Virus record (IMG/VR): IMGVR_UViG_3300021474_000012
Coordinates: 1-40,399 of that record
DNA from: a virus
Direction: 5' to 3' (one strand)
DNA length: 40,399 bases
Shown: piece by piece, positions 1-40,399 of the stretch
How the letters are laid out: every line of letters begins with the position of its first letter
How positions within the stretch are numbered: position 1 is the first letter of the stretch
The notes under the pieces: generated by a model
What the model was told of the DNA's origin: nothing
The model's database searches: none
What the model saw: only the letters and a program-made list of their open reading frames with translations
Program-made: the position numbers and the translations under genes

Positions 1-50
1 GGCGGGGGCGGGGGCGGGGGCGTGGGCGAGGGCGTGGGCGGGGGCGGGGG
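1..50 (+). repeat. Hexanucleotide tandem repeat, 5' end of window (GGCGNG units)
   Basis: About eight units of a six-base repeat, GGCG followed by G, T or A and then G. Read in the frame of the gene that closes at 139, each unit is Ala plus one variable residue (Gly, Trp or Arg), and only one base position varies. The same units are found at the right end of the window. The runs of five Gs make a G-quadruplex plausible. This is the likely reason the assembly broke here. Confidence 0.9.
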
Positions 51-139
51 ATAAAAATTTTGACGAACACATAATCGCCGAAGCGGACAAGCTACTTGAA
101 TTGCTCGCCGCTGCTCCGGTTCGCGCGTCGATGACCTGA
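2..139 (+). CDS. C-terminal part of the conserved phage protein begun at 39910 (gene spans the window ends)
   Basis: This frame has no start of its own. It opens in the Ala-Gly/Ala-Trp/Ala-Arg repeat and continues as DKNFDEHIIAEADKLLELL before stopping with TGA at 137-139. The gene starting at 39910 runs off the right end in the same Ala-X repeat and the same phase, so the two are one gene on a circular or terminally redundant genome. As I recall, proteins related to the 39910 product commonly end with an alanine-rich repeat followed by a short amphipathic segment containing ADKLLELL-like residues, which is what is seen here. The true repeat number cannot be read from this window. Confidence 0.8.
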   Translation, partial: AGAGAGAWARAWAGAGDKNFDEHIIAEADKLLELLAAAPVRASMT

Positions 140-193
140 TGGTAACCGTGCCGCCGCATGCGTGCGACGGATCGGCCACCACCAGGAACCACC

Positions 194-1357
194 ATGAACG
201 ACACCACCACTGTCATCATACCTGCCTCAGAAATCGAGGCCGTGCACACCGAATCCGGCCTTACCGTCGAACGCTTCACCACCATCCGCGCCGGTTTCGC
301 CGGGCACTTCACCGAACTCGCTTCCATCCTCGAAGCGGCCAAACAGGTCACAGTCCTGAAGCCCAAGGCCGCACGCGCCATCCGCCTCGAGCTGCGCGCG
401 CTCCGGTCAGCGGCCGACAAGACGCGAAAGGAGCTGAAGGATAACGCGCTCAAGGAAGGGCGCGCGATCGATGGCCTGAACAAAGTGCTGATCGCGCACG
501 CATCGCCGGTCGAAGATGAGATGGAGGCGATTGAGAAGGCTGAGGAGATCGCAGCAGCCAAGGCAAGGGAAGCGCTGGTGGTGGAGCGCGGCCGCTTGCT
601 GGCCCCCTATGCTGATCCGTCCATCTATCCCCTTGGCGACCTGACCGAGGAGCAGTTCAAGTCGGTGCTCGAGACGCTGAAGGGCACGCACGAGAGGAAG
701 CTCGAGCAGGAGCGCCAGCGTGCCGAGGCTGAGGCCAAGCGCGTGGCAGAGGAAGCGGCCGAGCGCGAACGGCTGCGCGCCGAGAATGAACGGATGCGGG
801 CGGAAAATGAACGGCTGGCCAAGATCGCTGAACAGGAGCGGGCGGCCAGGGCTGAGGCCGAGAGGGAAGCGGCAGCCGCAGCCGCAGCGAAGGCCGAAGA
901 GCGCCGGCTTGAGAATGAGGCGCGGGACCGGCACCTGGCCGAGGTCGATGCATTCGCGCGCAAGCTCGAGGCTGAGCAGATGGCGGCCGCAGCCAAGGCA
1001 AAGGCCGATGCTGATGCTGCAATTGCTGCACTCGAGGAAAAGGGCCGCCGAGAATATGCCGAGGCCAAGGCCAAGATCGATGCCGCGGAGAAGGCTGCCG
1101 CCGATGCCAAGTTCAAGGCCGAGACGGAGCACGCGGCCAAGGTTCGCGCCGAGCAGGAAGCCGAAGCCAAGGCCGAGCGCGCGCGAAAAAAGGCCGCTGC
1201 CGCACCGGATGCCGAGAAGGTCCGCAGCCTGGCAAAAATGATCCGTGTCATCCCCATCCCGAAGCTCAGCGATGGCAGCCCGCTTCAGCAGAAGATCGCC
1301 GACCAGGTGAGCAAGTTCGCGGCATGGCTCGAATCCGAAGCCGAGAAGCTGACGTGA
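194..1357 (+). CDS. Long coiled-coil protein of the recombination operon
   Basis: A 387-residue protein. Residues 1-110 are a mixed helical head domain. From about residue 165 to 350 it is an almost uninterrupted Ala/Glu/Arg/Lys-rich coiled coil, with a short non-repetitive tail at the end. ATG 194 is preferred over the in-frame ATG 158 because it follows a CCACCAGGAACCACC leader with an AGGA ribosome site. Similar head-plus-coil proteins are common in phages directly upstream of RecE-like nucleases and single-strand annealing proteins, where their role is not established. Its stop overlaps the GTG start of the nuclease gene, so the two are probably translationally coupled. I cannot assign a biochemical function. 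Confidence 0.85.
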   Translation: MNDTTTVIIPASEIEAVHTESGLTVERFTTIRAGFAGHFTELASILEAAKQVTVLKPKAARAIRLELRALRSAADKTRKELKDNALKEGRAIDGLNKVLIAHASPVEDEMEAIEKAEEIAAAKAREALVVERGRLLAPYADPSIYPLGDLTEEQFKSVLETLKGTHERKLEQERQRAEAEAKRVAEEAAERERLRAENERMRAENERLAKIAEQERAARAEAEREAAAAAAAKAEERRLENEARDRHLAEVDAFARKLEAEQMAAAAKAKADADAAIAALEEKGRREYAEAKAKIDAAEKAAADAKFKAETEHAAKVRAEQEAEAKAERARKKAAAAPDAEKVRSLAKMIRVIPIPKLSDGSPLQQKIADQVSKFAAWLESEAEKLT

Positions 1358-2148
1358 TCTCCTACACCGAAACGGCCGAGGAATATCACGCCAATTCTGC
1401 CATCGGCAGTTCCGATATCCGCGCCTTCATGCGCTCGCCGATCCTGTTCAAGAAGCAGCGCGAAGGCAAATGGCCGAAGGAAACACCGGCAATGCTGTTC
1501 GGCACGGCATCGCATATGAGCATGCTCGAGCCCGAGCGATTCCTGGCAACCTATGTCATCAAGCCAGCGGGGATGAAAGCGAACACCATCGCCGGCAGCG
1601 CATGGCACGCCAAGGTGGATGCGCTGGGCATGAAGCCGATCGGTGCCCATGATGCGGCCGCGCTAGGTGAAATGCACGCATCGATGCCAGCCGAAATCGG
1701 CGCCATTCTCAAGCGATCCAAGGCAGAAGTCACCTACCGCACCAGCATCGCGCGCGACGTTGAAGTGCAGTGCCGGATTGATGCGCTGGATGGTGTGCAG
1801 CCCTACGACCTTAAGACCATCAAGGCCATCGAAACCATCGACAAGGCGATTGTTCGCCTCGGTTATCACTACCAGGCGAATTGGTATGAACGGGTGATGG
1901 AGGCCGAGACGGGAACGGCGCCGGCTCCGCTGCGCTTCATCTTTGTCGAGAATCTTCCGCCATACCGCTGGCGCATGGTCGATCTCGATGCCGACTACCG
2001 CGCGATCGCAGCCAAGGCCGTGGACGATGCGCTGGCCGAACTCGCCGCGCGCATGAAGTCGGGCGCATGGGTCGACCGCGATGACTTGAACTACCTCGCC
2101 AGCCCACCGGACTGGATGAACGATTCCTCTTTCGATGATGAAGGGTGA
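1354..2148 (+). CDS. PDDEXK-family exonuclease, RecE-like
   Basis: A 264-residue nuclease expected to resect double-stranded DNA ends during phage recombination. The PDDEXK pattern is visible: Glu125 in a strand, Asp143 in CRIDALD, the Asp152-Leu-Lys154-Thr motif, and a downstream GYHYQANWY helix (171-178) of the kind that follows the active site in RecE/Cas4-like nucleases. An N-terminal GTASHMSMLEP segment (50-60) is also typical. I place the start at GTG 1354, which forms a GTGA overlap with the upstream stop and begins right at the conserved N-terminus. ATG 1324 would add ten residues encoded inside the upstream gene. Confidence in the family is high. The exact subfamily is not resolved. 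Confidence 0.88.
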   Translation: MISYTETAEEYHANSAIGSSDIRAFMRSPILFKKQREGKWPKETPAMLFGTASHMSMLEPERFLATYVIKPAGMKANTIAGSAWHAKVDALGMKPIGAHDAAALGEMHASMPAEIGAILKRSKAEVTYRTSIARDVEVQCRIDALDGVQPYDLKTIKAIETIDKAIVRLGYHYQANWYERVMEAETGTAPAPLRFIFVENLPPYRWRMVDLDADYRAIAAKAVDDALAELAARMKSGAWVDRDDLNYLASPPDWMNDSSFDDEG

Positions 2149-2151
2149 GCC

Positions 2152-2568
2152 ATGGTACACTGGAAAACGCTTTTGGATCCGAGTGTCTACCTTGGAGCGC
2201 AAGACTTCCCGAAAGAGAAGACGGTCAAGATCGGCCGAGTAGTGCGCGAGGAGATGCCAGAGCGCGACAAGAATAAAAAAGCCACCAGCGCACCCATGAT
2301 CTATTTCACTCACAATGGAGTAGAGCTGCCGCGCAAGTTCAAGGTGCCGAAATCCGTAATGTATGGCCTGAACCTTTTACTCGGCGTCGACACTGATTCA
2401 TGGATTGGCAAGGATATCACGCTCTATGCCACCCGCTGCGATTCATTCGGCGATGTCGAAGAATGCATCCGCGTGCGATTCCCGGCCGAGATCGATGAGA
2501 AGATTTTGCGCATGCTGAGGAAGAAGAAAGCCAACCTGAAAACCTATACGATCGATTCCAAGCTATGA
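2152..2568 (+). CDS. Conserved small phage protein next to the exonuclease, possible recombination partner
   Basis: A 138-residue protein beginning MVHWKTLLDPSVYLGAQDF. Its core contains GKDITLYATRCDSFGDVEECIRVR (about 93-116), a pattern I recognise from small proteins of many phages and prophages near RecE/RecT-type genes. The alternation of strands with basic and aromatic residues could be an OB-like fold, but I see no diagnostic motif. No separate RecT, Erf or Red-beta type annealing protein is evident in the window, so this gene or the coiled-coil protein could fill that role. That is inference only. It lies 3 bases after the nuclease gene and overlaps the next gene by ATGA. Confidence 0.75.
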   Translation: MVHWKTLLDPSVYLGAQDFPKEKTVKIGRVVREEMPERDKNKKATSAPMIYFTHNGVELPRKFKVPKSVMYGLNLLLGVDTDSWIGKDITLYATRCDSFGDVEECIRVRFPAEIDEKILRMLRKKKANLKTYTIDSKL

Positions 2569-2819
2569 GCGAGACCCATTGCGATTCCTGCCACTGCCTC
2601 CTGCTCCAGCCGTGGGGATTCCATGGCCTGGAGCTGTGTGGCCCGTGCTGCACCGGCGAGGCTGATACCGTCGACACGCTGACCTACGACTGCCTCGACG
2701 ACTGCAACGCGATGGGGGTCGACAGCACCGAGCGCGAGATCGATCGCGGCCAGCCGGTTCGCTGCCCGTTCTGCAAAGGACCTGTCAGGCTCACGGGGAA
2801 GGCGGTGCGACCGGAATGA
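2565..2819 (+). CDS. Cys-rich zinc-ribbon protein, paralogue A
   Basis: An 84-residue protein with four Cys clusters: C6-x2-C9-x-C11, C25-x2-C28-C29, C43-x3-C47 and C67-x2-C70. These should bind one or two zinc ions. The central segment LLQPWGF...LCGPCCTGEAD is repeated almost exactly in the protein at 8076, and the DNA there shares a 20-base identical stretch, so the two are duplicates. No catalytic motif is visible. DNA, RNA or protein binding are all possible. It overlaps both neighbours by ATGA and is part of the early small-gene operon. Confidence 0.8.
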   Translation: MSETHCDSCHCLLLQPWGFHGLELCGPCCTGEADTVDTLTYDCLDDCNAMGVDSTEREIDRGQPVRCPFCKGPVRLTGKAVRPE

Positions 2820-3037
2820 CCGATGACCCCATCTTCTGCGCCCGCTGCTTCAAGGAACTGCCGGCGCTGCCAAGCAATTCTCAGGAGGTTGACTGCCCGA
2901 GTTGTGGCGCAGACATCGTGTGCGAGGAAACCGATGTGCTGACGCATGTGCAGTGGGTGGAGAAGTGCGGCGAGGTGAACGACGACATGATAGCCGCGGA
3001 GAAGGATGGGCTCATCAAGCGGAGCGACAAGCCATGA
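2816..3037 (+). CDS. Small zinc-ribbon protein
   Basis: A 73-residue protein with two CxxC knuckles (C8-x2-C11 and C27-x2-C30), the classic rubredoxin-like zinc ribbon, followed by an acidic helical tail. No enzymatic feature is seen. It overlaps the preceding zinc-ribbon gene and the next gene by four bases each. Such short zinc ribbons in phage early regions are usually of unknown role, and some modify host transcription. I cannot go further. Confidence 0.72.
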   Translation: MTDDPIFCARCFKELPALPSNSQEVDCPSCGADIVCEETDVLTHVQWVEKCGEVNDDMIAAEKDGLIKRSDKP

Positions 3038-3393
3038 CCATCGCTCGCTATGAAGAACAATGGGAAAGCAGCGGCAACCATAGCTGTCTGCGCCTGGTCG
3101 AAGTCGTGCCTGGATCGGACATGGTTGGCGATTGGTGCCGCGCCGATGACGTGGACCAGCTCGAGCGGGAAATAACTCGCCTGCAGCTCGCTCTAACGCA
3201 GACCGGAAACGCGGCAAAGGCAGCATGGGAAGGCAAAGCCGAAGCAGAAACAAAGGCCGCAGCGCTGCTCATCGTCGTCCGCTCCTGCCTGGTCGATATC
3301 TCGCGCGTGCTCCATGTCGGATATGAGCCGGGGATGCTGGACGATGCGGCAGAGGCTTGCCGGAATGCGATTTCACCGGAGGCAAAGAGATAG
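3034..3393 (+). CDS. Hypothetical early protein with central helix
   Basis: A 119-residue protein starting MTIARYEEQWESSG. The middle part (about 40-75) is a predicted coiled-coil helix (DQLEREITRLQLALTQ), followed by a second helical region with CRNAISPEAKR at the C-terminus. ATG 3034 is chosen because it forms an ATGA overlap with the upstream stop; the longer frame from 2902 would lie inside the upstream gene. I do not recognise a family. Confidence 0.7.
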   Translation: MTIARYEEQWESSGNHSCLRLVEVVPGSDMVGDWCRADDVDQLEREITRLQLALTQTGNAAKAAWEGKAEAETKAAALLIVVRSCLVDISRVLHVGYEPGMLDDAAEACRNAISPEAKR

Positions 3394-3395
3394 CC

Positions 3396-3647
3396 ATGCA
3401 CCCCGTAATGTTCCCCGAGTCTAATTTCGTCCTCGGTAAGCCCGCTGAGATGACGCACGACGAATGCGTGCCGCTACCCGTTTGGCGCGATGGCCAGCAG
3501 TGCATTTCGTGCTGGCAACTGACCGATGCTGAGCTGGCCGAGATCGTAAAGACCAAGCGCGTTTATCTGTCGTGCATCACCGGGTGGAGTCAGCCGCCGG
3601 TTTGGCTGGCGATCAAAAATCCATTCACCACACCCGAGGCAAAATGA
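3396..3647 (+). CDS. Hypothetical early protein
   Basis: An 83-residue protein, MHPVMFPESNFVLGKP onward, with a CISCW pair and several Trp residues. ATG 3396 is chosen because GGAGG lies 14 bases upstream and the gene before it has just ended. The in-frame ATG at 3357 would overlap that gene by 37 bases. The CxxC pair alone is too little for a zinc-ribbon claim. It ends in an ATGA overlap with the next gene. Function unknown. Confidence 0.68.
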   Translation: MHPVMFPESNFVLGKPAEMTHDECVPLPVWRDGQQCISCWQLTDAELAEIVKTKRVYLSCITGWSQPPVWLAIKNPFTTPEAK

Positions 3648-4051
3648 GCAGCAAGACCCAGCTCCGCGAAGAAATCATCAAGCTGCGCGCGACCATTCAC
3701 GCGGCCCATGACCACATCCACAACGGCCGCATCAGCGAAGGCCATGAAGCGCTCCACTGCGGCGCCAATGAGCAGATCGATGAAGCATTGCAGGGCCAGA
3801 ATATCACCCAAGACGCAGCCGCGCGCATCCTTCGATTCACCGAAGATTTCAACGCGCTGTGCGTCGAGCAGGGCGTCCCGGCCGCAATGGTCATCCTGGT
3901 GCCGAGCGCGACAATGGATGGCGCGATGTCGATTCAGGTCGGCGGCCATATCCCGACCGTGCAATGGATCCGGCACATGATGGGTAAAGGGCCGACGAGC
4001 ACGCCACAGGAGCCGCAGAGTCGGTTGATTCTGCCTAGTGGTGGCCGATGA
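3644..4051 (+). CDS. Hypothetical early protein
   Basis: A 135-residue protein. The N-terminal 60 residues are helical with several His residues (IHAAHDHIHNG). The middle contains VILVPSATMDGAMSIQ, which looks like a beta hairpin. No catalytic motif, membrane segment or signal peptide is present. It overlaps the genes before and after by four bases, so it is translated as part of the early cluster. I do not recognise a family. Confidence 0.7.
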   Translation: MSSKTQLREEIIKLRATIHAAHDHIHNGRISEGHEALHCGANEQIDEALQGQNITQDAAARILRFTEDFNALCVEQGVPAAMVILVPSATMDGAMSIQVGGHIPTVQWIRHMMGKGPTSTPQEPQSRLILPSGGR

Positions 4052-4311
4052 GTCGTGCACATCGCCGAATGATCTTCGAGCGCGTCCAAGCAGACATTGA
4101 GCACCGCGGATGGTGTGCGGCAATGGATGCCCAAGACGATATCGATCGGATTATTTTTGTCGATGAGTTCGTGGACCGGCAAAATGGTTTCTATTATGAT
4201 GATGACTATGCCGAGGAAGACGACGGCCAAGAGGATCCCGATGAATGGTGGGATCAGGCCGAAGATGCAGCCATGGGACCGGGACCGGAAATATCGAGGT
4301 ACGCACAATGA
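4048..4311 (+). CDS. Small protein with strongly acidic C-terminal half
   Basis: An 87-residue protein. The N-terminal 30 residues are basic and helical (MSRAHRRMIFERVQADIEHR). From residue 30 on it is dominated by Asp and Glu, with the cluster YYDDDYAEEDDGQEDPDE. Such acidity is seen in phage DNA-mimic inhibitors of restriction or CRISPR systems, but also in many unrelated small proteins, so I give this only as a possibility. It overlaps the RusA gene by four bases. Confidence 0.7.
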   Translation: MSRAHRRMIFERVQADIEHRGWCAAMDAQDDIDRIIFVDEFVDRQNGFYYDDDYAEEDDGQEDPDEWWDQAEDAAMGPGPEISRYAQ

Positions 4312-4745
4312 ACCAGACCGAAATACCATTGGGCGATATCGTCCGCTCATCGCTCCACATATCCTTGCCATGGCCACCATCGCTCTCGGCCTATTATCGC
4401 CCTATCGGCTGGTCAAAAAAGAATGCGGCCGGCAAGGTTTTATTCAGCGGCGCCAAGCTGGTCCGCACGCGCAAGGCACGCATATACCGGGACAGCGTTA
4501 TCTGTTTCGTGCGCGCGAAAATGGGGCCGGTTATCTCGCCATTCACCAAGCCGGTTCGCCTCGAGATGGAAGCACATGAACCGGACAGGCGCGCGCGAGA
4601 TGAAGATAACCTAAAGAAAGCCGTTTACGATTCGCTCAAGTGGGCCGGCGTGCTCGCTGACGATAAACTCATCCGTGAATCGACATTCGCCTTCGCGCCT
4701 ATCATCAAGGGTGGGCGCATCGATCTCATCATCACTGAACTCTAG
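4308..4745 (+). CDS. rusA: RusA-family Holliday-junction resolvase
   Basis: A 145-residue endonuclease that cuts four-way DNA junctions, usually as a dimer, during phage replication and recombination. RusA features are clear: the N-terminal ISLPWPPSLSAYYRP (PPSxNxxxR-like) segment, then the acidic motif RARDEDNLKKAVYDSL with Asp98 and Asp100, and VLADD with Asp118/Asp119, matching the catalytic aspartates of the family. ATG 4308 overlaps the upstream stop and gives the normal RusA length. The context next to a RecE-like nuclease fits a recombination role. Confidence 0.92.
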   Translation: MNQTEIPLGDIVRSSLHISLPWPPSLSAYYRPIGWSKKNAAGKVLFSGAKLVRTRKARIYRDSVICFVRAKMGPVISPFTKPVRLEMEAHEPDRRARDEDNLKKAVYDSLKWAGVLADDKLIRESTFAFAPIIKGGRIDLIITEL

Positions 4746-4758
4746 AAAGAATACTCAT

Positions 4759-5166
4759 ATGAGTTTTGATATCTACATCGGCAATGCGACCATCCGGAAT
4801 TGCCCTGATGAAAACCTACTCGATTTAGTGGTTGAGAAGGTAACGCATCCCGATTCGCCTGTTATGCCGCCCGACCCTGCCGATAAGGGATGGGGCGACA
4901 TCAGCGGAAAGACCAATGGCCGTCATCCTGGCTATCTGCAAATGGATTATTGGGCCAAGGAAATGGGTGTGCATGGTGTCTGGTTTGACAAGGAAATCGG
5001 ATTGATGCGCGATCACCCAGGCATTCAGCCGCTCAAGCAATGCCACCTGGATTCGCATATCGCTGCGCAAAAAATCCATCCCGATGACTTCCGTCTGTCC
5101 TGGTACATTTTCTGGATGAAATGGGCTCTGGCCAATTGCCAGTTCCCGGCCGTCTACAATCATTGA
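4759..5166 (+). CDS. Hypothetical protein, Trp/His-rich
   Basis: A 135-residue protein beginning MSFDIYIGNATIRNCPDENL. It contains GHxGYLQMDYWAKEMGVHGVWF-like features (actual residues about 58-77) and ends WKWALANCQFPAVYNH-like with several aromatic residues. The N-terminus resembles small phage proteins that begin with FDIYIGNA, whose role is unknown to me. ATG 4759 has a weak purine-rich site (AGAAAG) upstream. No membrane or catalytic motifs are seen. Confidence 0.7.
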   Translation: MSFDIYIGNATIRNCPDENLLDLVVEKVTHPDSPVMPPDPADKGWGDISGKTNGRHPGYLQMDYWAKEMGVHGVWFDKEIGLMRDHPGIQPLKQCHLDSHIAAQKIHPDDFRLSWYIFWMKWALANCQFPAVYNH

Positions 5167-5198
5167 CCGTCTCACCACCAACCCCGCAAAGGGATAGA

Positions 5199-5540
5199 AT
5201 GAAAAACGTATCCAAGCCCACATCCTCCATCATCCTCGCCGGCATCCAGAAGGCCATGCGCGAGCAGAAGACCAACCCCTATCAGATCGCCAAGGCCAGC
5301 GGAATGCCGCTGACGACGGTGCAGCGGTTGCTCGAGAAGCGGATCAATGTTCCCCTTCGCAACGTCGAAATGCTGGCCAAAGCTCTCGGCGTCACCATCC
5401 TGGTCGCGTTCGAGTCGAAGCCCAAGGCCAAGCCCGGCACCGGCCGCGGTCATGGCATCGTCAAGGTGTCGGTGGTCAATCGCCCAAAGATGAAGCCGAC
5501 CCCGACCAAGATGAGCAACGCCACCGGCGGAATCGAATAG
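5199..5540 (+). CDS. Cro/C1 (XRE)-type helix-turn-helix regulator
   Basis: A 113-residue DNA-binding protein. Residues 13-70 match the five-helix XRE fold: NPYQIAKASGMPLTTVQRLL (26-45) is the helix-turn-helix, with the typical Gln/Ala of the first helix and the LPLRNVEMLAKALGV-type last helix (52-65). The C-terminal 40 residues are basic and probably unstructured. It starts at ATG 5199 after an AAGGGA ribosome site. It probably controls early or late transcription. The palindrome at 10021-10043 is one possible binding site, but this is only a guess. No partner repressor is seen. Confidence 0.85.
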   Translation: MKNVSKPTSSIILAGIQKAMREQKTNPYQIAKASGMPLTTVQRLLEKRINVPLRNVEMLAKALGVTILVAFESKPKAKPGTGRGHGIVKVSVVNRPKMKPTPTKMSNATGGIE

Positions 5541-5542
5541 CC

Positions 5543-5950
5543 ATGGCCCTGTTCCGTCAAAAGCCAGTGAATATCGAAGCGCGCAAGTTCATCACCAACA
5601 ATGGACCAGACGACAAGGGCATGGATGAACTCGTCGCCTGGATCATCGACAATGGCGGCCGCGCTGAGCACAACGGAACCGCGATCAGGCTGCGCACAAA
5701 AGCAGTCTGGTCGACGGCAAACGTTGGTGACTGGATCTTGCAGGCACCGGACGGAACTTTCGGCGTGCTCAGCGATACGGCATTTTTCCGGCACTATGAA
5801 CCTGCCGTCGCTAATGAGCATGAGATCGGCGTCCAGAATTGCGAAACGTCAGGCGATCTTGGCCTGGTCAATGGCCGGCTATCGAATGGCCTTCGCATCG
5901 TGTTCAATGATCGCAGCCTTATCCGCAATTGTGTCCTGATCGCAGACTGA
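5543..5950 (+). CDS. Small conserved phage protein, GDWIL family
   Basis: A 135-residue protein. Residues 1-92 match a recurrent small phage family recognised by an N-terminal VNIEARKF strand, a central helix ending in WI, and the signature VGDWILQAPDGTFGVLSDTAF...YEP. The family's function is not known. The extra C-terminal 40 residues (VQNCETSGDLGLVNG...) are not part of that core. It starts 2 bases after the regulator gene ends. Confidence 0.72.
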   Translation: MALFRQKPVNIEARKFITNNGPDDKGMDELVAWIIDNGGRAEHNGTAIRLRTKAVWSTANVGDWILQAPDGTFGVLSDTAFFRHYEPAVANEHEIGVQNCETSGDLGLVNGRLSNGLRIVFNDRSLIRNCVLIAD

Positions 5951-5992
5951 ACCACCACCGGCCTTCGGGCCAAAACAAAGAAAGCAGCGCCA

Positions 5993-6307
5993 GTGAAATT
6001 GACTCCAGCCCAGCAAAAGAATCTCGCCAAGGTTGTGGCCGAATACGTGCCACAGGTCGCCGATGCCATCGAAGAAGCAATCTGCGCCAACGCCATCCAC
6101 AAGCGCCAGGCCACCGTCTCGCTCAGCATCAAGGTCAACCGCGATGCCGAGAAGTCGGCCAACATCAACGTCAACTGCCAGGTCAAGTCGACGGTACCCA
6201 AGAGCAGCCACGAGGATCGCAAGAAGTGGACGATGCTCGAGGTCGCTTTCGTGGTCGATGGCGAGGAGGATCCGAACCAGCAGAAGATCGAAGACGCAAC
6301 CAAGTAG
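5993..6307 (+). CDS. Hypothetical protein, GTG start
   Basis: A 104-residue protein starting from GTG 5993 (MKLTPAQQKNLAKVVAEYVP). The first 35 residues are helical and the rest is strand-rich with many Lys and Asp residues (VSLSIKVNRDAEKSANINVN). AAAGAAAG lies upstream as a weak ribosome site. The 42 bases before it start with an ACCACCACC leader, as seen before several genes of this phage. I do not recognise the family. Confidence 0.65.
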   Translation: MKLTPAQQKNLAKVVAEYVPQVADAIEEAICANAIHKRQATVSLSIKVNRDAEKSANINVNCQVKSTVPKSSHEDRKKWTMLEVAFVVDGEEDPNQQKIEDATK

Positions 6308-6366
6308 ATCGGCCGCCGATACCCCGAGGCTGAGTAGGGGAACCATAAACAAATGGATATATTGCC

Positions 6367-6879
6367 ATGGTTGATTTACAGTCACTCCGCGAGCTAGCGC
6401 AGAAGGCGACGTGGGACACGGTGCGGCCGCCTCTGAAAATCTATATCGCATCATCTTGGCGGAATCCATACCAGCCATTTGTTGTCCGCGAGCTGCGCCA
6501 TCACGGGCACCAAGTCTATGATTTCCGTGCGCCATCTTCGGAAGACACTGGATTCTCATGGCGTGAAGTGGACCCAAATTGGGAGCGCTGGACGGCGGAG
6601 CAATACGCTGCTGGCCTTGAACACCCGGCGGCGGTGAGGGGCCATAAAAACGACATGAACGCGCTAAATTGGTGCGATGTGTGTGTCCTGGTGCTGCCGT
6701 CTGGTCGCTCTGCATCGTGGGAACTCGGCTATGCCATGGGCAAGGGAAAGTCTGCCATTGTCCATATGCCAGATAAGTGCGAGCCGGAATTGATGTATCG
6801 GGGTGCGACCATCGTAGACCGGCTGCCCGATCTGGTGTTGGCGCTCGAAGCCCTCGCCCGGCTGCGGGGGGCGGAATGA
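6367..6879 (+). CDS. Nucleoside 2-deoxyribosyltransferase-like protein
   Basis: A 170-residue protein with the Rossmann-like fold shared by nucleoside 2-deoxyribosyltransferases and related N-glycosidases. Visible are the first strand with KIYIASSWRNPYQ (24-36), WCDVCVLVLPSGRSASWELGYA (102-123) with Asp104 and the likely nucleophile Glu119, and AMGKGKSAIV after it. These enzymes exchange or hydrolyse bases on deoxyribonucleosides. In phages they may serve nucleotide salvage or base modification, and related folds also hydrolyse NAD-like molecules. The residues MNALNWCDV precede the active strand as in the family. Substrate cannot be told from sequence. It ends in an ATGA overlap. Confidence 0.8.
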   Translation: MVDLQSLRELAQKATWDTVRPPLKIYIASSWRNPYQPFVVRELRHHGHQVYDFRAPSSEDTGFSWREVDPNWERWTAEQYAAGLEHPAAVRGHKNDMNALNWCDVCVLVLPSGRSASWELGYAMGKGKSAIVHMPDKCEPELMYRGATIVDRLPDLVLALEALARLRGAE

Positions 6880-7118
6880 GCCGCTCATACTTCAATAGCG
6901 AGCAAAATGCGCACATGGATGCGCTCGACCTCATTCCCATTGCTGCGCGCTGCTGGTGCGCGTGGTACCTCAAGGGTCAATGCCCTACCTGCCCGCCTCA
7001 TCTCTCGGCTGCCGATAAGATGGCGACCAAGTGCCAGGAATGCGGATCGTATCAGATCAGCCACAACAGCCCCGGCGTCTATCATCGCAAGGGGTGCGGC
7101 AAGGAGCCCAAGCCATGA
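6876..7118 (+). CDS. Small Cys-rich protein, possible zinc ribbon
   Basis: An 80-residue protein with CWCAWY, CPTC, CQEC and a final GCG near the C-terminus. CPTC and CQEC, separated by about 15 residues, would form one zinc ribbon. ATG 6876 overlaps the preceding stop; the in-frame upstream ATG at 6777 lies inside the previous gene and is rejected. Function unknown. It is one of several Cys-rich small proteins of the early region. Confidence 0.7.
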   Translation: MSRSYFNSEQNAHMDALDLIPIAARCWCAWYLKGQCPTCPPHLSAADKMATKCQECGSYQISHNSPGVYHRKGCGKEPKP

Positions 7119-7324
7119 CCCCTCCGACGATCAAGCGCAGGAACGTGGAACAATGGTGGGCAATTATCGCCAAGATTGACAGCGGGATCCTGTACGATTG
7201 GGGCAGCGCGCGTGCCGAGATTTACGCCACCAAGAAAGAGGCCAAGCGAAACCGCAATCGCTACTGCAATCCGCATCGGTTGGCCATCGTCCGCATCTCC
7301 ATCCCAGCACCGAAAGGAAAGTAG
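7115..7324 (+). CDS. Small basic hypothetical protein
   Basis: A 69-residue Lys/Arg-rich protein (MTPPTIKRRNVEQWWAIIAK...), with a KKEAKRNRNRY patch in the middle. ATG 7115 overlaps the upstream stop. No recognised domain. The basic patch might bind nucleic acid, which is not testable from sequence alone. Confidence 0.65.
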   Translation: MTPPTIKRRNVEQWWAIIAKIDSGILYDWGSARAEIYATKKEAKRNRNRYCNPHRLAIVRISIPAPKGK

Positions 7325-7612
7325 ATGAGCGAGAAATATTACGATGATGTGATTGCACCGGCGCTCCTGGATCTAATGAATAAATGCCGAGACAATGGCA
7401 TGAACCTCGTGGCTGATGTGGAGTACGAGCCGGGAAAGACCGCAGCCAGCGTGCAGACATCGGCTGGCGCCTGCATCTCCATACAGATCACGTCCATATG
7501 GGCGCAATCGTTCGGCAATTTCGACAAGCTATGTATGACGCTGATGAAGAATCCGCAGCTTACCAAAGGCCACAATTCGATATTCCTGCACAAGATCGGA
7601 ATAGAGCCATGA
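7325..7612 (+). CDS. Hypothetical protein
   Basis: A 95-residue protein starting immediately after the preceding stop codon, with GGAAAG upstream as ribosome site. Mixed helix and strand, no membrane or catalytic motif. The C-terminal half (ACISIQITSIWAQSFGNFDK) is hydrophobic. It ends with an ATGA overlap into the next gene. I do not recognise it. Confidence 0.65.
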   Translation: MSEKYYDDVIAPALLDLMNKCRDNGMNLVADVEYEPGKTAASVQTSAGACISIQITSIWAQSFGNFDKLCMTLMKNPQLTKGHNSIFLHKIGIEP

Positions 7613-8079
7613 CCCCTCCCGCAACGCCGCAGCCGCAGGCAATCAATACCACCGGCGGCGCACTCCAATTCATCGTCGCTGATTCCGTCAATGTTCGCAC
7701 GCTCGCATATGTTGCTGGTGGAACTACCGAGATGATCCGCAGGGATGCCACCGACAGCGAGTGGTGGCTATGCCAGCAGCTCTACCAGCAGCAGCAAAGC
7801 CACTCCGCCGCCCTCCAATCGCTGCGGGAGGAGCGGGATGCGGCAAGGGATCTACTGGTAGCCGAGGAGCGAGTGTGGCTCAGGCGACAGCGGGAGATGG
7901 AGGCCGAACGCGACCAAGCCCGCGCCGAGGCGGGGGGGATGCGGGAGGCGCTGCGGGAAATTGCAGCCGAGGCGTTTAGCGCGATGGAGGGTGCCGGCAT
8001 GCCAGAGTTCGGCTATTACGACCGCTGGAACACAAGGGCGCAGCAAGCCCTGGCCGGCGGCGGGGGTGGGACGCAATGA
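7609..8079 (+). CDS. Hypothetical coiled-coil protein
   Basis: A 156-residue protein. Residues 1-50 are non-helical, 52-125 form a long charged coiled coil (EERDAARDLLVAEERVWL..., Arg/Glu/Ala-rich), and the C-terminus ends in a Gly-rich tail. ATG 7609 overlaps the previous stop. This kind of short coiled-coil protein is common in early regions of phages with no known activity. Confidence 0.68.
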   Translation: MTPPATPQPQAINTTGGALQFIVADSVNVRTLAYVAGGTTEMIRRDATDSEWWLCQQLYQQQQSHSAALQSLREERDAARDLLVAEERVWLRRQREMEAERDQARAEAGGMREALREIAAEAFSAMEGAGMPEFGYYDRWNTRAQQALAGGGGGTQ

Positions 8080-8306
8080 TATATGGTTGCTGCCTCTCCT
8101 GCTCAACGCCGCTCCTACAGCCAAGCGGATTCTACGGCACTGACCTTTGCGGCCCGTGCTGCACCGGCGAATCGGACGCGCTCGGATACGTTTCCTGGGT
8201 ATGCCTCAAATGCGAAACATGCGAGGAATGCAGACCTACCGACAAGCCAGAGCCATGCTTCAAGTGCGGCGGACCAATGATCCTATCGCCAAAGGAGTCG
8301 CCATGA
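8076..8306 (+). CDS. Cys-rich zinc-ribbon protein, paralogue B
   Basis: A 76-residue protein with CC..C at the start, LCGPCCTGESD in the middle, then CLKCETCEEC and CFKCGG. It can bind at least two zinc ions. The segment LLQPSGFYGTDLCGPCCTGE closely matches LLQPWGFHGLELCGPCCTGE of the protein at 2565, and a 20-base stretch is identical at DNA level (2640-2659 and 8151-8170), so the pair arose by duplication inside this genome or a recent ancestor. The tails differ. Function unknown. Confidence 0.78.
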   Translation: MIYGCCLSCSTPLLQPSGFYGTDLCGPCCTGESDALGYVSWVCLKCETCEECRPTDKPEPCFKCGGPMILSPKESP

Positions 8307-8680
8307 CCCCCTCCCAGCCGAGCCCGAGGCCGTTACTGCCGCACGACGAAAGCTCGCCGCTTCCATGGCGCTTGCACTCCGATGCCGTCTACATCGTCGA
8401 TGGCAAGGGTAGGATCATCGTCGCATGCCGCGGAACGTGGACCAGTGGGACAGAGGACAAGATGAACGCCGCCCTCATCGTCCAGGCCGTGAATGGGCAT
8501 GGGGTGGTGAGCGAGGAGGAAATCAGGCTCGCGCTCAACAAATACGAGATGACCGGCAATGCCAACATCGGCGCATTCCCAATGCATCAGCGGTCACTGA
8601 TGAAGTCGGCCATTGAGGCCGTCATTGCCTATCGCGCTGCCATTGTCGCTGCCCTGGCTGCCCGTGGGGGTGGCAAGTGA
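8303..8680 (+). CDS. Hypothetical protein
   Basis: A 125-residue protein starting MTPSQPSPRPLLPHDESS, with a Pro-rich N-terminus. Residues 20-60 (PWRLHSDAVYIVDGKGRIIVAC...NAALIVQAVN) resemble small phage proteins that carry a short VYxxDGKGxxIxxC hairpin followed by NAxLIVxAVN, which are of unknown function. ATG 8303 overlaps the zinc-ribbon stop and has AAAGGAG eight bases upstream, a strong ribosome site. Confidence 0.7.
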   Translation: MTPSQPSPRPLLPHDESSPLPWRLHSDAVYIVDGKGRIIVACRGTWTSGTEDKMNAALIVQAVNGHGVVSEEEIRLALNKYEMTGNANIGAFPMHQRSLMKSAIEAVIAYRAAIVAALAARGGGK

Positions 8681-8772
8681 GTTCGATCATCCATACCGTC
8701 GATGCGATCGACTTCCTTCGCCTGCAGCCGACTGGCAGCATAGATGCGGTTATCAACAAAGCGGGGAGATAA
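8677..8772 (+). CDS. Very small protein, GTG start
   Basis: A 31-residue frame, MSSIIHTVDAIDFLRLQPTG and on, that starts at GTG 8677 in a GTGA overlap with the preceding stop and ends at TAA 8770-8772, just before the methyltransferase starts. The same GTGA arrangement marks several better supported genes here (1354, 19443, 25956, 34818). The evidence is only arrangement and plausible amino-acid content, with no family match. It may simply be a coupling leader for the methyltransferase gene. Confidence 0.45.
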   Translation: MSSIIHTVDAIDFLRLQPTGSIDAVINKAGR

Positions 8773-8773
8773 A

Positions 8774-9604
8774 ATGCAATGCGAACAGCTCACCTTTTTG
8801 CCGGCGCCGGTGGCGGACTCCTGGCCGACCTCATACTGGGCCACACTCCAGTACTGGCTGTGGAATGGGATGACTACTGCTGCCAAGTCCTCCGCGAGCG
8901 ACGAGATGATGGATGGTTCCCTGGGCTGCACGTGCACGAAGGCGATATCCGGCTGTTCGATCCATCCGAGTGGCAGGGACGAGTGGATTGCATCTCAGCG
9001 GGCTTCCCTTGCCAGCCTCACAGCATGGCCGGGAAACAACTCGGCGCCGAAGATCCGCGCGAGGGGTGGCCGCATGTCATCGGAAACATTCGCGTTCTTC
9101 GGCCTCGATTCGCATTCCTGGAAAACGTGCCTGGGTTGGTCTCCGGAGGATTCATCGGTACCGTTCTCGGGGACCTGGCCGCGCACGGGTATCATGCGCG
9201 ATGGACGGTGCTCAGCGCTGAGGCCGTTGGAGCTCCGCACGTCCGAGAGCGCTGGTGGTGCCTTGCCGAGAATCCCCACGCCATGTGCGGGGGACGCGAA
9301 GAGCACATGCAACAGCACGGCGACGCGGCATCGAATGCCGCCGACCGGAGTTCACGCCGGCGACACCCTGACCGATTACGTCAGGAAGTATCCCGCCCCA
9401 AAAGCCAGGGACTGGAAGGCATCGGGGGGGGCAGCGAGACACTCCCAGGATCTTCCCGGCGCGGTTGGTGGGGCAGTGAACCCGCCATGGGTCGAGTGGC
9501 TCCAGCGGTTCCCAATCGGGTTCACCGCATCAAGGCTCTGGGCAATGCTCAGGTCCCGCTCTGCGCGGCGGCAGCGTGGCGAATCCTCGGAGGCCCTTAA
9601 ATGA
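8774..9604 (+). CDS. Open frame overlying the whole methyltransferase gene (possible second protein)
   Basis: A 276-residue frame, in a different phase from the methyltransferase at 8779 and open across all of it. It contains, in order, SHSWKTC (113-119), GTWPRTG (133-139), PTPCAGDAK (168-176), PKARDWKASG (209-218) and NPPWVEWLQRFPIGF (236-250). I recall this motif series from stand-alone hypothetical phage proteins often found with DNA methyltransferases. ATG 8774 is five bases from the GGAG at 8765-8768, while the methyltransferase ATG 8779 is ten bases away. A second start at 9074 has GAGGGG seven bases upstream. In 9290-9470, the variable region of the methyltransferase, codons of this frame look more typical of the phage than those of the methyltransferase. 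Whether it is translated is unproven. Confidence 0.5.
   Translation: MQCEQLTFLPAPVADSWPTSYWATLQYWLWNGMTTAAKSSASDEMMDGSLGCTCTKAISGCSIHPSGRDEWIASQRASLASLTAWPGNNSAPKIRARGGRMSSETFAFFGLDSHSWKTCLGWSPEDSSVPFSGTWPRTGIMRDGRCSALRPLELRTSESAGGALPRIPTPCAGDAKSTCNSTATRHRMPPTGVHAGDTLTDYVRKYPAPKARDWKASGGAARHSQDLPGAVGGAVNPPWVEWLQRFPIGFTASRLWAMLRSRSARRQRGESSEALK
8779..9600 (+). CDS. DNA cytosine-5 methyltransferase
   Basis: A 273-residue enzyme that transfers a methyl group from S-adenosylmethionine to C5 of cytosine, probably protecting phage DNA from restriction. Motifs in order: I, HLFAGAGGG (5-13); the Glu29-Trp of motif II; IV, GFPCQPHS (75-82) with catalytic Cys78; VI, ENVPG (115-119); VIII, RER (156-158); and the IX-X region PNRVHRIKALGNAQVP (245-260). 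The target recognition region (about 165-240) is short and rich in Arg, Gly and Ser. No restriction endonuclease lies beside it, so it is an orphan. The whole gene is overlaid by another open frame (8774-9604), which constrains the recognition region. Confidence 0.92.
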   Translation: MRTAHLFAGAGGGLLADLILGHTPVLAVEWDDYCCQVLRERRDDGWFPGLHVHEGDIRLFDPSEWQGRVDCISAGFPCQPHSMAGKQLGAEDPREGWPHVIGNIRVLRPRFAFLENVPGLVSGGFIGTVLGDLAAHGYHARWTVLSAEAVGAPHVRERWWCLAENPHAMCGGREEHMQQHGDAASNAADRSSRRRHPDRLRQEVSRPKSQGLEGIGGGSETLPGSSRRGWWGSEPAMGRVAPAVPNRVHRIKALGNAQVPLCAAAAWRILGGP

Positions 9605-9987
9605 TCCCCTGCCTGAAACAACAGACCGTCTGCCGCATCATCCGCGCCGATGGCCGGGTATACGAAGCGACGAACCTCTGCGCGACCGATGGCCTGAAGG
9701 TTTGCCCGCGGGTGACTGCCGGCTGCTCCACCGGTACCGGCTACGAGCTCTGCGGGTCGACGCATGCCGAGGCCAACTGTGCCAAGCGGGCGGCCGAGAG
9801 CGCCGATGTGCCCGGGAAGGCCTACCTCTACGGGCACACCTGGATCTGCAAGGCGTGCCAGGACGCGCTGGTGGCCGTCAATGTCCGGGAGTTCATCATC
9901 GTTCCGCTGGGCAGCCTGAAGCATGCGGGAGACGCCCGGTCTGAGGATCGACAGCCCGGACCTTACACGGACACCGGCGCGTCCTAG
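9601..9987 (+). CDS. Cytidine/deoxycytidylate deaminase-like protein
   Basis: A 128-residue zinc enzyme of the cytidine deaminase superfamily. The pattern is STHAEANC with His55, Ala56 and catalytic Glu57, followed by WICKACQ with Cys83 and Cys86 as the other zinc ligands. Spacing (about 25 residues between HAE and CxxC) fits dCMP deaminases. It would convert dCMP to dUMP for dTMP synthesis, or act on a modified nucleotide. It starts 1 base after the methyltransferase stop and probably shares its transcript. Neighbours acting on cytosine suggest a shared nucleotide theme, which is inference. Confidence 0.75.
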   Translation: MIPCLKQQTVCRIIRADGRVYEATNLCATDGLKVCPRVTAGCSTGTGYELCGSTHAEANCAKRAAESADVPGKAYLYGHTWICKACQDALVAVNVREFIIVPLGSLKHAGDARSEDRQPGPYTDTGAS

Positions 9988-10020
9988 ACCCCGCCAAATC
10001 GCCTGGAATCGGCTTTCGTT

Positions 10021-10043
10021 CGCAATAAGAATTGGTTATTGCG
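10021..10043. promoter_or_regulatory. Inverted repeat, possible operator
   Basis: CGCAATAA and its exact complement TTATTGCG are separated by seven bases. The 8-base arms and AT-rich centre look like a regulator binding site rather than a terminator, as there is no T run behind. The Cro/C1-type protein at 5199 is the only obvious regulator in the window that could bind here; this pairing is a guess. Confidence 0.4.
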
Positions 10044-10200
10044 ACAGATACGGTCTTCTACCCATGCCCCGTCGTGCACATTGAATGATGATGCCATGCA
10101 ATCTGAAGCGAGTTCGACCTTGAATATACGTAATTCACCCCATACAACCGCCACCGGCCGTCAGCTAGCGGCACAGATTGGACACCAAATGCGCACAAAT

Positions 10201-10255
10201 GACCGTCGATCGCACCCGTTGTCCGGGGGGCTAGCTGCTTTGGCGATCGACGGTC
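10201..10255 (+). terminator. Long perfect hairpin with T-rich tail, probable terminator
   Basis: GACCGTCGATCG (10201-10212) pairs perfectly with CGATCGACGGTC (10244-10255), a 12-base stem around a 31-base G-rich loop, followed by TTTCGTTT. It stands between the deaminase gene and the replication genes. The tail is only moderately T-rich and the loop is large, so a regulatory RNA element is the other reading. Confidence 0.55.
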
Positions 10256-10277
10256 TTTCGTTTGCAATTGGTGCGCC

Positions 10278-10493
10278 ATGACCGTCCGCGAGCCCGGCGA
10301 TTGCGTGATTGTGCACGGGGATACTGATTTATACGCGGTTCCATGCAATCAGACGGTCAAGCGCAAGGTCTGGTTTTTCACTCGCCAGTGCTGGTCGGAA
10401 TGGCAAGTCTGCGATGCGTCCGCGGCCAATCCGGGTGACCTGATTTGCTGGGAACTGCCGAATGGATCTCGCCGCGCCGGGGAGGTTCAGTAA
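10278..10493 (+). CDS. Hypothetical protein before the replication genes
   Basis: A 71-residue protein (MTVREPGDCVIVHGDTDLYA...), strand-rich with four Cys residues (C9, C23, C38, C45 approximately) and several Trp. Its stop shares one base with the ATG of the next gene (TAATG), and GGAGG near its end serves that gene. No recognised family. It begins right after the intergenic hairpin. Confidence 0.68.
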   Translation: MTVREPGDCVIVHGDTDLYAVPCNQTVKRKVWFFTRQCWSEWQVCDASAANPGDLICWELPNGSRRAGEVQ

Positions 10494-11311
10494 TGGATTG
10501 GATCAATTTACATATCCCGAGCGTGCTCAAGTCCCCCGAATGTGTGGGCAGCACACCCGCCGAATTGGGCACATGGCTTCGCGTTTTGGCCTATGCATGT
10601 GGCTTGGAGTGTGGAGGGACCATCGAGGGAGCTGCCACCTGGAAAGACAGGCAATGGCAGCACGCTTGTGGGGTCACTCTCCGGGAAGTGAAGGCCGCGA
10701 ACCGCCTTTTGAAGATCGAAGGCGGCAACCTCATTATCAACGGGTACCCTGTCAATTCAGAACTTAGGGTGAAAAAGAACCGAGGTTCAGGCATGGCGGG
10801 AGCGATGGCGAGATGGCGAAATGCCAATGGCGCCAGGATGGCAAGTGCTAATGGCGAAACGATGGCACTTGCTAATGCGGAAGGAGAAGGAGAAGGAGAA
10901 GGAGAAGGAGAAGGAGAACGGAAGAAGACAATTGCGCCTGCGGCGCCAATGGCACTTGGCATAGCACCTGCCATAGCACCTGCCATCGCTCCCACCAAGA
11001 AACCGCGACCCCCAAAGACCCCCGAAGCCCAATGCATCGCCCGCCATGAGTTCCGAATCAAGGGCAAGCCGGCCAATTGCCGAGCAGCCATCGCCGAGGC
11101 CATCAAGCGATCATCGGTTGAGGCCGTCGACCAGCTCATGGGCCAGGTCGATGGGGTGTGGGCCAGCGATCTCCTGAAAACGATCGGGCTTGGGCAGCCG
11201 GCCGAGATTGAGCCGCCGTTCGGCAGCGAGATGTATTACCATCGGGAGGCAGTTCGCATTGGGCTCGAGAATGCGAAGACACCTGAGCCGGGCGCGGAGG
11301 CGCAGGCATGA
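10493..11311 (+). CDS. Replication initiator-like protein with Glu-Gly repeat linker
   Basis: A 272-residue protein beginning MDWINLHIPSVLKSPECVGS. Residues 1-100 (TWLRVLAYACGLECGGTIEG..., WKDRQWQHACGV) match the N-terminal winged-helix-like domain that I know from phage replication initiator or organiser proteins encoded before a helicase gene. A tandem six-base repeat gives EGEGEGEGEGEG (about 125-138), then a Pro/Ala-rich linker with repeated IAPA units, then a helical C-terminal domain (from about 180). It would bind origin DNA and help load the primase-helicase encoded next, with which it overlaps by ATGA. GGAGG sits eight bases before the ATG. Confidence 0.72.
   Translation: MDWINLHIPSVLKSPECVGSTPAELGTWLRVLAYACGLECGGTIEGAATWKDRQWQHACGVTLREVKAANRLLKIEGGNLIINGYPVNSELRVKKNRGSGMAGAMARWRNANGARMASANGETMALANAEGEGEGEGEGEGERKKTIAPAAPMALGIAPAIAPAIAPTKKPRPPKTPEAQCIARHEFRIKGKPANCRAAIAEAIKRSSVEAVDQLMGQVDGVWASDLLKTIGLGQPAEIEPPFGSEMYYHREAVRIGLENAKTPEPGAEAQA
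10880..10917 (+). repeat. Six-base tandem repeat (GGAGAA) coding Glu-Gly
   Basis: About six copies of GGAGAA in frame inside the initiator-like gene. Copy-number change alters linker length without shifting the frame. Its purine strand is uniform, so slipped-strand variation between phage isolates is likely. Confidence 0.9.
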
Positions 11312-13113
11312 AACCGGACGTTTGCGACAAGCGCGCGCTTATCGATGCGCTCGAGGGCATGGGCGCCGAGTTCAAAGGCGATGCGTTCAAGTGTCTCTGG
11401 CATCCAGACGGCAGCCCATCGGCTGGCATCTACGCAGGCGCGGATAACCATTGGCGGTACAAGTGCCATCAACCATCGTGCGGTGTGCATGGCGATCTCA
11501 TCGACCTTCAGGCGATGAACGAAAAGAAAACGCCAAGCGAGATCATCAAGCAGACCACCGTCCACAAGACCAAGGCGCAGCGATACCATGGCACACTCGA
11601 GGAATGCGTGCGCGACTCCGCAGCGTATCGAAAACAAACCGTCGATCGCACTTACCATTACCGGTCACATGACGGTCAGCAAATACTACTCGCAGTGTCG
11701 CGCTTTCTCACTGGCGACATCAACCATGACACAGGCAAGCCCAAGAAATCATTCCACCAAGCGCATTGGACCGACCGCGGATGGGTGAGCGCGAAACCAC
11801 CAGGAAAGCAGCCGATCTATAATTTGCCCGGCATCGCATCGGCATCGGCGATCGTTGTGGTTGAGGGCGAGAAATGCGCCGATGCACTGATTGCGCTTGG
11901 GCTCTGCGCCACCACCAGCCCAGGCGGATCCGGCAACGCGAAAGATGCCGATTGGTCACCGCTCAGCGGCAAGCGCGTGGTCATCATGCGCGACAATGAC
12001 GAGGCAGGCCAAGGCTATCACGATGACATCGTGGCCATTCTGCAAGCGCTGCCGACACCACCGGTGCACCTGGCCAGCGTCGATGTCACCAAGCTGGGAT
12101 TGCAACCGAAAGAGGATGTGTGCGAATACATCGATGCCCTGATTGGCGATCCGCGCGAAGGCATGATCGAAGTCTTGCGCGCTGCGATACCGATCGGACA
12201 GACGACACCGGTTGATGCTCTGTTCGCGCACTATGCCGACCAGGCCAGCGGTTCGTATTTCCTCGCACCGTGGCCGTTCCAATTCCTGACCAAGATCAGC
12301 CGCTCACTCCTGCCAGGCAAGGTCGCCATCGTCGGAGGTCCACCTGGTGGCGCCAAATCCTGGTTCATGCTCGAGACGGTGTTGAATCTGATTCGCCTGA
12401 ACATCACCGTGGCGCAATTGGCGCTTGAGGAGCCGTGGCCATGGCACGCAAGCCGCGCGCTCGCTCACCTGTCGCAGAATCCCGATATACTCGACAATGA
12501 ATGGGTGAAGGCGAATCAATCATTGGCAAATCTCGCGGCCGAGCACCACAAAGAAACGCTGAACAAACTTGGCAAGGCGATGACGTGCCGCGGCAATCCG
12601 ACATTCGCTGACTGCCTCGAATGGATCGCCGATCGCTGCAAGGAAGGCGTGCGCGTGCTGGTCATCGATCCAATCACGCTCGCCGATCCTGGGCACGATG
12701 ACAAGTGGACCGTCGATCGAACGTTCATGGCGAAAGCCAAGGAAATCATCGACAAGCACGGCGCGAGTCTGATCCTGGTAACGCATCCGACCAAATCAGC
12801 ATCGCGCGGCCGCGGACCAACCACAATGGACGATATGGCAGGCGGCACGGCATATCCACGCGCGGCCGCTTCGGTGCTGTGGCTGACCAGTCTCGAGAAG
12901 CCGACCAAGAAACAGATCCTAACGCACCATGGGTATCTGGACTCGCTCGAGATTCACAAAGAAATCATCATTATGAAATCGCGCGATTCGACTGGCGCTG
13001 GTTCGCGCATTGGATTTCGCTTCATTGGTCTGCACTTCCAGGAGATGGGAAAGATCATCAGCGACAGGCCAGGCACGGCTGCGCAGAATCCGCAGCAGGA
13101 GATCGGACAATGA
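11308..13113 (+). CDS. Primase-helicase fusion (zinc domain, TOPRIM, RecA-like ATPase)
   Basis: A 601-residue replication protein. Domain order: zinc-binding domain with Cys29, His32, Cys53 and Cys58 (CLWHPDG...YKCHQPSCGVHGDLIDL); TOPRIM domain with VVVEGEKCADAL (183-194), Glu186 being the first acidic residue, and MRDNDEAGQGY (227-237); RecA-like helicase domain with Walker A GGPPGGAKS (343-351), Walker B VLVIDP (450-455), and LILVTHPTKS (488-497) as the following sensor strand. This arrangement resembles T7 gp4-like fused primase-helicases, though the helicase domain looks like the RepA/AAA_25 branch. It would unwind DNA at the fork and may lay down RNA primers. It overlaps both neighbours by four bases. 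Confidence 0.88.
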   Translation: MKPDVCDKRALIDALEGMGAEFKGDAFKCLWHPDGSPSAGIYAGADNHWRYKCHQPSCGVHGDLIDLQAMNEKKTPSEIIKQTTVHKTKAQRYHGTLEECVRDSAAYRKQTVDRTYHYRSHDGQQILLAVSRFLTGDINHDTGKPKKSFHQAHWTDRGWVSAKPPGKQPIYNLPGIASASAIVVVEGEKCADALIALGLCATTSPGGSGNAKDADWSPLSGKRVVIMRDNDEAGQGYHDDIVAILQALPTPPVHLASVDVTKLGLQPKEDVCEYIDALIGDPREGMIEVLRAAIPIGQTTPVDALFAHYADQASGSYFLAPWPFQFLTKISRSLLPGKVAIVGGPPGGAKSWFMLETVLNLIRLNITVAQLALEEPWPWHASRALAHLSQNPDILDNEWVKANQSLANLAAEHHKETLNKLGKAMTCRGNPTFADCLEWIADRCKEGVRVLVIDPITLADPGHDDKWTVDRTFMAKAKEIIDKHGASLILVTHPTKSASRGRGPTTMDDMAGGTAYPRAAASVLWLTSLEKPTKKQILTHHGYLDSLEIHKEIIIMKSRDSTGAGSRIGFRFIGLHFQEMGKIISDRPGTAAQNPQQEIGQ

Positions 13114-13376
13114 ATATCGCCGAACTCGCAAAGCGATTTCCGAACTGGCGCAATGGCCCTGATGCGGCTGCACCATTGCAACCGAGATCGCATGAGGTCA
13201 AGGCGATCAAGCGCCGTCTGCGCACCCGACGCAAGATCAATCCAATTGTGGATGATAAGCTATTGGCCAAGAGAGAGCGCAAGCGAAAATGGTATTATGA
13301 CCATAAGGGAACAGTGCTCGCCAAGCTCAAGGCAAAGCGCGATGCAGACAAGCGCATGATGGGAGATATGGCATGA
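13110..13376 (+). CDS. Small basic hypothetical protein
   Basis: An 88-residue protein, very rich in Lys and Arg from residue 25 on (KAIKRRLRTRRK, KRERKRKWYYDHKG). This suggests nucleic-acid binding, perhaps with the replication proteins it follows. ATG 13110 overlaps the primase-helicase stop. The WYYDHKGTVLAKLKAKR segment resembles basic motifs in small phage proteins, but I cannot name a family. Confidence 0.68.
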   Translation: MNIAELAKRFPNWRNGPDAAAPLQPRSHEVKAIKRRLRTRRKINPIVDDKLLAKRERKRKWYYDHKGTVLAKLKAKRDADKRMMGDMA

Positions 13377-13603
13377 AGACGTTTACGCTGGCTGGCATCA
13401 GGCATCAGATCATCACCAGCAATCATCCGCGCATCCGCATCATGCCGTGTGGTAGGCATGTCTATGAACATTCACCGATCTATACCGATGCCGCCATGCC
13501 TGCGACGTTCATTGAGCGCATCACCATATCACATCGCAATGGTCGCATCACTGAAGCTGAGCGAGACGCAGCGATTGAAGCAGTGAGGTTACAGCAACTA
13601 TGA
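13373..13603 (+). CDS. Hypothetical protein
   Basis: A 76-residue protein (MKTFTLAGIRHQIITSNHP...), strand-rich in the first half and helical at the end (TEAERDAAIEAVRLQQL). ATG 13373 overlaps the previous stop. Last clearly coding gene before the gene-poor stretch that precedes the terminase genes. No family recognised. Confidence 0.65.
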   Translation: MKTFTLAGIRHQIITSNHPRIRIMPCGRHVYEHSPIYTDAAMPATFIERITISHRNGRITEAERDAAIEAVRLQQL

Positions 13604-13815
13604 ATGGATATAGCGTTGTTGAGAAACCGATCCTAGGCGATTTGGCAGAGGCAGGCGCCGACCCCTCGTTGTGTTCAAACTTTGCGCACCTGTCCAGGAA
13701 TGGCTGCCAGGTGCCTTGCGGGTCCTTCCTAGGGGGGTTCCCAGCTCGGGCTGCGCCAGCAATCAAATGCAACTTTTATACACATGATCTGATACTTACC
13801 CCGAACTTGAACTAA
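13600..13815 (+). CDS. Doubtful small frame in the pre-terminase region
   Basis: A 71-residue frame beginning at an ATGA overlap. Its second half (from about 13680) runs through inverted repeats and has codon use unlike the neighbours, with no recognisable features. The overlap with the previous stop is the only argument for it. The region more likely has a structural role. Confidence 0.25.
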   Translation: MNGYSVVEKPILGDLAEAGADPSLCSNFAHLSRNGCQVPCGSFLGGFPARAAPAIKCNFYTHDLILTPNLN

Positions 13816-13827
13816 CACCACTTCGCT
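13604..13827. other. Gene-poor structured region before the terminase genes, candidate packaging (cos) region
   Basis: About 220 bases with no well-supported gene. GCACCTG (13686-13692) pairs with CAGGTGC (13708-13714). It is followed by GGGTCCTTCCTAGGGGGG and TTCCCAGCTCGGG, runs of G and C with partial dyad symmetry of the kind I associate with cohesive-end sites, then an AT-rich stretch (13770-13800). The lambda-type terminase, portal and gpW-like genes downstream make a cohesive-end phage likely, and in lambda the cos site lies just before the small terminase gene. This is inference from position and base pattern only. Confidence 0.35.
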
Positions 13828-14331
13828 ATGTCCCATGCTTCTAAGTCACAGAAACCAAAGAAGACTAGGCACCGCGGCCGCATGCCGGGTGCGAAGGATA
13901 AGCGTCCGCGCCGAAACAAGGGCAGGCGCCAATCACCAGCACAGGCCGCGCAATCGCGCCTCAACGGGCTCAAGGGCGGCGATCCAACCCTCAAGGGCAG
14001 CGCAACCATCCCCAGCGCCGCAATGGATGCCGTGCGCGTCGATCTCTACGCCAGGCGCGTCGAATCGGCAAATGAGGATCTATTACTCAAGCGAGCCGCG
14101 CGCCTCGAGCGCGAGGGCAAGCTGGTCACGCGCGATTTCATGCTGCACTGGCAACGGCATCTCGTCTCGAGCATCAGGCGCGTGCTCGACGATCTTCCGG
14201 CCATTGGCGCAAGCAGCGTCAGCGATCCATCCCATGCCGATGCCGTGTCCGCAGCCATGAAGGAAGCCAGCCGGCGAATCCGCGAGCGTCTGGCCACGGA
14301 ATCAGAAACCATCCAGGAGCCATCACCATGA
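13828..14331 (+). CDS. Probable terminase small subunit
   Basis: A 167-residue protein. Residues 1-60 are highly basic and disordered (KPKKTRHRGRMPGAKDKR...), and the rest is helical. RAARLEREGKLVTRDFMLHWQRHLVS (about 91-116) and the end EASRRIRERLATES resemble the C-terminal half of Nu1-like small terminase subunits, which carry a KLVxRxxxxxxxxxxxxxxR helix pair. The small subunit binds the packaging site and hands DNA to the large subunit. Position before the large terminase supports the call, but four other genes lie between and I see no clear helix-turn-helix in the N-terminus. Confidence 0.55.
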   Translation: MSHASKSQKPKKTRHRGRMPGAKDKRPRRNKGRRQSPAQAAQSRLNGLKGGDPTLKGSATIPSAAMDAVRVDLYARRVESANEDLLLKRAARLEREGKLVTRDFMLHWQRHLVSSIRRVLDDLPAIGASSVSDPSHADAVSAAMKEASRRIRERLATESETIQEPSP

Positions 14332-14939
14332 CCGAAGCGAACCCGACCCAGCACGAGGCGACGAAAAACATCAGCGGTCAATGGCGCTGGTATTGCACCA
14401 GGTGCGGCGCCGAGAAGACGCACCAGGGCGCGGCATGTGACCGATGCGACAGTCCGCGACACGATGGCATCTTCAGATCCTCAACCGGATGGTGGCTTTT
14501 CACTCATCCGAATGGAAAGCGCGAAGCCATCCCGCACCATGCCGGTGTGCTGTCATCGGCGATGGATGGGAAGATAAGCGGATCAACGTATATCGTCGCT
14601 GATGTCATAAAGTTCATCATGGTCGGAACGCTTCCCTGCCAGCTCACCGGATCCGATGACCATGCTAATCTCTGGACTCGCCTACGCCGATTGTTCGCCG
14701 ATGCCTGGGATGGTGGATTCGATGAATCGGAATTGGCGCGCAAGATGGTGCCGGAACTCAGGCCGGGACTTCCGCTTTTCTTCAACCACGATCCGAAAAC
14801 GGCCAGGCCAATAATTTTCACCGGCATGAACACCGCCAGCGGACTCAATTTCACCGACTACCTGATTGATAGGATGGAGACGCCACAGAAATATCGCGAT
14901 GCCTGCACCTGGTGGGCGAAATACGGGAACCAACTATGA
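14328..14939 (+). CDS. Hypothetical protein with zinc ribbon
   Basis: A 203-residue protein. The N-terminus has a treble-like zinc ribbon, CTRCG...CDRC (about 23-41). After it comes a mixed domain with WWLFTHPNGKREAIPHH and ...NLWTRLRRLFADAWDGGFDESE. No catalytic motif recognised. It overlaps the terminase small-subunit candidate by ATGA and is one of four genes placed between the two terminase genes. Confidence 0.68.
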   Translation: MTEANPTQHEATKNISGQWRWYCTRCGAEKTHQGAACDRCDSPRHDGIFRSSTGWWLFTHPNGKREAIPHHAGVLSSAMDGKISGSTYIVADVIKFIMVGTLPCQLTGSDDHANLWTRLRRLFADAWDGGFDESELARKMVPELRPGLPLFFNHDPKTARPIIFTGMNTASGLNFTDYLIDRMETPQKYRDACTWWAKYGNQL

Positions 14940-15175
14940 TGCGCTTTCTCCGCTGGCTATTCCGTCGCCCCAAGATTACCCATAGCAATCCCTATGCGCT
15001 CGATGAACTCAAGCCCGGCGAAGGTGCAGTCACCTTGATCCGCCGCGGCGATGATGGTTCGGAAGTGCACGAGCGCATTGGATCATGGCTAACACTGAAA
15101 CCAGGCGAAGACATCGACACCCCGCGCGACCCAAGCACGCTCACCATCACAAGCTGGATCAGGAAGCACCTATGA
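14936..15175 (+). CDS. Hypothetical protein
   Basis: A 79-residue protein, MMRFLRWLFRRPKITHSNP at the start, a basic amphipathic helix, then a strand-rich part (GEGAVTLIRRGDDGSEVHER). ATG 14936 overlaps the preceding stop. No family recognised. The N-terminal helix could touch a membrane or nucleic acid. Confidence 0.62.
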   Translation: MMRFLRWLFRRPKITHSNPYALDELKPGEGAVTLIRRGDDGSEVHERIGSWLTLKPGEDIDTPRDPSTLTITSWIRKHL

Positions 15176-15471
15176 GCCATGAAATCCAATTCTGCGAAGG
15201 CGATGCCATCCTCACCCTCAGCGCGCTCGATGTGCAGGACTGCTGCACGCTCAGCGCCTTCACTGATTGCGGTGCATTCCCCGAGCTGGTCGGTTCAGCA
15301 TCGATCAAGCTCAACGCTGAGCACCGGATGTCCCTCCTCCTCTGCCTCTGCCTCTTTGAACTTACCTCAATCGCAGGCGACACGATCGAGATGCACCTTG
15401 GAACCAAGACCATCAAGGTCACCAAGATGGATCAGCCACCGCAAACGGCATTGAAATGGGCGGCTGAATGA
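15172..15471 (+). CDS. Hypothetical protein
   Basis: A 99-residue protein with seven Cys residues scattered (FCEG, DCCTLSAFTDCGAF, LCLCLF) that do not form paired CxxC knuckles. The hydrophobic stretch MSLLLCLCLFELTSIAG (about 54-70) might be a buried helix rather than a membrane span. ATGA overlaps at both ends. I do not recognise it. Confidence 0.62.
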   Translation: MSHEIQFCEGDAILTLSALDVQDCCTLSAFTDCGAFPELVGSASIKLNAEHRMSLLLCLCLFELTSIAGDTIEMHLGTKTIKVTKMDQPPQTALKWAAE

Positions 15472-15677
15472 GCGACCAACGCCATTGCTTGATGTGCACC
15501 CATTGCGATGTCGAACTAGGATGGGCCGGCACCAGCGACACACCCGGCGATGCCGGCCACATCACATGCCAGAAAGGGCATTGGGAACTCTATCCGCCGC
15601 TTGCGGAAATCCGCAAGGATCTCGCCGCGAATATGGAGCAGGCCACCGACTGCGCCGACTTCGAGGAAGATATTTAG
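15468..15677 (+). CDS. Small zinc-ribbon-like protein
   Basis: A 69-residue protein with CLMCTHCDVELGW at the start and a later Cys/His pair (HITCQKGHWEL), enough ligands for one zinc ion. The acidic C-terminus (TDCADFEEDI) leads directly to the large terminase gene, whose ribosome site GAGGAAG lies at the end of this gene. Function unknown. Confidence 0.65.
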   Translation: MSDQRHCLMCTHCDVELGWAGTSDTPGDAGHITCQKGHWELYPPLAEIRKDLAANMEQATDCADFEEDI

Positions 15678-15680
15678 CCC

Positions 15681-17639
15681 ATGGTTTCCTTCGCCATCAC
15701 CCTCCGCGCCGATTACCGCTCCCAATTGCTTGAGGAAGTCCCGAGCTATTTCGACTTCGCCAAGACCATGATCCTACCCGAGGGCAAGAGCCGAGGCCGC
15801 TCGATGCTCCTGGCCGAAGACAGCGCGCAGCCGAACCACCCGGCGCAGCTCTGCACCTTGGCTGCGCTCGATGCGGGATACCAGGAAGTGGTTGTGGCCA
15901 AGCCGGTGCGCGATGGCGGAACACAGGTGGCGCTGGTGCCGATGTTCCGGCGCGCGATCAAGGAAAAGCAACGATCGCTGCTCGCCTATCCGACCATGGA
16001 CTCATCGAAAGATATTTGGGGAACCAAGGTTGGTCCGACCTTGGAAGCGTATGGCGGCCAGGAAATCCTCGACGGTGGTGGCAGCCGCGGCGGCGCTGCT
16101 CGCCTGGTCAAGCTCCCCGATGGTGGCGAGTTTATGCTTCGCAGTGCCGGCGGCCGCGGTCAATCCGGCCAGGCCGCCGTGCATGGCGACGTCATCATGC
16201 TCGATGAGCTGGACGATTGGGAAGATGAAGAAACCATCTTGAACATGGTGAAGCGCGTTGCCGACTCGCCATCGATCCTGGTCATCTACATTTCAACGGT
16301 CAAGAATGACACCGATTCGAAGATTCTGAAGCGGTTGAGACTCGGCACCGATACCCATCTCGAGTTCCCATGCGTGCACTGCGGCGCCTTCCAACGGCTG
16401 GTCTGGTTGCGCGTCAACTTGGTCAAGGCCACGTATTGCTGTGAGCATTGCCCGGCCGAATGGTCAGAGGCAGACCGGCGCGCATCGCTGCGGAACTGGA
16501 AACGGGTCGACAAGAATCCAGGCGCCAAAGCGTTTTCCATTTCCTGGACGTGCCTCGATTCGCCGCTGGTGACGCTGCATAACGAAATCCATGGCACGGC
16601 AGCGCTCCCTGGCTACCTGGCTGCGCTCCACCAGGTCGAAGTCCTGGGCGACCATTCCCAAATGCGGTCATTCAAGCGTGACCGGCTCTGCCAGGTCTAC
16701 ACCGATGACACCCAGGACGAGGATGGAACCAACATCGTCATCGACCGGAAATACCTTTCCGATCGGTCGATGGCCTTCGGCTGGGCTGTGCCGGTGGTCG
16801 ATCTCCATCCGGAAAAGCTCTGGTCGCGCTATGTGACCGAGGTTCCGGCCGAGGCCGAGCAAGTCATGGTAGCAGTCGACGTCCAGGGAAACCGGCTCTA
16901 TTGGGATGCCGTCGCGTTCAACATGGTCGGCAGCGAATGGGATATCGCCTGGGGGCAGGAGCGATGCCGCATGCACCAGGTTGGCAATACCTGGGAGCCG
17001 GAACCGTGGGGCCCGGGTGACCTGATACAGACGCTGGATAGAACGGCGGCGTTCATTGCAACCATCACCACGCTTCCCATGATCGCACCCATGGTTGATA
17101 CCAGATACGAGACGGAAGAAATCGCAATCTGGCTTAAGAATAACCGAAGCTGGCGTGGCGTCGTCGGCGTCGATTCGATCCGTGAGCCGGCCGGCGAGAT
17201 GGAGGAAACCGCAGAAATCATCCGCGACCTTCGCGGCATCCCCGGCCTGATAAATTACGATCGTCAATGGCAGCCGAGGCTAGGCCGCTATCGCGTGCTC
17301 ACCACGGCCGCACGCGAACTGGTGCACGATGGTTTCCGCAAGTCACCTGGTGAGCCTGGCGCATCACTGCTGCCGAACGGCCTGCCCACCAATGACCATT
17401 ACATCGGCCACCTATGCTCGCACCAATTGCGGCGCGATCCGAAAACGCTGAAGGTGAAATGGGTTCAGGTCACCAAGCGCGATGACCACCTGGACACCAG
17501 ATCCTACATCAAAGCGCGCATCAAGCTCGCCTGCGAACGGTTCATCAAAGAGCAGAAGCGCGCCCGATCGATGTCATCGCAACAACTCATCGCTGACCAC
17601 CAGGCGCAGCGGAACATGGAAATAATCAAAGGACGATAA
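15681..17639 (+). CDS. Terminase large subunit, lambda GpA-like
   Basis: A 652-residue packaging motor. The N-terminal ATPase half is recognisable by HGDVIMLDELDDWEDEE (about 169-185, Walker B), followed by ILVIYISTVKNDTDSKIL (203-220, motif III-like). A zinc finger (CVHCGAFQRLVW ... CCEHC, about 234-258) is typical of the GpA family. The second half contains VMVAVDVQGNRLYW (395-408) with the first nuclease Asp, and later GVVGVDSIREPAGE, TNDHYIG and RDDHLD(T)RSY. It uses ATP to drive DNA into the prohead and cuts at the packaging site. Length is normal. A purine-rich site precedes ATG 15681. Walker A is degenerate and I could not place it with confidence. Confidence 0.9.
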   Translation: MVSFAITLRADYRSQLLEEVPSYFDFAKTMILPEGKSRGRSMLLAEDSAQPNHPAQLCTLAALDAGYQEVVVAKPVRDGGTQVALVPMFRRAIKEKQRSLLAYPTMDSSKDIWGTKVGPTLEAYGGQEILDGGGSRGGAARLVKLPDGGEFMLRSAGGRGQSGQAAVHGDVIMLDELDDWEDEETILNMVKRVADSPSILVIYISTVKNDTDSKILKRLRLGTDTHLEFPCVHCGAFQRLVWLRVNLVKATYCCEHCPAEWSEADRRASLRNWKRVDKNPGAKAFSISWTCLDSPLVTLHNEIHGTAALPGYLAALHQVEVLGDHSQMRSFKRDRLCQVYTDDTQDEDGTNIVIDRKYLSDRSMAFGWAVPVVDLHPEKLWSRYVTEVPAEAEQVMVAVDVQGNRLYWDAVAFNMVGSEWDIAWGQERCRMHQVGNTWEPEPWGPGDLIQTLDRTAAFIATITTLPMIAPMVDTRYETEEIAIWLKNNRSWRGVVGVDSIREPAGEMEETAEIIRDLRGIPGLINYDRQWQPRLGRYRVLTTAARELVHDGFRKSPGEPGASLLPNGLPTNDHYIGHLCSHQLRRDPKTLKVKWVQVTKRDDHLDTRSYIKARIKLACERFIKEQKRARSMSSQQLIADHQAQRNMEIIKGR

Positions 17640-17641
17640 TC

Positions 17642-18331
17642 ATGGGCCATAGCCACAATATCAAGATTCCGCCTGGTGGCGTGGGCGGTGGCGACTATTC
17701 GCAATTCGGCGATGATGTGCACGAGAACGATGCGCTATTCATCCAAGCGATGTGGGACACCTATCAAATGTGGAAGGTGCACGGGCGCATCATCACCGAT
17801 CTCTATACGATCAAATATGCGGCCGGCATATCGCACGACGGTCTCTACTACTTCCGGGACAACCGCCTTGATTCGGTGATGACCTTCGGGAAGCGTGACC
17901 TTGAATATGATTTCCTGTGGTTCACCCATGAACTCATCGAGCGCGAGATGGCGCAGGGCATCGGCGAGAAAAAGGAAATCATCCTCACCGCTGCTGGCGT
18001 GCTCAATCCCGGATCAAATGACGACAAGGTGGACATGGGGCGCATTCACTACCGCGCCGCGCACCAACTCGCAGAGGTAGTCGAAAACAGGATTGCCGTC
18101 ATTCTCGGTTTCGATCTCGATGCCTATACCAAGAAATGCGACCAGTTCATAAAATACTGTGACTCTCGGCCGCTGATCTTGAGCCCGGCATCACTCGATC
18201 TCTATCCGTATTATGACGAAATGGACCTTGATACTCTCGATGAGATCGTCAAGTCCGGCGGACCTATCTGTGATCTCATCTTGCCGCGTGGTGTCTCATC
18301 CGCGCAATCAGGCAAGCCCACCAACGAATAA
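17642..18331 (+). CDS. Hypothetical protein between terminase and portal
   Basis: A 229-residue protein with a Gly-rich start (KIPPGGVGGGDYSQFGDD) and a mostly helical body rich in Asp, Tyr and Trp (ALFIQAMWDTYQMWKVHG..., DLEYDFLWFTHELIEREMAQ). No transmembrane segment or known motif. AAAGGA precedes the ATG. The place in the packaging module suggests a virion or packaging role. No family recognised. Confidence 0.68.
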   Translation: MGHSHNIKIPPGGVGGGDYSQFGDDVHENDALFIQAMWDTYQMWKVHGRIITDLYTIKYAAGISHDGLYYFRDNRLDSVMTFGKRDLEYDFLWFTHELIEREMAQGIGEKKEIILTAAGVLNPGSNDDKVDMGRIHYRAAHQLAEVVENRIAVILGFDLDAYTKKCDQFIKYCDSRPLILSPASLDLYPYYDEMDLDTLDEIVKSGGPICDLILPRGVSSAQSGKPTNE

Positions 18332-18347
18332 CCACCAAGGACTAGCC

Positions 18348-18821
18348 ATGGCCAAAGTCACCACACAACTTCCACCCAAGCCGCCCGCAGATGATGGCGA
18401 TGACGACATGCCGAACGAGAGCACGCTGCCGGTCAACGCGACCGTCACCCAAGGCACGTCATCGCCGGCAGTAGTCGAACAGGCAAGCGAGTCGGTGAAG
18501 AATCAGCAGAAGTTCAGAAATGGTATCAAGTGCATCAAGTGCGGAGTGACCAAGACGCCAGTCAGGGTTGGCGAGAAGAAAAATATCAGGGTCTATGACT
18601 GCCGCCATTGCGGATATCGCCAGGTGGTGACCTACCAGGTGAGCGACAACCCGGCATTGGATGGCTGGCCGGTCGATGCGCGCAAGGGTGGCCCGCTGAA
18701 GATCGATGAGCACAAGGCGCGGCCGTTCAAGATGCAGACCGATCGCCATCTCCTGTTCCCGCGCTACCTGCCGAATCTGGATATCAAAGCGCCACCGGTC
18801 GCAGAAACCAAGAAGGGATAG
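18348..18821 (+). CDS. Zinc-ribbon protein with disordered N-terminus
   Basis: A 157-residue protein. Residues 1-55 are Pro/Asp/Thr-rich and likely unstructured. CIKCGVTKTPVRVG...VYDCRHCGYRQ (about 63-88) is a clear four-Cys zinc ribbon. It is preceded by a CCACCAAGGA leader with AAGGA as ribosome site. Function unknown. Its place beside the large terminase and gpW-like genes suggests a packaging or head-completion helper. Confidence 0.72.
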   Translation: MAKVTTQLPPKPPADDGDDDMPNESTLPVNATVTQGTSSPAVVEQASESVKNQQKFRNGIKCIKCGVTKTPVRVGEKKNIRVYDCRHCGYRQVVTYQVSDNPALDGWPVDARKGGPLKIDEHKARPFKMQTDRHLLFPRYLPNLDIKAPPVAETKKG

Positions 18822-18824
18822 GCC

Positions 18825-19115
18825 ATGGCCTTCGAACGCCCGCTCAATCGGATGGCTTCAACCGTCAGGCGAGGTCGCCCAACGGATCAGTCGCTCAATG
18901 AGCGGGCGCTTTTCTACCCAACAGAGGTCCAACTGGCGCCCATCGTAGCCCCGCCGATCATGGGAATAGTCTGCCCCTTGTGTAAGGTTGCGATGGTGCC
19001 GCCGGCGGGTGTCATCAGGAATGGCGAACGATTCACAAATTGCGCGAAATGCTGGCAAAGAATAGCGATTGGCCTAGATGAAAACCACAACCCGATAACC
19101 ATCCGGACCATCTGA
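18825..19115 (+). CDS. Small zinc-ribbon protein
   Basis: A 96-residue protein with CPLCKVAMVPPAG...FTNCAKCWQRI (about 50-77), a four-Cys ribbon. The N-terminus is basic (MAFERPLNRMASTVRRGRP). It ends just before a hairpin that may stop transcription (19119-19148). It is a third zinc ribbon in this short stretch, and I cannot assign a role. Confidence 0.7.
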   Translation: MAFERPLNRMASTVRRGRPTDQSLNERALFYPTEVQLAPIVAPPIMGIVCPLCKVAMVPPAGVIRNGERFTNCAKCWQRIAIGLDENHNPITIRTI

Positions 19116-19118
19116 CCG

Positions 19119-19148
19119 GGCTAAACGGTGATTGGAAAACGTTTAGCC
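19119..19148 (+). terminator. Hairpin after the zinc-ribbon gene, probable terminator or attenuator
   Basis: GGCTAAACG (19119-19127) pairs perfectly with CGTTTAGCC (19140-19148) around a 12-base loop. The following bases TAATTCCCC are only weakly T-rich, so termination may be partial. It separates the packaging genes from the portal/capsid genes. Confidence 0.5.
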
Positions 19149-19150
19149 TA

Positions 19151-19181
19151 ATTCCCCCAGCCGAATATCTCATGGGGGAAT
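19151..19181 (+). promoter_or_regulatory. Hairpin covering the gpW-like start codon
   Basis: ATTCCCCC (19151-19158) pairs with GGGGGAAT (19174-19181), so the G-rich strand just before ATG 19180 and the first bases of the start codon are in the stem. When folded it should hinder translation of the next gene. It follows the upstream hairpin with only two bases between, so the two can stack. Confidence 0.45.
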
Positions 19182-19446
19182 GTCCAACGTCACGAACCAG
19201 CAATCGAGCAGCGGCACCATATCGACGCAATTGACGTCGGTTCGCTCGCTGATCTCATCGATTGAGGGCGCAGGCGGCAACCAGTCATATTCGCATGGCG
19301 GCCGCAGTTATTCGCGCGTGGATCTCCCATCGCTCTATGAGCGCGAGGAGCGCCTAGAAATCAAGCTCATGCGCGCGAAGGCCAACGAGGCGAACGAATC
19401 GCTGATGTTCGTCCGCGGCCGCCCTTCCGGGTGTGGCAACTCGTGA
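19180..19446 (+). CDS. gpW-like head-tail joining protein
   Basis: An 88-residue protein. The second half, GGRSYSRVDLPSLYEREERLEIKLMRAKA, matches the pattern of gpW/gp6-type head-completion proteins, which carry a short hairpin followed by a helix with YSRVDLxxLxxxxxxL. In lambda, gpW seals the portal after DNA packaging and lies directly before the portal gene, as here. The family is small and weakly conserved. ATG 19180 has a G-rich segment immediately before it that is held in a hairpin, so translation may be regulated. Confidence 0.65.
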   Translation: MSNVTNQQSSSGTISTQLTSVRSLISSIEGAGGNQSYSHGGRSYSRVDLPSLYEREERLEIKLMRAKANEANESLMFVRGRPSGCGNS

Positions 19447-21179
19447 GCGACGTTCGCCCCATCGGTGTGCGGCTGATGCCCGGCCTGATGCCGAAGGTGG
19501 CGCGTTTCGTCAACCGCGTGCTCAATGTCTTTCAGCCCGCAACGCTGGACATTCCGAAAGAGGAGCACGGGCGCGGTGTGCGGAACTGGATCAACGCGAT
19601 GGGCTACCAGACGGCCTACCCGTCCACGGATCCCAATCGGCTTTTCCTCGAGAACTGGTTCCCGCGCAATGCGACGGCCGATCAGACCCTCGTCTGGAAT
19701 CTCACGAACATCATCGCGCAAATGCGCCAGCTCGAGCGCAGCAATTCATCGGTCAAATCGCTGGTGGAAGGCTGGAATGCCGACTGTGTGGCGAGCGGAA
19801 TCGATGTCGAGCCCGACACCGGCAGCGACCAGCTCAACGAGCGCATTCGCCCGGTGTGGCTGAACTGGTGCGAAGACATGACCCCGCAAGGTCATTCGCT
19901 GTGGGAAGTGCAGTGCATGAACATGAACGAGTGGTGCACCGGCGGCGCATCGCTCCTGCGCGAGGTCATCCTGCACGAGCGCGTGGCCGATGGCAAGCTG
20001 CCCATCACCTTCCAGCCGCTCGAGGTCGAATGGCTCTGCCTGATGCCGTGCGGCATCGTGGGCAAGGACAATAATTTTTCGCGCGGTGTCGAGTCGGACA
20101 AGCTCGGCCGACCGGTCGCCTATCACGTCATGGACTATAACCTCCTAAACCAGATGGGGCTCGGGAATGCGTTTGGCGGTCCTGGCGATGTGGTTCCGGC
20201 GGATCAGATCATACATGGTTTCGAACCGCGCCGGCCGCGGCAGTCGCATGGCGAGCCCTTGCTTGCCGTGGTCATCGAGCGCGCATACCAGCTCGGCAAG
20301 CTGGTCGACATCGAACTCAAGGCGGCCGCGAATACCAGCGTGCTCAGCGGAGTTATCAAGACCAGGTGGATGGAAGATTTCGAGTCGACCCGCGTGGTGG
20401 TCGACCAGTGGGGAAACACCATCAGCGCCTCGCCGCAGCAATCGCCCGTGAATGACATGCCGATCGGAACCTGGGCGCGTCTTCAGCCCGGCGAGGAGGT
20501 TGAACTCAAGGCCAACCCTCGCCCGAATGTGGGCATAGCCGAGTTCGCCAAGTTCATCGATGGTCAGATGGCAGCTTCAACGCGCAGCTCGACCTACTAC
20601 CTGAGCAAGGATCCAACCGGATCCAACTACAGCCAGGGGCTCAGGGATGAGCACGTCGGCAAGCGCATGCGCGCACCGATCCAGGGCACGTTCGGCAAAT
20701 ACAACGCGGGCAAGGTCTATGAGAAGGTGCTTCCCTGGATCCTGCTGAGCCTCGGCATCGAGATGCCCAAGGATCCGAACGCGCGCCGCAAAATGTTCGG
20801 GCACAAGATCCTTCCCGATATGCCGGAATACCTGGACCCGCAGAAGGGCTCGGCCGCGAGCAAGTTCATGATCGATTCGAACCTCAGCACCGAGGAGGCC
20901 GAATTGGCAGCGCGCGGCAAGGATTGGCGCAAGGTGCGTGCGCAGCGCATCAAGGAAACCCAGGCGCGCGATGTCGATGCCGTGGCCCGCATCAAGGCCC
21001 TCAAGGCAGAGCTGGTCAAGCAGGGGATCACCGATGTGACCTGGGCGCAGATCGCAGCCCTGAGCGGCGCCACCACCGCGCCGGCCGCCTTCCTCGACGC
21101 GATGGAGCAGCCAGGCGACGACGATTCCGGCGATGGATCGACCCCGCCCAAGAAGCCAGCCAAGAAGGTGGCCGCATGA
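19443..21179 (+). CDS. Portal protein, lambda family
   Basis: A 578-residue protein forming the dodecameric ring at the head vertex through which DNA is packaged. Features of the lambda B family: NRVLNVFQPATLD at the start, then ARGxxRNxxxAxxxx-like helices (QLERSNSSVKSLVEGWNADCVASGI, about 103-127), RPVAYHVMDY, VPADQIIHGFEPRRPRQSHGEPLLA (around 255-280) and PTGSNYSQGLRDEH (about 388-400). I place the start at GTG 19443 (GTGA overlap), and ATG 19431 (four residues longer) is possible. The C-terminus is Lys/Ala-rich. It ends with an ATGA overlap into the protease-capsid gene. Confidence 0.9.
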   Translation: MSDVRPIGVRLMPGLMPKVARFVNRVLNVFQPATLDIPKEEHGRGVRNWINAMGYQTAYPSTDPNRLFLENWFPRNATADQTLVWNLTNIIAQMRQLERSNSSVKSLVEGWNADCVASGIDVEPDTGSDQLNERIRPVWLNWCEDMTPQGHSLWEVQCMNMNEWCTGGASLLREVILHERVADGKLPITFQPLEVEWLCLMPCGIVGKDNNFSRGVESDKLGRPVAYHVMDYNLLNQMGLGNAFGGPGDVVPADQIIHGFEPRRPRQSHGEPLLAVVIERAYQLGKLVDIELKAAANTSVLSGVIKTRWMEDFESTRVVVDQWGNTISASPQQSPVNDMPIGTWARLQPGEEVELKANPRPNVGIAEFAKFIDGQMAASTRSSTYYLSKDPTGSNYSQGLRDEHVGKRMRAPIQGTFGKYNAGKVYEKVLPWILLSLGIEMPKDPNARRKMFGHKILPDMPEYLDPQKGSAASKFMIDSNLSTEEAELAARGKDWRKVRAQRIKETQARDVDAVARIKALKAELVKQGITDVTWAQIAALSGATTAPAAFLDAMEQPGDDDSGDGSTPPKKPAKKVAA

Positions 21180-23359
21180 AATCGATCGTCCCAATCCTGC
21201 GCACGCGCGATGCCGCGGCCGACACCAAGTTCCGGCATTACGAAATCCGCGAGGAGGATGCGAACGTCGAGAACGGCATGATAACCATGACCGCCTCGAC
21301 CAATGATCGCGTCGGCTTCGGTGGCTATGGCGAGATTCTGGACCATGACGCGCGCAACGTCGACATCAGCACATGCCGCGCGCTGCTCCTGAACCACCAA
21401 TCGGGCAACATCGTCGGCCGCATCACCGGCATCAAGATGGAGAACGGCCGCAGCTCGGTCACGGCCGAAATCTTCTCCGATGCCAAACTGGCCACCGGTG
21501 TGCCGGTGCGCGCTGCCGTGAAGGCCGGTGCGCTGCGCGGTGTCTCGATCGGCTACAATTACGACGATTCCGATTGCGATTTCAACGACGACACCCGCAC
21601 CATCACCGTTCGCAAATGGCGCCTTCTCGAGGTTTCTCTCACCCCCATCCCCCGCGATAGCGCCGGAACCGTGCGCTCGCTCCCCGCCCATTTCACGCGG
21701 TCAGCCGCACCAAATCCCCGACAGGAAATCACCATGGACCCCATCGCCCTCGCCAAGCTGTTCAAGACCTATGCCGCCCGCATGGAGTTCATCGAACAGC
21801 GCATCGCCGCCAAGGTGGCCGATTTCGCCACCCTCGAGCGCGAGGTCATCGCGCACGACACGGCTGAGAAGGCGCGCGAGGCGGCTGCAGTGCTGGCCCA
21901 GGATGAGGCGACGCGCGCGCGCCAGATGGCCGCCGATCGCCAGCGCGACCAGCTCAAGCTCCAGATCATCAAGGTTGCCGACAGCCACGGTCTGCGCGGC
22001 CTGGACTATACCGAGGAGGCGGAACTCCTGGCCGGTGGGACGATCGATCTCGCGCTCGCCCGCATGCTCACCGACAAGGCCAAGGGCGTCCAGCTCCAGC
22101 GCACCGGCTCGGCCAGCGGTGTTCCCAAGATCGGTGTGGCCACCATCGAGAACGCGGCCGAAGACAAGTTCCGCGAGGCGGCCATTGACGGCCTGCTCGC
22201 CCGGTCCAACCCGACCTGCCGCCGCGAGGATGGCACGGTGGGCATGTACGACCAGGTGCACAAGGACAAGGGCATGCGCCTCGAGGCCGGCCTGACCAAC
22301 ATCGCGCGCCACTGCCTGACCAAGGTCGGCAACAACGGCTGGCGCATGTCCAAGGAAGACGTCGCGCAGTGGATCCTGGACACCCCGCGCATCTCGCGCG
22401 TCGACACCATGCAGAGCCGCGCGGCCAATGAAGCCTACGGACAGTTCCCCGGCCTGATGAGCAACTACCTCGACAAGGTGGTGGCGATGGGCTTCCAGTC
22501 GACCGAGGATGTGACCTACAACATTTGGGCCACCCCCCGAATCTGCCTCGACTTCAAGCCCTTCATCGGCACCGCGTTGAGCGTCGGCAACCTCCAGCAG
22601 ACCACCGAAAACGTGGCCTTCCCGGAGCTGACCGCGGCCGACATGAACTACACCGGCACGCTCGGCCTGTTCGGCGCCACCATCACCCTGACCTATCAGC
22701 TGCTCACCAGCGATGACCTGGGCGAGTGGTACCGCTGCCTCGGCATGTCGGGCGCGGTGGCGCAGCGCACCCGCGACCGCCTCATGTACGTCTGGCTGAT
22801 GGCCGGCCCCGGCACCAATGGTGTCTATGGCGCGTCGACCGGCTGGAACCAGGCTTCGCTCTCCGGTCTGGACTATGTGACCGGTGTGGCGCTCGGCACC
22901 GTGGGCAACCTCGATACCGTCCGCGACAACTTCAGGAAGAAGATCACCCCGGCCGGCCAGTACCTCGGTATCGGGCCGAAGTACCTCATACATCCGATCA
23001 GCCTCTCGCAGGCTGCCGACCGCGCCACCGGGCGCGCGCAGAGCCCCGGCGAGCCGAACTACCTGGCTTCGAACAAGGCCAGGCAAATCCAGTGTGTCGA
23101 GGTCAACTACATCGATGATTCTTCCATCTCTGGATACAGCGCGCTGGCCTACTACCTGATCGGCCCGCAGTCGATGGACACCATGAAGTTCGCCACCCTC
23201 GAGGGCATGCAGACCCCCCAGGTACTCGAATTTGACCCGGGGGCAACTGCGGCGAGAAACTGGAAAATCATGGATGCCTTTATCCCGGTCTTCCCGGCCT
23301 ACACCGACTCCAACGGCATCCTCAACCGCCCGCTGGGCATCACCAAGGGCACCGGCTGA
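21176..23359 (+). CDS. Prohead protease fused to major capsid protein
   Basis: A 727-residue polyprotein. Residues 35-170 are a U35-type prohead protease: GFGGYGEILDHDA (48-60), LLLNHQSG (71-77) with catalytic His74, and RGVSIGYN (121-128) with Ser124, then LEVSLTPIPRDS. After a linker with a helical scaffold-like region (190-320, Arg/Ala/Glu-rich) comes the capsid domain, FMSNYLDKVV..., NLQQTTENVAFPELTAADMNYTG and the C-terminal strand. The protease is expected to process the scaffold and itself during head maturation. ATG 21734 (M187), just after AGGAAATCACC, could give a separate capsid start. Fused protease-capsid genes are known in some phages. The start overlaps the portal stop. Confidence 0.85.
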   Translation: MKSIVPILRTRDAAADTKFRHYEIREEDANVENGMITMTASTNDRVGFGGYGEILDHDARNVDISTCRALLLNHQSGNIVGRITGIKMENGRSSVTAEIFSDAKLATGVPVRAAVKAGALRGVSIGYNYDDSDCDFNDDTRTITVRKWRLLEVSLTPIPRDSAGTVRSLPAHFTRSAAPNPRQEITMDPIALAKLFKTYAARMEFIEQRIAAKVADFATLEREVIAHDTAEKAREAAAVLAQDEATRARQMAADRQRDQLKLQIIKVADSHGLRGLDYTEEAELLAGGTIDLALARMLTDKAKGVQLQRTGSASGVPKIGVATIENAAEDKFREAAIDGLLARSNPTCRREDGTVGMYDQVHKDKGMRLEAGLTNIARHCLTKVGNNGWRMSKEDVAQWILDTPRISRVDTMQSRAANEAYGQFPGLMSNYLDKVVAMGFQSTEDVTYNIWATPRICLDFKPFIGTALSVGNLQQTTENVAFPELTAADMNYTGTLGLFGATITLTYQLLTSDDLGEWYRCLGMSGAVAQRTRDRLMYVWLMAGPGTNGVYGASTGWNQASLSGLDYVTGVALGTVGNLDTVRDNFRKKITPAGQYLGIGPKYLIHPISLSQAADRATGRAQSPGEPNYLASNKARQIQCVEVNYIDDSSISGYSALAYYLIGPQSMDTMKFATLEGMQTPQVLEFDPGATAARNWKIMDAFIPVFPAYTDSNGILNRPLGITKGTG

Positions 23360-23403
23360 GCCGCGCTGCTGAACCACAACAACCAATCCTTTAGGAGCGC
23401 GTC

Positions 23404-24228
23404 ATGGCCCCGTCCATCATCTTCAGCAACTATTCGGACGAACTGTCCATGCAGTCGGTCGGATCGCAGAGCATCGGCGATGCGATCACCATGGGCACCG
23501 GTTCGCTCGGCGTCAGTCACGGCACGCCCACTGCGGCCGCGCAGCCGTTCCCCGTCCGCATCCGGGGCCCGGCGCTCAACCTGGTCAAGTCGACCCTCGT
23601 CGCCATCAGCGAGGGTGACGTCATCTTCTATGACACGGTGAATAGCAATTACACCAACACCCCGACCGGCTATCGCATGGGTATCGCCATGCAGGCGCAG
23701 CTCATCACCGATACCGTGGTCAACGTCCAGCTCGAGCCATTCGGCTACAGCGGTATCGTGGCGATGCTCCAGACCCCGGTGGTCATCGGTGGCGCTGCCT
23801 TCTCGTCCGAGGCGGTGGTGGCCACCCTCAACCTGCCGGCGAACTTGCCGCTCAACACGCCCATCCGCTTCAAGGCCAAGTTCCGGTCCACCGGCCAGAA
23901 CTCGACCGATACCCTCCTGCTGCGCATCCGCATCACCAGCCTCACCGGAACCATCATGGCGGCCATGACCGCCACGCAGATGGCAGCGACCACGGTAGCC
24001 ACCCTCGACTTCGAGGGCATCATCAGCGTGATCGGCGCAACCGGTGCGATCGAAGGTGCGGGCGCCACCTCGGCCGTGGCCGCGGCGATCAACTCGGCCT
24101 ATGCCGTGCACGCCACCAGCGTGGCCCTCAACGCTGCGCTGCCGGTGGTGGTGACCGCCATCTACTCCAGCTCCAGCGCGACCAATGCGGGCATCCTGAC
24201 CGACTTCCGCCTGCTCCGCGATTCCTGA
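23404..24228 (+). CDS. Head decoration-like structural protein
   Basis: A 274-residue protein. Residues 1-115 resemble DUF2190-type capsid cement/decoration proteins: repeated short strands, SEGDVIFYDTVNSNYTNTP and GYRMGIAMQAQLITDTVVNVQLEP. From about 116 to 274 follows a Thr/Ala-rich domain (SSEAVVATLNLPANLPLNT..., MAAMTATQMAATTVAT) that may be an added surface domain. It follows the capsid gene and has TTTAGGAGC upstream of ATG 23404, a strong ribosome site expected for an abundant virion protein. The role is assigned from similarity and place. Confidence 0.65.
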   Translation: MAPSIIFSNYSDELSMQSVGSQSIGDAITMGTGSLGVSHGTPTAAAQPFPVRIRGPALNLVKSTLVAISEGDVIFYDTVNSNYTNTPTGYRMGIAMQAQLITDTVVNVQLEPFGYSGIVAMLQTPVVIGGAAFSSEAVVATLNLPANLPLNTPIRFKAKFRSTGQNSTDTLLLRIRITSLTGTIMAAMTATQMAATTVATLDFEGIISVIGATGAIEGAGATSAVAAAINSAYAVHATSVALNAALPVVVTAIYSSSSATNAGILTDFRLLRDS

Positions 24229-24237
24229 TCGACTCGG

Positions 24238-24290
24238 CCCCGTCCAGTCGGTACCACCACGGACGGGGAGCGGCAGCAGTGCTGCTCCCC
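24238..24290 (+). terminator. Two overlapping, mutually exclusive hairpins after the capsid genes
   Basis: CCCCGTCC (24238-24245) pairs with GGACGGGG (24261-24268). GGGGAGC (24265-24271) pairs with GCTCCCC (24284-24290), which is followed by GTTTCCTT. The two stems share bases 24265-24268 and cannot form together, an antiterminator/terminator-like arrangement. At least the second looks like an intrinsic terminator that would leave capsid mRNA more abundant than downstream tail mRNA. Confidence 0.55.
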
Positions 24291-24312
24291 GTTTCCTTCC
24301 CGGAGATCGGCC

Positions 24313-24759
24313 ATGGGCGATCAAAATTGCCCCAATTACACGTCACTGAGCCTGGCAGTGCAGATCGCCATTCCGATCAGCTCAGGGAACGGCGCGCGCC
24401 TCTCCACCCTGATCGCGGCCGGAACGCTCCTGACCGCGGTCAATCTGCCGTCCTGGTGCACCACGACATTCGGCTCGCCTGGCCTTCCGGCCGTGGCCAT
24501 GACCAATCTTCAGCAGTGCCAGCAGATCGCCATGCGCACCATGGGCGTCATCATCGAATACCCAAGCGCGGCATTCAACACCGACTGGATAGCGGCCATG
24601 ACCAACCAGGTCGCCAGGGCGAACAACACCCTATTCCAGACCGTGGGCGCCGTGGATGGCGCCAGGCGAACGTTCGTGCGCTCGAACGCTGCCGCCTTCA
24701 ATGCGGTTGCCGTCTGTCTCTGCTGTGGCGAACAACTCACCGGCCTTTCTGCACTGTAG
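24313..24759 (+). CDS. Hypothetical virion protein
   Basis: A 148-residue Thr/Ala-rich protein with a CxxxxC near the N-terminus, a CLCC motif near the C-terminus (about 135-140), and no charged core. It lies between the capsid and fibre genes and is preceded by the paired hairpins and CCGGAGATCGGCC, a usable ribosome site. Likely a virion or capsid-associated protein; family not recognised. Confidence 0.6.
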   Translation: MGDQNCPNYTSLSLAVQIAIPISSGNGARLSTLIAAGTLLTAVNLPSWCTTTFGSPGLPAVAMTNLQQCQQIAMRTMGVIIEYPSAAFNTDWIAAMTNQVARANNTLFQTVGAVDGARRTFVRSNAAAFNAVAVCLCCGEQLTGLSAL

Positions 24760-24768
24760 GGCTGCCCC

Positions 24769-25959
24769 ATGATCCCCGCCGGCACCAACGTCAAATACTT
24801 CAAGGTGACCACCCTGGCGGGTGTGCTGGTCGGTTCATTGAATACCGCCAGCTTCAATTTCGTCTCGGTCACTGGCGCCTATGGTGCGGCCGCTGCCACC
24901 TATACCCCTAGCCCGACGCCAGCCGTTGCTGCGATCTCAGGCGCACCGGCAGGGTATTATAGCGTGACGTGGGGGCTCGGCACGCTCGCCGGCTTCGATG
25001 GCCTGGACATGACGATGGTCAGCGGCACCAATATCATCACCCCGATTCTGTGGGGTGGTGAGGTTGAGGCTTACGGTGCCGCGCAGATCGCCGCCTTGTG
25101 CGCGCGTCCGACCGTCACCCTCTCATCGTTCTCGCTCATAGGCGCACAGCAACCCATCACGCTGGTACCGTACCGCTATCGCGGCGGATCATTCGCGCTC
25201 ACGATGACCATCCAGCTTGGCGGTGTGGCCGTCGACCTGACGCAATTCTCATCGTTCAAGATCGCCATCCGCGATGCGACACAGGCTGCCTACAAATGGG
25301 AGGCAAGCTCGCTCGATGCGAATTGGGTGCAATATGCCGGTTCGGTGCAGGGCAATTTCAGCATCACCGGCACCAATCTCGGCATCCTGACCATCACCAT
25401 TCCTGCCAGCCTCGTTGGTCCGGTCAACGGACTGTGGCTGGCCAGCAAGAAATACAGCCTTGGCGATTGCGTGGTTCCGCAGGCCGGCGGCAGCAATGGC
25501 TATGTCTACTGCTGCACCGTCGCTGGGACCACCAATTCAACGCACCCGGCCTGGCCGACCACGCCAGGCAACACCGTGACGGATAACACCGTCACCTGGA
25601 CCTGTCTGGCAAAGAGCGTCTGGCAGGCAACCACGGCCTACAATGTCGGCGATGTGGTCACACCGCAGGCGAACATGACCCCGGCAACCGGTGGCGTCAT
25701 CATGCGATGCGTGACCGCCGGAACGTCAGGCGGATCCGAACCGACCTGGGGAACGACACCAACCACACCCGCAGCGCCGAAGGCTGACGGAACCGCGGCA
25801 TGGGCAGTCTTCAACGATGCTTTCGGCGTGCTCCCGATCGCCACGCCATCGGTCGTCGCCTATTGGGAGCTGACCGGCTACTACACCGGCACCGGCGAGG
25901 AAGTGGTCATCATTCCCAGCAGCCAGTGCACCATCTCGAGAAGGGAGCAGGGCACGTGA
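24769..25959 (+). CDS. Adhesin-like protein with two carbohydrate-binding-type repeats
   Basis: A 396-residue protein. Residues 1-110 form a strand-rich start with GLGTLAGFDGLDM. Residues 120-220 resemble the N-terminal domain of baseplate upper proteins (GAQQPITLVPYRYRGG...). Two copies of a 55-60 residue module follow, 223-279 (LASKKYSLGDCVVPQAGG...AWPTTPGNTVTDN) and 285-347 (ATTAYNVGDVVTPQ...EPTWGTTP...DGTAAW). The YxxGDVV...C...G...PxW...DGT/DN..W pattern is shared by phage fibre and chitin-binding modules. It probably binds the host surface. It ends with a GTGA overlap into the next fibre gene. Confidence 0.72.
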   Translation: MIPAGTNVKYFKVTTLAGVLVGSLNTASFNFVSVTGAYGAAAATYTPSPTPAVAAISGAPAGYYSVTWGLGTLAGFDGLDMTMVSGTNIITPILWGGEVEAYGAAQIAALCARPTVTLSSFSLIGAQQPITLVPYRYRGGSFALTMTIQLGGVAVDLTQFSSFKIAIRDATQAAYKWEASSLDANWVQYAGSVQGNFSITGTNLGILTITIPASLVGPVNGLWLASKKYSLGDCVVPQAGGSNGYVYCCTVAGTTNSTHPAWPTTPGNTVTDNTVTWTCLAKSVWQATTAYNVGDVVTPQANMTPATGGVIMRCVTAGTSGGSEPTWGTTPTTPAAPKADGTAAWAVFNDAFGVLPIATPSVVAYWELTGYYTGTGEEVVIIPSSQCTISRREQGT

Positions 25960-28256
25960 TTCTGATTCTCCTGGTCGTTACGGTTGCGCTCCTACTCAAG
26001 CTCCAGGGCTGGAACGATCTCGCACCGTCGAGCCCGCAGCAAGGCTCTATCGATGCGGCATTGCTCGCGTCCAACAATACCTGGACCGGCACGAACACGT
26101 TCAACAACACGCTGAGCATTGGCGCATCGTCCGACACCACCAAGACGCTGACGTTCAATGCCGCGAATCAGACCACCGGGACGGCAGTCACATTCAATAC
26201 CGGCGCGCAGACCGCATCGCGCATTGCGTCACTGCCGGTGCTCGCCGGAAATGATACGTTCGCGATGCTGGCGGTGGCAAATACCTTCACGGCAACTAAC
26301 ACTTTCGCTGGCATCAATGCGACGAGCATCGGCGCGACGACTCCCGGGACCATCGCGGCCACCACGATCAGTGCCAGTGGCCAGATCACCAGCACGCTCG
26401 CCGGCGGCACGGCTCCGTTCGTCGTCGCGTCCTCCACCGTCGTCGCCAACCTCAACGTGTCGCAGCTTCTCGGGCAGACATGGGCAAATCCCGGTGCCAT
26501 CGGCGGTACCACTCCAGCCACGACATTCGCGCTGAGTGGCATCCTCACCAGCACCAACACCACCAACGCCTCATCGTCCCTCCTCGGCGCCGTCGTCATC
26601 GGCAATGGAACGGCGGCAACGTCCATCGGGATGGGGGCGGGGAATATTGTTACTGGCGGCATCATCTCCGCTGGCACGACGCTCCAGACCCTGAATGGCA
26701 ATCTCGTCATCACCAATACCAGCAGCAACGCTATTGCTACGCTGAACGCGGCCACCGGAACTTCCGTTCTCATCACCTTCCAGGTGAATGGAACGTCGCA
26801 GCACCAATTCAACGCTGGTGCAACCAATCTCCATTTCTTCGACAGCGTGAACGCCATCACGTGGTTCACCTATACGCCGGGAGCAGCCGGCGCAAACTTT
26901 ACCACTTTTGCCGCGACCCTCGACGCCTCCTCCTCCACCGTCGCCGCCAATGTGATGTCGGGCGGCCTCGCCGTCGCCAAGTCCGTGCAGATCGGGACGA
27001 GCCTGACGGTTGGAACGACGATCAGCAACACCAATGGCAATGTCAACTTCAACAACACCGGAGGTGCATGCACGCTGACGGTGAACGGCTCATCGGGGCA
27101 CAATGCCATACTGAGCTATAACGCCGCCGGGACTACCTATTACCAAGCGCTAGGAAACTCCGCTCAGTACATTATCTACGACGCACAGGGCGGCGGTGTC
27201 GCATACAACGCCCTTGTCTATACCAGTGGCACACAGGCGCTCGCATCGTGGAATTTCCCGGGCACCCTCGCCGCCAACGCCGCAGCCACGACCGGCAGCG
27301 TGACCTTTGCAGGAGGCGTAGCCGGTCAGGTCTTCCAGGCGGTTACGGGATTCGGGGTGGGAAACCTGCCGACTGCGGCCATCGGCGTAAATGTCGCCAG
27401 TAGCACTGCTACTGCGAATTATGGCATCCAGGCCACGAACTCAAATGCCGGAACTGGCGCATATGCTCAAATTATCGTAAGCAATGGTTCGGTAAGTGGC
27501 GGTATGCTCATGTTCGGCACCGGATGGACGACTGCTGGAGTTGAGCAGGCGGGAGTCCTGGGGCTCATTCATGGCGGTACCGCTGGCATTGCCATTGCCG
27601 CAACAAATGCAGGCGGATCCATTGCCTTGGCCGCCGGCGGCACAACCAGCATGGCGACGCTCGCCAGCTCGGGCACCTTCACCCACGCCCCGCCAGTCGC
27701 CAACGCCACCGCCCGACACATTCTCGTCCTGACCGCTCCAGCAGATACTCTCGTCACGAGCGCGACAGAGCAGCACGACCTGTTCTTGAATACCTCGCGA
27801 ACCGTGCAATGGGCGACCAGCACGCCAACCACTCAGCGCAGCATCCGTATCGGTCAGCCGACGTATTCATGCAATACCGCCGCACAGACAATCGCCACAG
27901 CAGTGACGGTCAACATCCTGGGCGCGCCGATCGCCGGAACGAATGTCAGCATCACCAATAGCTATGCGCTATGGGTCAACGCCGGCCTATCGCGCTTCGG
28001 TGGATCGATCACGATTGATGACGGTTTCAATATCAATCTGAACTCCACCACGGGGACACAGGTCGGGAGTGCAACAAGCCAAAAGCTGGCCTTTTGGGGC
28101 GGCACTCCGACTACGCAAAAGACCGGCTATGGCACGCCGACCGCCGCATCACTGACCGCGAGCCTGCCAGGCACCGGATCGACGCTGGCGCAAGTCGGCG
28201 GAACGCTGGCGCAGCTTATCCTTGATATGAAATCTATGGGCCTGCTCGGGGCCTGA
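25956..28256 (+). CDS. Tail-fibre-like protein with hydrophobic N-terminus
   Basis: A 766-residue protein. The first 16 residues (MILILLVVTVALLLKL) form a strongly hydrophobic segment. Then it is long, Thr/Asn/Ala/Gly-rich, with repeated motifs such as NTWTGTNTF, NTFTATNTF, TNTTNASSS and TISASGQITSTL, the composition of fibre and beta-helical phage receptor proteins. GTG 25956 is chosen because it forms a GTGA overlap with the upstream gene and no later start is better; a longer frame reaches back to 25800. A hydrophobic N-terminus is odd for a fibre, and may act as a membrane anchor or signal. The C-terminal 40 residues (TLAQLILDMKSMGLLGA) are helical. Confidence 0.7.
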   Translation: MILILLVVTVALLLKLQGWNDLAPSSPQQGSIDAALLASNNTWTGTNTFNNTLSIGASSDTTKTLTFNAANQTTGTAVTFNTGAQTASRIASLPVLAGNDTFAMLAVANTFTATNTFAGINATSIGATTPGTIAATTISASGQITSTLAGGTAPFVVASSTVVANLNVSQLLGQTWANPGAIGGTTPATTFALSGILTSTNTTNASSSLLGAVVIGNGTAATSIGMGAGNIVTGGIISAGTTLQTLNGNLVITNTSSNAIATLNAATGTSVLITFQVNGTSQHQFNAGATNLHFFDSVNAITWFTYTPGAAGANFTTFAATLDASSSTVAANVMSGGLAVAKSVQIGTSLTVGTTISNTNGNVNFNNTGGACTLTVNGSSGHNAILSYNAAGTTYYQALGNSAQYIIYDAQGGGVAYNALVYTSGTQALASWNFPGTLAANAAATTGSVTFAGGVAGQVFQAVTGFGVGNLPTAAIGVNVASSTATANYGIQATNSNAGTGAYAQIIVSNGSVSGGMLMFGTGWTTAGVEQAGVLGLIHGGTAGIAIAATNAGGSIALAAGGTTSMATLASSGTFTHAPPVANATARHILVLTAPADTLVTSATEQHDLFLNTSRTVQWATSTPTTQRSIRIGQPTYSCNTAAQTIATAVTVNILGAPIAGTNVSITNSYALWVNAGLSRFGGSITIDDGFNINLNSTTGTQVGSATSQKLAFWGGTPTTQKTGYGTPTAASLTASLPGTGSTLAQVGGTLAQLILDMKSMGLLGA

Positions 28257-28296
28257 TTCCACCACCACCACCATCCTACCACCACAGGATCTCACC

Positions 28297-28656
28297 ATGC
28301 CTCCTCCTCCCGAATCCATCCCTGCCACCTTCACCAACGGCGGCGCCAACCTCCTGACCACCGCGCTTCAGGGCCCCGAGTGGGCAGGAACGGAAGTCGC
28401 AGACAAGATCGTCAGCGGTCTCCTCGTGTTCGAGAAGCTTCGGCCGATCACCAAGAAGCAGCCACCCCTGGCCAACACCAGGGAATCGCTCGATGCCTAC
28501 GACGACTGGGAGTACGGCGAGGCGTCCATCAGCACCACTGAGGGCGAGCGCGAGATGATCCGCAAGTGCCTCAAGCATGAGAGCACGACCAAGAAGCTGC
28601 CCAATCTCTACCATACCGCCAAGCTCTATGTGGCCTTCGGGCTCGATAAGAAGTGA
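28297..28656 (+). CDS. Hypothetical protein after the fibre gene
   Basis: A 119-residue protein with a Pro-rich start (MPPPPESIPATFTNGG) and a charged helical second half (EGEREMIRKCLKHESTTKKL). The leader before it contains CCACCACCACCACC and an AGGA ribosome site ten bases from the ATG. No family recognised; possibly a chaperone for the fibre or an early tail protein. Confidence 0.65.
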   Translation: MPPPPESIPATFTNGGANLLTTALQGPEWAGTEVADKIVSGLLVFEKLRPITKKQPPLANTRESLDAYDDWEYGEASISTTEGEREMIRKCLKHESTTKKLPNLYHTAKLYVAFGLDKK

Positions 28657-28663
28657 TAGCGCC

Positions 28664-29035
28664 ATGGATCCAGTGACCATCAACGGCATCATCACAGAAG
28701 GCAGCAAGCTCGGCTTTGTCGTGCTGCTGCTCCTGTGGGCGGTCATCTATCTCATCAAGCGTGACCGCGCGAGCGATGCGCGAACCGATGCCATGGTCAA
28801 GCAGCAGCGCGAAGACCAGATCCAAAGGGAAAGGGAAAATCGTACACAGTGCCTCGAGCGCGAAAACAATCTGAGCGAACGCTTGAGATTACTCGAGGAT
28901 CGCCAAGACAGCGAGCGCGCGCAAGTCATGGCGAAATGTGCACAGGCCCTTGTCGACAACGCTGCTGCATTCCGTGCCATCGCCGAGACTCCATCAGGGC
29001 TTCATCGTCTCATCTCTGGCCCTCGCCCAAGCTGA
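28664..29035 (+). CDS. Single-membrane-span coiled-coil protein, possible holin or lysis accessory
   Basis: A 123-residue protein. Residues 15-31 (KLGFVVLLLLWAVIYLI) are a transmembrane helix with a short N-terminal tail, followed by KRDRAS (positive-inside) and a coiled coil at about 40-85 (QREDQIQRERENRTQCLEREN). This layout is seen in hemolysin XhlA-like and other holin-accessory proteins of phages, though also in unrelated membrane proteins. No catalytic motif. It starts 5 bases after the previous stop and is followed by the lipoprotein gene. Confidence 0.65.
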   Translation: MDPVTINGIITEGSKLGFVVLLLLWAVIYLIKRDRASDARTDAMVKQQREDQIQRERENRTQCLERENNLSERLRLLEDRQDSERAQVMAKCAQALVDNAAAFRAIAETPSGLHRLISGPRPS

Positions 29036-29066
29036 ACCACCACAACCACCACAGGATACCACCACC

Positions 29067-29900
29067 ATGCGTCATCCCATCAACGGCATTCTTTCCCTCG
29101 TCATGCTCTGCTTATTTCTCGCCGGCTGTCCGCAGACGGAGGGCGCACGACATGACGATATCCAGGCCCCACCAGCCACGGCCAGCACTTCCGCTGCGAC
29201 TGAGGATCTCGTTGCGCAGAAGGGGGCAGCTTCCGTCCGTGCTCAGGTCGATACAGCCAAGGTCAAATCCGCCCAGGCCGAAGTCAGCGCGGCTAAGACT
29301 GCGGCCGAACTGGCGGTGGCGAAGGCGGACCTAGCGGCCGCGCAGGCGCAGCTTGCGAAGGATCAGGCCGACCTGGTGGCGACCAAGCAAGCGCTCACCG
29401 ATCAGCAGGCAGCCGAAGCCAGCGGCCGCTTCTATGCCTACATTGGATATGCGATTCCGGTTGGCATCGCCGCGGCCATTTGCATTTACGAAGGTTGGAT
29501 GACAGACGCCATAATCCTCGGCATCAGCGCCGGGTGTCTGGTGGTACTGCCCATGCTTTTCTCCTGGATCCTCGGCCATGGGAAGCTCCTGGGCACGGTG
29601 GCGACCATCGCTGTCGTGGTCTGGCTGGCCTATCGCTATCGCGCCAAGCTCCCGGCGCTCGAGGCCACGGCAAAGGCTGACCTTCAAGCAGCCGAATCGG
29701 CATTGGCTCACGTGGTCAGTGGTGGCACGTGGGCCAATGCCGAGGCGGATGTCAAATCCGCTCTCGTGAAATCGTATTGCACCATCAAGGGCATCGCGCT
29801 CACCGCTGAGCATAAGTTCGAGGCGATGCTGCACCTGTCCAAGGCGGCCACCCCGACCATCACCGTTCCCCCGCCCACCGCGGCCGCTCCCAAGGCATGA
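29067..29900 (+). CDS. Lipoprotein with coiled coil and three membrane segments
   Basis: A 277-residue protein. Residues 1-20 are a signal peptide ending in the lipobox FLAGC (Cys21). Residues 45-115 form a long Ala/Lys/Gln-rich coiled coil. Hydrophobic segments at about 124-141, 147-170 and 174-190 look membrane-spanning, followed by a helical tail and a Pro-rich end. An outer-membrane lipid anchor plus inner-membrane segments recalls unimolecular spanins, but three spans are unusual; superinfection exclusion is another option. The leader before ATG 29067 has three CCACCAC blocks and AGGATA as ribosome site. Confidence in the lipoprotein signal is good; in the role it is low. Confidence 0.7.
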   Translation: MRHPINGILSLVMLCLFLAGCPQTEGARHDDIQAPPATASTSAATEDLVAQKGAASVRAQVDTAKVKSAQAEVSAAKTAAELAVAKADLAAAQAQLAKDQADLVATKQALTDQQAAEASGRFYAYIGYAIPVGIAAAICIYEGWMTDAIILGISAGCLVVLPMLFSWILGHGKLLGTVATIAVVVWLAYRYRAKLPALEATAKADLQAAESALAHVVSGGTWANAEADVKSALVKSYCTIKGIALTAEHKFEAMLHLSKAATPTITVPPPTAAAPKA

Positions 29901-29903
29901 TCC

Positions 29904-30320
29904 GTGACCTTTCAGCAACTCATGGCGAGCGATCTTGCCGGCACATTCCTCAATACGAATGAGCTAGCGGTCACTGGAATCTACACCTGTAAGGGTGTTG
30001 GTGCCATTCCGTTTTCGCTGACCATGATGCCCGGCGATATCGCCGACATGAGTTTGCTGAGCGATGGGAACGCGATCGATCAACAGCGCTGTCAATTCCT
30101 GTGCAGCCTGACCGCTATCAAAGCCGGCATCCTCGCAACGTTCCCGCTTGGCCCTGGCCTTCCGTCGAAGGGCGATCAGTTCGCCATCACCCAACAAGGG
30201 TCGGTTGGCGTCTGGTCCGTCGAGAGTCATCAGGAAGACCTGGGCGACGGCTGCAACATGTGGATGCGCTATGAGGCCAAGCTGTCGACCGGCGGCACTG
30301 GTGCGACGAGATACCGATGA
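29904..30320 (+). CDS. Head-tail connector candidate, GTG start
   Basis: A 138-residue protein from GTG 29904 (MTFQQLMASDLAGTFLNT). The sequence FLNTNELAVTGIYTCKGVGAIP, with a strand pattern ending in a C-terminal GTGATRYR, resembles small neck proteins such as phage head-tail joining proteins that begin with F..D...F......A....Y. It overlaps the next gene by ATGA. This and the next gene start the neck and tail block. Confidence 0.5.
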   Translation: MTFQQLMASDLAGTFLNTNELAVTGIYTCKGVGAIPFSLTMMPGDIADMSLLSDGNAIDQQRCQFLCSLTAIKAGILATFPLGPGLPSKGDQFAITQQGSVGVWSVESHQEDLGDGCNMWMRYEAKLSTGGTGATRYR

Positions 30321-30847
30321 CGCAAGCAACCCAGCCACAATCGTACAAGGCGATGGCCATTGCGAACGTCATCGCCATGTTGGCGCAGTCGGCCAATTTC
30401 CAGTCACTCTTTCCGGTCGGCTCAAACCCGCTCAACTACATCGTGGAATGCTGGGGCGGAACGATCGACTACAACCAGGGCCAGACCAACACCGCCATCG
30501 CAACCAATGGCGCCACGGTCAACACCACACAGCCGCATGCGATCGTGCATGAACCGAAGATCCGCAACGAGTTCGCCGGCTATGGCGCCTATCACTATCG
30601 CGGTTCGGCCGAAATAGAGATTTATCAATTGCGCACGATGCCGACCGATGCCAGCGCAGGCGATGTGCTCAGGCGCGGGGACAATATTCAAGACGGAATC
30701 AACGTCGACATTCTCAACGCCTTCGGTTCCGGCACCAATGTCCTCGCCACCGGAGAAACGGAAAGCGAAGGGCCATGGCTTCCCGATGAAGCCAGCGTGG
30801 ACGCCGCTCTCATTCAAGGTCGCATCACCATCACCTGGTGGGCATAA
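30317..30847 (+). CDS. Neck or tail-completion-type protein
   Basis: A 176-residue protein. N-terminal helix (QSYKAMAIANVIAMLAQSA), then mixed strands, ending WWA after GRITITW. Phage tail-terminator/completion proteins have a similar size and place between connector and tail tube, but I see no defining motif. ATG 30317 overlaps the stop of the connector candidate. Confidence 0.5.
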   Translation: MTQATQPQSYKAMAIANVIAMLAQSANFQSLFPVGSNPLNYIVECWGGTIDYNQGQTNTAIATNGATVNTTQPHAIVHEPKIRNEFAGYGAYHYRGSAEIEIYQLRTMPTDASAGDVLRRGDNIQDGINVDILNAFGSGTNVLATGETESEGPWLPDEASVDAALIQGRITITWWA

Positions 30848-30859
30848 CGGAGATATCAT

Positions 30860-31762
30860 ATGACGACTACCGCAAATCGCTTCGGCATCCAGGCCGTTAG
30901 TTTCAACGGAACCGAGTTCACCGGGGCGACGGGTGAGAGCATCGACCGCGGCCGCAATGTGGTGAGCCAGCAGTCGGACGGCGCTGTCTTCGAAACCACG
31001 CAGTTCGTGGAACAGATCGAAGCCAAATGCGATTTCAATACCTGGGCGCTGAGCACCATCCTGGCCGCGCTTGGAACATCGGGGGTGTCACAGATACCTT
31101 TTGTGACGCTCGATGGAACCGACGGCCTTGTCATGCAGGGTGCTCTGGCTGCGGCCAATGCGCCGGCCTTCGCAGGCGGCAGCGTGCACATGGCGCGCAC
31201 GGCTCTCAACGGTGCACTGTGGCTGTCTTCGGTCCGGTGGAGCCTGAAGCAGAAAGCCGAGATGAACATCAAAGGGATGTTCGTTGGAACCGGCGATGGC
31301 ACCACCGATCCGGTCACCCCAAGCACGGTCGCGCTCCCGACGCAGCTTGTCCCAAACAACGGCTGGACCCTGAGCTCTCTCATCCTCAATGGCGTAAACG
31401 TCATCACCTGCAACAGCGTCGAGCTGTCCATCAATCCAAAGTTCGAATACGAATACAGCCTCGGCCTGCCGGTTCCGATCTCGCTCAGCGGCGCCGGCCC
31501 TCGCGGTCCTATCGAGATCCGCCTGGTCGCTGACGTTGGCGACGTGCTCATCGCTGATGGAGTCGGAACCGTCTCGCTGGTCTTCACCCAATATGCGATT
31601 GGTGGTGGCCTGGCTGCCCATACCGTGACCTTCACTCTGCGCGGCAATTACTCTTTCGAAAACTCTGTTGGCGCACAGGCCAGCTCGCCCTATAGCAAGC
31701 GCATGACCGTTATCCCAACCCTGGTGTCAACCAACTTCCCGCTCATTTGGGCGATCACATGA
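30860..31762 (+). CDS. Probable major tail tube protein
   Basis: A 300-residue strand-rich protein (ATGESIDRGRNVVSQQSDGAV..., SLILNGVNVITCNSVELSINPKFEYEYSLG) with a GPRGPIEIRLVADVG segment in the C-terminal half. It has the composition and length expected of a tail tube protein and lies between neck genes and assembly genes, as in other long-tailed phages. GGAGATATC precedes ATG 30860. The call rests on place and composition, not on a clear motif. Confidence 0.6.
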   Translation: MTTTANRFGIQAVSFNGTEFTGATGESIDRGRNVVSQQSDGAVFETTQFVEQIEAKCDFNTWALSTILAALGTSGVSQIPFVTLDGTDGLVMQGALAAANAPAFAGGSVHMARTALNGALWLSSVRWSLKQKAEMNIKGMFVGTGDGTTDPVTPSTVALPTQLVPNNGWTLSSLILNGVNVITCNSVELSINPKFEYEYSLGLPVPISLSGAGPRGPIEIRLVADVGDVLIADGVGTVSLVFTQYAIGGGLAAHTVTFTLRGNYSFENSVGAQASSPYSKRMTVIPTLVSTNFPLIWAIT

Positions 31763-32436
31763 CAGGTGGCTCGCGCGTCATCTACCCCCCCTCATGGTAC
31801 TTCCCGCCCAAGATCAATCGGCCGGAAGTCTGCGCGGCATTGTTCCCGGCCATCACCATGTCATGCCCTCCCGGTGTGGGCCCTGACGTCGATGCCGACA
31901 AGAAAGCGCATGGTGGTGGTTCGGTCTATGGCGGTGGCTACGTCAAGGGCCAGCCGGGATGGAAGCTCACGGATGACGGCTACTGGATCAATTGGGCCAA
32001 GAGCGAGCCGCAGCATTTCACGCGCATGGACCAGCATCCGCGCGTGCTCAAGTGGGATACCGTCGAGGGCAGCCTTCCCGGCCATGAATGGCTCTGCCCC
32101 ATCCTGCTGACGTGCACCAAGACCAAGCGCGGGCAATTGGTGTTCGGTACCGCCCTCGAGCCGGTCCTGGGCCGCAAGGGATGGGCCGACTGCGAAGACC
32201 TGGCCGACATGCAGGCGCGGATGTTCAAAGTGGCGCACGGTCTGCGGCCGATCACGCCAGCCTCAACCGATGAGCTGGTCAACCTGGTATTCGATATCCT
32301 CTCGCTTGGTCACCATGGGATGACGCTGAACGATCTCAAGGCGGTTGGCTGGATCTCCGCGCGGTTTCTATTCCGCGTGCTGCTGACTGCGGCTGGTTTC
32401 CCCCAGGAGCCTGACCGCGATGATCACGCTCAGTAA
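31759..32436 (+). CDS. Hypothetical tail-assembly-region protein
   Basis: A 225-residue protein beginning MTGGSRVIYPPSWYFPPK. It has a Gly-rich loop (AHGGGSVYGGGYVKGQPG, about 52-69), several Trp residues and an Arg/Asp-rich C-terminus. It sits where tail assembly chaperones usually lie, before the tape measure, but is not clearly one of them. It overlaps the tube gene by ATGA and the next gene by 17 bases, and a TTTCCCCC run lies at 32397-32404 just before the overlap. Confidence 0.55.
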   Translation: MTGGSRVIYPPSWYFPPKINRPEVCAALFPAITMSCPPGVGPDVDADKKAHGGGSVYGGGYVKGQPGWKLTDDGYWINWAKSEPQHFTRMDQHPRVLKWDTVEGSLPGHEWLCPILLTCTKTKRGQLVFGTALEPVLGRKGWADCEDLADMQARMFKVAHGLRPITPASTDELVNLVFDILSLGHHGMTLNDLKAVGWISARFLFRVLLTAAGFPQEPDRDDHAQ

Positions 32437-33130
32437 CCCATTCAGTTTCATCGATGAGATGCTGTCAGAGCTCTCCCCGGAGAAGTTCTATTCCCTGATG
32501 CGTGCCGCTCAGCAAATGACCATTCTCGAGTGGCGCGACCGGTTGGAATACCCTGGCCTGGCCGCGCGCTTCACCGGAGTCGGGAACCAGCTCCGCTATG
32601 GTTTCCAGAATCGGCTGAAGTCGACTGATCGCCGCCGAGAAAAGAAGATGGATGGATCAGATTTCGTCTTCACCGGCGGAACCAAGCGGGCGATGATGCA
32701 GCGCAAGCCGCACTCAGCGAACAACAAAGGATCCAAGGTCGCTGTGACCACCTTCAAATATGGTGGGCTGGGAATCAATTTCCTGACCAAGATCAATGGC
32801 GTTGTGACCGATGAGAAGGTGCGCGCAGTCGATCGCGTGGCGGCCAAGGCATACATCCAGACCAGGCACAACAAGGAAAAGGGAACCGCCTCCATCGTCG
32901 CCATCTCAGGCTATACGATGAGCCGGCCGACCATCCATCACATCGTTCAGCGCTCGAGCATTTCCTATGCTCAGGAGTGGGGAAACTTCGCTGGCGATAT
33001 GGCGTGGCTGCAAGCGCGCGTGCCGGTGGTGTTCATGGAACTGGCGCGCACCGGAGTCATGCGCGATGGCAAGCTCAAGTTCCGTTATTCCAAGGCCGCC
33101 CACTGGCAGCTTGATTTTGGATCGGATTGA
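32420..33130 (+). CDS. Hypothetical tail-assembly-region protein
   Basis: A 236-residue protein. Helical N-terminus (EMLSELSPEKFYSLMRAAQQ), then a basic middle (NRLKSTDRRREKKMDG, TKRAMMQRKP), then mixed sequence with several Trp and Tyr. AGGAG lies ten bases before ATG 32420. No family recognised. The place before the tape measure suggests a tail morphogenesis role. Confidence 0.55.
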   Translation: MITLSNPFSFIDEMLSELSPEKFYSLMRAAQQMTILEWRDRLEYPGLAARFTGVGNQLRYGFQNRLKSTDRRREKKMDGSDFVFTGGTKRAMMQRKPHSANNKGSKVAVTTFKYGGLGINFLTKINGVVTDEKVRAVDRVAAKAYIQTRHNKEKGTASIVAISGYTMSRPTIHHIVQRSSISYAQEWGNFAGDMAWLQARVPVVFMELARTGVMRDGKLKFRYSKAAHWQLDFGSD

Positions 33131-33133
33131 ACC

Positions 33134-34420
33134 ATGGGCGCAGATTTTACAGCGGAACTCGCAAACGGTGTCGGCCATGTCGACAACAAGCTCACCGGCA
33201 TGGCCAACAGCGCGCGCGAGGCCAAGAAAGCCGGCGCCGATATGGGCGATCAGTTCGATCGCGCGTTCAAGCTCGCTGGCCGTGGCGTCAAAGAAGCGGC
33301 CGGGGAAATGGAGGGCATGGGCCATCAGATTTATGAAGTCGGCCATGCGCTTCGGTCTGCTGGTGGTCCTCTCGGCGAGTTCGCGCACAAGTTCACCGGT
33401 GGCCTTCGCATGGGTGGCCCGCTCGCCGGCATCGCTGTCGCGGCAGGTATCGCAAGCGTCGGCCTGGAACTTTACAACAAGATCGCCGAGCGCCATGTTG
33501 AACAGGTGAAAATGCAGGTAGAGGCTAACGAGAAGCTGAGCGACAGTCTCTATGAGGTCGATCGCAAGTCGAAGGAATCGGCGCAGTCGGCGGCCGAATC
33601 GAATGCGGCTGATGAGCGCAAGATGGCATCTCGAGGCGGCCGCGAAGCTGAGCACATCGTTGACCGAATCGCCGACAGCGGCGAGGGTATCAGCCGCAAG
33701 GATGCGCGCGCCGCGGTCACCAAGTCATACGACATCAAGGGCGAGATCCGCTCAGCAGCCGTGCGCGCGGCGCAGGCAGTGGCAGCAAGCGGCGAGATGA
33801 CCATGACCGAGGCCATGGACACCATCGCCAGCTCGCCGGCCATCCAGGCTCGCCTGCACCGCAAGAAGGACGAGAACCAGGCCAACATCGGGCCGGCCGC
33901 ACAGCGCATCATTCTCGAGGCTCGCCACCTGGCACCGACCAGGGAGAACCTATTCCAGGCGCAACAGCAGCTCGAGGCCAACACCGACAAGGGCGACGAA
34001 ACCGGAGTATTCGCCGCCACCAATCGCATCACCGGCAATCGGAACCGCCTCGAGAGGCGCGACAGGAAAGACCTGACCAGCGGCAAGGCCGTGACAGAAT
34101 CAGACCGCAGCACCAGTCGCGCACTTGATCCGTTCCAAGCCAAGATGGATGATTGGATGGTGGCGACCGAGAAGGCTGCGGCGGCGAACCGCGCGGTTGC
34201 CGATGCGCAGACCGAGTTCAGCCGATGGATGGCAAACAACATGCATGTATTCGGCGGCAAGGGCAGTCTTCAAATGCAGGGCAGCCAGGCAGAGACGCGC
34301 GATGCGAACACCCGCATGCAGGGCGAGAAGGAATCGCGCGAATACCGCGACAACGACATCCCCAAGGTACCAGGCAGCACGCAGGGTGCGCCGTTCGGCA
34401 GTGGTGAATCGTCATGGTAA
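33134..34420 (+). CDS. Tape-measure-like protein, short
   Basis: A 428-residue, mostly helical protein: an N-terminal helical part (GVGHVDNKLTGMANSAREAKKA), one hydrophobic helix at about 94-112 (GGPLAGIAVAAGIASVGLELY-like), then long charged coiled-coil sequence to the end. This is the make-up of tape measure proteins, which set tail length and often carry a membrane helix. At 428 residues it is short for the class, which would imply a short tail. It is possible that it is a tail-length helper and the tape role is shared. Overlaps the next gene by seven bases. Confidence 0.6.
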   Translation: MGADFTAELANGVGHVDNKLTGMANSAREAKKAGADMGDQFDRAFKLAGRGVKEAAGEMEGMGHQIYEVGHALRSAGGPLGEFAHKFTGGLRMGGPLAGIAVAAGIASVGLELYNKIAERHVEQVKMQVEANEKLSDSLYEVDRKSKESAQSAAESNAADERKMASRGGREAEHIVDRIADSGEGISRKDARAAVTKSYDIKGEIRSAAVRAAQAVAASGEMTMTEAMDTIASSPAIQARLHRKKDENQANIGPAAQRIILEARHLAPTRENLFQAQQQLEANTDKGDETGVFAATNRITGNRNRLERRDRKDLTSGKAVTESDRSTSRALDPFQAKMDDWMVATEKAAAANRAVADAQTEFSRWMANNMHVFGGKGSLQMQGSQAETRDANTRMQGEKESREYRDNDIPKVPGSTQGAPFGSGESSW

Positions 34421-34821
34421 CTCAGCAATCACCAACCATCGGCGCAACCACCTTCATCACGTTCGGTGCGCAGCTCGAGCCGGCATACCTTCAGGTCGCA
34501 ACCGTTGAGCCTGCTGTTGGGCTGAACGGATTCGGCCTGGCATATGGTGCCTATCGTGCCGACCCGGTGTGGATGCCGACCCTCAGCGACTATCCCGACA
34601 TCAACACACTGATGAATGCTATTGAATCTTTCCGCGCTCAGGTGGCCACCGAATCGGCCGTGACCGTGGTCGATCAGTTCGGTGTGAACTGGCCAACCGT
34701 CGCCATGATCGGCCTGCGGGGAGCGCGACGCTGGTTCAATATCCCGACACAGGCATACCGGCTGCGGATTGATATTCGCCTCCTGGTCTACGCCACCGTT
34801 CCCAATGGCGGCATCCAGTGA
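34414..34821 (+). CDS. Distal tail or baseplate-region protein
   Basis: A 135-residue protein (MVTQQSPTIGATTFITFG...), strand-rich with NIPTQAYRLRIDIRLLVYAT at the C-terminus. It sits directly after the tape-measure-like gene and before the large hub-like gene, with which it forms a GTGA overlap. Small tail-tip proteins are often found here, but no motif confirms it. Confidence 0.55.
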   Translation: MVTQQSPTIGATTFITFGAQLEPAYLQVATVEPAVGLNGFGLAYGAYRADPVWMPTLSDYPDINTLMNAIESFRAQVATESAVTVVDQFGVNWPTVAMIGLRGARRWFNIPTQAYRLRIDIRLLVYATVPNGGIQ

Positions 34822-36848
34822 GCAATCCATTCCCCGTCCGCAACATTCAGAATGTCCTGGTGCAGACGGCATCCGGTGGGCTGCCTGATTCTGACAGCGG
34901 ATGGGTGACGCAGTACTGGCTGCGCTTCGAGAGCGGCAGCGAAGGTGCCGGGCAGATCATGGGCGAGGCCGTGCTACAGCAGCGGTTCGGCATCGTCACC
35001 AACCAGAATGATCCAGTGCAGGTAGTCACTGGGACGGCACCAGCAATCAATGGAGGCGGCATCGATGATGGACTGGTCGGGCAGCTCGTGCGCCTGATCG
35101 TCGCCGATGATGCTGGATCGATATCGATCAGGGATGGCGATGGTGTCAATTCATATGCCGCCTTCTGGTGGGGAGTCGTCTCGGCTTTCAGCGTCGAACC
35201 GGACAACCGCGACAATGACAATGCAGGAGGCACGGCGACGTGGCGGTGCGTCGGCATCCTCTCAGTCCTGGACAAGATCACGGTGAACAGCGGTTTCGTC
35301 ATGCAGATTGGCGGTGATGGCTGGGTTGATCCCGGCTACTTCCCGCCGTTCAACGATCTGCCCGGCGGCGACATGTCGGCGACGGACATGGCAGTCGGGA
35401 ATGGATCGGCAAGCGTTCACGACCTATCAACGCTGAACGCTGCCACGCCGTGGACGATGGCGCAGGAGATCAATCTGCTGCTGACTGGGTGCGCCAATCC
35501 GGTGGTCAATGGTGACATTACCGGCTGGACGTGGAACTATTCCGACGATGATGGAGTGCTCGATTTCCAGACTGAGCGCATCGACATCAATGGGCTGACG
35601 GTGCTTCAAGCATTGGCCACCATCGCCAACCAGAAGCGCGGGGTCACATGGCGGGCGATTGTCAACGGTTCCACCGTGACCATCGCCTTCTCGCCCGGTA
35701 ATCGGTATGCGATCACCATCGGCGATCAGACATTCCCGGCCAGCACCAACACCGCCTCCTATGTCGCGGCAGGAAACCTGTGGACCTATGGCCTAGTGAT
35801 CAGCGAGGATGATTCGAGCACATATGACATCATTGAATGCCGAGGGGCGCATCCATGGGTGGGCCTTACTGTCGACTTCTCGGATGCCGACGAGACTGCC
35901 ATAGACAGCGGATGGACTAGCGAGGACGAGACCAACTGGAATGGCGACATCAACTACCCGGGGACGGACAATGTCTATCGCCGATTCGTATTCACCACGA
36001 CATGGTCAGGAAATCAGTTCGGTTCAACCACAGTCGGCATCCGCAATAGCCTGACCACTGACGGCAGCGGTCAGTTCACCGGCGAGCGCACCTACGATGC
36101 CGAGTCGCCGACCGTTCCGCCGACAATGTATCAGATGGAGCGGATGCTGCCGTGCGGGACCGTCTTCGAGCAGCTGGGCACCGCACGTCTGGCCCCGTTC
36201 CAGCCCCCGGTTGTGGTCTGTGGATCGGCGGCAAATACCTGGTTCGATTATAGCCAAAATGCCCGGATCGAACCGCAATCATTCCCCAGCGGTGTCTACA
36301 TCGATGTCGATAAGTGGAAGGGTCTGACGATCGCCGACCGGATCGACAACGGCGAGGCCCTGCTGGTAACGCTCGGATTTCGTGAGCCGCAACCGCTGCG
36401 AGTCAACTGGATTGCTGATCCGAGCACTTGGCCGACCAGCACCCCGCGGATCAAGATGATAGACGTGCCCAACATCGAGCAGTGGATATTGCTCGATGGA
36501 TCTATCACTGGCGTTAGCAATGACCTTTCGACCACCACCAAGGTCAGCGGCGACCAGGTCATGCGTGACGATACCGTCAGGCTGCAGCAGATCCTTGCTC
36601 TCGCGGTTTCGCGCTATGGTTATGCGTCAGTTACCGCCGCCTTCAGTGAGGCGGCCATCCTCGATTTCAGCGCAACGCTGGCGCCGGCGGTGCTCCTGAC
36701 GGATGTCGTTACGGGAACTGACGACGTGGATGTAAATGCCGTCATCACCAGGCGATCATGGAAGCGTGTGGTGCGCGATGGCGTGGACATGTACGATACC
36801 ACCTATGAGACGACGCGCGTCATGCCGGATGTGGAGGCGGTGATCTAA
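34818..36848 (+). CDS. Large tail-hub or baseplate-like protein, GTG start
   Basis: A 676-residue protein from GTG 34818 (GTGA overlap). It is strand-rich and acidic with many Asp, Thr, Gly and Trp residues. WTMAQEINLLLTG, followed by QTERIDINGLTVLQALATIANQKRGVTWRAIV, and the end DTTYETTRVMPDVEAVI resemble tail-hub or late-control proteins that cap the tail in siphophages. No lytic domain is visible. The next gene starts with TAATG, sharing one base with its stop. Confidence 0.6.
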   Translation: MSNPFPVRNIQNVLVQTASGGLPDSDSGWVTQYWLRFESGSEGAGQIMGEAVLQQRFGIVTNQNDPVQVVTGTAPAINGGGIDDGLVGQLVRLIVADDAGSISIRDGDGVNSYAAFWWGVVSAFSVEPDNRDNDNAGGTATWRCVGILSVLDKITVNSGFVMQIGGDGWVDPGYFPPFNDLPGGDMSATDMAVGNGSASVHDLSTLNAATPWTMAQEINLLLTGCANPVVNGDITGWTWNYSDDDGVLDFQTERIDINGLTVLQALATIANQKRGVTWRAIVNGSTVTIAFSPGNRYAITIGDQTFPASTNTASYVAAGNLWTYGLVISEDDSSTYDIIECRGAHPWVGLTVDFSDADETAIDSGWTSEDETNWNGDINYPGTDNVYRRFVFTTTWSGNQFGSTTVGIRNSLTTDGSGQFTGERTYDAESPTVPPTMYQMERMLPCGTVFEQLGTARLAPFQPPVVVCGSAANTWFDYSQNARIEPQSFPSGVYIDVDKWKGLTIADRIDNGEALLVTLGFREPQPLRVNWIADPSTWPTSTPRIKMIDVPNIEQWILLDGSITGVSNDLSTTTKVSGDQVMRDDTVRLQQILALAVSRYGYASVTAAFSEAAILDFSATLAPAVLLTDVVTGTDDVDVNAVITRRSWKRVVRDGVDMYDTTYETTRVMPDVEAVI

Positions 36849-37903
36849 TGCGCACCAACCTCGGCCTTAAGAATGGGAACCCGCAGACGGACGCCAACCG
36901 CCGGCTGACGCGGCTGGAGAACCTCATCCAGCAGGTCCCGGGTCGACCGATGGTGGTGCAGGACAATAACGCCATCCTCGATACCTATCAGGTGCAGGAG
37001 GCGCATGGCTTCGCGGTTGGGGATGTGATCAACTGGGATGGCACATCCTGGGGGAAGGCGCAGGGCAATACCGCTGATGATGGGATATGGAATGGTGTTG
37101 TGTCGGTGGTCTATGGACCAAATGCATTTGACATCACCTATGCAGGCATCTTCACATCGAAGACGGCGTTGAGCTTCACCCCTGGCGATCTCTATTACCT
37201 CAGCTCGACAACTGCCGGCTTGGCAGTCAATCCAGTCGACACCGGGAGTGTATTCCAAAGCCCCGTCTTCATGTGCATCGATGAGAATACGATTCAAGTA
37301 TTCCCATGCGCCGCTGTTTCGGCTCCGGTTGCGCAGGATAATGCCAACATAGTCACGAGCAGCGGAACGGTGACCATTCCAGTCGGGGCAACGCAGTTGA
37401 CGCTCATTCTGATTTCCAATGGAGGGAACGGTGGCGCGACATCTGGTAGCGCACCATATGCGTTCAATGGCGGCGGCGGTGGTGCCGGATCGATGATTGT
37501 GATGTGCTGCGACGCTTCTGATATCACTGGCAGCATAACCGTCACCATAGGTGGACATGGGGTACAGTCATCGGTTAGCTTCACTTTCCAGGGGCAAGCG
37601 ATAACGCTCATTGCCTATCCCGGAAATGACTCGTCGGCAGCAGTGGGGGCGTCAGGTGGGGTCGCAACACTCGCCTATGCGGGGACCAGCACACCGGCGG
37701 TATATGCTATCCAGGGCGCAACCGGACAGAGCGCAACCGTAACAGCGGCTTCTGGAACAGGCATCTCAACTAACCCCGGCCATGGTGCGCCTGGATGGTG
37801 TCTCGGAATCGGAACTCCAATGCCTATATATGGCAATGGTGGTGATGGACATTCACTGACCACCAACAGCGGCGGACCAGCGGTGTTCGCCTTGCTCTAT
37901 TAG
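36848..37903 (+). CDS. Glycine-rich adhesin, probable receptor-binding tip protein
   Basis: A 351-residue protein. The first half (to about 190) is a domain with HGFAVGDVINWDGTSWGKAQ and DLYYLSSTTAGLAVNP, a pattern I know from phage tail-tip proteins. The second half has glycine blocks, GGNGGATSG, FNGGGGGAGS, TIGGHG, AVGASGG, and ends YGNGGDGHSLTTNSGG. This fits the polyglycine sandwich of phage adhesins such as those of T4-like phages. It would bind the receptor at the tail tip and define host range. Confidence 0.65.
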   Translation: MRTNLGLKNGNPQTDANRRLTRLENLIQQVPGRPMVVQDNNAILDTYQVQEAHGFAVGDVINWDGTSWGKAQGNTADDGIWNGVVSVVYGPNAFDITYAGIFTSKTALSFTPGDLYYLSSTTAGLAVNPVDTGSVFQSPVFMCIDENTIQVFPCAAVSAPVAQDNANIVTSSGTVTIPVGATQLTLILISNGGNGGATSGSAPYAFNGGGGGAGSMIVMCCDASDITGSITVTIGGHGVQSSVSFTFQGQAITLIAYPGNDSSAAVGASGGVATLAYAGTSTPAVYAIQGATGQSATVTAASGTGISTNPGHGAPGWCLGIGTPMPIYGNGGDGHSLTTNSGGPAVFALLY

Positions 37904-37912
37904 GGGCAAGCC

Positions 37913-38044
37913 ATGACGACAATCGCAATACAAGCAAAGAGGTCACGCGCCGCGACTTCGAAGGTCAAGCCACGGCACCAGGTCTCGAAGCAGCGGCCGG
38001 AGCGCACAAATAGAGGGATAGTGAAGGTTGCCACTAAGCCATAG
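37913..38044 (+). CDS. Small basic protein, 43 residues
   Basis: ATG 37913 with GGGGCAAG upstream, ending at TAG 38042-38044. Very rich in Lys and Arg (MTTIAIQAKRSRAATSKVKP and on). It starts ten bases after the adhesin gene and is followed by the structured non-coding region. Short length leaves this uncertain, but the ribosome site and spacing are good. Confidence 0.5.
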   Translation: MTTIAIQAKRSRAATSKVKPRHQVSKQRPERTNRGIVKVATKP

Positions 38045-38099
38045 CCATATATAAAACAACCACTTAGGACTACCCGAAAAGCACTGGTCGGGAAATTAT

Positions 38100-38126
38100 T
38101 TGACTATGGGTAGAGCCTGCTAATGT
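38100..38126 (+). promoter_or_regulatory. Possible promoter
   Basis: TTGACT (38100-38105) is a good minus-35 sequence, followed after 15 bases by TAATGT (38121-38126), a weak minus-10. The stretch before is the most AT-rich of the area. Spacing is shorter than optimal. If real, it would give a leader holding the hairpins up to 38277 and drive the lysis-region genes. Confidence 0.25.
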
Positions 38127-38192
38127 GCCCTTCAGCGAAGCAGGACTGGAACCCTGCCCGCTCTAAGGAAACCCGGATGTCGCTACCAACCC

Positions 38193-38263
38193 ATAACCAA
38201 ACGTCGCACGCGCGAGTTCGCCTGTCCGGGTGCGCTTCCAGCGTGCGTGCGACGTTTGGTTAT
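38193..38263. other. Nineteen-base perfect hairpin
   Basis: ATAACCAAACGTCGCACGC (38193-38211) is the exact complement of 38245-38263, around a 33-base loop rich in G and C. No run of Ts follows on either strand, so it is not a standard terminator. It could be a regulatory RNA stem, a bidirectional terminator, an origin element or a recombination site. The similar long-stem, large-loop hairpin at 10201-10255 shares the GTCCGG within the loop. Confidence 0.6.
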
Positions 38264-38277
38264 TCGCTGAAAGCGAA
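38263..38277 (+). other. Small hairpin next to the large one
   Basis: TTCGCT (38263-38268) and AGCGAA (38272-38277) pair with a three-base loop GAA. It directly follows the large hairpin and together they could stack. Its small size makes it weak evidence alone. Confidence 0.35.
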
Positions 38278-38328
38278 GTCGTGATCCCCTCCCGCCTGCT
38301 TTTCTTTTCTGACCGGACTGTGCGCACG

Positions 38329-38475
38329 ATGTCAGCCCATCGCCACCGGGAAGGCATGCCGGTCGCCAAGCTCGCCAAGCACTGCGCCGATTGCCTGGCA
38401 TTCGACCAGGCTTGGAACCGCGCGAACCGGGAAGCGGTCAAGGAATCATGGGACAAGGAGCTGGTGACGGTATGA
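38329..38475 (+). CDS. Small hypothetical protein
   Basis: A 48-residue protein from ATG 38329 (MSAHRHREGMPVAKLAKHCA), with CADC near the middle. GTG 38281 in the same frame would extend it by 16 residues but lacks a ribosome site. It ends in an ATGA overlap with the next gene. The basic N-terminus and C-terminal charged helix are unremarkable. Role unknown. Confidence 0.5.
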   Translation: MSAHRHREGMPVAKLAKHCADCLAFDQAWNRANREAVKESWDKELVTV

Positions 38476-38678
38476 GTTGCCAGGATCGCGCCATCGTGGT
38501 TGGTTCAATTCGCAAGGGCATCGCTTCCATGAAGCGCGAGCGCGACAACGAGCGCCAGCGCCACGAGCAGGCGACAAACGACAATGAGCGCGGATACCAC
38601 CAGGGCCGCAGGCATGGGCTTATCGAAGGCATTTACCAAATGGAACTGCTGCTCACCACTATGGGAGAGAAGCCATGA
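38472..38678 (+). CDS. Small charged hypothetical protein
   Basis: A 68-residue protein, mostly helical and Arg/Glu-rich in the middle (KRERDNERQRHEQATNDNERG). The ATG overlaps the upstream stop, and GGAGAGAAGCC at its end serves the following lipoprotein gene. No membrane segment. Function unknown. Confidence 0.6.
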   Translation: MSCQDRAIVVGSIRKGIASMKRERDNERQRHEQATNDNERGYHQGRRHGLIEGIYQMELLLTTMGEKP

Positions 38679-38908
38679 ACCGCCTCGCCCTGCTCTGCCT
38701 CCTACTCGCCGGCTGTTCTAACGATGAGGCCCGCTCCCCATCACTCATCGAAGCCGAAACCGCGCTCTATGGCGAGCACCACATCGTCGGCATGAGCGAT
38801 GAAGATTTCATCCGGCTGCTCAATGAGATCGTCGCGCGGTCAAGGGGGCGCAATGGGAATAATGGCCGAGTACCAGCGGCACTGACGGAGAAGGATTTCA
38901 CGCCATGA
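38675..38908 (+). CDS. Small lipoprotein, possible lysis protein
   Basis: A 77-residue protein with a signal peptide MNRLALLCLLLAGC, the lipobox LLAGC placing the lipid on Cys14. The mature part is about 64 residues, charged and without membrane span. In its neighbourhood a small outer-membrane lipoprotein could be the o-spanin, with the membrane-anchored protein encoded next (38905) as i-spanin, but that pairing is not proven by sequence. GGAGAGAAGCC precedes the ATG. ATGA overlaps at both ends. Confidence 0.65.
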   Translation: MNRLALLCLLLAGCSNDEARSPSLIEAETALYGEHHIVGMSDEDFIRLLNEIVARSRGRNGNNGRVPAALTEKDFTP

Positions 38909-39255
38909 GCCTCACCGAACGGCAACAGTTATGCGACATGTGGTGCATCGATAACCCGGACGAGGCGCCATTTTGCGCGCCATTCACCATCGTTGAAGTG
39001 ACCGAATCGCGTGCGCGCATCGCCGCCAACCGCAAGGCCGCCGGTTTCTACGCCAACACCGTCCGCGCCGAACTCCTGCGCGATGTCGACAACCTGGCCA
39101 ACCGCTGCCGCACGGCCGAAGCGGATTGCCGAGCGGCTAAGACCCTGCTGCGCGAACAGCGCGAATATGATGGCCTGGTTGCCGTCCTGATCGTCATGGC
39201 GTTCGCGGCTGGCATTCTTTTCTTGGCTGGTGTGCAGCATTGGTGCGGCCGATGA
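38905..39255 (+). CDS. C-terminally membrane-anchored helical protein
   Basis: A 116-residue protein with a mostly helical body (AGFYANTVRAELLRDVDNLANRCRTAE...) and a hydrophobic C-terminal segment at about 90-110 (GLVAVLIVMAFAAGILFLAG), followed by HWCGR. A long helical domain with one membrane anchor at the C-terminus is the reverse of a normal i-spanin (N-terminal anchor), so it may be a holin-type or a tail-anchored regulator. It follows the lipoprotein gene with an ATGA overlap. Confidence 0.6.
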   Translation: MSLTERQQLCDMWCIDNPDEAPFCAPFTIVEVTESRARIAANRKAAGFYANTVRAELLRDVDNLANRCRTAEADCRAAKTLLREQREYDGLVAVLIVMAFAAGILFLAGVQHWCGR

Positions 39256-39292
39256 TCCGCCGTTTCCTCGCCTGGTTGTGGGAGCCGTTGCG

Positions 39293-39688
39293 ATGATCGC
39301 CGCGGCCATTCTTCCGCTTCTCCTGATGGGACCTCCGGAAATAGATTATGACAGAGCCATCGATGCCATCGCCCAGCTTGAAACAGGAAGCCGATACCTC
39401 AACGGCACAGTCATTCGAGGCAGAGCAAGATTCCCTGGCGGTCCTGCTTTCGGACCTTTTCAAATCACGGGCCCTGTTCTCGAATGGCTACGAGTTTCGC
39501 CTGCCTGGATACGACGGGACGACGGCCGAGCTGCGGCTGCAACTCGTCGTTGGCTCGCGCACCTTGTGGAAGTTTCTGGAACTCTACGCCAAGCATTCGC
39601 CGCCTACCGACTCGGCCTTGGGCACCGTACCTGGCCCGAAGCGGTGCGGTATTCTTCCCGCGCCATGAACCTCTATCTAAACCACTAG
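39293..39688 (+). CDS. Lysozyme-like transglycosylase, probable endolysin
   Basis: A 131-residue protein. A short hydrophobic N-terminus (MIAAAILPLLLMG) could act as signal or anchor. Residues 22-125 resemble the soluble lytic transglycosylase/lysozyme-like fold: AIDAIAQLETGS with the likely catalytic Glu30, then GGPAFGPFQITGP (49-61), a helix with ATRRWLAHLVEV (83-94) and the AFAAYRLGLGHRTWPEAVRYSSRAMNLY end (101-128), matching the AxAYNxGxG...Y motif of the family. It would cleave peptidoglycan at the end of infection. ATG 39293 is chosen for the start. Third-position base choice is unlike the other genes, and a second open frame with more typical codons overlies 39348-39668. Confidence 0.65.
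   Translation: MIAAAILPLLLMGPPEIDYDRAIDAIAQLETGSRYLNGTVIRGRARFPGGPAFGPFQITGPVLEWLRVSPAWIRRDDGRAAAATRRWLAHLVEVSGTLRQAFAAYRLGLGHRTWPEAVRYSSRAMNLYLNH
39348..39668 (+). CDS. Open frame nested in the lysozyme-like gene (possible second protein)
   Basis: A 106-residue frame, different in phase from the lysozyme-like gene and entirely inside it. Its codons are the phage's preferred ones over most of its length (CTG, GCC, GAG, TAC, CTC, GTC), and by eye its third positions are clearly more GC-rich than those of the lysozyme frame. The middle, LAVLLSDLFKSRALFSNGYEFRL-like (about 30-52), and LRLQLVVGSRTLWKFLELYAK (62-82) look protein-like. The last ten residues look random. No ribosome site stands out at 39348, and no family is recognised. 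Translation is not shown. Confidence 0.35.
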   Translation: MTEPSMPSPSLKQEADTSTAQSFEAEQDSLAVLLSDLFKSRALFSNGYEFRLPGYDGTTAELRLQLVVGSRTLWKFLELYAKHSPPTDSALGTVPGPKRCGILPAP

Positions 39689-39696
39689 GAGCCACC

Positions 39697-39837
39697 ATGC
39701 ATCGCCTGCTTTTCGTCCACACGTGCGGCATTAAATATGAGATAAAAGGTCCGAAGCTCAAGGCCATCCGATTGAAGGTCGAAGCCGAAGGCATCACCGC
39801 AATCAACGGATGGACCGACATCACATATCGGCCCTGA
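39697..39837 (+). CDS. Small protein with AGGAG ribosome site
   Basis: A 46-residue protein (MHRLLFVHTCGIKYEIKGPK...), strand-helix-strand in character. AGGAGCCACC lies directly before ATG 39697, a clear ribosome site, which is the main support. It starts eight bases after the lysozyme-like stop. No recognised family. Confidence 0.6.
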   Translation: MHRLLFVHTCGIKYEIKGPKLKAIRLKVEAEGITAINGWTDITYRP

Positions 39838-39909
39838 TTCTCTGACATCCGGTTGGCCTGCGATGAGCCGCGAATCATCACACCAAATCCACCACCACGG
39901 GAATCATCT

Positions 39910-40399
39910 ATGCTGCTCGCCTATCACTCAGATCCAAAGATCCGCGAAACCTACCTCCAGCGCGTCATCGACCATCGCGCCGCCGATCAACTCATCAAAG
40001 GTCGCTATTGGGAAGGCGGGAAAGGCTGTGCCGTTGGTTGTACGATTCATGGAGGTGATCACGCGCGATACGAGAAGGAATTAGGCATCCCGACTCAACT
40101 GGCGATCTTAGAGGATATCATTTTCGAAGACCTTCCCAATGAGCGCGCGATGCTCTGGCCAGAGCAATTCCTTGCGGCCATTCCGGTCGGCGCCGATCTT
40201 TCGCTGATCGATCACCAATGGCTGCTCTGGCTGATGGATCGCGGCGCCGAAGCCGAAGGCACCCCAGCTGCAAAGTCTCTCGTGCGGAAAATGGCTGCGC
40301 TCATGGAGCGCAGCGTTTCCGGATATGAGCCATCCGTGGCCGAATGGGATGCCATTGGTGATGAATGGGCGAGGGCGTGGGCGGGGGCGTGGGCGAGGG
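39910..40399 (+). CDS. Conserved phage protein, first part; continues at 2-139 across the window ends
   Basis: At least 163 codons in this window plus the remainder at the left end. It begins MLLAYHSDPKIRETYLQRV, then has GRYWEGGKGCAVGCTIHGG (about 34-52), ELGIPTQLAILEDIIFEDLPNE and FLAAIPVGADLSLIDHQW. I recognise this as a widespread family of uncharacterised phage and prophage proteins. The CAVGCTIHG motif is constant, and an Ala-rich repeat typically follows. The right end of the window falls in the Ala-Trp/Ala-Arg repeat with the frame still open, and the phase matches the left-end segment. CCACCACGGGA precedes ATG 39910. Length across the junction is unknown. Confidence 0.85.
   Translation, partial: MLLAYHSDPKIRETYLQRVIDHRAADQLIKGRYWEGGKGCAVGCTIHGGDHARYEKELGIPTQLAILEDIIFEDLPNERAMLWPEQFLAAIPVGADLSLIDHQWLLWLMDRGAEAEGTPAAKSLVRKMAALMERSVSGYEPSVAEWDAIGDEWARAWAGAWAR
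40368..40399 (+). repeat. Hexanucleotide tandem repeat, 3' end of window
   Basis: Units of GGGC plus a variable base and G continue to the last base. The final 19 bases (40381-40399) are identical to 14-32, but the next bases upstream differ by one position, so the two ends do not join as a unique overlap. They share a repeat instead. In frame it encodes WARAWAGAWAR. Confidence 0.85.

Follow-up and report, generated by a model that had tools for sequence, protein, structure and literature searches.

The closest described counterparts of the locus considered here are C5-cytosine methyltransferases made of two polypeptides. In M.EcoHK31I (YGGCCR) the large polypeptide contains motifs I-VIII and X together with the predicted recognition domain, and the small one supplies motif IX (Lee, Kam and Shaw 1995, as described in PMC3404938). 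M.AquI (CYCGRG; Karreman and de Waard 1990) is likewise a two-polypeptide C5 methyltransferase, with both motifs IX and X residing in its small subunit (PMC3404938). We analyzed a comparable gene on a 40,399-nucleotide stretch of viral DNA (IMG/VR record IMGVR_UViG_3300021474_000012), the whole of which is termed the window below. Its methyltransferase, alpha, is overlapped on the same strand by a second open frame, beta, and we estimate a probability of roughly 0.8 that the two form a heterodimeric split C5 methyltransferase encoded in nested frames. The beta subunit of M.EcoHK31I is reportedly a protein of 176 residues that is encoded inside alpha in another frame. An EcoHK31I-type layout is already known; what is new here is the breadth of the arrangement, its absence from annotation and the evidence that places the recognition region in beta. 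No paper on the family-wide overlap was found in the literature that we searched.

The window belongs to the genome of a tailed phage, as indicated by its Exonuclease VIII-like (1324-2148), primase/helicase (11308-13113), terminase large subunit (15681-17639) and portal (19431-21179) genes. A further ORF at 20924-23359 has a match (9e-58) to phrog_4523, a family of head proteases fused to major head proteins. Alpha (8779-9600, plus strand, 273 aa) is a C5-cytosine DNA methyltransferase with motifs I-VIII and X and without an in-frame motif IX. Matches were obtained to phrog_363 (4e-62) and, over residues 1-164 only, to PF00145 (3.4e-31), and the protein carries the PCQ, ENV, RER and GNAQVP elements of the C5 methyltransferase catalytic domain (motifs I, IV, VI, VIII and X). 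In its AlphaFold2 model most of residues 1-174 exceed a pLDDT of 90 and the motif X helix is again predicted with high confidence, and the top Foldseek matches of this model were M.HhaI structures over 169 columns, the best of them (1.1e-14) being an M.HhaI mutant. The folded N-terminal part of alpha superposes on M.HhaI, a single-chain C5 methyltransferase; unlike M.HhaI-like enzymes, however, alpha contains neither a recognition domain nor motif IX in frame, the Pfam match stopping at residue 164 and the pLDDT being low over residues 175-245. The latter residues (9301-9513; pLDDT below 50) are predicted to form an unfolded linker over the recognition region of beta, which is to say that alpha is predicted to be unfolded where ordinary enzymes have their recognition domain and motif IX. 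The ORF directly after alpha (9601-9987) shows a weak, below-cut-off similarity to cytidine/dCMP deaminases.

The frame one base ahead of alpha (+1) is open on the plus strand from 8744 to a stop at 9602-9604, and contains ATGs at 8744, 8774 and 9074, from which products of 286, 276 and 176 residues, respectively, could be read. The original prediction had described a frame open at 8774-9604 in a phase other than that of the methyltransferase, along with a series of protein motifs and two ribosome-binding-like sites, and all of these were located as claimed. The first site, GGAG at 8765-8768, could serve alpha (8779) and perhaps also a long form of beta from 8774, 5 nt downstream of it, and the second, GAGG at 9061-9064, lies 9 nt before the ATG at 9074. 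The motifs in the +1 frame are SWKTC (9116-9130), GTWPRTG (9170-9190), a first PTP unit PTPCAGDAK (9275-9301), of which T69 and P70 are nearly invariant in 86 aligned betas, a second PTP unit PAPKARDWKASG (9392-9427), with P107, T108 and P109 as nearly invariant columns, and the nearly invariant motif IX-like segment NPPWVEWLQRFPIGFT (9479-9526), which has the form LNPxWVEWLMGFPxGWT in the family. The openness of the frame alone is weak evidence, because it was also stop-free in 1.6% of 5000 trials in which the synonymous codons of the methyltransferase were permuted with its protein and codon usage unchanged.

This frequency of open frames in shuffled genes fits an explanation in which the +1 frame owes its conservation solely to that of the protein sequence and codon usage of the methyltransferase and encodes no second protein. 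We compared the frame with a beta profile from which the window had been left out, using synonymous permutation of the methyltransferase codons as the test. The beta of the window scored 156 bits (155.7), whereas the 1000 permutations averaged 57.6 (sd 9.0) and did not exceed 90.5; since shuffled genes still reach about 58 bits, part of the resemblance is indeed a by-product. The remainder is not readily explained in this way: in the 116 full-length loci of the multi-locus test (115 chosen by alpha plus the window, with 60 permutations each) the real beta score exceeded every permutation in 116/116. Stops in relatives, which had been named as an observation that would speak against the second frame, numbered 0 in the beta span of these 116 loci, with 454 expected. 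Canonical methyltransferases lack such a +1 frame, the four ordinary enzymes used as one control (NgoMIV, HaeII and similar loci) reaching no more than 28 bits and having 7-28 stops, and 27 ordinary C5 methyltransferases with an in-frame motif IX reaching at most 20.6 bits with 6-25 stops in all but one.

The by-product explanation also fares poorly when substitutions are counted per alpha codon position and the ratio of third to first positions is followed along the gene. This ratio is 2.5-3.0 upstream of about 9061, 1.3-2.0 at 9061-9259, where both frames are constrained, 0.37-0.52 at 9259-9529, and 2.5-4.2 downstream of 9529. In the variable region the wobble base of alpha is thus slow and its first position fastest, and the fastest position there is therefore the wobble base of beta. 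The values for alpha positions 1/2/3 in this region were.382/.134/.161,.372/.123/.175 and.356/.139/.149 in three sets (alpha-chosen viral, alpha-chosen genome and beta-chosen loci), the flip of phase being present in each separately, and.426/.196/.130 in pairs containing the window, where 23, 11 and 7 changes were counted; we give these figures without a P value because the sequence pairs are not phylogenetically independent. Further, in two mycobacteriophages the beta-type ORF extends past the end of alpha. Against this evidence a mere by-product is extremely unlikely, and we conclude that the second frame is real and under protein-level selection.

Permutations limited to parts of the gene agree with the phase profile. 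Permuting the window codons upstream of 9074 left the beta score almost unaffected (151.7 versus 155.7), whereas permuting 9074-9250 alone lowered it from 155.7 to 128.3, and permuting any one of 9074-9250, 9251-9471 or 9472-9540 brought it to about 128-130, with 0/500 reaching the real value in each case. The suspicion that SWKTC and GTWPRTG are conserved merely as a by-product of the underlying methyltransferase motifs is at odds with the drop in beta score in 500/500 permutations of 9074-9250. Two stretches can be distinguished: a dual-coded one (9061-9258), in which the ENV to RER motifs of alpha coincide with SWKTC and GTWPRTG of beta, and one dominated by beta (9259-9529), with the PTPxxxDxK units and the motif IX-like segment. 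The second-frame constraint is clearest in the latter, the variable recognition region, as had been anticipated. The selected span of beta is about 9061-9529 and not the whole methyltransferase gene; 8774-9604 is too long in the light of both the region-limited permutations and the phase profile. Of the fully overprinted gene that was originally proposed, the nested gene is real but its constraint does not cover all of the methyltransferase gene.

The start of beta in the window is most likely 9074, since the constraint begins at about 9061, permutation upstream barely matters and GAGG precedes this ATG by 9 nt; beta would then span 9074-9604 and comprise the recognition region and the motif IX-like segment. 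A longer product from 8774, starting five bases ahead of alpha as first suggested, could make use of GGAG and of a frame that is open there, but we regard it as unlikely, as no beta constraint was detected upstream of about 9061 and the homolog on Paenibacillus polymyxa plasmid pAP1 (L408) has stops in the upstream part of the beta frame. Beta start sites are not uniform across relatives. Beta starts that are preceded by an SD and lie 50-70 codons before ENV occur in 50 loci, compared with 17.2 +/- 3.0 expected from permutations; the window has no start at this enriched position, and its relative L210 lacks the 9074 start. The variability of the starts could be taken to favor a programmed +1 frameshift, the product of which would join the N-terminus of alpha to the recognition region with motif IX and would replace or accompany a free beta, and so could the canonical order of the motifs on the DNA, as a single shift would restore most of an ordinary enzyme. 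Such a shift would, however, drop motif X, which is retained in alpha. The enrichment of SD-preceded starts over permutations and the existence of M.EcoHK31I as two separate polypeptides (PMC3404938) likewise weigh against it, making a frameshift improbable in comparison with a separately translated beta.

To gather relatives, loci were collected in three ways: with a degenerate DNA pattern representing the C-terminus of beta, with the beta of Synechococcus phage S-H1, and with an alpha-only protein alignment that was searched in viral contigs and bacterial genomes. With the second frame as query, tblastn gave matches in 177 phage records, none of which reached 60% identity, and scans of viral contigs found no close relatives of the window proteins; a profile from eight divergent betas was too variable for scanning. 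Among the methyltransferases chosen by alpha, the beta profile matched the +1 frame of 80/80 from viruses and of 80/80 from bacterial genomes, counts that apply to relatives of this alpha type and not to all C5 methyltransferases, because alpha searches return the best-matching loci. Over all sets beta stood in the +1 relation to alpha in 370/370 loci, with a GC range of 36-71% across the first 210, and additional Enterobacterales loci were consistent with the same relation. Motif IX lies in beta and motif X in alpha in 310/370 loci, and in none is motif IX present in both frames.

No stand-alone beta was found among the 370 loci. The original prediction had envisaged a family of stand-alone hypothetical proteins that arose from such overlaps, but the 'stand-alone' proteins that we checked (SOVA965, ReT1v-2) proved to be overlapping ORFs of which one frame had been annotated. 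Annotation of the GenBank phage records L001, L005 and L008 retains one frame only or mixes the frames: in SOVA965 the CDS labeled 'DNA-cytosine methyltransferase' is beta and alpha is unannotated, and in ReT1v-2 and Mwe-JY08 beta is annotated as 'hypothetical protein'. In ReT1v-2, a Rhodococcus phage, the IX-X part lies in the alpha frame and the PTP region in the beta frame. In cluster A mycobacteriophages the beta-type ORF has an annotation of its own, as a second 'DNA methylase' gene, which carries motifs IX and X and overlaps the annotated first gene by only a few bases; in mycobacteriophages L002 and L004 the beta-type ORF runs past the end of alpha. In Mycobacterium phage Seabastian (L003, 1435-2194) a change of frame near 1800 divides alpha between two annotated genes, and relative to beta the two halves have their frames swapped. 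A homolog in the prophage of E. coli PCP07014 (L372, 3985-4746), near excisionase and integrase, is annotated as a pseudogene and has an internal stop.

As to what beta is, the +1-frame protein of the window matches phrog_1008 ('DNA methyltransferase') at 3e-20 over residues 83-232, and this family was matched by all 83 aligned betas. The phrog_1008 profile, with 329 positions, extends through motif X, as do the second ORFs of mycobacteriophages, whereas the beta of the window ends after motif IX. Beta itself had no match in Pfam or PDB, nor did its model have a significant structural match in PDB with Foldseek; predicted alone, it reached a pLDDT of 66.5 and a pTM of 0.30, which is poor to moderate confidence. 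Poor folding in isolation would be expected if beta folds on its partner, but does not in itself support such a mode of folding. The consensus of the aligned family is SSWKTxQ..FSxTWPRxGxMRNG..WPTPxA..WPTPTAxDxK..GGxLNPxWVEWLMGFPxGWTDL, and across the 370 loci its recognition region holds 0-6 [LW]PTPxAxDxK units, mostly 25-45 residues apart. The terminal conserved segment has a spacing identical to that of canonical motif IX, e.g. RLTPRMTARIQGFPDDW, and a Streptomyces homolog (L366), which contains RRLTARFAEWLMGLPDGWVT..IGNGVVP, can be aligned at 13.2 bits with a canonical IX-X profile. Typical betas scanned singly against that profile were not clearly above shuffled sequence, and the assignment of motif IX to beta is based on the spacing and on the bridging Streptomyces sequence instead of a strong direct profile match. 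The beta of plasmid pAP1 contains two copies of the motif IX-like segment.

The lack of a Pfam family or structural match for beta might also be expected of a separate phage protein with another function, such as an inhibitor of host restriction, that became coupled to the methyltransferase gene by chance. This we consider very improbable, for the beta-type ORFs of cluster A mycobacteriophages possess methyltransferase motif X and have matches in three 'DNA methyltransferase' families (phrog_1008, phrog_10223 and phrog_116), alpha has no predicted folded recognition domain, and the coupling holds in 370/370 loci with no stand-alone beta. Rather than an unrelated protein, beta is most likely a second subunit of the same enzyme, constituting the recognition half that is absent from alpha. 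In the proposed enzyme, alpha would provide cofactor binding, the catalytic cysteine and motif X, with an unstructured linker in place of the recognition domain, and beta, in its most likely form from 9074, would supply the recognition region with its PTPxxxDxK units and motif IX. The two would be translated from separate starts on one mRNA and assemble into a single enzyme, the target specificity of which would lie in beta. This enzyme may methylate the phage DNA, probably to evade host restriction or to mark the phage's own DNA.

Along the DNA the order is motifs I-VIII, recognition region, IX and X, as in single-chain enzymes. Because this order is still canonical, an ordinary enzyme appears to have had its recognition region and motif IX displaced into the +1 frame, and this suggests an origin in which alpha came to read through the displaced region as a linker to motif X. 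Given such an origin, only the beta segment over ENV to RER of alpha would be truly overprinted; this segment has no known counterpart, and the recognition region and motif IX-like segment resemble a displaced methyltransferase domain. More tentatively, and with rather less confidence than even odds, we suggest that the catalytic and recognition halves in overlapping frames represent an ancient and common nested pair, retained across phages and bacteria that differ widely in base composition, in which beta acts as a modular specificity subunit (0-6 PTPxxxDxK units) and the alpha frame over it merely as a linker that stays open to connect with motif X.

M.EcoHK31I, an isolated curiosity of 1995, seems to be a single instance of a dual-coding arrangement that is very widespread. 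As annotation usually retains one frame, such enzymes are mistaken for complete single-chain methyltransferases or for hypothetical proteins, and assays of alpha alone would yield false negatives. The locus further offers a natural system for the study of dual coding, as it combines a stretch constrained in both frames, one dominated by beta and flanks that are constrained in alpha only.

In comparison with the known two-polypeptide enzymes, the distal variable region and motif IX lie in the second polypeptide of M.AquI, a layout that recurs in mycobacteriophages L002 and L004. The small subunit of M.AquI carries motif X as well, whereas in the window this motif is in alpha, so that the window gene is not of the AquI type; both motifs IX and X occur in the second polypeptide of only a few relatives, such as L002, L004 and L366. 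M.EcoHK31I belongs to a restriction-modification system, whereas no restriction gene was recognized beside the window gene. The predicted recognition domain of M.EcoHK31I is in the large subunit, whereas in the window it is beta that holds the conserved recognition-type region, over which alpha is predicted to be unfolded. The window matches the motif layout described for M.EcoHK31I, a large subunit with I-VIII and X and a small one with IX, GNAQVP being in alpha and NPPWVEWLQRFPIGFT in beta. The small subunit of M.EcoHK31I is said to be nested in another frame, and in the window family a nested subunit in another frame is conserved as a protein, as seen in the constant +1 relation (370/370), the phase flip and the shuffle tests. 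The beta of the window, read from 9074, has 176 residues, the length that is also reported for the beta of M.EcoHK31I.
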